Position numbers and translations under genes: made by a program. The notes below the pieces were generated by a model. That model was not told the DNA's origin. It made no database searches and saw only the letters and a program-made list of their open reading frames with translations. DNA of 64,000 nucleotides from Pseudopedobacter saltans DSM 12145 (GTDB taxonomy: Bacteria > Bacteroidota > Bacteroidia > Sphingobacteriales > Sphingobacteriaceae): positions 3,534,001 through 3,598,000 of the forward strand of contig NC_015177.1 of assembly GCF_000190735.1 (NCBI RefSeq), in the 5' to 3' direction. Below, in pieces: positions 1 through 64,000 of the stretch. The stretch's first letter is position 1, and every line of letters begins with the position of its first letter.

Positions 1-250
1 AAACATACTCTCCCAAAGCATCTTTTAGATCTTTACCCAATTTTAAACTATGGATTAGCTTGTATATGATTTTAATTTTAGAATAAACGTACTTTTCCAT
101 CAATATGTAAAACACAATGAAACTTACAAACAGGGAGATAAAAGACGTAATCGCAAAATAAAACCAACTGTGCTGAAAATAGTAATTGACAATTCCGATA
201 GACAGGGATACCGCCAATGCATTTAAAAAAACAAGCGTCCGAAGCTTCAT
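1..250 (-). CDS. Sensor histidine kinase, N-terminal part only (cut by window edge)
   Basis: Read on the minus strand from an ATG at 248-250, a frame stays open for 83 codons to the left edge, so only the N-terminus is present. It shows two hydrophobic segments (about residues 5-25 and 30-51) with a very short loop between them, then a basic stretch containing KIKIIYKLIHSLK. This is the look of the two-helix sensor kinases (PhoR-like) of Bacteroidota, whose HAMP/PAS and kinase domains would lie to the left. No kinase motif is visible, so the family call rests on the N-terminal pattern alone. A plus-strand frame of 72 codons at 186-404 overlaps the start and looks like a shadow. Confidence 0.65.
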   Translation of the reverse strand, partial: MKLRTLVFLNALAVSLSIGIVNYYFQHSWFYFAITSFISLFVSFIVFYILMEKYVYSKIKIIYKLIHSLKLGKDLKDALGEYV

Positions 251-531
251 ATTGAAAAATTTAAATCAATCTAATATACCACTTAAAAAAGGGAGCAAAT
301 ATCTGTATAAGACCGTTAAAAAATCGTTATCAAAACATTATCCTTATGTTTACTTTTATTCTTCAGGAACATTTATAGAATTCCAAATCAATCTTAATTC
401 GTAAAACCTTTTTTCTATGCCTCCCCCTGTTAAAAGTCCCCTGCATAAAAAAACTATGTTCTCTTCATAAATCCAACCCAGGCAAATAATAAGCAATTGT
501 CTAGCCACTTATAAGACTTATAAATCAAAAA

Positions 532-1179
532 CTATTTATTGCCTTCCCATTCGTCAAAAAACTGATCGAGAAAGTTTTGCATAAAGCGATGTCTTTCTTC
601 CGCCATACGTTTTCCTGCTAGCGTATTCATCTTCTCTTTTAACAATAATAATTTCTCGTAAAAATGATTTATTGTAGGAGCTGAAGAATTCTTGTATTCT
701 TCTTTATTTTGGTTCGGATTCGGTTTTATTTCCGGATCATAAATTAACCGGTTTTTAAAGCCTCCATAATTAAATGTCCTCGCTATACCAATTGCTCCAA
801 TTGCATCCAGTCTGTCTGCATCCTGTACCACATTCATCTCTGGCGATGAAAATGGGACTGAGCCTATTTGAGCTTTAAAAGACATATATCGAATAATATT
901 GGTAACATGAATGGCAATATCTTCATTCACTCCTATAGTTTTAATAAATGTATATGCTTTCTGAGGGCCTATATCTTCATTTCCGTCATGGAACTTAGCA
1001 TCTGCAATATCATGAAGTAAAGCGGCAAGCTCGACTACCAGGAGGTTAACTTTTTCCTCTTTTGCAATATGCTTCGCCATCTTCCAAACACGTTCCACAT
1101 GAAACCAATCATGACCGGATTCTGCTTTCGTTAGTTCCTTCTTGACAAAATTTATGGTGGCGGTGATTTTTTTCTCCAT
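532..1179 (-). CDS. HD-domain metal-dependent phosphohydrolase (YedJ/YpgQ type)
   Basis: A 215-residue cytosolic protein with HD superfamily metal ligands: H27 in GHDWFHVERV, H56-D57 in LLHDIAD, and D120 in VVQDADRLDAIGAIGIARTF. The last block is characteristic of the YedJ/YpgQ group, which hydrolyses phosphate esters or nucleotides. Length is normal for the group. The substrate cannot be read from the sequence. It stands alone, divergent from the deformylase gene with a 499-base gap. A TTTCTTTG element just upstream of the ATG is one base off the TAnnTTTG promoter box. Confidence 0.85.
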   Translation of the reverse strand: MEKKITATINFVKKELTKAESGHDWFHVERVWKMAKHIAKEEKVNLLVVELAALLHDIADAKFHDGNEDIGPQKAYTFIKTIGVNEDIAIHVTNIIRYMSFKAQIGSVPFSSPEMNVVQDADRLDAIGAIGIARTFNYGGFKNRLIYDPEIKPNPNQNKEEYKNSSAPTINHFYEKLLLLKEKMNTLAGKRMAEERHRFMQNFLDQFFDEWEGNK

Positions 1180-1678
1180 TTATAACAAAGAAAGAGATTG
1201 TTTCCGAAATTTAATAGCCCCACCAAGATTAAGATTGAGAAATACAGTTTTTAGTGCTTGACGAAATGAGGAGTACCGCTGTGTTTACTAAAATGCATCC
1301 TTCGTTTAAAGAAGCTTTAAAGCTCCTTTGGAGATGCTTCAAACAAATGAGTAGGATTTTCGTCCATCGTTTTTCGTTTATTATCAATTGTCAATTCTTT
1401 ACGGGTCAACAAATTATACTTAAAATTTTAGGCAACGATAAAGCTACCAAACTGCTTAGGGATTCCTTTTAGATTTTGAATAGTTTTCTCGAATCAGTTC
1501 CGAAAAAGACTCGACCAAAATTCAATCGTTTTTGAATGTTTTTCTTAATGGGAACTTCTTAGCTTTCTATTTATTCTTTCAGGCTGAAACTTTTAAATAT
1601 CTAATAGCTTTTATGATTAAGTACGTCTTATTAGATTCAAATAGAAATCTGCAAAACTATTTTTCGTAATTTTGCAAA
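1180..1678. other. 499-base gap with no recognised gene
   Basis: Lies between the divergent HD-hydrolase and def genes. A 72-codon plus-strand frame at 1254-1472 has no recognisable motif and I do not accept it as a gene. The gap holds a nested inverted repeat at 1311-1340: GAAGC pairs with GCTTC, enclosing CTCC-TTT-GGAG, and overlaps the 12-base palindrome AGCTTTAAAGCT at 1313-1324. The short strings catccttcgtt and ctttggagat occur here and again in the gap near 33.5 kb; this may be chance. Confidence 0.4.
1667..1674 (+). promoter_or_regulatory. -7 promoter box of def (leaderless arrangement)
   Basis: TAATTTTG is an exact match to the Bacteroidota -7 consensus TAnnTTTG. Only four bases separate it from the def ATG at 1679, so transcription would start at or very near the start codon, giving a leaderless mRNA. 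No convincing -33 TTTG was found at the usual distance. Confidence 0.55.
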
Positions 1679-2245
1679 ATGAAATTACCAATAGTTGCGT
1701 ACGGTGACCCAGTTTTAAAGAAAGTCGCTGTTGATATAGAAAAAGACTATCCAGAGCTTCCTGCTCTTATAGAAAATATGTTTGAAACCATGGATAACGC
1801 AAATGGTGTGGGTTTGGCTGCCCCTCAGATTGGGTTATCTATTAGATTATTTGTAATTGACGCGACTCCTTTTGCAGATGAGGATGCTTCTTTGGCCAGT
1901 TTTAAAAAGATATTTATCAATCCAATAATTACCGACGAAAGTGGTAAGGAGTGGAAGTTTAACGAAGGTTGTTTAAGTATTCCGGATATTAGAGAAGATG
2001 TTTCTAGAAAAGAGCAAATTACCATTTCTTATTTTGATGAAAACTGGATTCATCATGAAGATACATTTAACGGATTGGCAGCGAGAGTTATCCAACACGA
2101 ATACGACCACATCCAGGGTAAGTTATTTACAGACAGAATAAGCCCTTTAAAGAAAGCTATGTTAAAAGGGAAATTAGATGCTATTGTTAAAGGAAATGTA
2201 AATCCTGGCTACCGCATGAAGTTTGCCAAAGCCAAAAGAAAATAA
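1679..2245 (+). CDS. def: Peptide deformylase
   Basis: Removes the formyl group from the N-terminal methionine of new proteins in the cytosol. All three family motifs are present in the 188-residue product: GVGLAAPQ (43-50), EGCLS (96-100) and HEYDH (140-144). These supply the metal ligands C98, H140 and H144 and the catalytic E141. Length is normal. The gene is monocistronic here; the usual partner fmt is not adjacent. Two bases or fewer of leader are predicted because an exact -7 box sits four bases before the ATG. Confidence 0.97.
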   Translation: MKLPIVAYGDPVLKKVAVDIEKDYPELPALIENMFETMDNANGVGLAAPQIGLSIRLFVIDATPFADEDASLASFKKIFINPIITDESGKEWKFNEGCLSIPDIREDVSRKEQITISYFDENWIHHEDTFNGLAARVIQHEYDHIQGKLFTDRISPLKKAMLKGKLDAIVKGNVNPGYRMKFAKAKRK

Positions 2246-2262
2246 GTTTTTTGGATAAAGAG

Positions 2263-2297
2263 AGTTTGATGCTAATATTTTCAACATCAAGCTTTCT
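2263..2297 (+). terminator. Probable terminator of def
   Basis: AGTTTGATG (2263-2271) pairs with CATCAAGCT (2285-2293) with one G-T wobble and is followed by a short T-rich run. It lies 17 bases after the def stop, between two convergent genes. Confidence 0.5.
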
Positions 2298-2340
2298 TAA
2301 ATATTGACATGCATGTATCTGTTAATTACAGTACTCAATC

Positions 2341-2973
2341 TTATTTAGATTTATTACTTTTTCCTTCGGAAATTTGCTTTAAGAATGCCGCCCAGGCTAA
2401 AGGGTTCAGCAAAGGATTCGTTTGTACCATATTTTTATTGGACAATGCTATATGTTGATTTTTAAAACTTAGGCCCTGAATTTCTGCTCCGTCCATAGGA
2501 ACTCCAAACGTCATAGCATCGGACATTGTTTTCTTCACATTCTTTTTGGCTATTTCCAAATCATCATCGGCGAATTTCATTGTCATGAAATCATGCTTAA
2601 ACTCGTCTGTACTTGCCCATGGAAAAACGCGAACTACAGGCAATTCAATATTGTCAGATTTCATCTTAACAATAGCTGTAAATTTGTTATCCTTGATATT
2701 ATACGGGATAACAACAACTGCTTTTTTATAACCAATAGACGTAAAAATAATGCTATCACCTTCGTGAGCGACAAAAGAATAATAGCCCTTATAATTCGCT
2801 GCATAGGTTTTCCCCGCAGTAGTATTATTAAGTGTTACGTATGGAATTACCGAGTTGCTATCAACATCGTAAATCACTCCAGAAAACTGCACTATTTTTT
2901 TATCTACACTATTCTGGGCCGCAGCAACGTAGGTTATCAAGGTAAAAAACAATATGTACAGTATCCTAATCAT
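2341..2973 (-). CDS. Exported protein with carboxypeptidase-regulatory-like domain
   Basis: A 210-residue protein with a clear signal peptide (hydrophobic residues 4-17, cleavage likely after AAAQ). Residues about 27-105 form a CarboxypepD_reg-like beta-sandwich: FSGVIYDVDSNSVIPYVTL, then a GYYSF and a FTSIGY motif, as in the N-terminal domains of Bacteroidota outer-membrane proteins. Here the domain stands alone, followed by about 100 residues with no known motif and no barrel. It is probably periplasmic or attached at the outer membrane. Function is unknown; no neighbour suggests one. Confidence 0.75.
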   Translation of the reverse strand: MIRILYILFFTLITYVAAAQNSVDKKIVQFSGVIYDVDSNSVIPYVTLNNTTAGKTYAANYKGYYSFVAHEGDSIIFTSIGYKKAVVVIPYNIKDNKFTAIVKMKSDNIELPVVRVFPWASTDEFKHDFMTMKFADDDLEIAKKNVKKTMSDAMTFGVPMDGAEIQGLSFKNQHIALSNKNMVQTNPLLNPLAWAAFLKQISEGKSNKSK

Positions 2974-3036
2974 TTTATTTTTCAGAAAACTAAAATAACA
3001 AAAGAAGCGCCTATCTCCTGTTAAATATTGTTAAAG

Positions 3037-3065
3037 CAAAAAGCCTCAGCACATAGCATAAGGCT
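3037..3065 (-). terminator. Probable terminator after the mrp-nifU genes
   Basis: Read on the minus strand, AGCCT...AGGCT (3061-3065 with 3042-3046) is followed by a run of five T. It lies 35 bases beyond the NifU-like stop. The stem is short with a long loop. Confidence 0.5.
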
Positions 3066-3099
3066 CTTAATGTGTATCTCTAATAAAGATTAGCAATAA

Positions 3100-3369
3100 T
3101 TATACCGCTGATGTACCTGCTTCTTCCAGATTAATCGCTTCAACAGCGGTAATAGAGGGAACAGCTTTTTTTACGGCCTGTTCTATACCTGCTTTTAAAG
3201 TCATAAAGCTCATTGGGCAAGAGCCACATGCTCCCAATAGTTTAAGCTTCACAACATTATCGTTGGTGATTTCTTCTACTGAAACATTTCCTCCATCGGC
3301 AACTAAATATGGTCTTATGGTATCTAACGCTCTTTCAACCTCATTAAATAAATTATCTCTTGATTCCAT
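3100..3369 (-). CDS. NifU C-terminal-domain Fe-S scaffold protein
   Basis: A small cytosolic protein consisting only of the NifU C-terminal domain, which carries a 4Fe-4S cluster on the CxxC motif for delivery to apoproteins. The motif is seen as GACGSCPMS, with YLVADGGNV near the N-terminus. I chose the second ATG (3367-3369) because AAAGGA lies at a normal ribosome-binding distance from it; an ATG two codons upstream (3375) is possible. It lies 35 bases downstream of mrp on the same strand, and the two very likely form an operon for Fe-S cluster assembly. Confidence 0.9.
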   Translation of the reverse strand: MESRDNLFNEVERALDTIRPYLVADGGNVSVEEITNDNVVKLKLLGACGSCPMSFMTLKAGIEQAVKKAVPSITAVEAINLEEAGTSAV

Positions 3370-3404
3370 ATGCATTCCTTTTTATAAAAATAGTGAATTT
3401 GGGC

Positions 3405-4466
3405 CTATTTTGCAATTCCGTTATTAATAGCTATTTGCTGTGCTACTTTTTGCGCCAGATCAACAAATATTTTGGACATGATACTGTTTTTGTCCAATGC
3501 AATTGGTTGGCCTCCATCACCAGCTTCGCTGACACTCTGTACCAATGGTATCTCTCCTAAAAATGGTACTTTAAATTTTTCTGCCATTTTTTTTCCTCCC
3601 TCTTTACCAAAGATATAATATTTATTATCAGGCAATTCCGTAGGGGTGAAATATGACATATTCTCTACTATACCCAAGATTGGAACATTGATAGCGTTCA
3701 TCATAAACATTCCCAAACCTTTAGTAGTATCAGCCACAGCAACCTGCTGAGGGGTGGTAACAATAATAGCTCCCGAAATTGGATAGCCCTGTGTGATAGT
3801 GATATGAATATCCCCAGTTCCCGGAGGTAGATCTACTACAAGATAATCCAATTCGCCCCAGTCTGCATCGTTAAATAATTGCTTAACTGCGTTTGAAGCC
3901 ATTGGACCTCTCCAAGGTACAGGCTGATCTGGGTCTGTAAAGAATCCTAATGAAAGTATTTTAACTCCATATTTCTCAATAGGTTCTATTAAAGTTTTTC
4001 CGTTAACTTCAGAAGCAAGAGGCTTAGCATCTTGTACACCAAACATAATCGGAACAGACGGTCCGTAAATATCCGCATCAATTAAACCCACTTTTGCTCC
4101 ATTTAAGCTTAAGCCAATCGCCAAGTTTGCGGCTACTGTAGATTTTCCTACTCCGCCCTTACCTGATGAGACCGCTATGATATTCTTTATATTTGGAGAG
4201 AACTGTTTTACCGGAGACGTAACCCGGCTTGTCATATGTATACTGATTTCTGCATCCTGACTTACAAAATGCTTTACTGCATTTCGACAAGCATTCTCTA
4301 GCATTTCCTTTAATGGACATGCAGGTGTAGTAAGCACAACAGAAAAACTAACCTTATTTCCTTCTATTACAAGGTTTTCTATCATATTTAAAGTCACCAA
4401 ATCTTTTTTCAGATCCGGATCCTCAACATTTCTTAAAGCATCTAATACCTTTTCTCTCGTAATCAT
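3405..4466 (-). CDS. Mrp/ApbC-type Fe-S cluster carrier ATPase
   Basis: Mrp/NBP35-family P-loop ATPase of 353 residues that loads Fe-S clusters onto target proteins. Domains: MIP18/DUF59-like at about 1-80, then a deviant Walker A GKGGVGKST at 102-110, with LIDADIYGPS and DLPPGTGD following. The CxxC that follows ENM-(S/A)-(Y/W)-F in ApbC is absent: here the sequence runs ENMSYFTPTELPDNKYYIFG, as I recall for other Bacteroidota. The adjacent NifU-like protein does carry a CxxC. An exact -7 box and a perfect dyad lie immediately upstream of the ATG. Confidence 0.93.
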   Translation of the reverse strand: MITREKVLDALRNVEDPDLKKDLVTLNMIENLVIEGNKVSFSVVLTTPACPLKEMLENACRNAVKHFVSQDAEISIHMTSRVTSPVKQFSPNIKNIIAVSSGKGGVGKSTVAANLAIGLSLNGAKVGLIDADIYGPSVPIMFGVQDAKPLASEVNGKTLIEPIEKYGVKILSLGFFTDPDQPVPWRGPMASNAVKQLFNDADWGELDYLVVDLPPGTGDIHITITQGYPISGAIIVTTPQQVAVADTTKGLGMFMMNAINVPILGIVENMSYFTPTELPDNKYYIFGKEGGKKMAEKFKVPFLGEIPLVQSVSEAGDGGQPIALDKNSIMSKIFVDLAQKVAQQIAINNGIAK

Positions 4467-4484
4467 TGTATAAAAGTTTATACA
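4467..4484 (-). promoter_or_regulatory. Perfect dyad (candidate operator) in front of mrp
   Basis: TGTATAAA-AG-TTTATACA is a perfect 18-base inverted repeat directly adjoining the mrp start codon and overlapping the -7 box by two bases. A repressor bound here would block both promoter melting and initiation. No second copy was seen in the window and the regulator is unknown. Confidence 0.5.
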
Positions 4485-4490
4485 AAGCTA
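4483..4490 (-). promoter_or_regulatory. -7 promoter box of mrp
   Basis: On the minus strand the bases read TAGCTTTG, an exact TAnnTTTG match, 16 bases upstream of the ATG. No -33 TTTG is seen at the usual distance. Confidence 0.55.
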
Positions 4491-4583
4491 CTAAAACACA
4501 ATTCATAAATTTGCGTTTAGGTCTTGTTTTTGAGATATATTGGTTGATTTAGAAAGTTTTTTAATACTTTTCGGCATTATTTT

Positions 4584-6713
4584 ATGAGCAGTTTTTTTAG
4601 CAGATCAGGATTGAGAAAATTTAAGAAGCCTCTTATAATCGGCCTTTCTATAGTCGTAGGTCTATTTCTTTGTGTGGGCACTTATGCTTATTTGAAAAGA
4701 GAAACTTTGTTAAATAAGGCTGTTTCAAAAGCCATTGTTCTTGCGAAATCACAATATAATTTAAATGTCAATTTTGGACATTATGGATTTAGCGGCTTTT
4801 CCGCAGTGAATTTTAAACAGATTACTGTAGTTCCCGAGGACAGAGATTCTCTTGCTAAAATTGATGATCTGACCGTGGACGTAAAGCTTTTCCCTCTGAT
4901 ATTTGGAAAAATAAAAATAGCTGAACTGTATCTTAACAATGGAAATATAAATCTTGTAAAGAAAGACAGTATCAGCAATTATGACTTTCTTTTCAGAAAA
5001 GATTCATCAAAAAAATCAGATAATAAAGAAGTCGATTTTGCTGGCTTTGTCAACAAACTGGTACATCAGGTATTAGATAAAATACCGGAAGACATGGCTG
5101 TTAGAAACTTTAATATTTCTTATAAAAGCGACACCTCATCGGTGACTATTTTCACTCCCGAAGCTAAAATTATAAATAAGGAGTTGTTTTCTAAGATAGA
5201 AATCAATGGCAAAGCCGCTGTTTGGCATGTAAATGGATTCGTCGATCCGTCCGATGAGAGGATAGACTTGAAGCTTTTTGCAGAAAATAACAAAGTTGAA
5301 CTTCCGATTTTGGAACAAAAATACGGTCTTAAACTTAACTTCGACACCGTGGAAACGGTTTTAAAAAGTGTAAGAAAACATGGCAAAACACTGGATATTG
5401 AAGGGAATTGGTCTATAAAGAATCTTTTAATTAACCATCCAAAAATTTCATCTGATAATGTTATTGTTCCCAACGCTAGCGTCGACGCGAAGTTTATCAT
5501 CGGAAAAGATTTCTTTTCTATAGACAGTTCTACAGTTGTAAAGGCCGGCTTGGCAGAGTTTAATCCTTTTGTAAAGATCACCTTGCGGCCACATAAAACC
5601 TATGCTTTAAAACTGAATATACCACAACAGAAAGCTCAAAATATATTGGATGCATTCCCTGTGGGCCTTTTCGAATCTTTGGAAGGCTTAAAAGTTGCGG
5701 GTGATATTGGTTATAATCTGGATTTCTATTTTGATACCAAACTTCCTGATAGCGTTACGTTAAACTCTACCTTAAGTCCAAGTAAAGATTTTAGAATTGT
5801 GCAGTATGGAAAAACCAATCTTCAAAAAATAAATGGAGATTTTGTATATACTCCTTACGAAAAGGGTAAGCCTGTAAGAGATATTTTGGTTTCAGATGCT
5901 AATCCTAATTTCGTTCATCTGGAAAATATATCACCAAATCTTAAAAATGCACTTTTAACCGCAGAAGATCCATCGTTTTTTTCTCACAGAGGGTTTGTTG
6001 AAAAATCAATAAAACAATCCATTACTACTAATTTTAAATCGAAATCCTTTAAAAGAGGCGGGAGTACCATATCAATGCAACTGGTAAAAAATGTTTTTCT
6101 AAACAGAAACAAGACTATTGCCAGAAAAGTTGAGGAAATGTTGATTGTTTGGCTTATCGAAAATCAAAAGCTAAGTACTAAATCAAGAATGTTCGAAGTA
6201 TATCTGAATATTATTGAATGGGGAAGAAATATATACGGGATAAAGGAAGCGGCTAATTATTACTTTGGTAAGTATCCGTCTGATCTTAGCGTTGGCGAAA
6301 GTATTTATCTAGCAAGCATTGTCCCAAAACCAAAATCTTCTTTATACGCCTGGCAATCGGACGGCTCTTTGAAGCCTTATTTACATGGCTATTTTAATCT
6401 TATAGGTAAGCTTATGGCCATGAAAGGCTATGTAGAGCGAGATTCCAGCTCATATGGGTTTTATGGTGTAAGATTACGAGAAAGTTTAAGACAACAGATA
6501 GCGCCTGCCGACAGCTTAGCTACTGATAGCCTTAATGAGGATTCGGATGAAGACATTTTTAAATTCTTTAATATCAAGAAGGATTCGGTAACACAAGCCG
6601 CTTTAAAATTAAAGGAAATCTTTGGTGGGAAGAAAGATACTATCGAAAAATCTGCAAAAGAACTTCGCCAGGAAAGGCGGCAAAAACGGAGGGAGGCTAG
6701 GAATAAAGAGTAG
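4584..6713 (+). CDS. GT51 peptidoglycan glycosyltransferase with large N-terminal domain
   Basis: A 709-residue protein with one N-terminal membrane helix (about 17-36), a long periplasmic region (40-440) rich in beta-strand pattern and resembling AsmA/DUF748-type domains, then a GT51 transglycosylase domain (about 445-600). GT51 motifs are complete: EDPSFFSHRG with E461, GGSTISMQLVKN (492-503), RKVEEML, EVYLNIIEWG with E538, and LASIVPKP. No transpeptidase domain follows; the C-terminus is a basic tail (QERRQKRREARNKE). It would polymerise lipid II into glycan strands in the periplasm without cross-linking them. This layout differs from classical PBP1a and from short MtgA. Confidence 0.88.
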   Translation: MSSFFSRSGLRKFKKPLIIGLSIVVGLFLCVGTYAYLKRETLLNKAVSKAIVLAKSQYNLNVNFGHYGFSGFSAVNFKQITVVPEDRDSLAKIDDLTVDVKLFPLIFGKIKIAELYLNNGNINLVKKDSISNYDFLFRKDSSKKSDNKEVDFAGFVNKLVHQVLDKIPEDMAVRNFNISYKSDTSSVTIFTPEAKIINKELFSKIEINGKAAVWHVNGFVDPSDERIDLKLFAENNKVELPILEQKYGLKLNFDTVETVLKSVRKHGKTLDIEGNWSIKNLLINHPKISSDNVIVPNASVDAKFIIGKDFFSIDSSTVVKAGLAEFNPFVKITLRPHKTYALKLNIPQQKAQNILDAFPVGLFESLEGLKVAGDIGYNLDFYFDTKLPDSVTLNSTLSPSKDFRIVQYGKTNLQKINGDFVYTPYEKGKPVRDILVSDANPNFVHLENISPNLKNALLTAEDPSFFSHRGFVEKSIKQSITTNFKSKSFKRGGSTISMQLVKNVFLNRNKTIARKVEEMLIVWLIENQKLSTKSRMFEVYLNIIEWGRNIYGIKEAANYYFGKYPSDLSVGESIYLASIVPKPKSSLYAWQSDGSLKPYLHGYFNLIGKLMAMKGYVERDSSSYGFYGVRLRESLRQQIAPADSLATDSLNEDSDEDIFKFFNIKKDSVTQAALKLKEIFGGKKDTIEKSAKELRQERRQKRREARNKE

Positions 6714-6803
6714 CCCAAAGGGATAAATTCATTTTTATTAAAACTATTTCCGGTATCATGTTTTTATAATAAAGAGACTTAAGTTTATTATAAAAGTTAC
6801 TTT

Positions 6804-8585
6804 ATGGAAAGACACATCTATCGGACAGGAATAATCGGAAATTGCTCTTATATTGCTCACGTACATCAAAACACTAATATTTCCTGGCTATGCTGGCCCC
6901 AATTCGACAGTTCATTTGTTTTTGGGACATTATTGGACGATGAAAAAGGCGGTGAATTTTCTATTCTCCCACCACACAAATATGTTAGTAATCAGTATTA
7001 TTTAGAAAACACCAACATCCTGTGTACAGAAATTACAACGAAGCAGGGTAAATACAGAATAACAGACTTCGCACCACGTTTCCAGCAATTTGAAAGATTT
7101 TTTAAGCCTTTGATGCTGGTTAGAAAAATAGAACCTTTAGAAGGCATACCCAGAATAAAAATTAAATGCAATCCGGTTTATGACTATGGGAAAACTAAAC
7201 TGGAAAAGCAGCGAGGAAGTAATCACATAGAATATATCGGCGCAGACGAAAAAATCAGGCTCTCAAGCAACGTGTCTCTGTCTTATATTTTAGAAGAAAA
7301 ACCTTTTGTTCTGGATAGTACAAAATATCTGGTATTTACTTATGGGAAACCTCTGGAAGCCCCAATAGAAACAACCTGCGAGAGTTTTTTAAGCAAAACC
7401 AAATTCTATTGGCGAACGTGGATAAAACATTCATCGATAGGGGAGTTTTATCAGGAATATGTTATCCGATCTGCTTTGGCTTTAAAAATCCATCAGTTTG
7501 AGGACACGGGAGCCATAATTGCTGCAAGTACAACAAGCTTACCCGAACATCCGGGAAGTGGCAGAAATTGGGATTACAGGTATTGCTGGTTAAGAGATAC
7601 TTATTATGTCATCAGCGCACTAAATTATATAGGCCACTTTGAAGAAACCGAAAATTACTTCGATTATATAACAAATATATCTTTTGACGGTGGCTGGCGA
7701 TATCAACCTTTATATAGCATAACGCGGGACGATAATTTAAAAGAAAGGATTGCCGATCATTTATCTGGGTATCTTGGAAACAGCCCTGTTAGAATTGGGA
7801 ATCAGGCTTATGAGCATATTCAGAATGATATTTACGGACAAGCATTAATTTCCTTACTACCCCTTTATTGCGACCATCGCTTTATTTTTTCTGAAAGAAA
7901 AGACTCTGCCCAACTCGTAGACTTCGCTTTGAAAAAAATAGAAAACACGATAGATGAAACGGATGCTGGGATTTGGGAATTTAGAAATCAAGCTTATATT
8001 CATTGTTACAGTAATCTTTTTCAGTGGGCCGGCTGTAGCGCCGCAGCTAAAATTGCGAGAACAATTAATAATTCTGAATTGGAGGAGAAAGCTATCGCAT
8101 TAATGAAAAGGGCTGCTGCGCATATAGAAGCTTGTTATGATCCGGAAAGAGAAGTTTATACCCATGCTGTAGGAAGTCCTTTTCTGGATGCTAGTACTTT
8201 GCAACTTATTATGATGAATTATCTGGATCCGAATTCCGACAGAGCAAAAAAACACCTTCTCGCATTGGAAAAAGAACTTAAAACTGAAAATGGGCTTTTT
8301 TACAGGTATCTGCATGCAGATGATTTCGGAAAACCAAAATCAACATTTTTGATTTGCGCTTTTTGGTATGTGGAAGCTTTGGCCTGTGTGAACAGAATTG
8401 ATGATGCAATTGAGCAGTTTGAAAAATTAATGTCTTATTGTAATCACTTGAAGCTTTTTAGTGAAGATATTGATGAAAATACGGGAAGTCAATGGGGTAA
8501 TTTTCCTCAGGCCTATAGTCATGTTGGTTTAATGAATGCTGCTCATCGCATTTCTATTAAATTAAACAGGCCTTTGTATTTATAA
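6804..8585 (+). CDS. Glycoside hydrolase family 15 protein (trehalase/glucoamylase type)
   Basis: A 593-residue cytosolic GH15 enzyme with an N-terminal beta-sandwich (to about 205) and an (alpha/alpha)6 barrel. Family marks include RNWDYRYCWLRD (254-265) and IQNDIYGQ (339-346). E392 in GIWEFR is the likely acid, and E554 in FSEDIDENTGSQWGNFPQA the likely base. GH15 includes glucoamylases, dextran-cleaving enzymes and bacterial trehalases. Because it faces a trehalose-6-phosphate synthase/phosphatase gene end to end, trehalose hydrolysis is the better guess, but this is inference from context. No signal peptide is present. Confidence 0.9.
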   Translation: MERHIYRTGIIGNCSYIAHVHQNTNISWLCWPQFDSSFVFGTLLDDEKGGEFSILPPHKYVSNQYYLENTNILCTEITTKQGKYRITDFAPRFQQFERFFKPLMLVRKIEPLEGIPRIKIKCNPVYDYGKTKLEKQRGSNHIEYIGADEKIRLSSNVSLSYILEEKPFVLDSTKYLVFTYGKPLEAPIETTCESFLSKTKFYWRTWIKHSSIGEFYQEYVIRSALALKIHQFEDTGAIIAASTTSLPEHPGSGRNWDYRYCWLRDTYYVISALNYIGHFEETENYFDYITNISFDGGWRYQPLYSITRDDNLKERIADHLSGYLGNSPVRIGNQAYEHIQNDIYGQALISLLPLYCDHRFIFSERKDSAQLVDFALKKIENTIDETDAGIWEFRNQAYIHCYSNLFQWAGCSAAAKIARTINNSELEEKAIALMKRAAAHIEACYDPEREVYTHAVGSPFLDASTLQLIMMNYLDPNSDRAKKHLLALEKELKTENGLFYRYLHADDFGKPKSTFLICAFWYVEALACVNRIDDAIEQFEKLMSYCNHLKLFSEDIDENTGSQWGNFPQAYSHVGLMNAAHRISIKLNRPLYL

Positions 8586-8588
8586 ATC

Positions 8589-8619
8589 AAGAAGAGGGCT
8601 AAATACCCTCTTCTTTTTT
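8589..8619 (+). terminator. Intrinsic terminator of the GH15 gene
   Basis: AAGAAGAGGG (8589-8598) pairs with CCCTCTTCTT (8606-8615), loop of seven, and six T follow. The right arm is also the last codons (KKEEGI) of the convergent otsAB gene, so the hairpin is shared with coding sequence. Confidence 0.85.
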
Positions 8620-10797
8620 GTTATCTATTATATTTCTCAATAATGATCTTGCCTCTTCTACATTTTTTAAATAATATTTTGCAGAAGTAACTTTTGATCC
8701 TACTTTTACCGTTATTGCTGAATGGGGTAAACTAGTAAAAATATCCTCATCTGTGTTGTCATCGCCTATAGCTAAAATAAAGTCGTAATTCTTATCCGAA
8801 ATATGCGATAAAACTGCCTTTCCTTTATTTACATCTGCACTTTTAACTTCCAGAACCTTATTACCCGCCAATATCTGTAAACCACTTTCCCTTGTAAGAT
8901 AACTTAGATTATTTTCTAATTCGCTCGCTCTTAATTTCCCTAAATCGGAGTCTACTTTTCTATAATGCCAGGCTAAAGAAAAACTTTTCTCTTCGATAAA
9001 AGAGCCCGGTGTTCTGTCAGAATAAGATTCAAGCATTGGTCTCACAACTTCTTTCCATTGGCTGCTTAATCCCGGTGTACTTTTAGTCCATTCTTTCTCT
9101 CCTTTATCTTTCCTCCAAACGCCATGTTCCGCAATCAAATCAATAGATAGGCTACCAAACCACTTATCTAATGTCTCCTTTTTCCGCCCGCTGATAATGA
9201 CAACGTCATTATTTCCTTCTGTTAGTTTAATCAATAAATCGTATAAATCCTGATCTGGAGAGGCCTTATCTATCTCTGTTTTGAATTCAACTAGGGTTCC
9301 GTCGTAATCGAGTAAGAAAAGGCTGGATTTAGCATTTTCTTTCTTTGCTATAATCTTCTGTAAAGCATTATCATTGATTACTCTTGTTTCATTTTGTTTT
9401 TGCGTTAATTTTATTTTATCAAGCTGATCCATAAATATCTTCACCCAATGGTAAATATCAAATTTTTCTACCGTGTTGGTTAATGCAGTCATCCTTTGCC
9501 TTTGCTCTTCTTCCGGCATTTCCAAAGCCTGCAAGATTGCCCTGTATATTTCTCCAATATTATTGGGATTAATTATAATTGCTTCCGCCAGCTCTTTGGA
9601 TGCACCAGCCATTTCACTTAAAATGAGTACGCCCGAGCTTCTTCTTCTACTGGCTACATATTCCTTACTTACCAGATTCATCCCATCGCGCATAGGAGTA
9701 ACTAAACAAATATCCGCTCTTGAATATATTGCGGAAAGATATTCTATTGGAAAGGATCGATAAAAATATTGAATAGGGTGCCAGCTGGTGGTTCTAAACC
9801 TGGCATTTATATTTCCTACCAACTTGTCTATTTCATCTCTCAGTTCTTTATATTGTGGTATACTATCTCGCGATGGAACTACAATCATATATAAAGTTAT
9901 TTTATTGATGTACTCAGGATGCCGATCTAAAATCATCTCCAGAGCTTCTATCCGCTGAATAATTCCTTTACTATAATCCAATCTGTCTATAGACAAAATG
10001 ACTTTCAAGCCGTTAAAAGTCTTTAAATATTCCTGATAAATTTCCTCTACCCCCGGACATTTTGTAAGCGTTTTATACTTTCCTGCATCTATTCCCATAG
10101 GAAAAGCATCCACCATAATCTCTCGTCCCTTTTTTATTAACTTATTGGCTACACCCTGTACTTGCAATAATCTGGTACACGAACTTAAAAAATGTCTTAC
10201 ATCGTCATAGGTATGAAAGCCCAGTAAATCTGCTCCAAGCATTCCTTTTAATATTTCCTCTCTCCAGGGAATTAATCTGAAAATTTCAAAAGAAGGAAAG
10301 GGAATATGCTGAAAAAAACCTATTGAAACATCTTGTATGCTATCACGAATTAACTTTGGTAGCAGCAACAACTGATAATCCTGAATCCATACAGTATCTC
10401 CTGGTTGTATGTTTGCCAAAATCGCATCTCTGAACTTTTCATTTACTGCTTTATAATAATCCCAATATTTCTGCTCAAATTGCGCGTAGGTAGACATGTA
10501 ATGGAAGATAGGCCAAAGAACTTCATTAGAAAAGCCTTCATAGTAATTTTGAATTTCGTCCTCGTCGAGGAACACGGGGAATAGATTTTCATCCTTTAAT
10601 TTAGATGTGATTTTAGCTTTTTCTTCTTCAGTTTTAATGTCCAGACCGGGCCATCCGATCCAGATGTTTTTGTTTTGCTTGTAAATTGATCCCAATCCAG
10701 TTGCTAATCCACCTTCGCTATCCTTTAAAATAAGGTTTCCATCTTCTTCTGTAATCTTAATAGGCAGTCTGTTAGAAATAATAATTGTTTTACACAT
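8599..10797 (-). CDS. Bifunctional trehalose-6-phosphate synthase/phosphatase (OtsA-OtsB fusion)
   Basis: A 732-residue fusion. Residues 1-465 are a GT20 synthase that joins UDP-glucose and glucose-6-phosphate: SEGGLATGL (27-35), WIQDYQLLLLP (137-147), FFQHIPFPSFEIF, DRLDYSKG (271-278) and TPMRDGMNLVSKE. Residues about 490-732 are a HAD phosphatase that releases trehalose: DYDGT (497-501, nucleophile D497) and GDDNTDEDIF near the end. Fused two-domain forms are common in Bacteroidota. The product is a compatible solute for osmotic or desiccation stress. It is convergent with the GH15 gene, which may turn the sugar over. Confidence 0.95.
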   Translation of the reverse strand: MCKTIIISNRLPIKITEEDGNLILKDSEGGLATGLGSIYKQNKNIWIGWPGLDIKTEEEKAKITSKLKDENLFPVFLDEDEIQNYYEGFSNEVLWPIFHYMSTYAQFEQKYWDYYKAVNEKFRDAILANIQPGDTVWIQDYQLLLLPKLIRDSIQDVSIGFFQHIPFPSFEIFRLIPWREEILKGMLGADLLGFHTYDDVRHFLSSCTRLLQVQGVANKLIKKGREIMVDAFPMGIDAGKYKTLTKCPGVEEIYQEYLKTFNGLKVILSIDRLDYSKGIIQRIEALEMILDRHPEYINKITLYMIVVPSRDSIPQYKELRDEIDKLVGNINARFRTTSWHPIQYFYRSFPIEYLSAIYSRADICLVTPMRDGMNLVSKEYVASRRRSSGVLILSEMAGASKELAEAIIINPNNIGEIYRAILQALEMPEEEQRQRMTALTNTVEKFDIYHWVKIFMDQLDKIKLTQKQNETRVINDNALQKIIAKKENAKSSLFLLDYDGTLVEFKTEIDKASPDQDLYDLLIKLTEGNNDVVIISGRKKETLDKWFGSLSIDLIAEHGVWRKDKGEKEWTKSTPGLSSQWKEVVRPMLESYSDRTPGSFIEEKSFSLAWHYRKVDSDLGKLRASELENNLSYLTRESGLQILAGNKVLEVKSADVNKGKAVLSHISDKNYDFILAIGDDNTDEDIFTSLPHSAITVKVGSKVTSAKYYLKNVEEARSLLRNIIDNKKEEGI

Positions 10798-10949
10798 AAT
10801 AAATTAGATGATTTTTTGAAGTGATGTACTATTCTTTAAGCAAAAACGGCTCCAAAATCAATCTTTATTATTATCAATTCATTGTCAAGAATCAAGAATT
10901 TATAATTATTAGATGTTTAAACATCTATTTTTGTATAAAATTTTAAATT

Positions 10950-11588
10950 ATGACACATCAAGAAATCTTAGATAAATTAAGCTGGAGATACGCAACAAAA
11001 AAATACGATGTATCTAAAAAACTATCAAAGGAAGAATTAGATAGTTTACTATCGGCCGTTCAATTGAGTCCTAGTTCCTACGGTATACAACCTTATAAAG
11101 TGTTAGTTGTTACCAATCCTGAGGTAAGAGAAAAACTTAAGGCCGTGGGTTATAATCAGTCGCAAATCACCGATGCTTCGCATCTTTTTGTTTTTGCAGT
11201 TTATGACAACTTCGACGCTTCTCATATCGACGAATATGCACATAACATTGCAGAAACCCGAGGCTTGAAAGTAGAAGATATAGATGGATTTGTAACGTTA
11301 ATGAAAAGTGTTGTTAATTCGAGAAGTGAGGCTGAATTAAAAGTTTGGAACAGCAAGCAAGCATATATTGCATTGGGCGTTTTATTAGAAACGGCTGCAC
11401 TTTTAGGTTTGGATGCCAGCCCAATGGAAGGCTTTGATGCCGCTAAATTTGATGAGATTTTGAATTTAAAAGAGCAAAATCTTACTTCTGTTGTAATTGC
11501 TGGAGTAGGACACAGATCATCAGAAGATGAGGTACAGCATTACAAAAAAGTAAGAAAAGCAAAAGAGAATTTATTTATAGAAATTTAA
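10950..11588 (+). CDS. Nitroreductase family NAD(P)H-dependent oxidoreductase
   Basis: A 212-residue FMN flavoprotein. Family marks are SWRYATKKYD near the N-terminus (FMN phosphate contact), LSPSSYGIQPYK (about residues 39-50) and AALLGLDASPMEGFD (about 150-165), as in NfsB/YdgI types that reduce nitro compounds or quinones. The physiological substrate is unknown. It is monocistronic, ending at a strong bidirectional terminator shared with rpsP. Confidence 0.9.
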   Translation: MTHQEILDKLSWRYATKKYDVSKKLSKEELDSLLSAVQLSPSSYGIQPYKVLVVTNPEVREKLKAVGYNQSQITDASHLFVFAVYDNFDASHIDEYAHNIAETRGLKVEDIDGFVTLMKSVVNSRSEAELKVWNSKQAYIALGVLLETAALLGLDASPMEGFDAAKFDEILNLKEQNLTSVVIAGVGHRSSEDEVQHYKKVRKAKENLFIEI

Positions 11589-11601
11589 TAACAATCACCT
11601 T

Positions 11602-11642
11602 AAAAAAGAAAGGGGAACCAAAATAGTTCCCCTTTCTTTTTT
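11602..11642. terminator. Bidirectional terminator between nitroreductase and rpsP
   Basis: A perfect 17-base-pair stem, AAAAAAGAAAGGGGAAC (11602-11618) with its complement at 11626-11642, and a seven-base loop. A and T tracts at the two ends allow termination on both strands of these convergent genes. Confidence 0.92.
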
Positions 11643-11655
11643 AAAACAGTAAAGA

Positions 11656-12186
11656 TTATTCTGCAGAAGTTGCTTCTTCTTGAGAATCAGCTTCAGCTTG
11701 AACTTCTTCTGTTGCTTCCTCTGCAACTGGAGTGTTTTTCGCAGCGATAGCAGCAGCTTTAGCTTCTCTTTTCTTAGTTTCTTCAACTAAATTAGCTTTC
11801 TTAGACTCTTCTTTTTTAGAAGCTAATCCAGCTTTTTTAGCGTTGATCTGTGCATCTTTACCTTCTAGCCAAGCATTGAATTTCTCGTTAGCTTGCTCTT
11901 CTGTTAAAGCGCCTTTTCTAATACCACCGTTTAAGTGATTTTTGTAAAGAACACCTTTGTAAGAAAGGATTGCTCTCGCAGTATCAGTTGGTTGAGCTCC
12001 GTTTCCAACCCATTTTACAGCTTGCTCAAAATTGATATCAATTGTAGCTGGGTTAGTGTTTGGATTGTAAGAACCTAATCTTTCGATGAATTTACCATCT
12101 CTTGGTGCTCTTGAATCTGCTACTACGATGTAGTAAAACGGTTTTCCTTTTTTACCGTGTCTTTGTAATCTAATTTTAGTTGCCAT
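11656..12186 (-). CDS. rpsP: 30S ribosomal protein S16, extended form
   Basis: Residues 1-83 are a normal S16 ([48 protein letters not shown]). S16 is usually 75-90 residues; this one has about 90 extra residues, a Lys/Ala-rich helical part then a Glu/Ala-rich acidic tail. Extended S16 proteins are familiar in Bacteroidota. The usual followers rimM, trmD and rplS are not here: a strong terminator comes 14 bases after the stop, so the gene is monocistronic. The leader has a consensus promoter and an 18-base palindrome at the predicted 5' end of the mRNA. Confidence 0.96.
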
Positions 12187-12214
12187 TTTTTAAATTCATT
12201 AAAGTTTGCAATAT

Positions 12215-12263
12215 TCCCTTACGCGTAAGGGAGCGCAAAGATATAAAAATTAGATTTAAACAA
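12215..12263 (-). promoter_or_regulatory. rpsP promoter and leader palindrome
   Basis: Minus strand: TTG (12261-12263), 17-base spacer, then TATCTTTG (12236-12243), a good Bacteroidota promoter. The predicted start near 12230 falls in TCCCTTACGCGTAAGGGA (12215-12232), a perfect 18-base palindrome. As RNA it can fold as a 7-bp hairpin with a CGCG loop near the 5' end, about 30 bases before the ATG. It could act as a DNA operator or an RNA leader structure. Confidence 0.65.
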
Positions 12264-12278
12264 CTAAAAATCAATCAA

Positions 12279-13058
12279 CTATTTTTGATTTCTTTCCTTA
12301 ACGATTTCTAAAAGTTCAGCAGCGCGGTCTGTTGTGATATAATCGATTCCCAAATCCAAAAATCTAACCATGTCTTCTTTTTTATTTACCGTCCAAACAT
12401 TTGTTTTTAAGCCTAGTTTTTTCGCATCTGGTATATACGTTGGATTTTTGTCATACACAGAGAAATGGAAATCCAGGCCAGTTAAGCCATCTTCCTTTAT
12501 TTTCTGTGGCGTAACAGGAGTTAAAGAATGTACTTTTGCTTGCGGATATATTGCTACCAATTCTTTAGCCGATTCGTAATCGAACAAAATAAATTCAGTC
12601 ATGTCCTCCATTTTCATTTTCTTAATCAAGTCAACAGATTCTCTAACCGTTTCCTTTGTTCGCTCTCTGCCCAGAGGCGAAGTTTTAATTTCGTAAATAA
12701 GCTTAGTTTTATGCTTGTTTTTCTTTTTGGCTATTTTTATAAATTCCTCAACTGTAGGAATGGTCTCTCCATTGCTCATTTTTAACGAAAGCAATTCCTT
12801 GTACGTTGCCGAAGCGATATCCTTACCTAAAAATTCATTGTCGTGGTTTACAACCAATATATTGTCTTTAGTTAAGTGAACATCAAATTCAGATCCATAG
12901 CACTTCAATTCTATTGCTTTTTTTAATGACGCTCTTGAATTTTGAGGGATTGTTTTTTCTGCCCAAGCTCCCCGATGGGCAATAACAGGATTATTTTGAG
13001 CATTTGCTGTATAAAACATAAATAAACTTAAAACAAAACAAAGATTTCTTCTTAACAT
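12279..13058 (-). CDS. Secreted glycerophosphodiester phosphodiesterase
   Basis: A 259-residue GDPD-family enzyme with a signal peptide (hydrophobic 5-18, ANAQ cleavage). TIM-barrel catalytic motifs are visible: PVIAHRGAWAEKTIPQNS (His and Arg near residues 27-28), GSEFDVHLTKDN (Glu and Asp metal ligands) and LVVNHD (second catalytic His). The C-terminus has NVWTVNKKEDM and GIDYITTDRA, typical of the family. It cleaves glycerophosphodiesters to glycerol-3-phosphate and an alcohol in the periplasm. It is monocistronic, upstream of the rpsP promoter. Confidence 0.93.
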   Translation of the reverse strand: MLRRNLCFVLSLFMFYTANAQNNPVIAHRGAWAEKTIPQNSRASLKKAIELKCYGSEFDVHLTKDNILVVNHDNEFLGKDIASATYKELLSLKMSNGETIPTVEEFIKIAKKKNKHKTKLIYEIKTSPLGRERTKETVRESVDLIKKMKMEDMTEFILFDYESAKELVAIYPQAKVHSLTPVTPQKIKEDGLTGLDFHFSVYDKNPTYIPDAKKLGLKTNVWTVNKKEDMVRFLDLGIDYITTDRAAELLEIVKERNQK

Positions 13059-13128
13059 ATGTATATCATAATTAATTTGTTGAAACTACGTATTTTTACA
13101 TCTTATAAATTTATCTAATTATTATTAA

Positions 13129-13641
13129 ATGATGAAATACTTACTTTCTTTACTTCTTTTATTTTGTTTTGCATTCTCCCATGCAGACATGGTTATTAAA
13201 AAAACCCGTAAAAACGGCAAAACCGAAATACTCGAAATAGGGGACAGAATAAGAGTTTCTTATCCGGGTGCAAAATTAGAAGATACTAAAAAGCTCAAAG
13301 AGATAGTAGGGATTTTCGGAAGAATAACTGAGATAAAGAAAAATTCCATAGTAGTAGAAAGCAATAAAAAAAAGGAATTAGAATTGATTTTGAATGATAT
13401 CATCTCTATCGGAAGGCTCCCTATGTTTGGTTCTATAGCATCTTTCGTGGGGACTTATGCTATAATCGGTGTTGGCTCTATGTATCTGGTTGATAAAGCA
13501 GATGCTAATCCTGCCCTGGTGCCTCTTGTAGGTGCTGCAGCTTTAGTACCTACTATGGTTATATCTTCTGCTGTTTTTTATCCTTCAAAATCTAAAAATA
13601 AGGTAAACAAAGATTATAGTATAGAGATTATCAATAGATAA
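13129..13641 (+). CDS. Unrecognised exported or membrane protein
   Basis: A 170-residue protein I cannot assign. It has a signal peptide (MMKYLLSLLLLFCFAFSHA), a short beta-rich domain with RIRVSYPGAKL and IVGIFGRITEIKKNSIVVES that resembles small barrel folds, then two hydrophobic stretches (about 103-121 and 129-148) and a basic C-terminus. It lies 12 bases upstream of a YbjQ-family gene on the same strand, so the two are probably co-transcribed. A role at the envelope is all that can be inferred. Confidence 0.7.
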   Translation: MMKYLLSLLLLFCFAFSHADMVIKKTRKNGKTEILEIGDRIRVSYPGAKLEDTKKLKEIVGIFGRITEIKKNSIVVESNKKKELELILNDIISIGRLPMFGSIASFVGTYAIIGVGSMYLVDKADANPALVPLVGAAALVPTMVISSAVFYPSKSKNKVNKDYSIEIINR

Positions 13642-13653
13642 ATAATACACTTT

Positions 13654-13974
13654 ATGATAGTAACAACCACGCCAAATATAGAAGGTAAAAAAGTAGTAAA
13701 ATATTTAGGAATCGTAACTGGAGAAGCTATTATTGGAGCAAATTTCATAAAAGATATTTTCGCAGGAATTAGAGATATTGTTGGCGGTAGAGCAGGTTCT
13801 TATGAAGAAGGGTTAAGGGAAGCAAAAGACATAGCTTTAGCAGAATTGCAGCAAAATGCTCAAAAAATGGGTGCAAACGCAGTTATTGGTGTTGATTTGG
13901 ATTTTGAAACCATTGGCGGCTCGGGAAGTATGCTTATGGTTTCTGCCAGCGGGACGGCCGTAATTGTTGAATAA
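13654..13974 (+). CDS. YbjQ/UPF0145 (DUF74) family protein
   Basis: A 106-residue protein covering the whole YbjQ fold: [20 protein letters not shown] at the start, [11 protein letters not shown], then [21 protein letters not shown] and [11 protein letters not shown]. Known structures in this family are pentamers; the biochemical role is not established and the heavy-metal-binding name is by analogy. It is probably co-transcribed with the preceding exported protein and is followed directly by a bidirectional terminator. Confidence 0.9.
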
Positions 13975-14007
13975 AAAAGGAGCTCGCCAAATTTGAGCTC
14001 CTTTTTT
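13973..14007. terminator. Bidirectional terminator between ybjQ-like gene and pfkA
   Basis: AAAAAAGGAGCTC (13973-13985) pairs perfectly with GAGCTCCTTTTTT (13995-14007), nine-base loop. It overlaps the stop codon of the YbjQ-like gene and ends two bases from the pfkA stop on the other strand. Confidence 0.9.
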
Positions 14008-14008
14008 G

Positions 14009-14983
14009 TTATAGAGATAGAATCTCAACAATTTTCAATAAGCTTTCGTTAACCTCTTTGTTATGTTTAATTGCATGGTCCAGCGGTGTAAATTCTACCT
14101 TTCCGTGAATTAATCCCGCCATTACATCTCTTCTTCCTTCTAACAATCCTTCTACGGCAGCTACACCTAAACGACTAGCCAAAACTCTATCCATACAAGT
14201 AGGTTTTCCGCCTCTCTGAATATGTCCTAGCACAGACACCCTGGTATCGTAGTGTGGAAATCTCTCTTTAATAATTTCTCCCAACTTAAAAGCTCCCTCT
14301 CCACCTTCTGCAACCATAATAATTTTAGAAGATTTATCTTTACGCCCAACTTCCATTCTGTGCAACAAATGCGGAACATCAGTTTTTGTCTCAGGAATCA
14401 AAATAGCCTCGGCACCAACACCAATACCACTCCTTAACGCGATTAAACCACAGTCACGTCCCATTACCTCAATTATAAAAACCCTATCATGAGATTCGGC
14501 GGTATCCCTGATTTTATCTACAGCATCCACGGCTGTATTTATCGCTGTGTCATAACCAATTGTAAAATCTGTTCCGTACAAATCGTTATCAATTGTTCCC
14601 GGCAAACCAATAATTGGAATATCGAATTCCTCGCCAAAAACCTTTGCCCCGGTAAAAGTACCATCTCCACCTACAACAACCAAAGCGTCTATTCCCTGAG
14701 CTTTAATTTGATCGTAAGCTTTTTTTCTCCCCTCCGGCGTTTGGAACGCCTGGCTTCTTGCGGTTTTGAGTATAGTTCCTCCTCTTTGGATAATATTAGC
14801 TACAGACTTTCGGTCCATTTCAATAAATTCACCATTGATTGCTCCCTCGTATCCTCTTCTTATACCTATAACATCCAAATCATAATATAATGCTGTACGT
14901 ACAACCGCCCTAATTGCCGCATTCATGCCCGGAGAGTCCCCTCCAGAAGTAAGTATCCCTATTTTATTTATTCTGCTAATCAT
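14009..14983 (-). CDS. pfkA: ATP-dependent 6-phosphofructokinase
   Basis: A 324-residue cytosolic glycolytic enzyme that phosphorylates fructose-6-phosphate. Group I PFK motifs: GGDSPGMNAAIR (14-25), GGDGTFTG (105-112), PGTIDND (128-134, containing the catalytic Asp), VIEVMGRDCG and LGHIQRGGKPTCMDR. The glycines after GGD (G107-D108-G109) match ATP-type enzymes. Length is normal. It is monocistronic. Confidence 0.96.
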   Translation of the reverse strand: MISRINKIGILTSGGDSPGMNAAIRAVVRTALYYDLDVIGIRRGYEGAINGEFIEMDRKSVANIIQRGGTILKTARSQAFQTPEGRKKAYDQIKAQGIDALVVVGGDGTFTGAKVFGEEFDIPIIGLPGTIDNDLYGTDFTIGYDTAINTAVDAVDKIRDTAESHDRVFIIEVMGRDCGLIALRSGIGVGAEAILIPETKTDVPHLLHRMEVGRKDKSSKIIMVAEGGEGAFKLGEIIKERFPHYDTRVSVLGHIQRGGKPTCMDRVLASRLGVAAVEGLLEGRRDVMAGLIHGKVEFTPLDHAIKHNKEVNESLLKIVEILSL

Positions 14984-15076
14984 TATTCTGTTCTAAAACT
15001 TTTAACTATTCAGCTTAAAAATTCAAAATTTTGTAAGCTAATATAAGATTTTGCCTCTACAATCTTAAAACCGGGT

Positions 15077-15835
15077 TTATAAAACAAAAGTAACTTCCTT
15101 GATATTAAAACTTCTCAATTCCGATTCGGTGTCAATCAACAACTTTCCATCTACGTCCACACCTATTATTTTTCCTGTAAAAATTTCCCCTTTGCTATTA
15201 AATGTACTGATCTGATTAAAAAGAAAAAGGCTATTGAAATAATCTTCATCTAAATTCTTTTGCGATTTGAGTTCAAAAAATCTACTTTCCAGATATTGGC
15301 TTAAAATCATCAGTACTTCTTCTAAATCCGTTTCTTTCTTTTTTATATTCAACAAAGAGGTGGCGTAAATAAGATCATGAAAATCGTTTTGATTGACATT
15401 TAGTCCGATACCGATAATAGAGTCTCTAAGGTGAACTCCCCTTATTCTGTTCTCTATTAAAATACCAGCAATCTTCTTGTTTTTAATATAAATGTCATTA
15501 GGCCACTTTACCTTACAATCTTCTACCGAAAAATACGTTAAACAATCCTTAACAGCCAAAGAAACAGCTTTATTAAGATTAAACTGTTCTGTAACGGTAA
15601 GAAAATCTGTTTTTAAATAGAAACTAACCGTTAAGTTTTTTCCGGGTGGAGTAGACCATTTACTTCCGTATTGACCTCTGCCCGCCGTTTGATGGTCTGC
15701 CATAATTACAGTTCCATTGGCTGGTGGCCCATAATTTGAAAGCATTGTTTTTAAATAATTATTCGTAGAATCTACTTCTGCTAATTTTTGAATGCTTCGG
15801 CCAACAAATAGTGTAGGAAAAGTGTTATTTTGCAA
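15077..15835 (-). CDS. birA: Biotin--[acetyl-CoA-carboxylase] ligase, class I
   Basis: A 252-residue biotin protein ligase: VDSTNNYLK (21-29), the biotinyl-AMP loop GRGQYGSKW (52-60), CKVKWPNDIYIKNKKIAGIL in the core and GIGLNVNQ. It has no N-terminal winged helix, so it is an enzyme only and not a repressor. The start is a TTG (15833-15835); no ATG lies upstream before a stop and the next ATG would cut off conserved sequence. An exact -7 box lies 20 bases upstream. It is divergent from rsfS with a 37-base gap. Confidence 0.93.
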   Translation of the reverse strand: MQNNTFPTLFVGRSIQKLAEVDSTNNYLKTMLSNYGPPANGTVIMADHQTAGRGQYGSKWSTPPGKNLTVSFYLKTDFLTVTEQFNLNKAVSLAVKDCLTYFSVEDCKVKWPNDIYIKNKKIAGILIENRIRGVHLRDSIIGIGLNVNQNDFHDLIYATSLLNIKKKETDLEEVLMILSQYLESRFFELKSQKNLDEDYFNSLFLFNQISTFNSKGEIFTGKIIGVDVDGKLLIDTESELRSFNIKEVTFVL

Positions 15836-15854
15836 TATGTTATAGTTAGAGTTT

Positions 15855-15862
15855 CAAAACTA
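15855..15862 (-). promoter_or_regulatory. -7 promoter box of birA
   Basis: TAGTTTTG on the minus strand matches TAnnTTTG exactly, 19 bases from the TTG start of birA, inside the 37-base gap shared with rsfS. Confidence 0.5.
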
Positions 15863-15872
15863 AAATTTTTTA

Positions 15873-16247
15873 ATGGTAAAAAACAAAAAAGCTAATAGAG
15901 GGATAGATATTTCGGCAGCTATTGTGCATGGAATACAAGAAAAAAAGGGAAACGAGATTGTTAGGCTTGATTTAAGGAATATTAACAGTTCTGTAGCTGA
16001 TTATTTTATAATTTGCCATGCAGATTCTTCTACTCAGGTAAGAGCAATAGCAGATAGCATCGAAAAAGAAGTGTTTTTAGCAAGTGGGCAGGATCCGGTA
16101 CATAAAGAAGGTGCTGAACATGCAGATTGGATATTATTAGATTATATTGACATAGTTGTTCATATCTTTAGGACCGAGAAAAGGTCTCATTTTGGTATAG
16201 AGGATCTTTGGGGAGATGCTACTATAGAGGAATACAAGAGTGCCTAA
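15873..16247 (+). CDS. rsfS: Ribosomal silencing factor RsfS
   Basis: A 124-residue RsfS/Iojap protein that binds L14 and blocks joining of ribosomal subunits, for example in stationary phase. Visible family marks: SVADYFIICHADSSTQVRAI, KEGAEHADWILLDYIDIVVH and the end FYxLEDLWGDA-like block, here FGIEDLWGDATI. It is 17 bases upstream of ftsH on the same strand and most likely forms an operon with it, an arrangement I recall from other Bacteroidota. Confidence 0.95.
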   Translation: MVKNKKANRGIDISAAIVHGIQEKKGNEIVRLDLRNINSSVADYFIICHADSSTQVRAIADSIEKEVFLASGQDPVHKEGAEHADWILLDYIDIVVHIFRTEKRSHFGIEDLWGDATIEEYKSA

Positions 16248-16264
16248 ACGTTTAAAAAAAGAAA

Positions 16265-18316
16265 ATGAAAGAAAATTCAGATAATAAGAAATCTATAAAA
16301 AAGGTTCCGGGTAAAAAAATTGTCCCAAAACCTCCAAAATTCAACATTATGTGGGTTTACGCATTAATTGTACTAGCCATTTTAGGCGTACAATTCTTTG
16401 CGGGAATGAATAATGCCAAGCTGATCACTTATCAAAAATTTGAAAAGGATATGCTTAAGCCAGGTGACGTTGAAAAATTGGTAGGCTATCGCCAGGACGA
16501 TTTATATAACGTCGAAGTCTACATCAAAAAAGACAGACTTAGCGAAGATAAATATAAAGATGTCAGAGATTCTGGCAATTTCGGTGTAGGGGGCGGGCCT
16601 CAATATCTATTTAAAGATGGCTCTTTTGAATCTTTAGAAAAAAGATTGGATAAATCGCAGGAAGATCTTCCGGAAGATCAAAGAATTACAGTTCAGCCAG
16701 AAACGAGAACAAATCCTATTTCCGGTTGGTTCTGGACGGTTATTTTCCCTATTATTCTTTTTGCTTTATTATGGATTTTTTTGATGAGAAGAATGGGTGC
16801 TGGCGGTGCTGGTGGTGCCGGTGGTCAAATTTTTAATATCGGGAAGTCTAAAGCACAACTTTTTGATAAAGAAAGCCAGGTTTCGATTACGTTTAACGAT
16901 GTAGCGGGGTTAAATGAGGCTAAGCAAGAGGTTATGGAAATTGTCGATTTCCTTAAAAATCCAAAGAAATACACCAATTTGGGAGGTAAAATTCCTAAAG
17001 GGGCGCTTTTAGTGGGCTCTCCGGGTACTGGTAAAACTTTATTAGCGAAAGCGGTTGCGGGTGAAGCTCAAGTTCCTTTTTTCTCTATGTCCGGTTCGGA
17101 TTTCGTAGAAATGTTCGTAGGAGTGGGAGCTTCCAGAGTAAGGGACTTGTTTAAGCAGGCCAAAGAGAAAGCTCCTTGTATTATTTTCATTGACGAGATC
17201 GATGCAATAGGTAGGGCCAGAGGTAAAAACAGTATGATGGGAGGAAATGACGAGCGTGAAAACACCTTAAATCAATTATTGGTTGAAATGGACGGTTTCG
17301 GCACTGATTCTGGCATTATCATCATGGCAGCGACGAATAGAGCTGATGTTTTAGATAGCGCTTTATTACGACCTGGCCGTTTCGACAGACAAATCTACGT
17401 TGACATGCCGGATATCAACGAACGTAAAGAGATATTCAATGTACATCTTAAACCAATTAAATTGGAAGATGGTATTGATATTAATTTCCTTGCTAAACAA
17501 ACACCTGGTTTCTCTGGTGCTGATATTGCAAACCTGTGTAACGAAGCTGCTTTAATTGCTGCCAGAAAAGGAAATCAATCTGTAACAAAACAAGATTTTC
17601 TGGATGCAGTAGACAGAATTATTGGTGGTTTAGAAAAGAAAAACAAAATCATCACTAAAGAAGAGAAGAGAGCTATCGCTTTCCATGAAGCTGGGCATGC
17701 TACAATTTCCTGGTTACTAAAACATGCTCATCCGCTAATTAAGGTAACTATTGTTCCTCGCGGCCAATCTTTAGGCGCTGCCTGGTATTTACCGGAGGAA
17801 AGAAGTATTACTACTACAGATCAGATTTTAGATGAAATGTGCTCTGCTTTAGGCGGTAGAGCTTCTGAACAACTGATGTTCGGAAAAATAAGTACTGGTG
17901 CCTTAAGCGATTTAGAGAAAGTAACTAAACAGGCTTATGCTATGGTTTCTATTTATGGTTTAAATGAAAAGTTAGGAAATATTTCTTACTACGATTCACG
18001 CGGACAGGAAACTTTTACAAAACCTTATTCTGAAACGACAGCTAGAATTATTGACGAGGAGGCAAGTAAAATAATTGAAACGCAGTATGCCAGAGCTTTA
18101 AGTATTTTAACAGAGAACAAAGAAAATCTGATAAAACTTGCTGAAAGATTACTTCAGGCTGAAGTAATTTTTAAAGAAGATCTGGAAGAAATATTCGGAA
18201 AACGTCCTTACGATTTAGAATCAACAGAGCTTCTAGCTGAAGATGAGAAAAAAGTGGCTGAAGAATCGGAAAATCAGTCAAAAGAAAATACACCAGTTAG
18301 TACTGCAGAAAACTAA
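16265..18316 (+). CDS. ftsH: ATP-dependent zinc metalloprotease FtsH
   Basis: A 683-residue membrane-bound AAA protease. Two helices (about 29-47 and 155-173) flank the periplasmic part; a Gly/Ala-rich linker (178-187) follows. AAA module: Walker A GSPGTGKT (251-258), Walker [12 protein letters not shown] and the second region of homology [20 protein letters not shown]. The pore loop is MFVG. The zinc site is HEAGH (474-478). The acidic C-terminus is normal. It degrades misfolded and regulatory membrane proteins. Second gene of the rsfS-ftsH operon, closed by a strong terminator. Confidence 0.98.
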
Positions 18317-18320
18317 ACAT

Positions 18321-18345
18321 ATCCCCGGAAACGGGGATTTTTTTT
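18321..18345 (+). terminator. Intrinsic terminator of rsfS-ftsH
   Basis: ATCCCCG-GAAA-CGGGGAT, a 7-bp GC-rich stem with a GAAA tetraloop, followed by an unbroken T run. Confidence 0.92.
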
Positions 18346-18370
18346 GCCTAAAAACATTTCATTACATTTG
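18343..18370 (+). promoter_or_regulatory. Promoter of the LUD gene
   Basis: TTTG (18343-18346), 16-base spacer, then TACATTTG (18363-18370), an exact TAnnTTTG. The -33 element overlaps the T tract of the ftsH terminator. Predicted leader is about 65 bases. Confidence 0.5.
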
Positions 18371-18441
18371 CATGTATTAGTTAAAAGTCGAAAGTAAAAA
18401 GTCCTATTTGCGACGAACACTTCCTAACGACACTTTGTAAA

Positions 18442-19092
18442 ATGAACGAGACAACAACCTCTAAAGAAAAACTACTTAAGAAAATTAGAAAAGCTCTTCT
18501 GGAAAAACGAGATAATCCTTATCCAAATTTGGAGGATGCTCCTTTGTATCCGGAGACAGATGAAATGCCAGAGGTTATTTTCGCCGAGGAGTTAATCAAA
18601 GTAAGTGGAAATTTTGTTTTCTGTGAGGATGAAATCCATCTGATAGAAAATATCATTTTACTGGCAGAAGAAAAGAAATGGAGGAAAATTTATTGTTGGG
18701 AAAAGCCATTACAAGATCTGTTGAATAAATATGAATATCCTTTTTATGAAACAGATAAAGATTTCGAACTTGCGGAAGTTGGTTTAACACTATGCGAATC
18801 GCTGATTGCCAGAAATGGCTCGGTATTGATTAGCAATGCCAATTCAGCGGGCCGCCGTTTAAGTATTTATCCTCATGTACATATTGTAATTGCATATACT
18901 TCGCAACTGGTAATGGATTTGAAAGATGCTTTCCAGTTACTGAAAGATAAATACGGCAACAATCTCCCTACAATGATCAGCAATATTACCGGGCCAAGCC
19001 GTACGGCTGATATAGAGAAAACGCTGGTTTTAGGAGCGCATGGACCTAAAGAATTTTATGTTTTTTTGCTCGAGGATAAAAACCAATTCTAA
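18442..19092 (+). CDS. LUD-domain protein (LutC/YkgG family)
   Basis: A 216-residue protein whose C-terminal two thirds is the LUD fold: EVGLTLCESLIARNGSVLIS, SAGRRLSIYPHVHIVIAYTSQL, then ITGPSRTADIEKTLVLGAHGPKE at the end. In Bacillus, LutC works with LutA and LutB in lactate oxidation; no such Fe-S partner is near, so the function here is open. It has its own promoter and sits 44 bases before a radical SAM gene, whose own promoter dyad fills most of that gap. Confidence 0.88.
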   Translation: MNETTTSKEKLLKKIRKALLEKRDNPYPNLEDAPLYPETDEMPEVIFAEELIKVSGNFVFCEDEIHLIENIILLAEEKKWRKIYCWEKPLQDLLNKYEYPFYETDKDFELAEVGLTLCESLIARNGSVLISNANSAGRRLSIYPHVHIVIAYTSQLVMDLKDAFQLLKDKYGNNLPTMISNITGPSRTADIEKTLVLGAHGPKEFYVFLLEDKNQF

Positions 19093-19099
19093 TATTACC

Positions 19100-19136
19100 A
19101 GATCAAAAATACTAATATTTTTAGTATTTTTGATCT
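19100..19136 (+). promoter_or_regulatory. 37-base perfect dyad with embedded -7 box, adjoining the radical SAM start
   Basis: Sixteen-base arms (19100-19115 and 19121-19136) are perfect reverse complements around TATTT. The right arm contains TATTTTTG (19125-19132), an exact TAnnTTTG, only four bases before the ATG at 19137. It can act as an operator, as a terminator for the LUD gene, or both. It is AT-rich, which favours a protein-binding site or a DNA cruciform over a strong RNA terminator. Confidence 0.6.
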
Positions 19137-20204
19137 ATGCTAAATAACAATTCTGAATTTTTAAGAGGCCGGGGAGCTCAAGGAAGTATTAATAATAAGT
19201 TTAATAAACTAAAATACAGCCTTGATCATGTAGAGGGTTTGGATGAAGAATTTATTCAGGAAATAAAAACAGAATTCATTTTAGAGCATCCAAAATCTAT
19301 TATTTCTTACAATAAAAGTGAAGATCTTTCTTTTGGAAATTCTATAAATCCTTACCACGGTTGCGAACATGGTTGTATATACTGTTATGCAAGAAATTCA
19401 CATGAATATTGGGGTTTTGATGCCGGGTTGGATTTTGAAAGCAAAATAATCGTAAAACCAAATGCGGCGGATTTACTGAGGAAAGAATTTGACAAAAAAA
19501 CTTATAAACCAGAACCCATCTTATTGTCAGGAAATACAGATTGCTATCAACCGGCGGAAAGAAAATTTAAAATAACAAGATCACTTTTAGAGGTATTTCT
19601 TGAGTATAGACATCCTGTTCATATCATTACTAAAAATAACCTGATTTTAAGAGATATCGACTTACTAGAGGAACTTAATAAACTCCATCTGGTATCTACA
19701 AGTGTTACTATAACTTCTCTGCAAGAGGATCTGAGAAATAAATTAGAGCCAAGAACAGTCACTGGAAAGGGGAGACTAAAAGTAATTCGGGAATTAAGTA
19801 ATATCGGGATTCCCGTAAATGTGATGGTTGCTCCAATAATTCCAGGACTAAATAGCGAGGAAATACCACAAATTATTAACGAAGCCTCTATTAACGGCGC
19901 TATAAGTGCTGGATTTACAATAGTGAGATTAAATGGCGCTATCGCAGAAATATTCACAGACTGGATTTATAAGACTTTCCCGGACCGGGCCGAAAAGGTA
20001 ATACATCGTATACAAGCGTGTCATAATGGTAAATTAAATGATACGAGATGGGGATCCCGAATAAGCGGAGACGGAATAGAAGCAGAAGCTATTCATCAAT
20101 TATTTCGACTGTCTTTAAGAAAGTATGGCTTACCCAAAGCAAAAAAAAGTTTAGATTATACTTTATTCAGGAATAAACATAACAGCCAATTATCTCTATT
20201 CTAA
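19137..20204 (+). CDS. PA0069-family radical SAM protein
   Basis: A 355-residue radical SAM protein with the cluster motif C76-x3-C80-x2-C83 in GCEHGCIYCYARNS. The N-terminal GRGAQGSINNKF and LSGNTDCYQPAERKFKITR match the PA0069/Rv2578c group related to SplB (spore photoproduct lyase). Other marks are PVNVMVAPIIPGLN and RLNGAIAEIFTDW. The reaction of this group is not established; relation to SplB makes nucleic-acid repair or modification possible but unproven. The mRNA is predicted to be leaderless because the -7 box lies within a perfect dyad that touches the ATG. Confidence 0.9.
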   Translation: MLNNNSEFLRGRGAQGSINNKFNKLKYSLDHVEGLDEEFIQEIKTEFILEHPKSIISYNKSEDLSFGNSINPYHGCEHGCIYCYARNSHEYWGFDAGLDFESKIIVKPNAADLLRKEFDKKTYKPEPILLSGNTDCYQPAERKFKITRSLLEVFLEYRHPVHIITKNNLILRDIDLLEELNKLHLVSTSVTITSLQEDLRNKLEPRTVTGKGRLKVIRELSNIGIPVNVMVAPIIPGLNSEEIPQIINEASINGAISAGFTIVRLNGAIAEIFTDWIYKTFPDRAEKVIHRIQACHNGKLNDTRWGSRISGDGIEAEAIHQLFRLSLRKYGLPKAKKSLDYTLFRNKHNSQLSLF

Positions 20205-20321
20205 TAAAAGTCAGAGAATCAAGAAGTAATATTAATAGTAATAACATCGAAACGAGTAATTATAACTGTCAATTTTTTTGATATTTAAATGATGCAAAAC
20301 TTTTAATTTCTCGCTTTACAT

Positions 20322-20352
20322 TTTGCAGGATATTATTTTTTATCTACCTTTA
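20322..20352 (+). promoter_or_regulatory. Promoter of the FabH-like gene
   Basis: TTTG (20322-20325), 19-base spacer, TACCTTTA (20345-20352), seven of eight with TAnnTTTG. The predicted start near 20358 falls at the first base of the downstream palindrome. Confidence 0.6.
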
Positions 20353-20358
20353 AAACTA

Positions 20359-20382
20359 TAGACCAAAACAGTATTTGGTCTA
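20359..20382 (+). promoter_or_regulatory. Operator-like palindrome at the start of transcription
   Basis: TAGACCAAA-ACAGTA-TTTGGTCTA: nine-base perfect arms around six bases. It covers about +1 to +24, a classic repressor position. TAGACC/GGTCTA half-sites recall operators of TetR-family regulators, but the identity of the regulator is unknown and none is encoded nearby. Confidence 0.6.
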
Positions 20383-20392
20383 CTGTATAAAA

Positions 20393-21469
20393 ATGAGTAA
20401 TATAAAATCAATTATTGTTGGAACGGGGAGTTATGTTCCAGAGAATATCATCAAAAACGAAGCTTTTTTAAATCATAGTTTTTATGAGAAAAATGGAACT
20501 AAGATTGAAAAAGATAACCAGGAAATTATAGAAAAATTTCAGTCTATTACTGAAATCGAGGAAAGAAGATATACATCTGCAAATCAATCTACTTCAGATA
20601 TTGGTTATCTTGCTGCGTTGGATGCTCTTGAAAGCTCGGGTACAAACGCCGAAGAATTGGATTACATTATCGTTGCTCACAATTTTGGCGATATCCACGA
20701 AGGCAAAAACAGAGTTGACTTATTACCAGCGATAGCAAGCAGAGTTAAGCACAAACTACAAATTCAGAATCCTGACTGCATTGCTTACGATTTACCTTTT
20801 GGTTGTCCTGGATGGGTTCAAGCGATTATCCAGGCCGATTATTTTATACGTTCTGGTGATGCCAAAAAGATTTTAGTAATAGGAGCCGATACTTTATCAA
20901 AAATTACTGACCCACACGACAGAGATTCGATGATATTTGCGGATGGAGCCGGTGCTACTATTCTTGCTGCCGAAGAAGGTTCGAATCAAGGTATTTTATC
21001 CCATAAAACGCAATCGCATACTTTTGAAGAAGCTTATTATTTAAAAATGGGGACTTCTGACAACATTGACAGCAAAAATCCTGAAGATTTATACATCAAA
21101 ATGGAAGGCAGAAAGGTATATGAATATGCTTTGAAAAATGTTCCGGCGGTCATGAAAATGGCTTTAGATAAATCCGGTGCCGATGTATCGGAAATTAAAA
21201 AGGTTTTGGTTCATCAGGCCAACGGGAAGATGGACGAAGCTATCTTAAAAAGATTCTTAAGACAATATCAGATTAAAGATGTCGATCATGATATCATGCC
21301 GATGACGATATCGAAATTCGGTAACACTTCGGTTGCTTCTGTTCCAACTATGCTTGATTTTATTTTAAAAGGGAAGCTGGATTCTCATAAAATTAATAAA
21401 GGCGATGTAGTTTTATTCACATCTGTAGGTGCCGGAATGAACATTAACACTGTAGTTTATAAATTTTAG
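20393..21469 (+). CDS. Ketoacyl-ACP synthase III (FabH-like paralog)
   Basis: A 358-residue thiolase-fold condensing enzyme starting at ATG 20393; a TTG six codons upstream lies inside the operator palindrome and is unlikely to be the start. Catalytic triad: C138 in PFGCPGW, H274 in VHQANGKMDEA and N311 in KFGNTSVASVP. The extended N-terminus (KIEKDNQEIIEKFQSITEIEERRY) marks the long Bacteroidota form rather than housekeeping FabH of about 320-330 residues. It would condense an acyl-CoA with a malonyl thioester; the acyl substrate is unknown. It stands alone, not with fab genes, and appears to be repressor-controlled. Confidence 0.9.
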   Translation: MSNIKSIIVGTGSYVPENIIKNEAFLNHSFYEKNGTKIEKDNQEIIEKFQSITEIEERRYTSANQSTSDIGYLAALDALESSGTNAEELDYIIVAHNFGDIHEGKNRVDLLPAIASRVKHKLQIQNPDCIAYDLPFGCPGWVQAIIQADYFIRSGDAKKILVIGADTLSKITDPHDRDSMIFADGAGATILAAEEGSNQGILSHKTQSHTFEEAYYLKMGTSDNIDSKNPEDLYIKMEGRKVYEYALKNVPAVMKMALDKSGADVSEIKKVLVHQANGKMDEAILKRFLRQYQIKDVDHDIMPMTISKFGNTSVASVPTMLDFILKGKLDSHKINKGDVVLFTSVGAGMNINTVVYKF

Positions 21470-21479
21470 TTTCCACCAC

Positions 21480-21610
21480 CCAACCCTTTCATTCGGAGAG
21501 GCAGCCTTGGCGGGTTGGCTCATTATTTAAAAATAAGCTGATAGGATTCCGAAACCCTGCCAGCTTATTTTTAGAGCTTTTAGCGTTTCATTACATGCGG
21601 CCGGCAGGGT
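21480..21610. repeat. Cluster of interlocking inverted repeats
   Basis: Three pairings in 131 bases after the FabH-like gene: CCAACCC (21480-21486) with GGGTTGG (21512-21518); AAAAATAAGCTG (21529-21540) with its complement at 21561-21572 (12 bp, loop of 20); and ACCCTGCC (21554-21561) with GGCAGGGT (21603-21610). The second and third overlap by one base and share the loop, so they compete. The 12-bp stem followed by T could terminate the FabH-like gene. The whole is more GC-rich than the surroundings and looks like an extragenic palindromic element or a structured RNA. Confidence 0.5.
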
Positions 21611-21617
21611 ATAGATT

Positions 21618-22187
21618 TTAAATACCTGACCTATCATTATTTTGCTGAAAATTTTTAATTTGTTGTTCCAGCTGGTCGATTCGCTCTATTTGCATTTTTT
21701 GGATTTCCAAGAGCGTTTCCATTTGTTCGGTGATTAACAAATCAATTTTCTCATGCAGCGTCTTAATTTCTATCTCTGCCTTTAAATTAACAAGATAATC
21801 TTCTTCAGCTCTGCTTCTATCTTTCTCTTCCTGACGGTTTTGACTCATCATGATAATCGGCGCCTGGAAAGCAGCCAAACATGATAATAGTAAATTTAAT
21901 AGAATAAATGGGTAAGGGTCGAATCCTTTTTCCTTTAGAAAATAGACGTTTATTCCCATCCATACTAAAATGAGAAGAACGAAAATAATTATAAAATTCC
22001 AGCTCCCTCCAAAATCAGCAACTTTATCAGCCAAACGCTGTCCTATCGTCAATTCTTCCTTTGACTCAAGCTTCTTAGATATCAATTGCTCCTCTTCTAT
22101 AGATTTCAGAACGATATCGTGTAACTTCTTCAAATGCTGATCACTTGTATTCAGCAATTTATTATAATCGATTTTATGCTTTTTCAT
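21618..22187 (-). CDS. DUF1003 membrane protein
   Basis: A 189-residue protein from ATG 22185-22187 (a TTG two codons upstream is the other option). Two helices (about 65-83 and 91-115) are joined by the loop KEKGFDPYPF, followed by QAPIIMMSQNRQEEKDR, the DUF1003 signature. A coiled-coil tail (about 125-185) ends in glutamines and asparagines. The function is unknown; family members are small inner-membrane proteins. A CATCTTTG box, one base off consensus, ends three bases before the ATG, suggesting a leaderless mRNA. Confidence 0.85.
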   Translation of the reverse strand: MKKHKIDYNKLLNTSDQHLKKLHDIVLKSIEEEQLISKKLESKEELTIGQRLADKVADFGGSWNFIIIFVLLILVWMGINVYFLKEKGFDPYPFILLNLLLSCLAAFQAPIIMMSQNRQEEKDRSRAEEDYLVNLKAEIEIKTLHEKIDLLITEQMETLLEIQKMQIERIDQLEQQIKNFQQNNDRSGI

Positions 22188-22287
22188 AGGCAAAGATGAT
22201 GTCCCAAAAGCCGTCTTATTTTGAATGAAACCAAAAAGGGCTTTTACTCATCCTAAATAATTGTTTACTTCTGAGACATCTTATAAT

Positions 22288-24441
22288 TTATTTGATTATC
22301 TTATATGGTATATTCATATTCTGAAACATAAAAGCCCATTTATCCGCTTGTTCCTGAATAACCATTGATGTGGGTTTTCCTGCCCCATGTCCAGCATTCG
22401 TTTCTATTCTAATTAACACCGGATTATTTCCTTTATGATACTCCTGTAAACGAGCTCCAAATTTAAAAGAGTGAGCAGGAACAACTCTGTCGTCGTGATC
22501 TGCTGTAGTTACCATCGTTGCCGGATATTCAACATCTTTTTTAATAGCCTGATAAGGAGAATATCTATATAAATACTCAAACATTTCCTTAGAGTCATCT
22601 GCTGTTCCATAGTCATAAGCCCATCCTGCTCCAGCAGTAAATTTATGGTAACGCAGCATATCCAAGACTCCAACTGCCGGCAGCGCTACTTTATATAGTT
22701 CTGGCCTTTGTGTCATAACTGCCCCTACCAATAAACCTCCGTTAGATCCGCCAGAAATTGCCAAATATGGGGTAGAAGTATATTTATTGTCTATCAGATA
22801 TTGTGCAGCTTCAATAAAATCATCAAAAACATTTTGTTTCTGCATTTTGGTTCCAGCGATATGCCATTTTTCTCCATATTCTCCTCCACCACGTAAATTT
22901 GGAACCGCATAAATTCCACCTTGTTCCAACAAAACAATATTAGAAGTGCTAAAATAAGGGGTTAAACTTATATTGAAACCACCGTAAGCATATAATAAGG
23001 TTGGATTTTTCCCATCAAGGTCTATTCCTTTTTTATAAGTAATAATCATTGGTACTTTTGTACCGTCCTTAGAGGTATAAAAGACCTGTTTTGATTCATA
23101 CCTGGATGGATCGAATTTTACTCCTGATTTCTTATATTCTTCTGACTTTCCAGAGCTTATATCATATTTAAATATCGTGGTAGGATATACATAGGAAGTA
23201 AAAGTATAATACAATTCTTTCTCGTTCTTCTTAGCAGAAAATCCAGAAGCTGTACCTAATCCCGGCAAACTAATTTCTCTATCTTTTTTTCCGGAGTAAT
23301 CAAATTGAACTATATACGATGTTGCATCTTTCAGGTAATTTGCAAAAAGTTTGTGCCCGGCACTCGAAACCTGTAGAACATGATCTGTTTCTGCAATAAC
23401 ATCTTTCCAATTGGAAGGGTCCGGGTTAGTAATATTTGCCCTCACCAATCTGAAATTAGGTGCATTTAAATTAGTAAAAATCAATAAATCATCACCGTCG
23501 CTATCGATTACTTCGTAGCTATTATCGTAGTTATTTATAATTTGAATGATAGGTGAATTCTCTTTACTTAAATCCTTAACATACAATTCTTTACCTGTAG
23601 TAGAAACCGCTGCTGTAATAACCAAAAATCTTTGATCTTCTGTTACTTTGGCTTCGATATATCTTCTAGGAGTTTCCTGTCCACCGAAAATTAACTTGTC
23701 TTCACTCTGTTTGGTACCAAGCTTATGGTAATATAATTTATGATGTTGGGTTAAACCAGATAGTTGACTTCCTTCTTTGGGTTTATCGTAACTACTGTAA
23801 TAAAAACCATCATTTCCTTTCCATGCCAATTCAGAAAACTTAATATCTATCAAAGTTTCTCCTATCTGTTCTTTGTTTTCTGTATTTAAAACAATTACCC
23901 TTCGCCAATCAGAACCTCCATCAGAAATTTGATAGCCCACTAAAGTTCCGTCATTTGAAAAACTGATTTCTGCCAGTGAACTTGTTCCATCTTTCGAAAA
24001 CTGATTGGGATCTAAAAAGACCTCTGGGCTTGCATCTCCAATTTGTCTATATAGAACAGCCTGATTTTGCAGCCCATCATTTTTATAAAAATAGGTGTAT
24101 TTACCCTCTTTAAACGGAGCAGAATATTTCTCGTAGTTCCAAAGATCTGTTAATCTCTCTTCAATAGCTTTTCTAAAAGGAATTTGCGATAAATAATCTT
24201 GCGTTACCTTATTTTCTTCTATCACCCATTGTTTGGTTTCTGGAGATAAATCGTCTTCTAACCATCTATAAGGATCTTCTACTTTTGTACCAAAGAAGTT
24301 ATCTTTTACATCTATTTTCTTGGTTTTAGGATAAGGTAAAATGGTCATTTTCTCTTTTGGATAAATCATGTTTTGTTTCTGTGGACTATTACATGAAACC
24401 ATTGCTATAGTCGCTAATAGAAATGTAGCTGTTCTTTTCAT
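22288..24441 (-). CDS. Prolyl oligopeptidase (S9A) lipoprotein
   Basis: A 717-residue prolyl endopeptidase with a lipoprotein signal (lipobox ending at C17 in MVSCNSP). The beta-propeller domain spans about 110-450 and the hydrolase domain the rest. Catalytic residues: S566 in GGSNGG, Asp at 650/651 in ADHDDRVVPAHS, and H685 in NAGHGAGK. PNLRGGGEYGEKWH is also typical. It cleaves short peptides after proline, here presumably in the periplasm as a membrane-anchored form. The +2 residue after the lipid Cys is Asn. It is monocistronic. Confidence 0.95.
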   Translation of the reverse strand: MKRTATFLLATIAMVSCNSPQKQNMIYPKEKMTILPYPKTKKIDVKDNFFGTKVEDPYRWLEDDLSPETKQWVIEENKVTQDYLSQIPFRKAIEERLTDLWNYEKYSAPFKEGKYTYFYKNDGLQNQAVLYRQIGDASPEVFLDPNQFSKDGTSSLAEISFSNDGTLVGYQISDGGSDWRRVIVLNTENKEQIGETLIDIKFSELAWKGNDGFYYSSYDKPKEGSQLSGLTQHHKLYYHKLGTKQSEDKLIFGGQETPRRYIEAKVTEDQRFLVITAAVSTTGKELYVKDLSKENSPIIQIINNYDNSYEVIDSDGDDLLIFTNLNAPNFRLVRANITNPDPSNWKDVIAETDHVLQVSSAGHKLFANYLKDATSYIVQFDYSGKKDREISLPGLGTASGFSAKKNEKELYYTFTSYVYPTTIFKYDISSGKSEEYKKSGVKFDPSRYESKQVFYTSKDGTKVPMIITYKKGIDLDGKNPTLLYAYGGFNISLTPYFSTSNIVLLEQGGIYAVPNLRGGGEYGEKWHIAGTKMQKQNVFDDFIEAAQYLIDNKYTSTPYLAISGGSNGGLLVGAVMTQRPELYKVALPAVGVLDMLRYHKFTAGAGWAYDYGTADDSKEMFEYLYRYSPYQAIKKDVEYPATMVTTADHDDRVVPAHSFKFGARLQEYHKGNNPVLIRIETNAGHGAGKPTSMVIQEQADKWAFMFQNMNIPYKIIK

Positions 24442-24570
24442 ATTATTAAAAGATTCTAAAATAAATACAGCTTACAGCTAAATAAAGTTTTACAAGTAAC
24501 AATTTAAATATATCAATCTTTATCTATGCCTTAGTTAATAATCTAAATAAAATTCAGATTATTAGATAAC

Positions 24571-24595
24571 AAAAAAGCGAGCTTTCCAGCTCGCT
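24571..24595 (-). terminator. Intrinsic terminator of the NfeD-flotillin operon
   Basis: Minus strand: AGCGAGCT-GGAA-AGCTCGCT followed by TTTTTT; loop at 24584-24587. It lies five bases past the flotillin stop. A separate AT-rich 9-bp inverted repeat (TAATAATCT, 24536-24544 with 24556-24564) lies just beyond it. Confidence 0.92.
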
Positions 24596-24599
24596 TCAA

Positions 24600-26168
24600 T
24601 TATTTTTCTTCTCCATTCTCATTCGCCATTTTTCCTTCAGGGAGTTTTTCATCCGTTCCCTTCAAATAACTTGGCAATTCCATTCCTGCCATATTAAACA
24701 AATCATTTAATGGCGGTACAGACTGCATCATTCCTGAAATAAAATTTGCAGTTGATGTTTTTCCGTTACCATTTCCGTTTTGCCCATCCCAAACAGTAAT
24801 CTTATCTATTTTAATATTTTTCACCGCTTCTACCTGAGTCTTTACCAATTCGGGCAATTTATCCGCTATCAGGAAGGTAATAGCCTGTTTAGGATCTCCT
24901 CCTGCAGATTCCACAATTCTTTGATAACCTTCTGCCTGTTTAGTTAAAATTTCGTAAATACCTCTTGCTTCGGCATCCATTTTTGCAAAAATAGCATCTG
25001 CTTGTCCTTTCGCTTCCCTTCTTACTTTTTCTGCTTCTGCCTCGGCCTCTATAATTAATTTTTGCTTTTCAATTTCCGCTGGGACAACAATGTTCGCATT
25101 CTGAGAAGCTCTTTCTTTCTGTGCCCTTGCAATCTCCGCCTGTTGTTCTGCCAAATAAGCTTCTTCTAAAGCCTTTGCCTGTTGAACTTTCTCTGCGGCC
25201 ACAGCAACTCTGTTAGCTTCCGCCTCTTTTTCTCTTCTTAATGCGTCTGAAGCAGCAATAGTAATTTTTGAATTGTTTTCCCCTTCAACTGCAGAAGCAT
25301 TATTAGATGCTATTTTTATACGCGTATCTCTATTTGTTTCTGCTACTTTAATATTCGTATCTCTTTCCGCTTCTGCTTTTCCTATGGCTTCCTCTTTTTT
25401 TGCCGATGCAATCAATACTTCTCTATCTTTTACGGCGCTTGCAATTTGAGTATCTCTATCTCTCTGTGTTTCTGCGATTCTAATATCTTTATCTCTATCT
25501 GCTTCAGCTTTACCAATCTCTCCGTATCTTTCTTGCTCAGCAACACTTTTCTTAGCGTCATTTATCGCCTTCGCTGCTGCCTCTTTCCCTAAAGCTTCAA
25601 TATATCCAGATTCATCTCTTAAATCCGTAACATTTACATTAATAAGTTTTAGCCCTATTTTCTTAATCTCGTTATCGACGTTATTAGCAACGTTAGTTAA
25701 GAATTTATCTCTATCTGCGTTGATTTCCTCGATATCCATTGTAGCAATAACCAACCTCAATTGTCCGAAAAGCAAATCTTTAACCAATTCCTGGATATTT
25801 TGCATAGGTAATCCTAATAGCCTTTCCGCTGCATTACTCATTACTTCGGGATCTGTTGAGATCCCCACTGTAAAACGACATGGGACATCTACACGAATAT
25901 TTTGTTTGGACAAAGCATTTGTCAAATTGGCCTCGATAGACATAGGCTTTAAATCCAGAAATGCAAAATCCTGAAAAACTGGCCAAATAAAAGCAGCTCC
26001 ACCATGTATACAGCGAGCGGTGGAAATACCACCTTCTTTATTTTTTCCGGTGCGACCATAGATAACAAGAATTTTGTCGGAAGGACATCTTTTGTATCGT
26101 GACAAAATAGCTGCCACAGTTACAAATAAAACTACAGCAAGGACAACAATAAGTATTAATGGATTCAT
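24600..26168 (-). CDS. Flotillin-family SPFH protein
   Basis: A 522-residue flotillin/YqiK-type protein. An N-terminal membrane helix (about 3-22) is followed by the SPFH/band-7 domain (about 28-200; GGAAFIWPVFQDFAFLDLKP, VPCRFTVGISTDPEVMSNA) and a long Ala/Glu-rich coiled coil with repeated EAxRDxxI units (about 205-400). The C-terminus is Gly/Asn-rich then charged. Flotillins form oligomeric membrane microdomain scaffolds. It is 24 bases downstream of an NfeD-like gene, the standard bacterial pairing. Confidence 0.93.
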   Translation of the reverse strand: MNPLILIVVLAVVLFVTVAAILSRYKRCPSDKILVIYGRTGKNKEGGISTARCIHGGAAFIWPVFQDFAFLDLKPMSIEANLTNALSKQNIRVDVPCRFTVGISTDPEVMSNAAERLLGLPMQNIQELVKDLLFGQLRLVIATMDIEEINADRDKFLTNVANNVDNEIKKIGLKLINVNVTDLRDESGYIEALGKEAAAKAINDAKKSVAEQERYGEIGKAEADRDKDIRIAETQRDRDTQIASAVKDREVLIASAKKEEAIGKAEAERDTNIKVAETNRDTRIKIASNNASAVEGENNSKITIAASDALRREKEAEANRVAVAAEKVQQAKALEEAYLAEQQAEIARAQKERASQNANIVVPAEIEKQKLIIEAEAEAEKVRREAKGQADAIFAKMDAEARGIYEILTKQAEGYQRIVESAGGDPKQAITFLIADKLPELVKTQVEAVKNIKIDKITVWDGQNGNGNGKTSTANFISGMMQSVPPLNDLFNMAGMELPSYLKGTDEKLPEGKMANENGEEK

Positions 26169-26192
26169 ATAAAAAAATGGTTTAGTTTATAA

Positions 26193-26768
26193 TTAAGCTG
26201 AAATTACCAGTAATATATTATTCTGACTAACATCTACTACTTTTACGTAATTTCCTGATGGAATACTTTCTCCTAAGGTTATGGCGTCTAGCTCACGCAA
26301 CGTTCCCTGAATATTTATGTGGACTTTTCCGGTACCGGATTTCTTTGCGGGAATAGTTAAATAAACTTGTGCTGTTCGGTTAATAGAATTTCTAATATCC
26401 ATATTACCTGACTGAGCGAATTTATTCATAGATATAAAAATGTACATTACCGCTGCAACCAATAAACAACCAACTGCAATCCCCAGAAGTATTAATATAC
26501 CCTGGTTTTCTATAATGCTTTTAAACGATATTATCGCCCAACCAAAGCCCAATAAAAAATTAATAAAATTTCTAAATGTAAATAACTGAAAGGGAACATG
26601 TCCAACATCAGAATCCAAATCTCCATCGAAATCTACATTCAAATCATCATTAGAATCCATACCCAAAAAGGTAAACACCATTTGGATAATAAACACCACA
26701 GACACAGGTACAGTAATTATCCAGATAACTTTATCAAATACTTCTAAAGCATTCCACCATTCATTCAT
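26193..26768 (-). CDS. NfeD-like membrane protein with OB-fold domain (flotillin partner)
   Basis: A 191-residue protein with an N-terminal helix (about 13-35), an acidic stretch (DSNDDLNVDFDGDLDSD, about 38-54), a further hydrophobic region with probably two helices (about 66-112), and a C-terminal OB-fold (about 128-190: NRTAQVYLTIPAKKSGTGKV, GESIPSGNYVKVVDV). NfeD proteins pair with stomatin or flotillin; the next gene is a flotillin. The acidic run could bind cations, which is a guess. Confidence 0.85.
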   Translation of the reverse strand: MNEWWNALEVFDKVIWIITVPVSVVFIIQMVFTFLGMDSNDDLNVDFDGDLDSDVGHVPFQLFTFRNFINFLLGFGWAIISFKSIIENQGILILLGIAVGCLLVAAVMYIFISMNKFAQSGNMDIRNSINRTAQVYLTIPAKKSGTGKVHINIQGTLRELDAITLGESIPSGNYVKVVDVSQNNILLVISA

Positions 26769-26831
26769 GATAGTTAGATTAACTTTTTTCGATTAAGTTA
26801 CATAAAAAAATATTTTTATTTATTCTTACAA

Positions 26832-28208
26832 TTAATCTTCTAACAATTTATCGTCGATCATTTTTGAGGTTTTAGCACCCAATTTTCTTATATTTTCAGC
26901 TCTTGAAACCAGATTTCCTGTACCAGAGGTTAACTTATTCATGGCATCACTATATGCTTTTTGCGATTTATCTATACTATCGCCTATCTTATTCATATCA
27001 TTTACAAAGCCAACAAACTTATCATATAGTGCTCCAGCTTTAGTAGCAATTTCTATAGCATTTTTTGTTTGTTGTTCTTGTTTCCAAATAGAAGCAACCG
27101 TTTTTAAAGTAGCCAATAGGGTGGATGGTGTTACGATGACCACTTTTCTGTTCCAGGCAAAATCAAATAAATCTCTATCTGCCTGCACTGCTATAGCAAA
27201 AGAAGATTCTATTGGAACAAATAACAATACAAATTCAGGAGAATTTATTTGATATAAATCATGATAATTTTTAGCACCCAAACCCTGTATATGATTTTTT
27301 ATTGAAGATATATGCTGCTTCAAATATCCTTCTCTTTCTTCTTCCTCAGCATTTATTAAACGTTCGTAAGCTATTAATGAAACTTTAGAATCTATAACAA
27401 TGTGTTTGCTTTCGGGTAGATTCAAAATTACGTCTGGTAATAATCTGGTACCCTCTTCAGTTGCAAAGCTACTTTGTTTATTATAGTTTATGCCTTCTAA
27501 TAGTCCAGATCCTTCCAGAAGTCTATCCAACACCATTTCACCCCAATTACCTTGTCTTTTATTATCTCCTTTTAATGCTTTTGTTAAATTATTGGCATCA
27601 TCCTGAATTAATTTGGTTTGTTTAACCAGTTCATCAATAGCGCCTTTTAAGGTAAAACGTTCCGCAGATTCTATTTTATAACTTTGCTCTATTTTTTGTT
27701 CGAAAGCCTTGATATTCTCTTTTAAAGGATTTAATAGGATATCGAGATTAGTTTTATTGACTTCGGTAAATTCGCTGGTTTTCTGTTTGAGAATCTGATT
27801 GGCAATATTTTCAAATTCGACCTTAAATTTCTGCTGAAGGTTATCTATATATTGTTTCTGTTCCTCTATTTTCTGTTTCTCTGCAATAAGATTAGCAGTA
27901 ACAGTACTATTTTTTTGTTTCTCCTGATTAAGAGATTCCAGTATTTCAAGTTTCTCTTCTTCTAATCTGTTAATCCTTCCCAAAAGTTTAAATTCGCTAT
28001 CCTGCTTTTCCTCTCTTATCAAATCGTTAATTCTGGCAGCTTCGGATTGTGCATTTTTTAAATTTTGTTCGGCTACTGCAAGAGCTATTTTTAACCTTTC
28101 ATTATCTATTAAAAGTTCATTCTTACCCGAAGCATTTTTTGGTCTTTTTATAAAAAGAAAAACAGATAGACATAAAATACAAAGCGAGACAATTAGTAGA
28201 AGTTCCAT
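26832..28208 (-). CDS. rmuC: RmuC-family DNA recombination protein
   Basis: A 458-residue protein with an N-terminal membrane helix (about 2-20), a long coiled coil (30-150) and the RmuC nuclease-like domain (about 190-400): GDNKRQGNWGEMVLDRLLEGSGL, LPDVILNLPESKHIVIDSKVSL and FVPIESSFAIAVQADRDLF. RmuC limits inversions at short inverted repeats in E. coli; its enzyme activity is inferred from the fold. The ATG is directly preceded by two tandem ATTTGCAAAT palindromes. Confidence 0.93.
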   Translation of the reverse strand: MELLLIVSLCILCLSVFLFIKRPKNASGKNELLIDNERLKIALAVAEQNLKNAQSEAARINDLIREEKQDSEFKLLGRINRLEEEKLEILESLNQEKQKNSTVTANLIAEKQKIEEQKQYIDNLQQKFKVEFENIANQILKQKTSEFTEVNKTNLDILLNPLKENIKAFEQKIEQSYKIESAERFTLKGAIDELVKQTKLIQDDANNLTKALKGDNKRQGNWGEMVLDRLLEGSGLLEGINYNKQSSFATEEGTRLLPDVILNLPESKHIVIDSKVSLIAYERLINAEEEEREGYLKQHISSIKNHIQGLGAKNYHDLYQINSPEFVLLFVPIESSFAIAVQADRDLFDFAWNRKVVIVTPSTLLATLKTVASIWKQEQQTKNAIEIATKAGALYDKFVGFVNDMNKIGDSIDKSQKAYSDAMNKLTSGTGNLVSRAENIRKLGAKTSKMIDDKLLED

Positions 28209-28233
28209 ATTTGCAAATTAACGATTTGCAAAT
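28209..28233 (-). promoter_or_regulatory. Two tandem ATTTGCAAAT palindromes before rmuC
   Basis: Identical perfect 10-base palindromes at 28209-28218 and 28224-28233, five bases apart, the first touching the rmuC ATG. The 15-base period and position suggest a cooperative regulator site at the promoter. I saw no other copy in the window. Confidence 0.5.
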
Positions 28234-28240
28234 GTCTTAT

Positions 28241-28273
28241 AAAAACAAAACCGAGCCCTGTTAGGAAACCCGG
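28241..28273 (-). terminator. Possible terminator of the small barrel gene
   Basis: Minus strand: CCGGG (28269-28273) can pair with CTCGG (28251-28255) including one G-T pair, followed by TTTTGTTTT. The stem is short, so the call is weak. Confidence 0.4.
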
Positions 28274-28298
28274 CTATTTTCTATCTATTAGGGTATTT

Positions 28299-28835
28299 TT
28301 AAAATGCAAATCCGAATGTTATTCCTGTGCGAATACCGAATCCATCTATCGCGTTATTTATCTCAGGTTCATTACTTCCATCATCGGCTTTCACTTTTCC
28401 AGAATTGAAACTTGGACCAAAGAAAATATCCAATGTAAATGCACTGCTGTAAACCCATTGTCTTCCTATCAATACACCACCACCAAAAGAAGAATAAGAA
28501 CCTTTTGCTGCACTTTCTTCATCCTTTAGTCTATAATCCTGATATCTTACGAAAGCAGCAGTATAAAGCCCATTTATAGCATTTTGTTTTGGATAGAATC
28601 GAAATTCCGGAGTTAATGCAAGTCCGGTAAATTTAGTATCTGAAATTTTCATTCCTGTATAAGCTGCGCCTAACTGTACCGAAGTTTTTTCGGATAATTT
28701 ATGCTCATAAAAGATAGACCCGGTCCTTAATAATGCACTTAACGGATTGATTTTAATCGTGTTATTTTCGATTTGAGCAAAGCCTTTAAAATAAGAAGCT
28801 GTAATTAATACAGCAATAAGTAATAGTTTTCTCAT
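28299..28835 (-). CDS. Small outer-membrane beta-barrel protein
   Basis: A 178-residue exported protein with a signal peptide (hydrophobic 4-18, GFAQ cleavage). The mature part has alternating strands: TIKINPLSALLRTGSIFYEHKL, SVQLGAAYTGMKI, LALTPEFRFYP, GVLIGRQWVY, and a terminal GIRTGITFGFAF ending in phenylalanine, the classical sorting signal of barrels. It resembles DUF3575-like barrels, about eight strands. No ligand or role is evident. An 8-base-arm inverted repeat lies upstream. Confidence 0.75.
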   Translation of the reverse strand: MRKLLLIAVLITASYFKGFAQIENNTIKINPLSALLRTGSIFYEHKLSEKTSVQLGAAYTGMKISDTKFTGLALTPEFRFYPKQNAINGLYTAAFVRYQDYRLKDEESAAKGSYSSFGGGVLIGRQWVYSSAFTLDIFFGPSFNSGKVKADDGSNEPEINNAIDGFGIRTGITFGFAF

Positions 28836-28859
28836 TGTTTAAGTTTAATAATTTATTAC

Positions 28860-28882
28860 CATTACGAAAGGCTGTCGTAATG
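28860..28882 (-). promoter_or_regulatory. Inverted repeat upstream of the small barrel gene
   Basis: CATTACGA-AAGGCTG-TCGTAATG: perfect eight-base arms around seven bases, 24 bases before the barrel gene ATG. A regulator site is possible; it might also be part of the aspS 3' region. Confidence 0.4.
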
Positions 28883-28888
28883 TGATAC

Positions 28889-28919
28889 AAAAAGAGCACT
28901 TCTTATCAATGCTCTTTTT
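28889..28919 (-). terminator. Intrinsic terminator of aspS
   Basis: AAAAAGAGCA (28889-28898) pairs with TGCTCTTTTT (28910-28919), loop of eleven; the T-rich arm follows on the minus strand. It lies 17 bases past the aspS stop. Confidence 0.85.
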
Positions 28920-28935
28920 ATTATCTTTTAAATTA

Positions 28936-30684
28936 TTAAACCGTTGTCTTTATACTCAATTCTTCTTTTTGCTTTTCATCTATAGTCGAAGGTGCATCTA
29001 TCATCACATCTCTTCCGGAATTATTTTTAGGAAAAGCGATAACATCACGGATTGTATCTAAACCTGCAAAAATAGATACCAATCTGTCAAAACCGAAAGC
29101 GATACCACCATGCGGAGGAGCACCATATTCAAATGCATCCATCAAGAATCCAAATTGCTTTTGTGCTTCTTCAGGTGTAAATCCTAAATGTTTAAACATT
29201 AAAGATTGCAGTTCTCTGTTGTGAATACGGATAGATCCACCACCTATTTCAGTTCCGTTAATTACCAAATCATAAGCATTTGCTCTAACTGCGCCGGGAT
29301 CTGTATCTAATTTTGCAATATCTTCGGGTTTAGGAGATGTAAAAGGATGGTGCATTGCATGATAGCGCGCTGTTTCTTCGTCCCATTCCAGCAAAGGAAA
29401 ATCCACAACCCAAAGTGGAGCAAATTTATTTCTATCTCTTAAACCTAAACGGTTGCCCATTTCTAAGCGTAACTCGTTCAGTTGCTTGCGAACTTTGTCT
29501 TTATTTTGACCTGCTAATACCAAAACTAAATCTCCAGGTTCAGTTTGGAAAGCTTCAGACCATTTTTTCAATTCATCCTCATTAAAGAATTTGTCTACAG
29601 AAGATTTTAATGATCCGTCATCGTTATGACGCATATAAATCATTCCAGTAGCCCCAATTTGAGGTCTTTTTATGAAATCAGTTAATTCATCTAATTGTTT
29701 ACGTGTATAAGAAGCACTGGCTTTAGCATTGATACCTATTGCAATATCCGCATTATCAAAAACGGGGAAACCTTTTCCTTTACCAATTTCTGTGATATCT
29801 ACAAACTCCATCCCAAAACGCGTGTCTGGTTTATCAGAACCGTATAAACGCATTGCTTCGTCATAAGACATTCTTGGAAATTCGGCTATATCTAACCCTT
29901 TTACCGTTTTGAACATGTGACGAGTCAAACCTTCAAATAGATTTAAAATATCCTCTTGTTCTATAAAAGACATTTCACAGTCTATTTGCGTAAATTCAGG
30001 TTGACGATCTGCTCTTAGATCTTCATCCCTAAAACATTTTACAATTTGAAAATATCTGTCAAAACCAGATACCATTAATAATTGCTTAAATGTTTGCGGA
30101 GACTGAGGCAATGCATAAAATTCTCCCGGATTCATACGACTTGGCACCACAAAATCTCTGGCACCTTCTGGTGTAGATTTTATTAAATAAGGGGTTTCAA
30201 CTTCAATAAAATCTTGTGAATCTAAATATTTTCTAATTTCCTGAGCCATTTTATGGCGCAAAACCAAATTGCTACGTACTGGATTTCTTCTTAAATCCAG
30301 ATAACGGTATTTCATCCTTAAATCATCACCGCCATCTGTTTCATCTTCGATTAAAAATGGAGGTAATTTGGCTGCATTTAAAACTTCAAGCCTAGAAACT
30401 TTTATTTCAATATCGCCCGTGGGCATTTTAGGGTTTTTATTTGTTCTTTCTATTACAGTTCCTATAACTTTAATTACGAATTCTCTTCCTAAATCCCTAG
30501 CTGTGGCTCTTAACTCTGCATCATCATCTGCATTGAAAACCAATTGTGTGATTCCATATCTGTCCCTAACATCTATGAAAGTCATTCCTCCCAGATCCCG
30601 GGATTTTTGTACCCAACCACTTAATATTACTTCCTTACCTAAATCAGCTATGGTTAATTCGCCACAAGTATGAGTTCTATGCAT
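28936..30684 (-). CDS. aspS: Aspartate--tRNA ligase
   Basis: A 582-residue class II synthetase of the bacterial type. An N-terminal anticodon-binding OB fold ([20 protein letters not shown], about 8-105) is followed by motif 2 ([18 protein letters not shown]), the bacterial GAD insertion (about 275-410) and motif 3 [15 protein letters not shown] near residue 535. The normal bacterial length is about 590. The [10 protein letters not shown] start is standard. A TATCTTCG box, one base off consensus, lies in a GAAGAT/ATCTTC dyad upstream of the start (30711-30727). Confidence 0.97.
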
Positions 30685-30764
30685 TATTTTTTGCTATTTT
30701 TTACGGATACGAAGATAAAAAATCTTCTTTTTTATTATTCTATTTGCTTACTTAAAATCGGGGG

Positions 30765-31301
30765 TTAAACCTTTATTCTATAGATATTTTTAGTATTTCT
30801 ACCTATACCGTTATAATCTAGACCATAACCGACTACAAAATCATTTGTTATTTCAAAACCTATATAAGCGATTTCATCTATTTTCTTCTGCAAGGCATCT
30901 GGTTTTAATAGTAAAGAAGCTACTTTTATAGATGCGGGACTTTTTGTTTTCAACTTATTGATAAGATATTCTAATGTATTTCCGGTATCTACTATATCTT
31001 CGATAAGGATAATATCTCTATTTTCGATATCAATACTTAATCCCAGTTCTTCCTTTACTTCTCCAGTACTTTGCATATCCCGATAAGAAGATACTTTAAT
31101 AAAATCCGCTTCACATGATATTTCTATCTGCTTCATCAAATCTGCCATGAACATGAAACTTCCGTTTAAAACACCAATAATGATTGGAACCTTATTTTCG
31201 TAATCTACATTAATCTGTATGGCCAACACCCTGATTCTTTTTTCTATCAAATCATAATCTATAAAAGACTCGAATGTTTTGTCGTCTATCGTAAGTTCCA
31301 T
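30765..31301 (-). CDS. hpt: Hypoxanthine phosphoribosyltransferase
   Basis: A 178-residue purine salvage enzyme that makes IMP or GMP from the base and PRPP. The PRPP loop is IILIEDIVDTGNTL (97-110); GVLNGSFMFMADLM (43-56) is the second conserved block and the end KNxYR-like FVVGYGLDYNG is typical. Its ATG overlaps the stop of the upstream ion-channel gene by one base (TAATG), so translation is likely coupled. Confidence 0.95.
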   Translation of the reverse strand: MELTIDDKTFESFIDYDLIEKRIRVLAIQINVDYENKVPIIIGVLNGSFMFMADLMKQIEISCEADFIKVSSYRDMQSTGEVKEELGLSIDIENRDIILIEDIVDTGNTLEYLINKLKTKSPASIKVASLLLKPDALQKKIDEIAYIGFEITNDFVVGYGLDYNGIGRNTKNIYRIKV

Positions 31302-32140
31302 TATTCTATAATATTTACCGGTTTGCCACAGTTTCTACAATAATTATCCATAGCATCTATTACGTGTTTACAGTGTTTGCAAGTTATGTTATGTTTTCTG
31401 TTTTTTGCCAATTCTACCGTAACAATGCCAGTAGGAACCGCAATTATTGCATAACCGCTTAGCATAATTATCGAAGCTAAAAATTTCCCAAAGTAGGTCA
31501 TCGGCACAATATCACCAAAGCCAACTGTTGTGATAGTTACAATTCCCCAATAAATACTTGCAGGAATACTACTAAAACCGGGATTATCGTGTTCTATTAC
31601 ATACATCACGGTACCAATAATCACCACAAAAATAAATATGAAAGTAATGAAAACCAGTATTTTGTATATACTTTTACGTAAGGCTATCAATAAAACTTTT
31701 CCTTCTCTTGTAAAATTAAATAGCCTTAATATTCTGAAAACTCTGAGTAGACGAAGTACCCTGATGACTAAAAGATAATGATAACTTAAAACAAATAAAC
31801 TCAGATAGGTAGGGAGGATAGACAGCAAATCTATAATTCCCCAAAAACTAAATATGTACTTGCGTCTTTTCTTGGACGAATAGATTCTAAGTATATACTC
31901 AAAAGTAAATAGTAATGTAAAAACCCAATCTATTACATAAAAGAGATTTGGATGATGATGTCCGATTTCTGGCATACTCTCCAAAATCACCAGAATTACA
32001 CTCAACAATATCGCCCACAGCAGTATAATATCAAATTTCTTACCTGCCGGAGTATCAGAATTGAATATGACAGTATGTAACCGCTTTTTGTCTAAATAAT
32101 AGTTGATAAGATGCTTTATTCCCGAAATAATCCTTTTCAT
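31301..32140 (-). CDS. Voltage-gated potassium channel with C-terminal zinc ribbon
   Basis: A 279-residue six-helix channel. S1-S3 lie at about 37-120. S4 (VIRVLRLLRVFRILRL) has Arg at 127, 130, 133, 136 and 139, the every-third-residue voltage sensor. The pore has TVGFGD (205-210), a K+ filter, followed by the last helix (to about 245). The short cytosolic tail carries C254-x2-C257 and C268-x2-C271, a zinc-ribbon-like motif that could sense zinc or redox state. It is co-transcribed and translationally coupled with hpt. An exact TATATTTG box lies 17 bases upstream. Confidence 0.93.
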   Translation of the reverse strand: MKRIISGIKHLINYYLDKKRLHTVIFNSDTPAGKKFDIILLWAILLSVILVILESMPEIGHHHPNLFYVIDWVFTLLFTFEYILRIYSSKKRRKYIFSFWGIIDLLSILPTYLSLFVLSYHYLLVIRVLRLLRVFRILRLFNFTREGKVLLIALRKSIYKILVFITFIFIFVVIIGTVMYVIEHDNPGFSSIPASIYWGIVTITTVGFGDIVPMTYFGKFLASIIMLSGYAIIAVPTGIVTVELAKNRKHNITCKHCKHVIDAMDNYCRNCGKPVNIIE

Positions 32141-32156
32141 AAGTCGATACGGTGGT

Positions 32157-32164
32157 CAAATATA
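32157..32164 (-). promoter_or_regulatory. -7 box of the channel-hpt operon
   Basis: TATATTTG on the minus strand is an exact TAnnTTTG, 16 bases from the channel ATG. No clear -33 element. Confidence 0.5.
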
Positions 32165-32220
32165 AAACTAATGAAATTGTCACTTATAAAAGATTAAAAA
32201 AGATAATACTGTTTAATTGA

Positions 32221-32228
32221 TATCTTTG
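32221..32228 (+). promoter_or_regulatory. -7 box of the M16 peptidase gene
   Basis: TATCTTTG, exact TAnnTTTG, eight bases before the ATG at 32237, implying a leader of only two or three bases. Confidence 0.55.
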
Positions 32229-32236
32229 CAACAGAG

Positions 32237-33469
32237 ATGGATCACGAAATATACACCTTAAAAAATGGTATCAGAATACTATTTAAATATGCAAATTCTC
32301 CCATATCTCATTGTTGCCTGATTATTAACTCGGGGTCAAGAGACGAGAAAGAAAATCAGGTTGGTTTAGCTCATTTCATAGAACATTTATTTTTCAAGGG
32401 GACAGAAACAAGAAATACTACCAAAATTTTAAACCGACTGGAACTTGTTGGTGCCGATCTGAACGCTTATACTACTAAAGAATACACTTGCATACATAGT
32501 TCTTTTTTAAATGAATATTTAAACCGAACAATAGATCTATTATGTGATATTACTTTTCATTCAATTTTCCCTGAAGAAGAAATAAAAAAGGAAAAAAACG
32601 TAATTATAGACGAGATTCTGAGTTATGAAGATCAGCCGGAAGAAGCTATAGCCGATGATTTTGAGGCTTTGCTTTTTAAAGGAAATGCACTAGGCGAAAA
32701 TATTTTAGGAACTAAAGAATCTGTAGAAGTTTTTTTGAAGAAAGATGTTCTGGACTTTATCTCAAGCAATTACAATACACATGAAATTGTTTTTGCGGTA
32801 ACCGGAAACTACAGAACTTCTAAGGTATTTAAGTTAGCAGAGAAGTACTTAACAGATATTCCTGAAAATACTACTGCTAAAAATAGAAAAACACCAATCA
32901 GAAAAACAAGAGAGGAGATTATAAGCATAAAACCAATTAGTCAAACACATACTATAATTGGAGGAAATGCATACTCTTTTTTTGATAATAAAAAATATGG
33001 CCTTTCTCTTTTAAATAATCTTTTAGGTGGAAGTTGTATGAGCTCCAGGCTAAATATGGAAATAAGAGAAAAATATGGAATTGCTTATACGGTTGAATCC
33101 AGTTATACTCCTTTGTCTGACACCGGCATTTTCTCCATATATTTTGGTACAGACGAAGAAAAAGCAGTTAAGGCTACCAAATTAGTACACAAAGAACTTA
33201 AAAAATTACGAGACCATAAATTAGGTTCTTTACAACTCCAACAGGCAAAAAAACGATTTATTGGACAAATAGCACTGGGAGAGGAAAACCGAATGTCTGT
33301 TCTTATTTCTATGGCAAAAAGTCTTTTAGATTTTAATCATATTGATTCATTGGAGGATCTTTTCCGAAATATAAATGCAGTTACTGAAACAGAACTTTTA
33401 GAGATATCGAATGAAATATTCGATACAGATTATTTGAGTAGTTTAAACTTTGTTCCAGAAAACGAGTAA
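32237..33469 (+). CDS. M16-family zinc metallopeptidase
   Basis: A 410-residue peptidase of the processing-peptidase type. The inverted zinc motif HxxEH is seen as H46-F-I-E49-H50, with the distal Glu in the KKEKNVIIDEILSYEDQPEE region (about 115-130). The C-terminal half carries GGSCMSSRLNMEIREKYGIAY, typical of M16B. No signal peptide, so probably cytosolic. The family degrades short peptides such as signal or presequences. It is monocistronic with an almost leaderless promoter. Confidence 0.94.
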   Translation: MDHEIYTLKNGIRILFKYANSPISHCCLIINSGSRDEKENQVGLAHFIEHLFFKGTETRNTTKILNRLELVGADLNAYTTKEYTCIHSSFLNEYLNRTIDLLCDITFHSIFPEEEIKKEKNVIIDEILSYEDQPEEAIADDFEALLFKGNALGENILGTKESVEVFLKKDVLDFISSNYNTHEIVFAVTGNYRTSKVFKLAEKYLTDIPENTTAKNRKTPIRKTREEIISIKPISQTHTIIGGNAYSFFDNKKYGLSLLNNLLGGSCMSSRLNMEIREKYGIAYTVESSYTPLSDTGIFSIYFGTDEEKAVKATKLVHKELKKLRDHKLGSLQLQQAKKRFIGQIALGEENRMSVLISMAKSLLDFNHIDSLEDLFRNINAVTETELLEISNEIFDTDYLSSLNFVPENE

Positions 33470-33581
33470 ATACTTTTGCAATAATTTAAGTTATTCCATC
33501 CTTCGTTCATCTTTCGTTATGAGCTTAGTCCTAGATGCTTTGGAGATATGTGAGGTTTTGGTGTATTTAGCATAGAACTTA

Positions 33582-33623
33582 AATAATTAAGACCGCTACC
33601 TGTAGATCACGATCTTAATTATT
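33582..33623. terminator. AT-rich inverted repeat downstream of thiL
   Basis: AATAATTAAGA (33582-33592) pairs with TCTTAATTATT (33613-33623), 11 bp, loop of twenty. It lies between the convergent M16 and thiL genes and may terminate one or both, though the T tracts are poor. Confidence 0.45.
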
Positions 33624-33640
33624 CCCTTAAATTCTAAATA

Positions 33641-34690
33641 CTAGTTGCTAGCTTTCTTAAAGGCATTCCATCCCTGAGCTTTCAGTTCATGCGCATTACC
33701 AGATTTACTGATCAAATAATTTCCTGCTCCTGGTTCTGTAATATAACCGATAACGGAAATATCGACATCATGTTTTATCTTATCATAATCAGCCTGTTTA
33801 ATTGTAAATAGCAATTCATAATCTTCCCCGCCACTTAAAGCACAAACGGTTGGATCCAGACCAAATTCCCTTGCCATTTCTACAGTCTGTGGATCTAATG
33901 GAATTTTCTCTTCATAAACCTTGCAACCTTTATTTGATTGTTTGGTAATATGTAAGATTTCAGAAGCCAAACCATCGGAAACATCAATCATAGCTGTTGG
34001 CTTTATCTTAGATTTTTTTAAAAGATCGATAATATCTAAACGGGCTTCCGGCTTCAATTGTCTTTCTATAATATAATCTTTTCCCTCCAAATCAGGCTGT
34101 ATTTTCGGATTAGCTAAAAAAACCTGCTTTTCCCTTTCAAGCAATTGCAAACCTAAATAAGCACCGCCTAAATCGCCGGAAACACAAATTAAGTCGCCTT
34201 CTTCAGCGCCATTTCTGTAAACAATATCCTTTTCATCTGCATACCCAATACTTGTAATACTGATTACCAAACCTTGTTTTGAGGCGCAGGTATCGCCTCC
34301 AATCAAATCTATATTGTATTTTTTACAGGCCAAAAGCATTCCGGAATAGAGTTCCTCTACAGCCTCAATTGAAAATTTGCTGGAAAACCCAAAAGAAACA
34401 GTTACATGAGATGCCATTCCGTTCATCGCATAAATATCACTCAGATTAACCTGTATAGCTTTGTATCCTAAGTGTTTCAGAGGAGTAAAAGCCAAGTCAA
34501 AATGAACTCCCTCAAAAAGCATATCGGTAGATATTAAAGTTTTTTTTCCTTTAAAATCTAACACGGCAGCATCATCTCCGGCTCCCTTTATAGTTGTTTT
34601 ATGGTTAAGTTGGATGTTTTTGGTTAAATGATCTATCAAACCAAATTCTCCTAAATTACCTATTTCTGTTCGTTCTGTATTTTCAAACAT
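33641..34690 (-). CDS. thiL: Thiamine-monophosphate kinase
   Basis: A 349-residue ThiL that phosphorylates thiamine monophosphate to thiamine diphosphate. Family marks: GDDAAVL near residue 41, STDMLFEGVHFDL, HLGYKAIQVNLSDIYAMNG, GGDTCAS (about 127-133), DVSDGLASEI (about 232-241) and SGGEDYELLF. Length is normal. It lies 31 bases downstream of nadA on the same strand, so the two cofactor genes are probably co-transcribed. Confidence 0.95.
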   Translation of the reverse strand: MFENTERTEIGNLGEFGLIDHLTKNIQLNHKTTIKGAGDDAAVLDFKGKKTLISTDMLFEGVHFDLAFTPLKHLGYKAIQVNLSDIYAMNGMASHVTVSFGFSSKFSIEAVEELYSGMLLACKKYNIDLIGGDTCASKQGLVISITSIGYADEKDIVYRNGAEEGDLICVSGDLGGAYLGLQLLEREKQVFLANPKIQPDLEGKDYIIERQLKPEARLDIIDLLKKSKIKPTAMIDVSDGLASEILHITKQSNKGCKVYEEKIPLDPQTVEMAREFGLDPTVCALSGGEDYELLFTIKQADYDKIKHDVDISVIGYITEPGAGNYLISKSGNAHELKAQGWNAFKKASN

Positions 34691-34721
34691 TAGAAAGATT
34701 TATTAAATAAAACTTCAAAAC

Positions 34722-35714
34722 CTACAATCCCAACTTCGCTGAAATATCCAACATTCTTTCAATTGGTAATCTTGCTTTCTCTATTATTTCACGTGGAACA
34801 TCAACTTCTGGAAGTTCATTTTTCAAACATAAGTATAACTTTTCCAGCGTATTACGTTTCATATGAGGGCAATCGTTACAAGCGCATGAATTATTTGGCG
34901 GAGCCGGAATAAAAGTCTTTCCTGGATTTTCTTTCTCCATTTGATGAATAATCCCCGTTTCGGTTGCAACAATAAATTCAGTAGCAGAGTCCTTAATTGT
35001 ATAATTCAACAATCCGGTAGTAGAACCGATGTAATCTGCCATTTTTAAAATAGCGTCTTCACATTCAGGGTGAGCAATGAATTTTGCATTTGGATGGCGC
35101 TCTTTCAGTTTGGTAATCTTTTCCTGCGAAAAAATTTCATGTACCATGCAAGCTCCATTCCAAAGAACCATATCCCGGCCAGTTTTCTTCATCACGTAAG
35201 CACCTAAATTTCTATCAGGACCGAAAATAATCTTCTGATCTTTAGGTAAGCTTTCTACAATTTGGACCGCATTACTGGAAGTACAAACAATATCGCTTAA
35301 AGCTTTTAATTCTGCAGTGCAGTTTACATAGGTAATAACAAGATGGTCTGGATATTTCTCCTTAAATTTCCTGAATAAATGCGGAGGACAGCTGTCAGAT
35401 AAGGAACAGCCAGCTTTCACATCAGGTAAAAGTACTTTTTTATCGGGCGAAAGAATCTTAGCCGTTTCTGCCATAAAATGCACACCGGCAAAAACGATTA
35501 TATTAGCATCTGTTTTAGCAGCTTGTTGAGAAAGCCCTAAACTATCACCTATATAATCTGCTATATCCTGAATATCAGGGTCTTGATAATAATGAGCGAG
35601 AATAACAGCATTCTTCTCTTTTTTTAACTTTTCAATCTCCTCAAACAGATCTAAAGTTGGGTCTATATATTCGTCAACAAACCCTTTTAAATTAATTTCT
35701 TCAAGTGCATTCAT
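34722..35714 (-). CDS. nadA: Quinolinate synthase
   Basis: A 330-residue 4Fe-4S enzyme that condenses iminoaspartate with dihydroxyacetone phosphate to quinolinate, the NAD precursor. Likely cluster ligands are C103 ([10 protein letters not shown]), C189 (NGACMVHE) and a Cys of the [10 protein letters not shown] segment (277-284). HYYQ (41-44) and [10 protein letters not shown] are typical substrate-binding parts. It is divergent from nadB across a 449-base AT-rich gap. A parS-like 16-mer with one mismatch lies inside the gene near its 3' end. Confidence 0.96.
34785..34800. other. parS-like site inside nadA
   Basis: On the minus strand the 16-mer is TGTTCCACGTGAAATA, one base different from the Bacillus-type parS consensus TGTTNCACGTGAAACA. 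It falls in codons for VPREI near the C-terminus of NadA, so it must satisfy both coding and any ParB binding. Confidence 0.6.
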
Positions 35715-36163
35715 CGTTTCAATTCCAAAGGTAGGAAATTTAAAAATTATCCGTTTTCAACTTTTCAATAACAAACAAAATTTAATATAAAAAAGACTTA
35801 TTGTTTATTGGTATGTTGATAAGGTGTAAATCTTTTTGTTTTTATTTTTTGAAAATAGACTTCTTTTGAATAATTAACAAGTTATTAACATTTATCTAGA
35901 TTTATAGTGCTGATTTTCAGAAAAATGAGAAAATCAAGGAAAAATCACTTTAGTTATTCTGTTTATTAATACCTAATTTCGAAATGTTGATATTGTAGTC
36001 GATTTGTTGGTAAAGCGCTTGAATAAATTTATTTGTTTCATCGAAAAAGGAGAGTAATTAACATATTCATGATTTTTTCATTTATTACTTACATGAAATT
36101 AACATGTTTTAGAGCTTTATCAACATATGTCTTTATACATCTTGAGATTTTTAATTTTTGCGA
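35715..36163. other. AT-rich nadA-nadB intergenic region, candidate chromosome origin
   Basis: 449 bases without a gene, strongly AT-rich, carrying the two divergent promoters. DnaA-box-like 9-mers with one mismatch to TTATCCACA are TGTTGATAA (35814-35822) and TTATCAACA (36117-36125). TGTGGATTA (36172-36180) and a perfect box on the minus strand, TGTGGATAA (36316-36324), follow inside nadB. ATTAACA occurs four times (from 35873, 35884, 36057, 36098). Three parS-type sites flank the region within about 6 kb and sampled strand composition changes here. This is circumstantial; no experiment supports it. Confidence 0.5.
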
Positions 36164-37753
36164 ATGAAAAATGTGGATTACTTAGTCATAGGTTCAGGCA
36201 TAGCTGGGCTTAGTTTTGCCCTTAAGGCTGCGAAACATGGTAAAGTTCTTATAGTTACGAAGTCAAATGAAGATGAGTCTAACACTAAGTATGCTCAGGG
36301 TGGTGTAGCTGTAGTTGTGGATAAAGTTGGGGATTCCTTTGAAAAACATATAAGAGATACATTAATTGCTGGCGACGGATTGTGCGATCCGCGGGCGGTA
36401 GAAATTGTAGTGAAGGAAGGACCGGATAGAATTAATGAAATTATTGAATACGGAACTAACTTTGATAAGGATAAATCGGGATTTTATGATTTAGCCAAAG
36501 AAGGTGGACATTCGGAACATCGGGTATTACATTATAAAGATATCACAGGTTATGAGATAGAGAGAGCTTTATTAGAAGAAGTTCATCAAAATCCTAATAT
36601 TGAACTACTTACGCATTATTTTGCAGTAGATTTAATTACTCAACATCATTTGGGTGAATTTGTTAATAGGAATTCAGATAATATTCAATGTTATGGAATC
36701 TACGCTTTGGATACCAATAGCGCTAAAGTAGAGAAGATTTTATCTAAAATTACCATATTGGCAGCCGGTGGAGCGGGGCATATTTATAGTTCGACTACGA
36801 ATCCCACCATCGCAACCGGCGACGGTATTGCTATGGCATATAGGGCAAAAGCTAAGATTAGAAACATGGAGTTTATGCAGTTTCATCCTACAGCTTTATA
36901 CAATCCTGGTGAGTATCCGTCATTTTTGATTTCTGAAGCTGTCCGTGGCTTTGGAGGCGTTTTAAAAAGGAAGAGCGGAGAAGAATTTATGTACGAGTAC
37001 GATGAAAGGGGTTCCCTTGCACCTCGGGATATTGTTGCCAGGGCTATAGATGCGGAGATGAAGAAATCTGGTGAGGATTTCGTTTACCTCGATGTCCGCG
37101 ATAGGAATAAGGCAGATATTTTAAATCATTTTCCAAATATTTATGCGAAGTGTTTGTCAATAGGTATAGATATGACCAAGGATATGATTCCGGTAACTCC
37201 TGCCTGTCATTATATGTGTGGGGGAATTATGGTTGACGAGCATGGAAGATCTTCTATAAAGGCTTTATACGCATGTGGAGAGGTATCTTCTACAGGATTA
37301 CACGGAGCAAACAGATTGGCTTCAAACTCCTTGCTTGAGGCTTTGGTATATTCGCACAGGGCGTATTTGGATTCAATCAGCAGATTATCGGAGTTTAGAA
37401 TTCCTGATAATGTACCGGATTGGAATGACAAGAATACTTCTTTGTCAAACGAGGATATTTTAGTAACACATAATATCCGTGAGATGCAGAAGATGATGAG
37501 CGATTATGTAGGAATAGTGAGATCTGACTTCAGATTGGAGCGAGCTCTAAGACGTTTGAGGCTCTTGTATGATGAGACTGAAGATTTTTATAAAAAAACT
37601 AGGCTGTCCGTAAAATTATGCGAATTGCGAAATTTGATTCAGGCCGCTTACATAGTTATCAAATCCGCTCAGGAAAGAAAAGAAAGTAGGGGATTGCATT
37701 ATACAACTGATTATCCTTATCATTCTGATATTTTAAAAGATACTATTTTGTAA
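36164..37753 (+). CDS. nadB: L-aspartate oxidase
   Basis: A 529-residue flavoenzyme that oxidises aspartate to iminoaspartate for NadA. FAD-binding GSGIAGLSFAL near the N-terminus, SNTKYAQGGVAVV, GGHSEHRVLHYKDITG, FMQFHPTAL, FLISEAVRGFGGVL and ASNSLLEALV are all family blocks. Start chosen at ATG 36164; a TTG two codons earlier overlaps the promoter-like TAATTTTTG and is less likely. It lies three bases upstream of a gamma-carbonic anhydrase gene, an operon. Sampled lines show a strong G excess over C on this strand. Confidence 0.96.
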   Translation: MKNVDYLVIGSGIAGLSFALKAAKHGKVLIVTKSNEDESNTKYAQGGVAVVVDKVGDSFEKHIRDTLIAGDGLCDPRAVEIVVKEGPDRINEIIEYGTNFDKDKSGFYDLAKEGGHSEHRVLHYKDITGYEIERALLEEVHQNPNIELLTHYFAVDLITQHHLGEFVNRNSDNIQCYGIYALDTNSAKVEKILSKITILAAGGAGHIYSSTTNPTIATGDGIAMAYRAKAKIRNMEFMQFHPTALYNPGEYPSFLISEAVRGFGGVLKRKSGEEFMYEYDERGSLAPRDIVARAIDAEMKKSGEDFVYLDVRDRNKADILNHFPNIYAKCLSIGIDMTKDMIPVTPACHYMCGGIMVDEHGRSSIKALYACGEVSSTGLHGANRLASNSLLEALVYSHRAYLDSISRLSEFRIPDNVPDWNDKNTSLSNEDILVTHNIREMQKMMSDYVGIVRSDFRLERALRRLRLLYDETEDFYKKTRLSVKLCELRNLIQAAYIVIKSAQERKESRGLHYTTDYPYHSDILKDTIL

Positions 37754-37756
37754 AAT

Positions 37757-38269
37757 ATGGAACCGTTAATATTACCTGTAAAGGGTATAATACCACAAAT
37801 AGAAGAGGATTGCTTTATTGCTCCAAATGCGACAATTGTAGGCGATGTTAAAATTGGTAAAGATTGTTCAGTTTGGTTTAATGCAGTCGTAAGAGGTGAT
37901 GTAAATAGTATTAGAATAGGAAATAAAACCAACATTCAGGATGGTGTTGTAATACATGCAACATATCAAAAGGCGTCTACAACTATTGGTAATAATGTAA
38001 ATATTGGGCATAATGCGCTAGTACATGGCTGCATACTGAAAGATAACGTTTTGGTGGGAATGGGAGCTATTGTAATGGATAATGCAATTGTAGAGGAGTA
38101 TGTGATAATAGGAGCGGGTTCGGTTGTTTTGGAAAATACAATATGTGAAAGTGGTTATTTATATGCTGGAACCCCCGCCAAAAAGATAAAGCCCCTTACT
38201 GAAGAACAGAAGGAGCTATTAAATCGTTTGCCAGACAATTATGTGTTATATTCCAGTTGGTTTCAATAA
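37757..38269 (+). CDS. Gamma-carbonic anhydrase family hexapeptide protein
   Basis: A 170-residue left-handed beta-helix protein of the YrdA/PaaY type. Hexapeptide repeats run about 10-140. Zinc-ligand candidates are seen in VVIHATYQ and NIGHNALVHGC, matching the three-His pattern of the family. The C-terminal helix (LTEEQKELLNRLP) is typical. It may be a carbonic anhydrase or a trimeric acyl-related protein; activity in this group varies. It follows nadB by three bases, and its stop adjoins that of the convergent Ig-like lipoprotein gene with no gap. Confidence 0.9.
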   Translation: MEPLILPVKGIIPQIEEDCFIAPNATIVGDVKIGKDCSVWFNAVVRGDVNSIRIGNKTNIQDGVVIHATYQKASTTIGNNVNIGHNALVHGCILKDNVLVGMGAIVMDNAIVEEYVIIGAGSVVLENTICESGYLYAGTPAKKIKPLTEEQKELLNRLPDNYVLYSSWFQ

Positions 38270-39901
38270 TTAATTGAAACTCGCTGGGATTGTTATTTTT
38301 TCTTCCCGATCCCAATTTGGACGGATAACTATTTCCTTATCATAAAACCATGAGTTTTCTGGTTGCTCTCTTCGCTTTACGTTTCCGGTGTCGAAAATCC
38401 CATTTTTGTTAGTGTCTTCTATTATTCTGATTAGGTATTTACTATTTGGCAACATATTGTACATTAACAACTGATCTTGGCTAAGAACACTTTCTTTAAT
38501 CAAACTGTATTTTTCGGTTAAAAGCTGTATAATGTATTGTTTGGTAGTATCTGATCTATTGATATTTAGGCTTAAATTTCCATAGTTTTCTACTTCATCA
38601 AGTTCGAAATTCGTTTTTAGTGCTTTATTTTTTGTTCCGTAAATATCTGTAATGGCATCATCTTGTATATCCAGATTGTAAATCTTTTTTAGTTTCCACG
38701 GATAGGTTATTCTAAACACTTTTTTATTTTTATCTATATTTTCTATTTGAAAATTAGGAAGTTGAGTAGAATCCTGTAACAATCTAATTTTATTTTTATC
38801 TACAGTTTCTATCGGTACGTTAAAAGTGAGCGTCAGTTGTGTATTTGGTACAATTTTGCCAGATACCAAATTGGTATTAAATAAAATGTTTCTAGTATAA
38901 GTATCTTTTTTATTGCGTTTTATGGTTAGAGTATCTAATATTTTATCGTTGTTATTGGTTACAACTTTAATACTGTCGAAACTCATATCCTTTACCCACA
39001 TAACTGTAGTATCCGCATTGTTAGAATATTCTATAATCGGATTCGTAATATTCGGCTCAATGATCTTAAAGTTTGGTTTTTCAATAGGCTTATTGTAGAT
39101 AATTGTAATTCTACCATCTTTTTCTATACGTCTATCTACGTTTCTAAATTCATCGGGATATTGTCTAAATAGCTTTATTTTTATTCCTGATGTATCCTTA
39201 TGAAGATTGATATCTTCCGTTACAAAACCAATGGATTCTTTGGGATTATTATAGATCCTATCACCTCCATTTTCCTCTTTCAAAGCGTATAGACGATACT
39301 TATTTTCCTTTAAATTCTTTAATCTGAAATTGCCGGAAGAGTCTGTTACGGTAAAGATGGATGCCCTTTTCTTACCAAAAAGTGTATCTCTTTCTACAGG
39401 TAAAACAAAGATTGTCGCATCAAGTAAAGGTTTGTTATCCAGATAATTGACTACTTGTCCGGCAATTTGTAAGGAGTCTATTTCATTTCCCGTTGAAAAA
39501 ACATAAGTATAATCTTTGAATTTATTTCCTTCGTTCACATCTGATATAGCCTTTCCAAAGTTTATGGTATAAGTTGTGTTTTTTTCTAAAGTATCTTTAA
39601 GCTCTATTTCCAAACTCTTTTTTTTCACTTTATAGAGCGGTGGTATTTCTTGAGTAGGAGAGATACTTATTTCCGTGAATTCATTGTTCAACTTAAAATA
39701 TTCGTCGAACTCTAAAGTGATTTTTTTAGAATTGAAATTCCTCGTATAGTTTTTCGGATTTTCATTTAAAAGAACCGGTGCTTCTGTATCTTTTGGTCCA
39801 CCTTCCGGTTGTTGAATGCTCGCACATCCAAAAAGTAGAAAAATAGCTAAAATTATAGCATTAAAATTTGTGTTTTTAGCTGGTTTTTGATTTAAGACCA
39901 T
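38270..39901 (-). CDS. Ig-like domain lipoprotein
   Basis: A 543-residue exported lipoprotein (lipobox Cys at residue 26 in LLFGCASI, followed by QQPEGGPKDTEAPV). The first domain (about 40-140) is a Big_5/SbsA-type Ig-like fold: APVLLNENPKNYTRNFNSKK, LEFDEYFKLNN, YTINFGKAISDVNEGN. A CarboxypepD_reg-like part (about 145-210) and further Ig-like strands follow. Proteins of this type are widespread in Bacteroidota but the function is unknown. It is transcribed towards gamma-carbonic anhydrase, away from mnmG, and may follow mnmG with a 131-base gap. Confidence 0.82.
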   Translation of the reverse strand: MVLNQKPAKNTNFNAIILAIFLLFGCASIQQPEGGPKDTEAPVLLNENPKNYTRNFNSKKITLEFDEYFKLNNEFTEISISPTQEIPPLYKVKKKSLEIELKDTLEKNTTYTINFGKAISDVNEGNKFKDYTYVFSTGNEIDSLQIAGQVVNYLDNKPLLDATIFVLPVERDTLFGKKRASIFTVTDSSGNFRLKNLKENKYRLYALKEENGGDRIYNNPKESIGFVTEDINLHKDTSGIKIKLFRQYPDEFRNVDRRIEKDGRITIIYNKPIEKPNFKIIEPNITNPIIEYSNNADTTVMWVKDMSFDSIKVVTNNNDKILDTLTIKRNKKDTYTRNILFNTNLVSGKIVPNTQLTLTFNVPIETVDKNKIRLLQDSTQLPNFQIENIDKNKKVFRITYPWKLKKIYNLDIQDDAITDIYGTKNKALKTNFELDEVENYGNLSLNINRSDTTKQYIIQLLTEKYSLIKESVLSQDQLLMYNMLPNSKYLIRIIEDTNKNGIFDTGNVKRREQPENSWFYDKEIVIRPNWDREEKITIPASFN

Positions 39902-40032
39902 TTTTAAGCGATTTAAGCTATTTTTTGTATTTTATGAATATTATGTTAAAAAAGTAAAAATAATTGATTTGAAACTATCTAGTGAAAATTACTTATTTTT
40001 ATTTTAAAACACTGATTATCAGATATTTATAT

Positions 40033-41895
40033 CTATTTAGACATATGTACCATTAAAATAGTGATATCAGATGGTTTAACTCCCGAAATTCTGGAAGCTT
40101 GACCTAACGTTCTCGGTTTTATTTTTATTAATTTTTCTCTTGATTCTTTTGATAAAGAAGTAAGTGTATTGTAATCGAAATTTGGATTAATTTCTTTATC
40201 TTCCATTTTCTTCATTTTTTCTACTATCTCTAATTCTTTATCAAAATAGCTTTCATATTTAATTTTTATCTCTGCTTGTTCAATTGTTTCATTGTCAAAC
40301 TGAGTTAGGTAAGTATCAAATGTGGATGACATAACTCTCAAATCTTTTACTTCTATTTGAGGACGAGTAAGCAGATTATATAATTTAGTTCCATGTGTAA
40401 TCGTCGAAGTATTAAGCTTCTCTAAGAATGGATTTGCTTCCGTAGTAGATAATTTAATTTCCTTTGCTTTTTCTATAATGGCATTCGCGTTTGAAATTTT
40501 ATCTTTTACTTTTTGTAATCTTTCTTCGCTAACTAATCCTAAATCGTATCCGATAGGAGATAGCCTTTCATCTGCATTGTCTTGTCTTAATAGTAACCTG
40601 TGCTCTGCCCTTGAAGTAAACATTCTATAAGGTTCTTCAGTTCCTTTGGTGACCAAATCGTCAATCAATACACCTATGTAGGATTCACTTCTTTTCAATA
40701 TTAACTCATGTTTATCATTAACTTTTTGATGAGCATTTACACCCGCTACAAAGCCTTGTGCAGCGGCTTCTTCATATCCAGTCGTTCCATTTATCTGGCC
40801 AGCAAAGAATAGATTTTTGATTAATAGTGTCTCTAATGTTAAATCTAATTGTTGCGGTGGAAAATAATCGTATTCAATGGCATACCCCGGTCTGTAAAGT
40901 TTAGCATTTTCAAAACCAGGTATAAGTCTTATTGCCTTAAATTGTACATCTTCAGGCAGGGAAGTAGAGAATCCGTTAACGTATATTTCTACGGTTTTTT
41001 CTCCCTCTGGCTCTACGAATATTTGGTGTCTCTCGCGTTCTGCAAAGCGGTTGATTTTATCCTCGATAGAAGGGCAATAGCGTGGACCTAAGCCTTTAAT
41101 TCTTCCAGTGAACATCGGAGATTTTTCAAAGCCCTCTTTCAAAGTTTCATGTACTTTGTCATTAGTATATGTTATCCAGCAACATCTTTGTTGGAGGGTA
41201 GTTTTTGTGTCTGTATAAGAAAATTTACCGCCATCTGTATCTCCCCATTGTTCTTCCATTACTGAATAATTTAATGATCTCCCGTCTACACGTGGGGGAG
41301 TACCCGTTTTCATTCGTCCGGCTTCAAAACCTAATTCTACAAGATGTTCGGTAATACCAGTAGCTGACTTTTCTCCGGTACGGCCTCCCCCCATCTGCTT
41401 CTCGCCTATATGAATGATTCCGTTTAGAAAGGTACCATTTGTTAATACAACTGATTCAGATTCTATTTTAACACCCAAAGAGGTCTGGACACCACAAACT
41501 TTATTATCTTTTATGATCAGCCGGTTTACCATATCCTGCCAGATGTCTAGATTTGGAGTCTGTTCCAAAGTCAATCGCCATTCTTCCGCAAACCTCATTC
41601 TGTCGTTTTGAGTTCTTGGAGACCACATAGCCGGTCCTTTGGATCTATTTAACATTCTGAATTGAATGGTGGATACATCTGCTATTATCCCAGACTTACC
41701 ACCCATCGCATCTATTTCTCTCAAGATTTGTCCTTTTGCTACACCACCCATGGCAGGATTACAGCTCATTTGAGCTATTGTTCCCATGTTCATGGTTATC
41801 AAGAGTGTTTTTGAACCTAAATTTGCTGCTGCTGTAGCTGCCTCGCATCCAGCGTGACCTCCTCCAACTACTATAACGTCGTATTTATTGAACAT
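40033..41895 (-). CDS. mnmG: tRNA U34 carboxymethylaminomethyl synthesis protein MnmG (GidA)
   Basis: A 620-residue FAD enzyme that, with MnmE, modifies uridine 34 of several tRNAs. [17 protein letters not shown] (11-27) binds [32 protein letters not shown] and [19 protein letters not shown] are strict family blocks; the C-terminal helical domain ends [16 protein letters not shown]. Length is normal. In many bacteria this gene lies next to the replication origin and par locus, which fits the parS-type palindromes directly upstream. Confidence 0.97.
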
Positions 41896-41907
41896 TTTTA
41901 TTTGATA

Positions 41908-41923
41908 TGTTCCACGTGGAACA
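41908..41923. other. parS-type centromere site 1
   Basis: TGTTCCACGTGGAACA, a perfect 16-base palindrome (18 with flanking A and T) matching the bacterial parS consensus TGTTYCACGTGRAACA. It lies 13 bases upstream of the mnmG start codon, in the gap before the ABC-F gene. Confidence 0.85.
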
Positions 41924-41957
41924 TGTGCTTTATTGATTTGTTTATATAAAAGATGAA

Positions 41958-41995
41958 ATTAATTTAGATGTTTCACGTGGAACATCTAAATTAAT
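41958..41995. other. parS-type centromere site 2 inside a longer palindrome
   Basis: Core TGTTTCACGTGGAACA (41969-41984) matches TGTTYCACGTGRAACA. The symmetry extends to a 38-base palindrome (41958-41995) with only one mismatched pair. The core ends two bases before the ABC-F stop codon (41986-41988), so the dyad may also end transcription of that gene. Centre-to-centre distance to site 1 is 61 bases. Confidence 0.85.
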
Positions 41996-43854
41996 TCTGA
42001 TAGTTCAAGCCATCTATTACTTTTTTCTTCTAGTTTTTTCTTTGTGTCTTCTAAAACTTTTATGATTTCGTTTATTTTTTCTAAATCTGCTTGATTGTTT
42101 AATTCCTGCTCTAATCTTTTTATTTTTTCTTCTATTGCAGGAATCTCGTTATTAAGGTTGTCTAATTCTATTTTCTCTTTATAAGATATTTTATTCTTTT
42201 TATCAGTAATAGGAGTAGGAGCTGCGATTTGTTTTTCTTTTCTCTTTTGCTCTTCCTTTTCTAAAATTTTGATTTCTTCTTGTTCTGCTCTATAAAAACT
42301 ATAATTACCATTGAATATTTTGATACTGCCATTGCCTTCTAAAATAAATAATTGATCGGTTAATTTATCAACCAAGTATCTATCGTGGGATACTAATACT
42401 AATACACCTGGGAATTTTTCTAGAAACTCTTCTAAAACATTAAGTGTATCTATATCTAAATCGTTAGTAGGCTCATCCAGTATAAGAAAGTTTGGATTCT
42501 TAATTAATACTTTCATTAAATGAAGCCTTTTCTTTTCTCCACCGCTCAGTAAGCTTACAAAACCATGTTGCTTTTTTGGAGGAAATAGAAATAATGTTAA
42601 TAGTTGAGAAGCACTTATCGTGCTTCCATCAGCTAAGGTTATGTATTCTGCAATGTTTTTTACAACGTCAATAACCCGTTCTGATTCGTTGAAGCTCAAT
42701 CCAGACTGATGGTAATACCCGAATACAGTGGTTTCCCCTTTTTCTACTTTTCCGCTATCAGGATTTAATTCTCCCGTGATTATGTTTAAAAAAGTAGATT
42801 TTCCTGTTCCATTTTTTCCGGTTAAACCAATTTTATCTCCTTTTTTAAAGGTGTAGGAGAAATCTTTTATTATCTCCTGCTCGTTAAAGGTTTTAGAAAT
42901 ATGCTCTACTTCAAGTATTTTATTGCCTTGTCTGCTAACTTTAACATCTAATGCTATGGTTTCCTTTTTGTTTTTACCTTTTGTTTTATCTTCTAACTCA
43001 TAGAATGCATCTTTTCTTGCTTTTGATTTAGTTGCCCTTGCTTGAGGCATTCTACGCATCCATTCTAATTCTTTTTTTAGTAGGTTTTTGTTTTTTGCCA
43101 ACGTAGCTTCATCTATAGCATCTTTTTCTGCTTTCTTTTCCAGGTAATAAGCGTATTTGCCTTTATAGGTAAATACGTTTCCGTTATCTAATTCTATTAT
43201 TTCATTACATATGTTGTCGAGAAAGTATCTATCATGAGTAACCATTAATATGGTTTTTCCACCTGTCGTCAAAAATTTTTCAAGCCACTCTATAGTATCT
43301 ATATCTAAATGGTTAGTTGGCTCATCCAATACATATACATCAGGTTCGTCTATAAGTAATTTGGCTAAGCTTAATCTCTTCTTTTGTCCCCCCGATAGGG
43401 TAGATATATTTTGATGTAAGTTTGAAATACCTAGTCTTCCTAAAATAGTTTTTATATTATGTTCGTATTCCCAGGCATCTAAACTGCTGATTTCTTCTGT
43501 GAGCTTATTAACTAAATCTATATCTGGATTGTCTTGCTCAAGAAGCTCTTCATATTCTCTAATAACCTGTTGCTGTCTGTTGTTTAGGCTAAAAATGAAA
43601 TCACTTATAGTTGCTGCTCCATCAAATTGAGGATCCTGTTCCAGATAACCGAATTTGATATCTTTTGCTTTTACAACTTTTCCTTCGGTTGGTTTGAAGC
43701 GTTCGGCTAATAATTTTAAAAGTGTAGATTTTCCTGCACCATTTACGCCAACCAAAGCTACTCTTTGTCCCTGTTGTATTCCAAAAGTAAGATTTTTGAA
43801 CAACCACTGATCATTGTATGCATGACCCAATTGTTCTGCTGATATAATACTCAC
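41986..43854 (-). CDS. ABC-F ATPase (Uup-like)
   Basis: A 622-residue protein with two ABC modules and no membrane part. Module 1: GVNGAGKST (near residue 36), LSGGQKKRLSLAKLL, DVYVLDEPTNHLDI. Linker PtIM region about 230-310. Module 2: GKNGTGKST, LSGGEKKRLHLMKVL, FLILDEPTNDLDI. The C-terminal charged coiled coil (about 540-620) is as in Uup. ABC-F proteins act on ribosomes; Uup has also been tied to transposon excision. It overlaps the upstream oxidoreductase gene by four bases. Confidence 0.94.
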   Translation of the reverse strand: MSIISAEQLGHAYNDQWLFKNLTFGIQQGQRVALVGVNGAGKSTLLKLLAERFKPTEGKVVKAKDIKFGYLEQDPQFDGAATISDFIFSLNNRQQQVIREYEELLEQDNPDIDLVNKLTEEISSLDAWEYEHNIKTILGRLGISNLHQNISTLSGGQKKRLSLAKLLIDEPDVYVLDEPTNHLDIDTIEWLEKFLTTGGKTILMVTHDRYFLDNICNEIIELDNGNVFTYKGKYAYYLEKKAEKDAIDEATLAKNKNLLKKELEWMRRMPQARATKSKARKDAFYELEDKTKGKNKKETIALDVKVSRQGNKILEVEHISKTFNEQEIIKDFSYTFKKGDKIGLTGKNGTGKSTFLNIITGELNPDSGKVEKGETTVFGYYHQSGLSFNESERVIDVVKNIAEYITLADGSTISASQLLTLFLFPPKKQHGFVSLLSGGEKKRLHLMKVLIKNPNFLILDEPTNDLDIDTLNVLEEFLEKFPGVLVLVSHDRYLVDKLTDQLFILEGNGSIKIFNGNYSFYRAEQEEIKILEKEEQKRKEKQIAAPTPITDKKNKISYKEKIELDNLNNEIPAIEEKIKRLEQELNNQADLEKINEIIKVLEDTKKKLEEKSNRWLELSELI

Positions 43855-44507
43855 GCTAGTTCCTTTATTTTATCTGATGTATATGTATAAACGCCGTTTT
43901 TGTATTCTAATGATACATTGTACATCGCTTTAGCAATATCTAAAGCTTTTGTACTTCTGTACTTTTTGAAAGATCCTACCAAGAGTGGATCAATAACTTT
44001 AATAAGGAAGGAAGTTATTTTTTCTCCTAATCTAAATTCGTTTCTGTTTCCTAATATTAATGAAGGCTGATAGATATTAATAGAAGGAATTTCTGTTTCT
44101 TTAATAAAATCTTCCAATTGTCCTTTTATCTTATTGTAGAATAGGGGAGAAGCAGAACTCGCTCCAACTGCCGATACTAAGTGAATTTGTTTTAATCCTT
44201 TTCTGGATGCCATATCTGCAAAGAATGAGGGTATAGTTATATCTACAAAAATATAATCTTCTTTATTGGGCGTTTTTTTCTGTGTGCTCCCTAAACAAGA
44301 GAATAATATATCCCCGTGTATGTGTTCCCGTAAAGACTCTAAATCTTTAAAATCGGTTATGATTTGATTTAGTTTTTGGTGTTCAATTTCTAACTGCTTT
44401 CTTACAAAAACAGTGATGTAGGAATATTGGTGACTTTTCAATAAAATATCGAGAAGTAAACTACCTACCAATCCATTTGAGCCTAAAACAATTACGTTAG
44501 AATCCAA
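43851..44507 (-). CDS. NAD(P)H-binding Rossmann-fold oxidoreductase
   Basis: A 218-residue short-chain/atypical SDR protein: GSNGLVGSLLLDILL (9-23) is the dinucleotide-binding loop, FSCLGSTQKKTPNKEDYIFVD and HLVSAVGASSASPLFYNKIKGQLE resemble the HTATIP2/YwnB-like NAD(P)-binding family. The YxxxK pair is seen as Y-N-K-I-K. The substrate is unknown. Its stop overlaps the ABC-F start (ATGA), so the two are coupled. Confidence 0.85.
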   Translation of the reverse strand: MDSNVIVLGSNGLVGSLLLDILLKSHQYSYITVFVRKQLEIEHQKLNQIITDFKDLESLREHIHGDILFSCLGSTQKKTPNKEDYIFVDITIPSFFADMASRKGLKQIHLVSAVGASSASPLFYNKIKGQLEDFIKETEIPSINIYQPSLILGNRNEFRLGEKITSFLIKVIDPLLVGSFKKYRSTKALDIAKAMYNVSLEYKNGVYTYTSDKIKELA

Positions 44508-44689
44508 TTACCCTAAATTTAGGATACAAAGGTAAACATTTGGAATTTGGTAGTAAATAACAAGCTTTAAACTTATCTAATTATTATTTTGAGATGATTA
44601 TGTGTATTGTTAGATATATTTTTAGGGTATTATAATACTTAGTAATCTTAGCCAGGAAGATATAACTAAGTTTGTCCTATTTTATACGT

Positions 44690-45478
44690 TTATCTGTTTA
44701 TATAAAGATCTGCTTGAAAGGGTTTCAATGAAATTGTCTGATAGCTTCTTACTGTTACAGATCCTACCTGTGCCGGGATCCAATTTGGAGTATCCTTTAT
44801 TATTTTTAGAAGTTGTTTCTTTTGATTTTTCGACAATTCAGGAATACTGGTTAATGTTATTTCTGATAAACTTCCATCCTTCTCGACTATGAATTTGCCT
44901 TTAACTAATTTAAAATCGTTTATTAGCCAATCCAGATCCTTTGTTTTATTTCTAATATAAGCCTCCTGTGCTTTAGTTCCTCCAGAGAAAGATGCAACTT
45001 TATCTACTGTATTGAAAATATAGTCAGGATTTTCTTTAAGTAGTCTTTCAGCATCGGCTTTTTCATAGGAAAATATAATAGGTATGGAATAAGAAACCCT
45101 TACAATACTGTCGTTCTTTTTCCCAGGAATCCATTTTGGCATATTTTTTACCAATCTAATCGCTTCTGCATCCATATTTTTGGAGTTAGGGACGGAACGT
45201 AGTATTTTTACATTGCTTATTGTACCGTCTTTTTCTACAATGAAATTGGTAGTGATTCTCCCTTGTATCTTATTCTCTTTTTCCCAATCGGGATATTTAA
45301 GGTTTTTATTAATGTATTCATATAATGCAGTTATTCCACCGGGATAAGAAGGATCCTGCCTTCCTGAGCCAAATACTGCATTTTTTTCTAAAGACGTATT
45401 TATTTTATTCTCCTGACTAATGGAATTAGAAAAGATACAGCTTAAAAAAATACTACTGATAATATGCTTTAGATTCAT
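44690..45478 (-). CDS. Secreted protein with two TonB C-terminal domains
   Basis: A 262-residue protein with a signal peptide (about 5-22) and two TonB_C-like units. The first, about residues 40-135, is canonical: YINKNLKYPDWEKENKIQGRI, FIVEKDGTISNVKILRSVP, AIRLVKNMPKWIPGKKNDS, SYSIPIIF. The second, about 160-255, is diverged: KGKFIVEKDGSLSEI, LLKIIKDTPNWIPAQVGS. There is no membrane anchor plus Pro-rich spacer as in true TonB, so it cannot couple to ExbBD in the usual way. Function unknown, probably periplasmic. Confidence 0.85.
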   Translation of the reverse strand: MNLKHIISSIFLSCIFSNSISQENKINTSLEKNAVFGSGRQDPSYPGGITALYEYINKNLKYPDWEKENKIQGRITTNFIVEKDGTISNVKILRSVPNSKNMDAEAIRLVKNMPKWIPGKKNDSIVRVSYSIPIIFSYEKADAERLLKENPDYIFNTVDKVASFSGGTKAQEAYIRNKTKDLDWLINDFKLVKGKFIVEKDGSLSEITLTSIPELSKNQKKQLLKIIKDTPNWIPAQVGSVTVRSYQTISLKPFQADLYINR

Positions 45479-45549
45479 AACGTAAAATGGTTATAAATCT
45501 AATTTATAAAATAAAACAGAAAATAACTTTTAAATCAATGTGTTCATGT

Positions 45550-45987
45550 TTAACTAGAAAAAACTCTTTTACTTAAATAAAAGTTCTCCTTTTCAGTCAT
45601 CAATGCTTTTTCCTGCTTTTTCTTATCTGGGTACCCCAATAAATGTAAGGTTCCATGAATAATAACTCGGTGTAACTCATCCGCAGTTTTTACCCCAAAT
45701 ATTCTGGCATTTTCCTTTACCCGTTCAATACTGATGAAAACATCTCCATAAATCATTCCTTCGTCTTCCGAATTATCAAAAGTGATGATGTCTGTATAAG
45801 TATCATGATTTAAATATTCCTGATTTATTTTTAAAAGATATTCATCAGAACAGAGGATGAAATTAAGCTCCTGTAGCTCTTTTTTTTCTGTAACTATAGT
45901 TTGGTTTATCCAGCTTCGAAGATTGTTTATATCGCTTATTTTGTAGCTTATATCTTCTTTGTAAAAGTTTATGGGTAACCTTTTCAT
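45550..45987 (-). CDS. ybeY: Endoribonuclease YbeY (rRNA maturation factor)
   Basis: A 145-residue UPF0054 protein needed for 16S rRNA 3' processing and ribosome quality control. Marks: INQEYLNHDTYTDIITFD and YGDVFISIERVKENA, then HRVIIHGTLHLLGYPDKKKQE. The usual zinc motif HGxLHLxGyDH lacks its third His here (GYPDK). I recall the same change in other Bacteroidota, so a different third ligand is likely. The start is the ATG at 45987. Confidence 0.93.
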   Translation of the reverse strand: MKRLPINFYKEDISYKISDINNLRSWINQTIVTEKKELQELNFILCSDEYLLKINQEYLNHDTYTDIITFDNSEDEGMIYGDVFISIERVKENARIFGVKTADELHRVIIHGTLHLLGYPDKKKQEKALMTEKENFYLSKRVFSS

Positions 45988-46168
45988 TAAATAATTGTTT
46001 TCAACGCAAAGATTGCAATAATATTTAAGTTCTCAGTTCAGATTTACAATTGCTGATTTAAACTTTTTTGATAGGAAGTCTCTATAGAAAATTTTAATTA
46101 ATAAAATATCAATTATCTCTGTTCTACCTGATTAAGGTCGACCTTCCTCTTATTATAATGCACTGAAA

Positions 46169-46597
46169 TCACAGTTTAAAATGCAATTCTACCTCATTTC
46201 CTTTGGTATTGAATATGCATTGATCGGCAAGTTTTTTCATGATGAAAATCCCTCTTCCACTTAGTTTTTCCAGATTTTCCGGCGAAGTTGGATCGGGTAA
46301 ATTATTAAAATCAAAACCCTCTCCCTCATCTGCGATAGAAAAGATGATCCTTCTGTTATCAATATTTTCAACGTTAATGTATACTATCTTCGTTGGATTT
46401 TCTTTATTCCCGTGTACTATGGCGTTTGATACTGCTTCGTTTACACAAGTCATCATATTCGCATAGACATCATCATTTAAATTTAATGTGGGAACAAGGT
46501 TATCTATAAAATTTTCTACCAGAGCAATGCTTGCACTCGTAGAAGGAAGTTGAAGCGAGTAAAGTCCCTTATCTAATATCTGTGTAATATTCGCCAT
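46169..46597 (-). CDS. HATPase-domain protein (anti-sigma factor kinase type)
   Basis: A 142-residue GHKL ATP-binding protein. N box: VNEAVSNAIVHGNKENP; G1 box: IADEGEGFDFNNLPDP; G2-like: LSGRGIFIMKKLADQ. It has no phospho-acceptor His or receiver domain, so it belongs with RsbW/SpoIIAB-type serine kinases, which bind sigma factors or phosphorylate antagonists. No sigma or antagonist gene is nearby. It lies two bases after the DUF4175 gene and is surely co-transcribed with it. Confidence 0.88.
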   Translation of the reverse strand: MANITQILDKGLYSLQLPSTSASIALVENFIDNLVPTLNLNDDVYANMMTCVNEAVSNAIVHGNKENPTKIVYINVENIDNRRIIFSIADEGEGFDFNNLPDPTSPENLEKLSGRGIFIMKKLADQCIFNTKGNEVELHFKL

Positions 46598-46599
46598 AG

Positions 46600-49500
46600 C
46601 TATTCCTCTGATTTTAACTTTTCAAGATACTGATTGCTTTTCGTTTTATAAAAATTATTTAACGAAGGTGGCACTGTCTTTAAAAGCTCAGAATCTTTCC
46701 TCTTAAGTTCGTTATATTCTTTCAATATTAAGTTGTAATTAGGAGCAAAATCTTTACCACTTTTACTTTCTCTGTCTTTGTCTTGTTCTCTTTCCCTTTC
46801 TGCTTTTTCTGCCTCTAATAATTTTATCTGGATGTCTTGTTGTCTAAGCAGAGACTGTTCCGTAATACGTTTGTTTACGAGTTCCGTTTCTGTTTGTTCC
46901 ATTTCTTTCATTATTTTTTCCAGATTTCCAGATTTTCCCGTTCCATCTTTGTTCATTTTTTGGTTAAGCTCTTGCAGAGTTTGCCTGATCATTTGTTGCT
47001 GTTTAGCCATTTCAGAAAACTGACGACTTATATTGCTTTTGCCTGGTTTTCCGGGCTCAGAGCCTTCTTTTTGCATTTGCTCTTTGGCTTTCTGCATGTT
47101 TTTATTGAGCTCTTCCTGCATTTTGGAAAGTTCGGACATACCAGGTTGGGGCTTTCCTTTACCTCCCGATTTTGCATTCTTCATGGCATTTTGTAATTGC
47201 TGCAAAGCTTCGCTCAACATAAGAGCCAGGTTATTGATCGAGGTGAGCGCATACTGCTGATTTTTATTTATCTGCGCTATATTTCTGTCTGGTATATTTT
47301 CTAATGTACTATTTAAGTTTTCTCTGATTTGTGTTACTTCCTGATTTACTGCTGTAGATATTTGAGGAACTTTTTTACTTAAACTGAACAAACTATCCTC
47401 AACCATTTTTAAATTATCTGAGATTTCCCGCTGTTTTTTTCCAAGCTCTGTAAACTTAGGACTCGATCCGTCGGTAGATTTCATTTCCAGCATTACACTT
47501 TCCTGATTAAAGGATGATCTAAGCAAGTTTTGCAACAACTGTCTCAGAGATTTCATATCTACAGAAATCTGCTCTTCCGAAGATTCCTGCTGCATCTCTT
47601 TTAGCTGCTGAGCCAGGTCCTGCATTTTCTTTCCCGCATCTTTTTGGCTACCGCTTGCCTGCTGTTTGTTGTTCTGTTGCAGCTGCTTTAAAGCATCGTT
47701 TATTTTTTTGTCGATATCCTGTTGCTGTTGTTCCTTTAAATCATAGTTATCGGGCCGGTCCAGTGCATCGTTTTTTTGTTTAGCTTCCTGTAAGCCCTTC
47801 TTTATTTCTTCGAATTGCTTTTGGATTTCGGCCTGTTTCCGAATGTCATTTTCTTTACTGTTTTGCAATTGTTTATCGGCAAGATCTTCCAGTTTCTGGA
47901 TTTGCTCGTTCAGTTTTTGCTCCGATTCTAATTTCTTATACAATTCTAAAATCCTATCCAGCTCTTTTTGTAAAGATTTATTGTCGCTTTGCATTTGCTT
48001 CATATCATTTTGCTGAGGAAGATCCTTGTTTTTTTCGTCCATCAGTTTTTGAAGGTTTTTAAGCAATTCTTTGGTCTTTTCGTCCAGCACATTATCAAAC
48101 AGTTCCTGAATCTGCTTTTGCTTCTCCAGCAATTCCTTATCTTTTTCTATTTGGCTCCTTTCGAGGATATTTTTCTTATTCTCATCACTAATCTCTTTCA
48201 ATAATTTCTCCAGTTTCTCCTGTTTATCCAACAGTTCTTCAATTTGTTTTTTCTGCTCAAAATCAAGAGATTTTGTGTTTAACAATTCCTGGTTTAGCTT
48301 CTGTGCATCCTGTTGTATTTTTTGAGACTGTCTTATTGCAGACTGCATCTTTTGTTTCACCTGTGCAGTGCTTTGATTCGCCTTTTCGAAACTTTCGCTT
48401 ACAGTAGGGGATTTATATATCTTTTGCGGGCTTTTTGTTATTTTGGATCCATTTACGCCATCATTATCACTAATCTGAAAATAATAGCTCAATTCATCCC
48501 CTTCTTGTAAATTAAGTGTATTTAAAGGCCAGAAATAAAAGAAATTACTGCTGGTTTTCCCTGTGAATTTAATAGGAACTTTATAGTTTTTGCCATTTCC
48601 GGATTTATTACTGGGATTTTTAATTTGATAGTGAAAGCTAAGCTGATTTAATCCGTAATCATCACTTATTCTTCCCATAAAATAAATCACCCGGGAATTT
48701 AAAGAATCCGGACGTTCTTCGATTTCTATTTGAGGATACTGATCAGGGATTACGTTTATCTGATGTTTTATTGCTTCGTCTTCATTGTCAATATTATTCA
48801 GTCGGATAGCAAATGAAGAGGATTCTTTTGCAATATGAGATATAGTGAAGGAATTATTTTTATCAGTCAGAACAATGTTTTTATTATCGATATTAAAACC
48901 TATTCTTTCTGTATTTTCTGTTTTCAGATTCCAGATAATTCTGGTTCCCTCCGGAATGATCAAATCTCCTAAATTCACATTTTTATCATTCCCTCTTTGA
49001 AGATAAGCTGGATATAATAAAGAAATAGATGATCCGATTAATAAGGGCTTTTTGTGAACAATTAAGTTATAGCTTTCGGAATAATAATCTCCCGCTTTAA
49101 ATTGGAAAGTTTTACTCTGCTGAATATTTTTAAAAATGTAGCTGAAATTAAGAATATCTTCTTTTTTCAGTTTAAAGCTGTTTTGTCCATCAATCAAATA
49201 AATATCCTGAGGGATTTTATCTCCGCTAAGTTTCAATTCCAGCTTAAAATCTTCGCCTTGAACTGCTTCTAATTTTTTGTTTTGTATTCGAAACTTAAAA
49301 GGAGCTTGTCTTACATAAGTTTTATTATGATTAATAATTCTTGTTGTTCCTTCTTTTAAAATAGCAGGAGCTATAATAGCCAATATAATGATGATAAACA
49401 GGGGGATAACCGCATAGGGGAGATACTTTTTATTTTCGCTTATTTTGATTGCAGAAACAAAGGGTATTGGCTGCATCTGATTAGATTTTTGCTCGATAGC

Positions 49501-49887
49501 AGCTAATATTAAGTCTTTATGTTGTGGGTTTTCCGTTGCAGACTTGTGCAATTGCAACGTGTTGATTAGTTTATCCTGTATATCTGAAAAATGCTCGCCA
49601 ATAATTTCCGACGCTCTTTCATAGCTAATAACCTTACCAAGCTTGAAATATTTGAGCAGAGGCTTTATTACTAAAAAATACGCTATCAGTAACTGTCCCA
49701 GACAAAAAATATAGAATAATCCGGTTTTAAGTTTAGGTGGAAAATAGCCATAATACTCGGCGATGATTATGATGAGGTAAGGTATAAGAAAAGCAAAAAC
49801 CAGCCAAATACTGCCCCTTAGTACTTTGTTTAAATAGTACTTTCTGATAAAATCATCAATTTTAGCTATTAGCGAGTTGTAACTCAT
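46600..49887 (-). CDS. DUF4175 giant membrane protein
   Basis: About 1,095 residues from the ATG at 49885-49887; an ATG 18 codons upstream gives an unlikely extension, and the chosen MSYNSLIAKIDDFIRKYYL start is the conserved one. Helices at about 25-47, 55-77 and 156-175; then a periplasmic region with Ig-like strands (to about 510); then roughly 550 residues of Gln/Lys/Glu-rich coiled coil (KQKQIQELFDNVLDEKTKEL and similar). The family is found in Bacteroidota and alphaproteobacteria with unknown role; it looks like an envelope scaffold. It heads a cluster with the HATPase and, 181 bases further, ybeY. Confidence 0.88.
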   Translation of the reverse strand: MSYNSLIAKIDDFIRKYYLNKVLRGSIWLVFAFLIPYLIIIIAEYYGYFPPKLKTGLFYIFCLGQLLIAYFLVIKPLLKYFKLGKVISYERASEIIGEHFSDIQDKLINTLQLHKSATENPQHKDLILAAIEQKSNQMQPIPFVSAIKISENKKYLPYAVIPLFIIIILAIIAPAILKEGTTRIINHNKTYVRQAPFKFRIQNKKLEAVQGEDFKLELKLSGDKIPQDIYLIDGQNSFKLKKEDILNFSYIFKNIQQSKTFQFKAGDYYSESYNLIVHKKPLLIGSSISLLYPAYLQRGNDKNVNLGDLIIPEGTRIIWNLKTENTERIGFNIDNKNIVLTDKNNSFTISHIAKESSSFAIRLNNIDNEDEAIKHQINVIPDQYPQIEIEERPDSLNSRVIYFMGRISDDYGLNQLSFHYQIKNPSNKSGNGKNYKVPIKFTGKTSSNFFYFWPLNTLNLQEGDELSYYFQISDNDGVNGSKITKSPQKIYKSPTVSESFEKANQSTAQVKQKMQSAIRQSQKIQQDAQKLNQELLNTKSLDFEQKKQIEELLDKQEKLEKLLKEISDENKKNILERSQIEKDKELLEKQKQIQELFDNVLDEKTKELLKNLQKLMDEKNKDLPQQNDMKQMQSDNKSLQKELDRILELYKKLESEQKLNEQIQKLEDLADKQLQNSKENDIRKQAEIQKQFEEIKKGLQEAKQKNDALDRPDNYDLKEQQQQDIDKKINDALKQLQQNNKQQASGSQKDAGKKMQDLAQQLKEMQQESSEEQISVDMKSLRQLLQNLLRSSFNQESVMLEMKSTDGSSPKFTELGKKQREISDNLKMVEDSLFSLSKKVPQISTAVNQEVTQIRENLNSTLENIPDRNIAQINKNQQYALTSINNLALMLSEALQQLQNAMKNAKSGGKGKPQPGMSELSKMQEELNKNMQKAKEQMQKEGSEPGKPGKSNISRQFSEMAKQQQMIRQTLQELNQKMNKDGTGKSGNLEKIMKEMEQTETELVNKRITEQSLLRQQDIQIKLLEAEKAEREREQDKDRESKSGKDFAPNYNLILKEYNELKRKDSELLKTVPPSLNNFYKTKSNQYLEKLKSEE

Positions 49888-50062
49888 ATTTTGTAACCAA
49901 TAAAAATCAGAATAATGAATATAAATACCATGCAAATGCATGACATTTTTTACACATTATCACACGTTAGTATAACTGTAAAGGTTATTTTATAGTTATA
50001 CATGTTTTTATGTGATTTCATTCTCTGCCAGATATAATAATAATGATAGAAATGAAGCTTTA

Positions 50063-51289
50063 TTATAAATCAGTACGTAATTGTTCGAATCTTTTCGTAC
50101 TCAATCTGGAACTTATATATGATGCAATAAAAGAAATGAAGAAAACGGTTATAAAAACCAATAAATAGTCTAGTAATCTGATTTTTATTGGATAGGCACT
50201 TATTAATAAATTTCCGTCACCCATAGAGATCAACCCAAAATGTTGTTGCAATAGACAAAAAATAGTTCCTATAATCAATCCGCCCAAACAGCCGAACAGA
50301 GAAATCATTAATCCTTCCAGAAGGAAAATCCTATTGATAAGCTTTTTAGGGGCTCCAAGGCTGTTTAATATGGCTATATCCTTACGTTTGTCGATAACAA
50401 GCATGGTAAGAGAACCAATAATATTAAAAATAGCAATAATAAGAACAAAAGTAAGAATGAAATAGATTGCCCATTTTTCAGAATTAAGCACTTTGTAAAG
50501 AAGTTCGTTCTGTTGTATTCTATTTTTTACAAGAAACTTGTTTCCTAAAATTTGCTCTATCTTTTTCTTTATGGCATCAGATTGCTCTGGGTCTTTTAAG
50601 AAAATCTCTATATAACTTACATTTTTATCTTCCCCAACCAATATCCTGGCGGTATTTAAGGGAATTATCGCCATGTTGTTTTCTTCCTGTTGCACCTGAA
50701 AGACTCCAACAGGTTGCAATTGTTCCGAAACAAATTCTTCGGCAGCGGAAAAACTACTTTTTCTTCCTTTTATCGGAGAATATATTTCCAGTTTACGTAT
50801 CTGGTCGTTAATATTTACACCTAAAACATATTGTACTGTAGAACCTATCACCGCATAATTTGCGTAGTCGTCTTTTAAAATAAATTCACCATTCACCAAA
50901 GAACTGTCAACATAGGGATCTTTAAGATAATCATCGCTTACGCCTTTTATCTGACCAATAAACTGGTAATTTCCATAGCGCAAAAGCGCTTTCTCCTGTA
51001 AGACTTGGGTATAGGAAACGTAATTGTTCAGCGATTTAACTTTTTCAAAATCAGAGGTTGTTGGGTCAAATACCTTACCGGTTTTGGGTTCTATTTTAAG
51101 ATCCGGAGAATGGTAATTATACATTGATAAAACCAGGTCTTCGAAACCATTAAAAACAGAAAGTATGATGATTAAAGCGGCGCTTCCTACAAAAACGCCA
51201 AGCATAGAAATACCAGAAATGATATTAATGGCATTTGTAGACTTCTTTGAGAATAAATATCTCTTGGCTATGTAAAAAGCAATATTCAA
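50063..51289 (-). CDS. ABC transporter permease, LolC/LolE family
   Basis: A 408-residue FtsX/MacB-type permease: N-terminal helix (about 20-43) in FSKKSTNAINIISGISMLGVF, a large periplasmic MacB_PCD domain (about 55-255), then three helices (about 272-300, 318-345, 372-397). ILTFVLIIAIFNIIGSLTMLV and DIAILNSLGAPKKLI are family blocks of lipoprotein-releasing permeases. The ATPase partner (LolD) is not adjacent. It starts one base after the stop of the MBL hydrolase gene, so the two form an operon. Confidence 0.9.
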   Translation of the reverse strand: MNIAFYIAKRYLFSKKSTNAINIISGISMLGVFVGSAALIIILSVFNGFEDLVLSMYNYHSPDLKIEPKTGKVFDPTTSDFEKVKSLNNYVSYTQVLQEKALLRYGNYQFIGQIKGVSDDYLKDPYVDSSLVNGEFILKDDYANYAVIGSTVQYVLGVNINDQIRKLEIYSPIKGRKSSFSAAEEFVSEQLQPVGVFQVQQEENNMAIIPLNTARILVGEDKNVSYIEIFLKDPEQSDAIKKKIEQILGNKFLVKNRIQQNELLYKVLNSEKWAIYFILTFVLIIAIFNIIGSLTMLVIDKRKDIAILNSLGAPKKLINRIFLLEGLMISLFGCLGGLIIGTIFCLLQQHFGLISMGDGNLLISAYPIKIRLLDYLLVFITVFFISFIASYISSRLSTKRFEQLRTDL

Positions 51290-51928
51290 TTATCGTAAAA
51301 ATGGATTGTTAGCTTTTTCGAAACCTATTGTTGTTGCAGGTCCATGTCCCGGATATACTTTTGTGTCGTCTGGTAGTATAAAAAGGTTGTTCTTAATACT
51401 GCTGATTAATGTTTCGAAGTTTCCTCCCGGTAAGTCAGTTCTGCCGATGCTGCCATAAAAAAGCACATCTCCACCAATTAAAGTTTTCGACTCTTCGTGG
51501 TAAAAACACAAATGAGCAGGAGAGTGGCCCGGCGCAAAAATGATCTTTAAAATACTATTTCCAAATTTTACGGTATCTTCTTCAGTTAAGAAAGCTTCAG
51601 GTTCAGGAGATATTTCGTAATTAAAACCTTGTTGAGGGGCATAAGATGGAACAGCGTGAAGCAATTGCAGCTCACCTTTATGAATTTGTGGTCTCAGCCC
51701 ATAAATGTCGAAAACAAACTTATTTCCCAGCACATGGTCGATATGACAATGTGTATTAAGTAAGATTTCGGGTTTAAGATTATTTTCTTTTATATAATTT
51801 ACAACAGCGTTTTGTTCTGTTGCATTGTACATTCCCGGATCTATAATAACACAAGAGCCTGTTTCGTCAGAAAGGACATAAGTATTTTCCTGATATGGGT
51901 TATTTACAAATTGCTGCAGCTTCAACAT
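51290..51928 (-). CDS. MBL-fold metallohydrolase (glyoxalase II-like)
   Basis: A 212-residue cytosolic metallo-beta-lactamase-fold hydrolase. Binuclear site: H60-C-H62-I-D64-H65 in NTHCHIDH, later His in FAPGHSPAHL, the Asp in IGGDVLF and the last His in VYPGHGPATT. It is shorter than true glyoxalase II and resembles the YcbL group, which may hydrolyse thioesters. It abuts the LolE-type permease gene downstream and lies 15 bases after the alpha/beta hydrolase gene. Confidence 0.92.
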   Translation of the reverse strand: MLKLQQFVNNPYQENTYVLSDETGSCVIIDPGMYNATEQNAVVNYIKENNLKPEILLNTHCHIDHVLGNKFVFDIYGLRPQIHKGELQLLHAVPSYAPQQGFNYEISPEPEAFLTEEDTVKFGNSILKIIFAPGHSPAHLCFYHEESKTLIGGDVLFYGSIGRTDLPGGNFETLISSIKNNLFILPDDTKVYPGHGPATTIGFEKANNPFLR

Positions 51929-51943
51929 AAAATTAATTTTTTA

Positions 51944-53260
51944 TTACTTTTCTTCTAAAATCCAATTTGCCAGATCAGTTACCAGAACAGCTTCTACATT
52001 CCCCGGTTCCTGATATTGTGCGCCGGTACCTTTTTCGCTAACAAAGCTAAATAAATGATTTAGCATTGGATAAAGCTTAAATGTTACGTTTTTGCCTTTC
52101 AAAGCCGATTTCCAAAGATTATAATCTGTTAAAGTAACCTGATAATCATTTCCTCCCTGAATAACCAAAATTCGGTTTTTTAGTTTTTTTGCTGTAGCAA
52201 CCTGATTTAGAGAATTTAAATCTAACCAATAAGAAATTGGCAGCCCCATAGCTAAAGTATCTTTAGGAAGTGCATTGGTTTTTATTGAAGCTCCTTTTTT
52301 CGCCTCCTGAATGGCTTCTGCAAATATTTTTTTAGTTTGAGCGCTTGTATCCTGCGAAGCTTTTTCTAAATATTGATATTGCTCTACTGCTATATCTCCA
52401 AATGCTCTCGCGGGAGCAGCAGCTAAAATTATTCCTTTTAATTCCGGATGCTGGCTGGCAAAGCGCGGAGCAACCATTCCGCCTAAACTATGTCCAAAAA
52501 TATATATTTTGCTTTTATCAATTTCCGGAAGACTTTGTGCATATTCTAATGCTTTTTGCAAGTCATCCTCTACCTCTTCCTTTAAAGTGTAGGATTTATT
52601 GACAAAAGATTGGCCATAGAGCATAGTTCTTTTTACGTATCTGATAGACGCGATTCCTTGCATAGCCAGGCCTTCTGCCAAATCTTTAAAAGGTTTATGT
52701 TGCCCAACGGTTTCATCCATATCAGAAGGCCCTGAACCGTGAACAAAGATAACCAGCGGAAATTTTTCTCCGCTTTTAGGTAAGGTAAGCATACCCGGCA
52801 AATCAAAATTGCCGGACTTTATGTTGATGAAACTTGCCTTGTATTTTGAAGAATCTGAATAAGTTGCTGGTTTATATTGCGGAACCTGTTTAACAGGAAC
52901 AATGAAAAAACCGATCATTTTTGCATTGTTGTTATAAACAAACTGAAATGGCTGCGAACCATAGGCGAATTTGCAATCTAAAATGACAGATTGTAGACTA
53001 TCCTGGCTCTTGTTCTGAGCGCCTTCCACCGACTCAAATTTTCCCAATCCCGCCGTAATTTGTTTCCACATAGCTTCCAAAGATTCCGGTTTGATTTTGT
53101 TATACAAACTGGGATCGAAAAACAATTGAGCTTCTTTAAACTTGTTTTCGTTTAATGTTTCAAAAAATTGGGTAGAACGATCTATGTAGGTGAAAAACCC
53201 TTGCGAAAAAGCAAAGCTGCTACACAATAAAAAACACAAAATTGAAAGCGTTTTCTTCAT
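51944..53260 (-). CDS. Exported alpha/beta hydrolase with N-terminal DUF3887-like domain
   Basis: A 438-residue exported protein: signal peptide (to about A18-F-S-Q20), an N-terminal cone-like domain with a FETLNENKFKEAQLFFD block (30-115), then an alpha/beta hydrolase. The nucleophile elbow is GHSLGG with S258; FVHGSGPSDMDE (173-184) is the oxyanion loop; late Asp in QGGNDYQVT and His in YPMLNHLF complete a triad. It is probably an esterase or acyl hydrolase in the periplasm. The first gene of a three-gene run with the MBL hydrolase and permease. Confidence 0.9.
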   Translation of the reverse strand: MKKTLSILCFLLCSSFAFSQGFFTYIDRSTQFFETLNENKFKEAQLFFDPSLYNKIKPESLEAMWKQITAGLGKFESVEGAQNKSQDSLQSVILDCKFAYGSQPFQFVYNNNAKMIGFFIVPVKQVPQYKPATYSDSSKYKASFINIKSGNFDLPGMLTLPKSGEKFPLVIFVHGSGPSDMDETVGQHKPFKDLAEGLAMQGIASIRYVKRTMLYGQSFVNKSYTLKEEVEDDLQKALEYAQSLPEIDKSKIYIFGHSLGGMVAPRFASQHPELKGIILAAAPARAFGDIAVEQYQYLEKASQDTSAQTKKIFAEAIQEAKKGASIKTNALPKDTLAMGLPISYWLDLNSLNQVATAKKLKNRILVIQGGNDYQVTLTDYNLWKSALKGKNVTFKLYPMLNHLFSFVSEKGTGAQYQEPGNVEAVLVTDLANWILEEK

Positions 53261-53428
53261 TTTATTTGAAATTACTGCTAAACTTTAAAAATAATAATGC
53301 CTAATAATAAACATTTGTGACCAGATTATAAGAGTACTGTTTTAGAAATAATATTTGACTATGTAAAAGGATAGGCTCGTAACCTGAATTTTTGCCTTTT
53401 TACTTTATACTTTTGACTTATGATTATC

Positions 53429-54007
53429 CTATTTCCACTTAAAAGTTGAAATCATTTTGTCCAAATCCTTTCTTATAAAAGTCTCCACTGGCTGGATAGA
53501 GTCGAATTTAGGTTTTTCATTGAAATAAAGTGCTCCCCTAAGGTAATTTTTTATGCTATCTGTCAGATAAAACTGTAACAATGAAGCGGTATTGCCTTCA
53601 ATAGTATAATAAACCCCGTAAACCTTCTTTTCCTTATTCTTTATTAAAGCCTCGTCTATTCCTGTAGCTTTAACTGTATGTTTAAAGGCAAGCTTTCTGG
53701 AATCTTCAGTAAGTTCTTCCAGTTCTTTTTCGTTGTTGAAACTGTAGTAACTTATATGTAGGCGGGCGTTAAAACCAGGGAAAGCTAGATTATACCAATT
53801 CTTTCTCGAATCTTTTGAACTGTCAGGATACATCTCTGCATAAACCGGATATTCGAAAGTATAAGGAGCGTCAGATGAAAATTCTCTATATGATTTTTCT
53901 GGGAAATCGATTCTAAAATATCCTCTTGGTTTTGGGGCATAATTTCCGTTATCGGAACAAGAAACAAGGCCTAAAAAGACACAGATAATGTATATACCGA
54001 ATTTCAT
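53429..54007 (-). CDS. gldD: Gliding motility lipoprotein GldD
   Basis: A 192-residue lipoprotein (lipobox Cys at residue 17 in GLVSCSDNG). PKPRGYFRIDFPEKSY (26-41) and the rest of the fold (FEYPVYAEMYPDS, WYNLAFPGFNARLHISYY) are characteristic of GldD. In Flavobacterium johnsoniae this protein is required for gliding and works with the type IX secretion/gliding apparatus; many non-gliding Bacteroidota keep it. No other gld gene is in the window, and the usual partner gldE is not adjacent, which is unusual. Confidence 0.9.
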   Translation of the reverse strand: MKFGIYIICVFLGLVSCSDNGNYAPKPRGYFRIDFPEKSYREFSSDAPYTFEYPVYAEMYPDSSKDSRKNWYNLAFPGFNARLHISYYSFNNEKELEELTEDSRKLAFKHTVKATGIDEALIKNKEKKVYGVYYTIEGNTASLLQFYLTDSIKNYLRGALYFNEKPKFDSIQPVETFIRKDLDKMISTFKWK

Positions 54008-54067
54008 TCAAATGCTTGTTTGGAGCGCAAATTAAAGAAACATTTTTGTAAATAATATAAGATTTTG

Positions 54068-54341
54068 TTAAAACCAATCGTTGCTATTCTGGCTTGTATG
54101 GAATACGTAAAGTATGAATATCGTTTTATTCTAGTGAATACCAAATGTGAAATTTTCCAGGAACTTTATTCGTACAGATTTATAGCGTATTTGGTATTTA
54201 AAGAGGATTGTTTTTGATATATCTTATTGATTTATCTAAAACCAATAAAAATTTGGTTTCTAGTCCCGGATTTTGCTCAAAGAACCACTGAGCAGCTTTA
54301 CTAATTTGAATACCTGCATTTTCAAATACAACAATATTCAT
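54068..54341 (-). pseudogene. Decayed ParE/RelE-type toxin
   Basis: The minus-strand frame from ATG 54339-54341 reads MNIVVFENAGIQISKAAQWF, then EQNPGLETKFLLVL and YIKNNPL, before a TAA at 54198-54200. Skipping one T at 54200 restores the toxin: KYQIRYKSVRIKFLENFTFG, IH, an in-frame TAG at 54131-54133, then NKTIFILYVFHTSQNSNDWF to a stop at 54068. This is the ParE-like sequence pattern with one frameshift and one nonsense change. The start overlaps the antitoxin stop (ATGA), as in active pairs. Confidence 0.8.
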
Positions 54342-54559
54342 TTAATATTATATTTTTCAAATATTTTTTTTCTGATCTCATTCCAATCAGAATAATTCGT
54401 AGTGTCATTCTCGTGTTCTTTAAGAGCTATATCTAATTGATCTTTTTGTCAATCAGGTAAAACTGAGCTCCCTTCACTAATTTCAAAACCCAGTTGATCT
54501 ACCAATTCCATAAAGAAATTGAATTTGTTTTCGGGAATTTTTAATGTTACTTCTTTCAT
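54338..54559 (-). pseudogene. Antitoxin-type gene with premature stop
   Basis: Read from ATG 54557-54559: MKEVTLKIPENKFNFFMELV, DQLGFEISEGSSVLPD, then TGA (54449-54451), then QKDQLDIALKEHENDTTNYS and DWNEIRKKIFEKYNIK to a stop at 54338. The layout matches small Bacteroidota antitoxins that sit before ParE toxins. The TGA occupies a position where Trp (TGG) would be natural, so a single-base change could have killed it. The partner toxin is also broken. Confidence 0.75.
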
Positions 54560-54731
54560 AAAATGGTAATAACAAATCTATATAAAGATAAAGAAATACC
54601 CAAGATAGTCCAAGTCTCACACCTCCAAGTTTTTGAAAAGATGATTTCCTTCCTCCACAAATTACATAATCAGCAATTCCTGAACCAAATGATAAAAGTC
54701 ATAACTCCTAGAAATTAAAACTGAGGGAGAT

Positions 54732-55481
54732 TTACTCGTTCCAAATTTCCCAGGATTTTTCAGCCTGCAACTCCAGCATTTCGTAGCCATTTTTTGTTTT
54801 GGCTCCCTTTTCCCGACCTTTCGCAAGAAATACAGTTTCTGCCGGATTGTAGATCAGGTCGTAAAACAAATGTTTATCAGAGATAAATTCGTAAGGTAAT
54901 TCCGGTTTCTCGGTAACATTGGGATAAGTTCCGACCGGACTGGAGTTTATAATTATATGGTAGTCTTCCAGAATCTCCTTTGTTAGGTCGGCATAAGAAA
55001 GCATACCTTCTTTTGGATTTCTTGATACAAACTTATACTCAATTCCCAATTTTCCCAAAACATATTTTACCGCTTTTGCAGCACCGCCGTTACCTAATAT
55101 CAAAGCTTTTTTATGGTGTGGCTCTAAAAAAGGTTTAATGGAAGATTCAAAACCATAGGCATCAGTATTGTAGCCCTTTAGATTTTTTTTATTGTCTGCA
55201 GTTCTGGTGATTTTAATGCAATTAACGGCGCCAATAGCAGCGGCAGCTTCGTCTATTTCATCTAGAAATCCCATCACCTCAATTTTATGCGGTATAGTGA
55301 CGTTTATACCGCAAAGAAGAGGATTCTCTTCTAATAATTTAGGGAAACCATTGGCCATAACTTCAATAGGATAAAGTTTATAGCAATGGTCAATCAAGCC
55401 CAGATTGTTAAATTTTTCTGTAAAATATTTCTCAGAGAATGAATGTCCTAAAGGATATCCAATTAATCCAAACTTTTTCAT
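54732..55481 (-). CDS. aroE: Shikimate dehydrogenase
   Basis: A 249-residue enzyme that reduces 3-dehydroshikimate in aromatic amino-acid synthesis. GYPLGHSFSEKYF (8-20), GINVTIPHK (58-66, catalytic Lys) and the NADP loop LGNGGAAKAV are present; the end NGYEMLELQAEKSWEIW is typical. It is slightly short (usual about 270). It lies 27 bases downstream of the ComA-like gene on the same strand. Confidence 0.95.
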   Translation of the reverse strand: MKKFGLIGYPLGHSFSEKYFTEKFNNLGLIDHCYKLYPIEVMANGFPKLLEENPLLCGINVTIPHKIEVMGFLDEIDEAAAAIGAVNCIKITRTADNKKNLKGYNTDAYGFESSIKPFLEPHHKKALILGNGGAAKAVKYVLGKLGIEYKFVSRNPKEGMLSYADLTKEILEDYHIIINSSPVGTYPNVTEKPELPYEFISDKHLFYDLIYNPAETVFLAKGREKGAKTKNGYEMLELQAEKSWEIWNE

Positions 55482-55508
55482 TAAATATAAGTGCGATAAA
55501 ATCGCTTA

Positions 55509-56279
55509 TTATTTCTGATTTAGGAAGTGATTGAAAGTATCTCCTCTTAACCCTAAACGGATAGTTTCTAATGGAATTACTTCTGCCGGGGCTATATTTC
55601 CTAAATTAACGTTAGTACCTATTAATTCGATAAACCAAACCTGTTGCGCTTTTTGCGGAGCCTCCCAGATGATTTTCTCTTCCGGGATTTGCGTTAAGAT
55701 TTCGTCTACCAAACCCTGCCTAACCTCTCCAGAGTCGCGGTAAATTCCAACATTTCCTCCTTCTCTGGCTTCGGCGATTACTTTCCAGGAACCGGCATTT
55801 ATTTCTGCCTGCATCAACTGAATCCATTTATACGGAGCAAAAATTTTGGTAGCGTCTTTAGAGCCAACCTCAGAAATTACAGTTACCTGTTCGCTTAGTT
55901 TCGAAATAAACTGACATTTTTCCTCGTGATTGATATCTATCGAGCCGTCTGAAACTTCGGCATACTCCATTCCAAATTTATCTAAAGTTCGTCTATAATC
56001 ATCAAATTGATCTCTTACGATAAAAGCTTCGAATAAAGTTCCTCCAAAATATACCGGGATATTGGCTTCTTTATAGAGTTTTAATTTTTCTTCGAGGTTT
56101 GGTGTAACGAAAGAAGTCGCCCAACCTAATTTAATAATGTCTGTATGAATTCCAGCGACCTCTAAGAAATCCTCGGCCTGACGTAGGCTTAGGCCTTTGT
56201 CCATCACCATTGTGATTCCTTTGTCCCTTGGTTTGATTGTGCGCTCAGGAATATTATTTAGTGTGTAATTCAAACTCAT
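55509..56279 (-). CDS. Phosphosulfolactate synthase-like protein (ComA family)
   Basis: About 256 residues from the ATG at 56277-56279; the alternative TTG start 13 codons upstream encodes a phenylalanine-rich run and is unlikely. Family blocks: RDKGITMVMDKGL, DIIKLGWATSFVTP, YFGGTLFEAF, EVSDGSIDI, VISEVGSKDAT, EAREGGNVGIY and LIGTNVNLGNIAP. ComA adds sulfite to phosphoenolpyruvate, the first step of coenzyme M synthesis in methanogens and of sulfolactate in Bacillus spores. Here comB/comC are absent, so the physiological product is uncertain. Probably co-transcribed with aroE. Confidence 0.88.
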   Translation of the reverse strand: MSLNYTLNNIPERTIKPRDKGITMVMDKGLSLRQAEDFLEVAGIHTDIIKLGWATSFVTPNLEEKLKLYKEANIPVYFGGTLFEAFIVRDQFDDYRRTLDKFGMEYAEVSDGSIDINHEEKCQFISKLSEQVTVISEVGSKDATKIFAPYKWIQLMQAEINAGSWKVIAEAREGGNVGIYRDSGEVRQGLVDEILTQIPEEKIIWEAPQKAQQVWFIELIGTNVNLGNIAPAEVIPLETIRLGLRGDTFNHFLNQK

Positions 56280-56354
56280 AACTAATTGCAAAAGTTCAAA
56301 AAAAAAACCAAAAGTCAATCATGACTAGGCCTTTGATTTTTTTTTATTGAATCC

Positions 56355-57761
56355 TTAGCGCCTAAAACTATTAATGATATCTATTATAACCTTATTGTTT
56401 TGTAACATGGGTAAATACTCGAAAAGCAAATAATGTTTCTCGGGATCAATACTTAATGCCTTATGTAATTGAGTCAAAGCTTCTTTTGCCTGTCCGTCTG
56501 CAAAAAGATAGGCAACCAGTCTGTAATGCAATTCGGGGGCTTCCGGATTGTTCTTAATTCCCTCTGCAATAATTTCGATACACTTTTTAAGATCCTTTTG
56601 CTCAAAAGAAACAGAAGAATAATCTAACCAGGCATCAACATCTAAAGGATTTAGTTCAACAACCTTTTCATAAGCCTTCTCAGATTCGTCCAGATTTTTC
56701 AATTTATAGTAAGCATCTGCAATAGCAAACCAGTAATCAGGATTGCTTTCGTCTATTTTTAATGCTTTCTTATAATAATGAAGCGATTCAAAATAACGTT
56801 GCTCAAAATCAAGAGTTACGCCTATGCCGTACCAAGCATCAGCCAAAGCGCTGCTTATTTTAACAGCTTTTTTATAGTAATTACGGGCCTCTTCCATTTT
56901 TTCGAGTTTCTCGTAACACTCGCCAATCGCACAATAAGTGTGCGCATCAGGCATTTCGTAATCAAAAGTCTGTTTAAAAACTTCTATAGCTTCTTCAAAC
57001 TTATTTAACTGGATCAGCGTATTACCCTTGTTGAAATAAGCAGAAGAAAAATCTTCTTTTATTAGCAAGGCATAATCATAAGCATCAATGGCTTTTTCAA
57101 ACATTTCATACTTGTGATAGGCATTCCCCAGGTTATACCAGGCCGCATATGAGTAGGGCTCATTATCAATATATTGCTGATAAAACTGTATACTTTCATC
57201 CTGTTTATCTAAAACATCATAACAAAATGCAAGTTCGTAGAGAGCGTCCTGATTTTCCATGTTTTTTTGCAGACATCTTTTTAAATATTCTATCGCCTGC
57301 TCATAGTCGCCAAGATTTTGATATACATATGCAATCTGCATAAGCACCTCTTCCTGCATGTCTGTATGTTCTAAAGCTTTAAACAGTGCTTCCAAAGCTT
57401 CGTCGTAACGACCGAGGTTTTCGTATATATTGCCTCTTAATAGGAAGATATCAGAATCCGATGGTTCTAAAAGCTCTGCTTTATTTAGCGACTCAAATGC
57501 TTTCGGCAGATTATTCATGATTAGATAAAGCTGTGCCTGCTTTGTTAAGAAAGTTACAACAAATGGATGCTGAGAGACGGCATATTCTATTACCCGTAAA
57601 GCCTTTGATGGTTCATTTTTTTCGATATAATAATCTATGATATTGTCAAAAACATGGGAATCAAAGAAATAATGGTCGTCGTTGCGCACCATTTCCTCAA
57701 ATCTCTCTACCGAATGCTTAGGGTCTTCAGAAAACTCAAACTCAAATTCTTCTTCTTCCAT
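56355..57761 (-). CDS. Tetratricopeptide repeat protein
   Basis: A 468-residue protein made almost wholly of TPR units (roughly ten to twelve from residue 45 on), for example LRGNIYENLGRYDEALEAL, YNLGNAYHKYEMFEKAIDAY and FAIADAYYKLKNLDESEKAY. The N-terminus is acidic (EEEEFEFEFSED). It has no signal peptide or membrane helix, so it is a cytosolic protein-interaction scaffold. The partner is unknown. The gap to the ComA-like gene start is 75 bases; co-transcription is possible. Confidence 0.9.
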   Translation of the reverse strand: MEEEEFEFEFSEDPKHSVERFEEMVRNDDHYFFDSHVFDNIIDYYIEKNEPSKALRVIEYAVSQHPFVVTFLTKQAQLYLIMNNLPKAFESLNKAELLEPSDSDIFLLRGNIYENLGRYDEALEALFKALEHTDMQEEVLMQIAYVYQNLGDYEQAIEYLKRCLQKNMENQDALYELAFCYDVLDKQDESIQFYQQYIDNEPYSYAAWYNLGNAYHKYEMFEKAIDAYDYALLIKEDFSSAYFNKGNTLIQLNKFEEAIEVFKQTFDYEMPDAHTYCAIGECYEKLEKMEEARNYYKKAVKISSALADAWYGIGVTLDFEQRYFESLHYYKKALKIDESNPDYWFAIADAYYKLKNLDESEKAYEKVVELNPLDVDAWLDYSSVSFEQKDLKKCIEIIAEGIKNNPEAPELHYRLVAYLFADGQAKEALTQLHKALSIDPEKHYLLFEYLPMLQNNKVIIDIINSFRR

Positions 57762-58072
57762 ATTCTACCTTTCTTATGAGAACGTATTTCTTCCTAAAAA
57801 AATTTACTATATCACCTTTTACGGAAAATTATTACCCTCAAATTATAATTTTATTCGATTAATCCAAAAATCAAGTTTTCAACAACTATGCCCTTTTTAG
57901 AGTAAATTAAAAAAAACATCTACAAAGGTACCTAAAAACAATTGATTTTAGACTTAATAAAGTGCTTCAGAGCATATGTGATCGTTTTTTGACGGAATAT
58001 CGATTTTAATAAAATTAAAACTTTATAGAATAGGCTATGTTAAAAACTATGTTGTAACTAAAAAATCACACC
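57762..58072. other. 311-base divergent promoter region
   Basis: AT-rich gap between the minus-strand TPR gene and the plus-strand lipoprotein gene. I see no gene in it. A TATGTTGT near 58049 resembles the -7 box in six of eight bases and may serve the lipoprotein gene. A short TGCT-TCAG-AGCA hairpin lies near 57962. Confidence 0.4.
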
Positions 58073-58888
58073 ATGAAAAAGCAAACAAAATCAGCTGTAG
58101 TTTTAATCGGAGTAGCTGCGTTTTCGCTCCTGCTGTCTTGTAATAATAATAGGCAAGCTTCAAGCGAGCAACATTCAGACTCTACAAAGAGAGAACAGGC
58201 ACATCTTTCAATAGAACCGATGACAGAGACCAATGATTTTCAAAATGCTAAGTTGGAAATCAAAGGCGTGAAATCAGAAGTAGTTGGTGATTCTGTCAAA
58301 TTAACATTCGATTTCAATGTGCAGAATTATGAATTGTCTAAACAAACCGAAGACGGGCATCACGAGCACACAGCTAATTCTAAAGACGGACAACATATTC
58401 ATTTTATTTTAGATAATAAACCTTACGTGGCTTTATACAAGCCAACCAATACGGTAACATTAGCTAAAAATTCCGAACATGTGTTATTGTGCTTCCTTTC
58501 CAGATCCTATCATCTATCACTGAAAACACCCGACGCAAATGTTTTAACCAAGTTCAAAATTGACGCAAATGGAAAGTATGTAAAAGAAGATACCCCAATG
58601 GATCCGATGTTGTTCTATAGCAGACCAAAAGGAGATTATAAAGGAGCGGATACTGAAAATGTGCTGTTGGATTTTTATATAAAAAACCTGAATCTTTCTC
58701 CTAATGATTATAAAGTAAAGGTAGAGGTTCAGGATACTACTTTCACAGTGGATTCATGGAAACCTTACATTATAAAAGGTGCAAAACCGGGAGATTTGGA
58801 AGTAAAAATTTCTTTGATAGATCCTAAAGGAAATGAAGTAAAGGGGACCTATGGAGAAATAGAAAGAACCTCTAAAATAGAGCCGTAA
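58073..58888 (+). CDS. Unrecognised lipoprotein with His-rich loop
   Basis: A 271-residue lipoprotein: signal MKKQTKSAVVLIGVAAFSLL then the lipid Cys at 23 and SNNNN-like polar start. I recognise no family with certainty. Two beta-sandwich-like halves are suggested: LEIKGVKSEVVGDSVKLTFDF (about 62-82) and a later ENVLLDFYIKNLNLSPNDYK. Between them lies a His-rich stretch (DGHHEHTANSKDGQHIHFIL), which could bind a metal. CFLSRSYHLSLK follows. It is monocistronic with a strong terminator. Probably outer-membrane anchored. Confidence 0.7.
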   Translation: MKKQTKSAVVLIGVAAFSLLLSCNNNRQASSEQHSDSTKREQAHLSIEPMTETNDFQNAKLEIKGVKSEVVGDSVKLTFDFNVQNYELSKQTEDGHHEHTANSKDGQHIHFILDNKPYVALYKPTNTVTLAKNSEHVLLCFLSRSYHLSLKTPDANVLTKFKIDANGKYVKEDTPMDPMLFYSRPKGDYKGADTENVLLDFYIKNLNLSPNDYKVKVEVQDTTFTVDSWKPYIIKGAKPGDLEVKISLIDPKGNEVKGTYGEIERTSKIEP

Positions 58889-58899
58889 TAATTTTTAAT

Positions 58900-58955
58900 G
58901 TTGGATGCTTAATTCTTAATGAGAAATACCGTTAAGAAAGCATCCAACTTTTTTT
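58900..58955 (+). terminator. Intrinsic terminator of the lipoprotein gene
   Basis: GTTGGATGC (58900-58908) pairs with GCATCCAAC (58940-58948); an inner TTCTTAA/TTAAGAA pair extends the stem past a small bulge. Seven T follow. Confidence 0.9.
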
Positions 58956-59075
58956 GTATACACATTTATAAATTTTAAAGTTAAAAATCAAAAAAACTTA
59001 AGGCGCTCATTTATGAATGTATAAAAAATATTTGTTTATTGCGTTCCAAGTTGTAATTAAACATTAAACATTCAT

Positions 59076-60458
59076 TTATCCAAATAGCAATTCAAATACC
59101 TCTTCAACCTTAGCTACAGTTTGTATCCCTATTTTATACTTGCTTAAATCCAGACCTTTTTTGTTGTATTTAGAAATAAAAATCTGTTCGAAACCCAGTT
59201 TCTCTGCCTCGGCTATCCTTTGTTCAATACGGGTAACCGCTCTTATTTCTCCAGAAAGGCCAACCTCCGCGGCAAAGCAAATTTTGTGAGAAATTGGTAT
59301 ATCCTCATGAGAAGAAATAATTGCTGCAATCAGCCCAAGATCAATACTTGGATCCTCTATTTTTATACCGCCGGCTATATTCAGGAAAACATCTTTGGCA
59401 CCAAGTTTAAAGCCACAGCGCTTTTCTAAAACAGCTAGCAGCATGTTCATCCTCTTTGTATCAAATCCGGTAGAAGACCGCTGTGGAGTCCCGTATGGAG
59501 AGTTGCTTACCAGTGCCTGAGTTTCAATCAGCATTGGGCGCATGCCTTCCATAGTAGCAGATACCGTTACGCCACTTAAAGCCTCTTCTCTTAAAGAAAG
59601 TAATATTTCAGAGGGGTTAGACACTTCTCTAAGTCCGCTTCCCTGCATTTCGTAGATACCTAGTTCAGCTGCAGAGCCAAACCTGTTTTTAATAGCTCTT
59701 AAAATTCTATAAACATGATGCCTGTCTCCTTCGAACTGCAAAACAGTGTCGACCATGTGTTCCAATATTTTTGGACCGGCAATCATACCGTCTTTCGTTA
59801 TATGACCGATTAAAAATACAGGCGTATTGGATTCCTTAGCGAAACGCAGCAGCTCTGCGGTACATTCGCGAACTTGGGAAACGCTTCCGGGAGTAGACTC
59901 CATGTGAGCTGAATGTAATGTCTGAATAGAATCTATAACCACAATGTTTGGTTCCAGTATTTCTATTTGCTTGAAAATATTCTGGGTAGAAGTTTCAGTT
60001 AAGATATAACAATCGGAGAAAGGATTATTTAAAATCCTTTCTGCCCTAAGTTTAATCTGTTGCTCGCTTTCCTCTCCCGATACATAAAGAACCTTAATGT
60101 TAGGCAGTGTTAAAGCCAATTGTAACATCAGGGTCGATTTTCCGATTCCGGGCTCCCCACCGATAAGAACCAAAGAGCCACCAACAATGCCTCCTCCTAA
60201 AACACGATTAAGCTCTTTATCAGGCGTTATTAAACGATGTTCTTCTGTATAGGCTATTTCCTGAATCTTATGCGGTTGATTTGCCCGTGATACAGTTGAA
60301 TGTGTTGTATTTCTCCAATCTGGAATGCCGGCAGATTTCTTTTCTACAACTTCTTCTACAAAAGTATTCCATTGCTGGCAAGAAGGGCATTTGCCTAACC
60401 ATTTGGGAGACTCGTATCCGCAACTCTGACAGAAATAGGATGATTTTACTTTGGCCAA
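59076..60458 (-). CDS. radA: DNA repair protein RadA (Sms)
   Basis: A 460-residue RecA-like helicase that helps branch migration in recombination. N-terminal zinc finger C10-x2-C13-x10-C24-x2-C27. Walker A GEPGIGKST (101-109); Walker B IVVIDSIQTL; the RadA signature KNRFGSAAELG; and a C-terminal Lon-protease-like domain from about 280 with DVFLNIAGGIKIEDPSIDL. Length is normal. It is monocistronic. Confidence 0.97.
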   Translation of the reverse strand: MAKVKSSYFCQSCGYESPKWLGKCPSCQQWNTFVEEVVEKKSAGIPDWRNTTHSTVSRANQPHKIQEIAYTEEHRLITPDKELNRVLGGGIVGGSLVLIGGEPGIGKSTLMLQLALTLPNIKVLYVSGEESEQQIKLRAERILNNPFSDCYILTETSTQNIFKQIEILEPNIVVIDSIQTLHSAHMESTPGSVSQVRECTAELLRFAKESNTPVFLIGHITKDGMIAGPKILEHMVDTVLQFEGDRHHVYRILRAIKNRFGSAAELGIYEMQGSGLREVSNPSEILLSLREEALSGVTVSATMEGMRPMLIETQALVSNSPYGTPQRSSTGFDTKRMNMLLAVLEKRCGFKLGAKDVFLNIAGGIKIEDPSIDLGLIAAIISSHEDIPISHKICFAAEVGLSGEIRAVTRIEQRIAEAEKLGFEQIFISKYNKKGLDLSKYKIGIQTVAKVEEVFELLFG

Positions 60459-60574
60459 TTGATGTTAGATTTTAGACTACGAAGTACGAGGTTTCTTTTT
60501 CGGATTGCAAAAAAAATGTGGATTTAACCGGGATTTTGCTTAGAGAATCTTTTATTGTTTTATGTCTAAAACGG

Positions 60575-61543
60575 TTAGTTCAGTTTAAAAGAAATAGGTA
60601 CAGAATAAGAAACACGAACGGGTTTACCTTTTTGCATTCCCGGTATCCATTTTGGAGACATTCTGATAACTCTCATGGCTTCTTCTTCTAGCTCTTCTCC
60701 TCCTGGTATTCCCCTTAATATTTTAACTTCACTCAAAGAGCCGTCTTTTTCAATTATAAAGTTTACTGTAACCCGACCTTCAATTCTTTGTTTTTTCATA
60801 TCAGGAGGGTATTTTAAATTTCTGTTGATAAAGGCATAGAAGCTCGTCATACCCCCATCAAATTCTGGAAATACTTCATTCCGATATTCTGTCTTTTTTC
60901 CCGAACCGTCTATGCGTTGTCCTTTTAAAAACTTCCCATTTTGATAATTTTCTATGTAGGTTTCTTTGTCTTTAGCCAAAAACTCCTTGCGTTGCCCATG
61001 CTTTAATCCATTTATATATTCTCCTTCAAGAATATTGCCATTTGCATAGGTAATATTTACTTTTCCGTTGCCCAGCGAATCTAGAAATATATTCCCTAAG
61101 GAATCGGCAATTTGAATAGCGGCATAATTAGGGTAATCAAACCTAGTATGAGTAAAATTATTCGTTGGTTGTAAAAATTTTCCTTCTTCTTTTAGTTTAC
61201 CGTTCTCATAAAACCTTTGAATCTTACCGATACTGTTGTAGTTTTTTATATATTGAATCTGACTAACCTTTCCATTCTTATAGTAAGTAATTTCTTTCCC
61301 AATTTGCTTAAACTTTGGCTTATATTCGGAAAGAAAGCCATTTCTCTTTATACTACCGTCTTTCCATGTTTCCTCAAAAGAATAAATTCCCTCTTGAGGA
61401 GTTTTCTTTATAATTCTGGTATAATCGCTTTTCCTTTCTGAAATTTCTGTTCCGTCTTCCTTGTGAAAAGTTTTAAGTATTTCCTGTGCATTTGAAAAAT
61501 TCGCACTAATTAGAAAACAAAATAAAAGGGTGAAATTCCGCAT
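60575..61543 (-). CDS. TonB C-terminal domain protein with YwqK/MORN-like repeats (paralog 1)
   Basis: A 322-residue exported protein (signal to about N18-A-Q20). The middle has repeated YxNGKxxxExxF units, for example YYKNGKVSQIQYIKNYNSIG, FYENGKLKEEGKF and NGNILEGEYINGLKHGQRKE, as in YwqK/MORN-like proteins. The end (about 230-322) is a TonB_C domain: YAFINRNLKYPPDMKKQRIE, VNFIIEKDGSLSEVKILRGI, AMRVIRMSPKWIPGMQKG. No TonB membrane anchor is present. It lies 12 bases downstream of a paralog of identical length. Confidence 0.88.
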   Translation of the reverse strand: MRNFTLLFCFLISANFSNAQEILKTFHKEDGTEISERKSDYTRIIKKTPQEGIYSFEETWKDGSIKRNGFLSEYKPKFKQIGKEITYYKNGKVSQIQYIKNYNSIGKIQRFYENGKLKEEGKFLQPTNNFTHTRFDYPNYAAIQIADSLGNIFLDSLGNGKVNITYANGNILEGEYINGLKHGQRKEFLAKDKETYIENYQNGKFLKGQRIDGSGKKTEYRNEVFPEFDGGMTSFYAFINRNLKYPPDMKKQRIEGRVTVNFIIEKDGSLSEVKILRGIPGGEELEEEAMRVIRMSPKWIPGMQKGKPVRVSYSVPISFKLN

Positions 61544-61555
61544 AGTGTTTTTTAA

Positions 61556-62524
61556 TTATGGTTTTCTTAAACTAAAAGCAATAGGAAGAGAGTATGAAAC
61601 GTTTACATTTTTGCCTCTCTGAAAACCAGGAGTCCATTTTTCGGTCATTTTTAAAACTCTAATAGCCTCTTCTTCGAGTTCCCCTCCATTAGGAATGCTT
61701 TTTATTACTTTAATTTTATCAAGAGAACCGTCTTTTTTTACAATAAAATTTAATAAGACTTTACCTTCAATGCCTTGTATTTTTGACATCGGAGGATATT
61801 TAAGGTTCGTCGAAATAAATGAATACAGTTCCTTCATTCCGTATTTGTATTCCGGGAAAATATGTGCTGTAGTATAGATATTCACTTTTCCTGTAGAGTC
61901 CGTGTAAATTCCTTTTATCAAAAGACCATTTTTGAAAGACTCTTCATAAGATTCATTTGTTTTAGAGATATGTTCATGCCATTCCCCGTCTTTTTTCCCT
62001 TTAAGATATTTTCCTTCTAGTTTATCTCCATTATTATAAGTCATTTTCACAGGCCCAGAACCATCTTTATCAAGAAAATTTGTTCCAGTCGAGTCTAAGA
62101 ATTGTTTTACTATAAATTTAGGAAATTCAAAGCTCTCCGGTCGGTTTAAAACACAAGGCTCTTGAAACTCGCCTATTAATTTTAGATTTCCATTTTCATA
62201 GAATGACGAATACTCCCCTACAGCAGTATTTTTAGGGGTATTAAAATGTATACTTTTTATCTGCCCATTTTTATAGAAAAGAGTTTCCTTTCCTGTTTTT
62301 GTAAAAGGTTCATATGATGAAGCATAACCTCGGCTTTTCATCCGGCCGTCACTATATTTTTCAATAAATTCATAAATTCCTTTAGTATTCGTCGATATAA
62401 TAGTTCTGGAATATGGTAATTCCTGTGGCGAAACAGATTTATGCTGCGTTACTTTAATTGTGTCTTGAGAAAAAGATTTCGTTGTAAATAGGACAGACAA
62501 TACCCAGAGGACTTTAATTTTCAT
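61556..62524 (-). CDS. TonB C-terminal domain protein with YwqK/MORN-like repeats (paralog 2)
   Basis: A 322-residue paralog of the next gene downstream, with the same order: signal peptide (SFSQ cleavage), MORN-like units (FYENGNLKLIGEFQEPC, NNGDKLEGKYLKGKKDGEWH), then a TonB_C domain (TNLKYPPMSKIQGIEGKV, FIVKKDGSLDKIKVIKSIP, AIRVLKMTEKWTPGFQRGK). Equal length and 12-base spacing point to tandem duplication, now well diverged. First gene of the pair; periplasmic, role unknown. Confidence 0.88.
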   Translation of the reverse strand: MKIKVLWVLSVLFTTKSFSQDTIKVTQHKSVSPQELPYSRTIISTNTKGIYEFIEKYSDGRMKSRGYASSYEPFTKTGKETLFYKNGQIKSIHFNTPKNTAVGEYSSFYENGNLKLIGEFQEPCVLNRPESFEFPKFIVKQFLDSTGTNFLDKDGSGPVKMTYNNGDKLEGKYLKGKKDGEWHEHISKTNESYEESFKNGLLIKGIYTDSTGKVNIYTTAHIFPEYKYGMKELYSFISTNLKYPPMSKIQGIEGKVLLNFIVKKDGSLDKIKVIKSIPNGGELEEEAIRVLKMTEKWTPGFQRGKNVNVSYSLPIAFSLRKP

Positions 62525-62615
62525 AACTATTTAAATAAATTAAACAAAACTAATGTAATAGTTGATAAAACAAAACGCAAAAAGTTACATTATTTAATTA
62601 TTCATAATATTTTTT

Positions 62616-63866
62616 ATGGAATTATATTATTCATTTTCGGTACTCATAGTTCTCGCTTCGATATTTTCATATCTAAACATTAGATATTTAAAACTGCCAT
62701 CAACAATAGGAGTGATGTTAATTGCCATGTTTGTGTCCACTGCTTTGGTAATTTTAGGTAACATCTATCCTGCATTACTTCGCGATTTTTCCGAAATACT
62801 AAAAGATGTAAACTTTACCGAAGTAGTGATGGGAGCCATGCTTAATTTTTTGCTTTTTGCAGGAGCAATTCATGTCAACCTCGGCGACCTGCGGGAACAA
62901 AAACTACCGGTTATTATTTTCTCATCTGTTAGTGTTGTGATTTCTACTTTTGCAATAGGCAGTATTTTCTTTTACGTATTGCCTTATCTGTCTATCAATT
63001 TACCTTTAATTTACTGTCTCCTTTTTGGAGCTCTTATTTCTCCAACAGATCCTATTGCTGTATTAGGGATATTAAAGGATGCAAAAGTTCCGAAATCTTT
63101 AGAAACTAAAGTGGCGGGAGAGTCTTTGTTTAATGATGGTGTTGCGGTAGTTGTTTTCGCCGTTATTTTAAAGCTTACGCAGGGTGCTGATATTGATATA
63201 ACATTTCAATATGTAGCTTGGTTATTCATTAAAGAAGCTTTTGGGGGCTTGCTTTTAGGAGCATTTCTGGGAGTAAGCGCTGCTAAATTTATGCGTAAAG
63301 TTGATGATTATAAAGTTTCGGTTTTAATTACTCTATCGGTAGTAATGGGCGGTTACCTGGTTGCCCGGGGACTGCATATCTCGGGACCGCTAACTATGGT
63401 TTCTGCTGGACTAGTATTGGGTAATTATGGCGACCGTATCCACGCCATGACGCCTACAACATCGGATTATCTGAATAAATTTTGGGAACTAATTGATGAA
63501 ATTCTTAATGCGATATTGTTCCTATTTATCGGATTCGAATTGCTATTGATTCCAAAAGTGATAGATTATTGGGCAGTAGGAGTGGTTGCAATCATGGTAG
63601 TATTGATGGGTAGGTTTCTATCTATTTTTATTCCTGCTAAGATGATCCCTTTCAACGAAAAATTTGATATGCCAACAATAAGAATCCTTGTTTGGGGAGG
63701 GTTAAGAGGAGGAGTTTCTATCGCTCTGGCTTTATCTATCGGAGGCGGGCCTTATAAAGAGTTAATTATAGCCATAACCTATTTCGTTGTTGTTTTCTCT
63801 ATAGTAGTACAGGGCTTAACGATTGGGAATTTAGCAAACAGGACGTTACCAAAAGAAATGCAGTAG
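62616..63866 (+). CDS. Na+/H+ antiporter, CPA1 (NhaP) family
   Basis: A 416-residue inner-membrane antiporter with about twelve hydrophobic helices. The family ion site is present: GALISPTDPIAVLGIL (about 139-154) and GESLFNDGVAVVVF (about 167-180), the latter holding the FNDG motif with the Asp. GGLRGGVSIALALSIG (about 363-378) is the CPA1 helix with its conserved Arg. It exchanges Na+ for H+ in pH and salt balance. It is divergent from the TonB/MORN-like genes. Confidence 0.95.
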   Translation: MELYYSFSVLIVLASIFSYLNIRYLKLPSTIGVMLIAMFVSTALVILGNIYPALLRDFSEILKDVNFTEVVMGAMLNFLLFAGAIHVNLGDLREQKLPVIIFSSVSVVISTFAIGSIFFYVLPYLSINLPLIYCLLFGALISPTDPIAVLGILKDAKVPKSLETKVAGESLFNDGVAVVVFAVILKLTQGADIDITFQYVAWLFIKEAFGGLLLGAFLGVSAAKFMRKVDDYKVSVLITLSVVMGGYLVARGLHISGPLTMVSAGLVLGNYGDRIHAMTPTTSDYLNKFWELIDEILNAILFLFIGFELLLIPKVIDYWAVGVVAIMVVLMGRFLSIFIPAKMIPFNEKFDMPTIRILVWGGLRGGVSIALALSIGGGPYKELIIAITYFVVVFSIVVQGLTIGNLANRTLPKEMQ

Positions 63867-64000
63867 AATGTATCAATTATGTTAAAGTGTATCACAAAGC
63901 GAGTTTAAGAGGTAAAGGGATAACAGTAACGTCGGACAAGGTGTCTGGCACATTATATAACAAAAATGAATTTTCTTATGAGAAATCAAACTTTTAAAAA
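63867..64000 (+). other. Right edge, no certain gene
   Basis: 134 bases after the antiporter. An ATG at 63966 (MNFLMRNQTFK, open to the edge) or at 63978 could begin a gene cut by the window, but eleven codons are too few to support it. No terminator for the antiporter was seen. Confidence 0.3.

Follow-up and report, generated by a model that had tools for sequence, protein, structure and literature searches.

We found that a perfect inverted repeat fused to the start of a PA0069-type radical SAM gene in Pseudopedobacter saltans DSM 12145 is, as judged from sequence comparison, very probably a binding site for the repressor that governs DNA-damage genes in this part of the Bacteroidetes. The repeat lies in a stretch of 64,000 nucleotides (hereafter the window, whose coordinates we use throughout). 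Function most likely resides in its central 13 bp, rather than in the whole dyad: a palindromic SOS box core, CTAA-TATTT-TTAG (19112-19124, + strand), predicted to be the operator of a non-canonical LexA, sits within an extended core TACTAA-N5-TTAGTA (19110-19126, +) and is abutted, in the right dyad arm, by a -7 promoter element TATTTTTG (19125-19132, +; TAnnTTTG). In the mechanism that we propose, a non-canonical LexA dimer on the core would keep RNA polymerase off the -7 element in undamaged cells. Upon DNA damage, RecA filaments would cause the repressor to cut itself at an Ala-Gly bond, and the ensuing derepression would allow transcription from at or next to the ATG. The resulting leaderless mRNA would encode a radical SAM enzyme of the PA0069 type with a role in repair or damage tolerance. 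We consider this explanation as a whole, comprising LexA-type repression, damage induction, a leaderless PA0069 mRNA, and a repair or tolerance enzyme, to be highly likely. Sequence analysis shows the core and its conservation, a regulator gene with catalytic residues and its own box, the boxes at repair genes, and the fixed spacing; binding, induction, and self-cleavage would follow from published work on related species, and the position of an SOS box at both promoter and start codon of the PA0069 gene suggests that the enzyme helps to handle damaged DNA. This would link a poorly characterised family of radical SAM enzymes to the DNA-damage response.

The full perfect dyad spans 19100-19136 (no strand), with arms of 16 bases each (19100-19115 and 19121-19136) that were 100% complementary in a repeat analysis of the window and flank a 5-nt spacer (AGATCAAAAATACTAA-TATTT-TTAGTATTTTTGATCT). 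A sequence-only reading of this DNA had described exactly such a dyad, with 16-base arms around five bases and running up to the ATG, and indeed the dyad ends at 19136 and the ATG starts at 19137. The window contains seven perfect inverted repeats whose arms reach 10 bases or more around loops of 3-9, and in three of them the arms reach at least 16; as 15 dinucleotide-shuffled versions of the window yielded arms of 12 at most, the dyad exceeds what chance produces. Long dyads are not unique to this site, the other two with arms of at least 16 being a terminator-like hairpin and a parS-like site. Allowing up to 3 mismatches, the full 37-mer has a single copy in the window (none in 100 shuffled versions); it was also present as a single copy in its own genome (one contig, 4.6 Mb), and had no copy in the 59 others of the 60 genomes searched. 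An interspersed repeat was ruled out by this uniqueness of the full dyad.

The core is strongly conserved upstream of PA0069 genes. Matches to PA0069 were obtained in 318 of 351 genomes of the Sphingobacteriaceae (E ≤0.001), and we collected 110 upstream regions, 10 from the genus and 100 from the family, the latter consisting of 20 loci outside the genus and 80 hand-picked, and thus non-random, loci from the matches listed for the 318 matched genomes, a listing that stops short of the weakest matches. One locus whose gene was cut by the contig start and had no upstream sequence (L019) was excluded, and three loci (L061-L063) were counted once, being on the same contigs as L010-L012. An exact core was found in 107 of the 110 regions, its first base lying 22-49 nt ahead of the first matched codon, while two regions had it with one mismatch and one (L182) lacked it. 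Upon scoring all 256 half-sites within 60 nt, we obtained CTAA in 107 regions, compared to 14 for the next best half-site and to 0 or 1 for each of the eleven other half-sites of CTAA composition. All 9 other same-genus orthologs that have upstream sequence carry the core just before the start codon. This conservation supports the operator over promoter and start codon that had been proposed from the sequence, with the central 13 bp likely taking the place of the whole dyad as the element. Absence of the dyad from close relatives, which had been named as evidence against such a function, was seen for the full 37-mer but not for the core. Among additional named loci, the core was present in 13/13 with an identity of at least 60% (L064-L076; at least five of these contigs are already among the 110) and in 1/10 more distant PA0069 homologs (L077-L085 and L087, from Flavobacteriia, Cyclobacteriaceae, and others), with L086 excluded as its gene was cut by the contig start. 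A GGA-N5-TCC variant occurred in none of these 23 named loci, including the ten distant homologs. The region without a core, L182, belongs to the weaker of two PA0069 copies in one genome (G305); this copy may be a paralog outside the SOS regulon, which it either left or never joined.

Around the core, the spacer was almost wholly A/T in the 107 orthologs, and the first flank pair switched jointly between A-T and G-C. Flank pairs 1, 3, and 4 were complementary in 85, 87, and 77% of the orthologs, as compared to 51, 54, and 45% after left and right flanks were exchanged between loci, and none of 500 such shuffles reached the observed values, a covariation that is suggestive only, because related sequences can beat such shuffles without selection. 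Farther out, conservation of the arms is not general: 12/107 orthologs show six or more of the 8 outer pairs, where 1000 shuffles gave 2.6 such orthologs on average and 9 at most. The full 16-base arms of the window are unusual. Template switching, a mutational process, between near-perfect arms might have extended the dyad this far in a few genomes, that of P. saltans included, or extra protein contacts might account for it.

The excess of outer pairing over the shuffle mean could also reflect an RNA hairpin that hides the PA0069 start in read-through transcripts and thus serves as an insulator, alone or besides an operator. Such a hairpin would be stable (RNA fold of -21.5 kcal/mol, z -3.2, 0/200 shuffles as good), and the upstream gene in the window is co-directional and very close. 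However, outer pairing was no better at the 63 loci with a close co-directional gene than at the 44 others (Mann-Whitney p 0.29), with at least 6 of 8 outer pairs in 8/63 versus 4/44 loci (Fisher p 0.76), and the conserved part is the DNA core, which is common to other genes at other distances. Furthermore, if the PA0069 mRNA is leaderless, the hairpin would lie outside that mRNA. We therefore regard a hairpin function as unlikely.

The close upstream gene encodes a LUD-domain protein (18442-19092, +; PF02589, 91.3 bits). It is co-directional with PA0069, ends 7 nt before the dyad, and is not part of the control element. A stable stem 7 nt past a stop codon might suggest an intrinsic terminator of the LUD gene, but the stem is followed by ATGCTAAAT instead of a T-run, the site was absent from a terminator scan, and the core is kept at loci with a divergent or another upstream gene. 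LUD precedes PA0069 in 6 of ten genus loci including the window, a histidine-kinase-like gene does so in L016, and a divergent gene lies upstream in L014, L015, and L017, all with the core kept (gene names by eye). The possibility, raised in the sequence-only reading, that the dyad occurs only as a terminator of the LUD gene fails because the core stands beside divergent or non-LUD upstream genes (L014-L017), and we consider a terminator to be extremely improbable.

The SOS operator reading gains from comparison with published work. Sanchez-Osuna et al. (2021; PMC8565304) described CTAA-N5-TTAG as the SOS box of a CI-like S24 "non-canonical LexA" of Bacteroidetes and, in P. actiniarum, examined the box through EMSA with mutated sites; several genes were induced by mitomycin C, and self-cleavage of the regulator was deduced from its residues. 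Their text names the Sphingobacteriaceae among the groups with this system and predicts a regulon of recA, dinB, imuA-imuB-dnaE2, a UDG system, and splB (COG1533). As far as the text of PMC8565304 goes, core and 5-bp spacer are identical to those found here, as are the regulator architecture, its Ala-Gly, Ser, and Lys residues, and its autoregulation, and the two regulons have dinB, imuA-imuB, the UDG system, a GIY-YIG exonuclease, and an SplB-type (COG1533) radical SAM gene in common. A guess made from the window alone, that the dyad has to do with DNA damage, is thus supported by comparison, as the core matches a published EMSA-tested SOS motif and recurs at repair genes. Two differences emerged from the same text: at PA0069 the box and a -7 element adjoin each other at a constant distance from the start codon, and the flanks covary with arms reaching 16 bp in the window, whereas dyad-adjacent positions were dispensable for binding in P. 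actiniarum. The terms "leaderless", "transcription start", and "start codon" are absent from the main text of PMC8565304. Hence, the site belongs to an established class of elements, and its target was probably already predicted under another name; to this our sequence comparison adds the fused, probably leaderless architecture and a firm placing of the PA0069 gene in the SOS regulon, with the operator described more closely than in the text of PMC8565304.

Counts of sites carry no signal, and only position does, because the pattern read backwards is commoner still: exact TACTAA-N5-TTAGTA occurred 43 times in 18 genus genomes versus 48 times for the backwards pattern, and at up to 2 mismatches 420 versus 771 times in the P. 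saltans genome, while the window held 4 cores versus 2.3 expected. By position, exact cores in the P. saltans genome precede dinB, imuA-imuB (where imuA is identified from its resemblance to L044), and a UDG-linked radical SAM gene (rSAM_link_UDG, TIGR03916), and recA has one-mismatch sites upstream without an exact core. We inspected 21 of the 43 genus sites with their surroundings, in 20 stretches, and found sites before an XRE/S24 repressor gene, dinB, imuA-imuB (with imuA below its family model's cut-off), an exonuclease-GIY-YIG fusion gene, and the TIGR03916 gene. The search for the same dyad near repair genes that had been suggested as a check accordingly turned up the core, at the S24 repressor, dinB, imuA-imuB, and the UDG-linked gene, but not the full 37-mer. 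For TIGR03916 ("putative DNA modification/repair radical SAM"), 12/13 loci had the core no more than 60 nt from the first matched codon. Of the TIGR03916 loci L225-L231, 7/7 showed two CTAA-N5-TTAG cores 22-24 nt apart, which by their sequence are predicted tandem SOS boxes spaced by about two helical turns. No evident repair gene accompanied the sites at L039, L045, and L055. At L039, the third exact site of the P. saltans genome (C1, near 1090148), the core (site at 3149-3165) is followed by TAATTTTG, 4 nt, and the ATG of an ORF (3176-3427) encoding 83 aa, whose product had no Pfam match at E ≤1 and two weak PHROG matches (E 0.02-0.03) and is a candidate SOS-induced small protein.

A CI-like non-canonical LexA is the likely regulator of the PA0069 site, judging from its gene and its own promoter. 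The P. saltans gene (C1:1428565-1429335) encodes 257 aa with an HTH_3 domain (8-62) and a Peptidase_S24 domain (124-215) and has its own SOS box upstream, and A106-G107, S143, and K182 were identical in 29/29 regulator homologs. The nearest core lay 27-63 nt before the repressor start codon in 23/23 family loci, and a core was also present at L057. Regulator homologs from other families had the core in 1/6 cases (L217), with L215, L216, and L218-L220 lacking an exact core within 200 nt. Nine matches to solved structures covered the helix-turn-helix part only. The genome has one further S24 match (L059), which we rejected as the regulator, given its different N-terminus and a 3.3-kb locus with no exact core. 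The canonical LexA of E. coli and B. subtilis is likewise an S24 repressor with autorepression and control of repair genes, with a different operator sequence, and its N-terminus is a winged helix as opposed to the HTH_3/CI-like domain here. Divergent to the SOS regulator gene, and with a common promoter region, we recurrently observed a gene for a 113/114-aa product (L047 2800-3141, L040 2611-2955, and others), two examples of which gave no Pfam match at E ≤1.

One could instead imagine that the dyad is bound by some other, local repressor and resembles an SOS box by coincidence, a reading that could draw on the whole 37-mer being unique in the genome and on outer arms that exceed what the published regulator needs according to the text of PMC8565304. 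However, the core is found in the same genomes at the promoter of the S24 repressor and at several repair genes, and no regulator gene was seen by eye among the ORFs beside PA0069. We judge such a local repressor to be very unlikely.

Under control by the non-canonical LexA, transcription of PA0069 would probably yield a leaderless mRNA. The Bacteroidetes -7 consensus is TAnnTTTG, and many probable promoters of F. johnsoniae have 4-5 nt between the -7 element and the transcription start, as reported in the text of PMC6847099. The -7 box that the sequence-only reading had placed inside the right arm fits this consensus. In the 107 orthologs, [TC]AnnTTTG stood to the right of the core in 83 (exact TAnnTTTG in 26), with a mirror-image element to the left in 4, and the distance from the last base of the -7 element to the first in-frame ATG or GTG was 3-5 nt in 103 (4 nt in the window); in 18/107, the box itself contains a TTG that would be a possible start if this codon is allowed. 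No -33 element (TTTG) was seen by eye at the usual distance at the site. Given the 3-5 nt spacing and the 4-5 nt of F. johnsoniae, we would expect PA0069 transcripts to begin at the start codon or right beside it. A leaderless start is not the rule in the phylum: in F. johnsoniae, leaders were longer than 10 nt in 87% of the transcripts with a probable promoter (PMC6847099, in the text covered), and leaderless mRNAs are described as a minority in flavobacteria, at 5.5% in F. psychrophilum. The fixed spacing suggests that PA0069 belongs to this leaderless minority across the whole family.

We asked how such spacing is distributed in 329 ORFs from the window and the other loci, a weak general test of leaderless starts in a set that is enriched in SOS loci. 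TAnnTTTG was found at 4 and at 5 nt before the ATG in 6 ORFs each, as well as at 16 and 49 nt in 6 each, and 7 of the 13 ORFs in this SOS-enriched set with TAnnTTTG 3-5 nt before the ATG follow an SOS core. We tentatively suggest, with a confidence that falls just short of even, that box, -7 element, 3-5 nt, and start codon form a fixed cassette for leaderless expression in part of the SOS regulon of the Sphingobacteriaceae, with PA0069 as a core member and dedicated DNA-damage enzyme. If true, repressor, polymerase, and ribosome would use one common stretch of ~40 bp. The literature matches listed included no paper on leaderless SOS genes in Bacteroidetes. Two further gene starts, at 1679 in the window and at 2998 in L085 (a Winogradskyella homolog of PA0069), lack an SOS core and show TAATTTTG 4 nt ahead of the ATG; they mark candidate leaderless genes.

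The target itself is well assigned. The gene (19137-20204, +) encodes 355 aa that exceed the cut-off of the PA0069 family model (NF033668; 466.3 bits versus 360, residues 10-355), which confirms the PA0069-type assignment made from the letters alone, and the protein carries the radical SAM signature CxxxCxxC as CEHGCIYC, along with a PF04055 match. PA0069 proteins presumably belong to COG1533. The spore photoproduct lyase SplB is a radical SAM enzyme as well, from which the protein differs in exceeding the cut-off of its own PA0069 family; none of its 5 NCBIfam matches, in a library that may lack such a model, was to a spore photoproduct lyase model. A PDB search with the PA0069 protein returned, at E ≤1, one sequence only, an unrelated 12-oxophytodienoate reductase (E 0.091). 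Our literature search found no paper naming PA0069 together with radical SAM, and none joining the Pedobacter SOS response, mitomycin, and radical SAM.

Apart from the PA0069 site, the window contains other symmetric elements. Two perfect, terminator-like hairpins with T-rich ends lie at 11600-11644 (19-base arms) and 13973-14007 (13-base arms). Furthermore, three parS-like sites (34785-34800, 41908-41923, and 41969-41984) are 1-2 mismatches away from the parS consensus TGTTTCACGTGAAACA, with 0.01 expected, and possibly form a ParB-binding cluster, as far as their sequence indicates. Two of the three lie between mnmG/gidA-like and ABC-F-like genes (names by eye), and one is located inside a 16-bp perfect dyad at 41957-41996.
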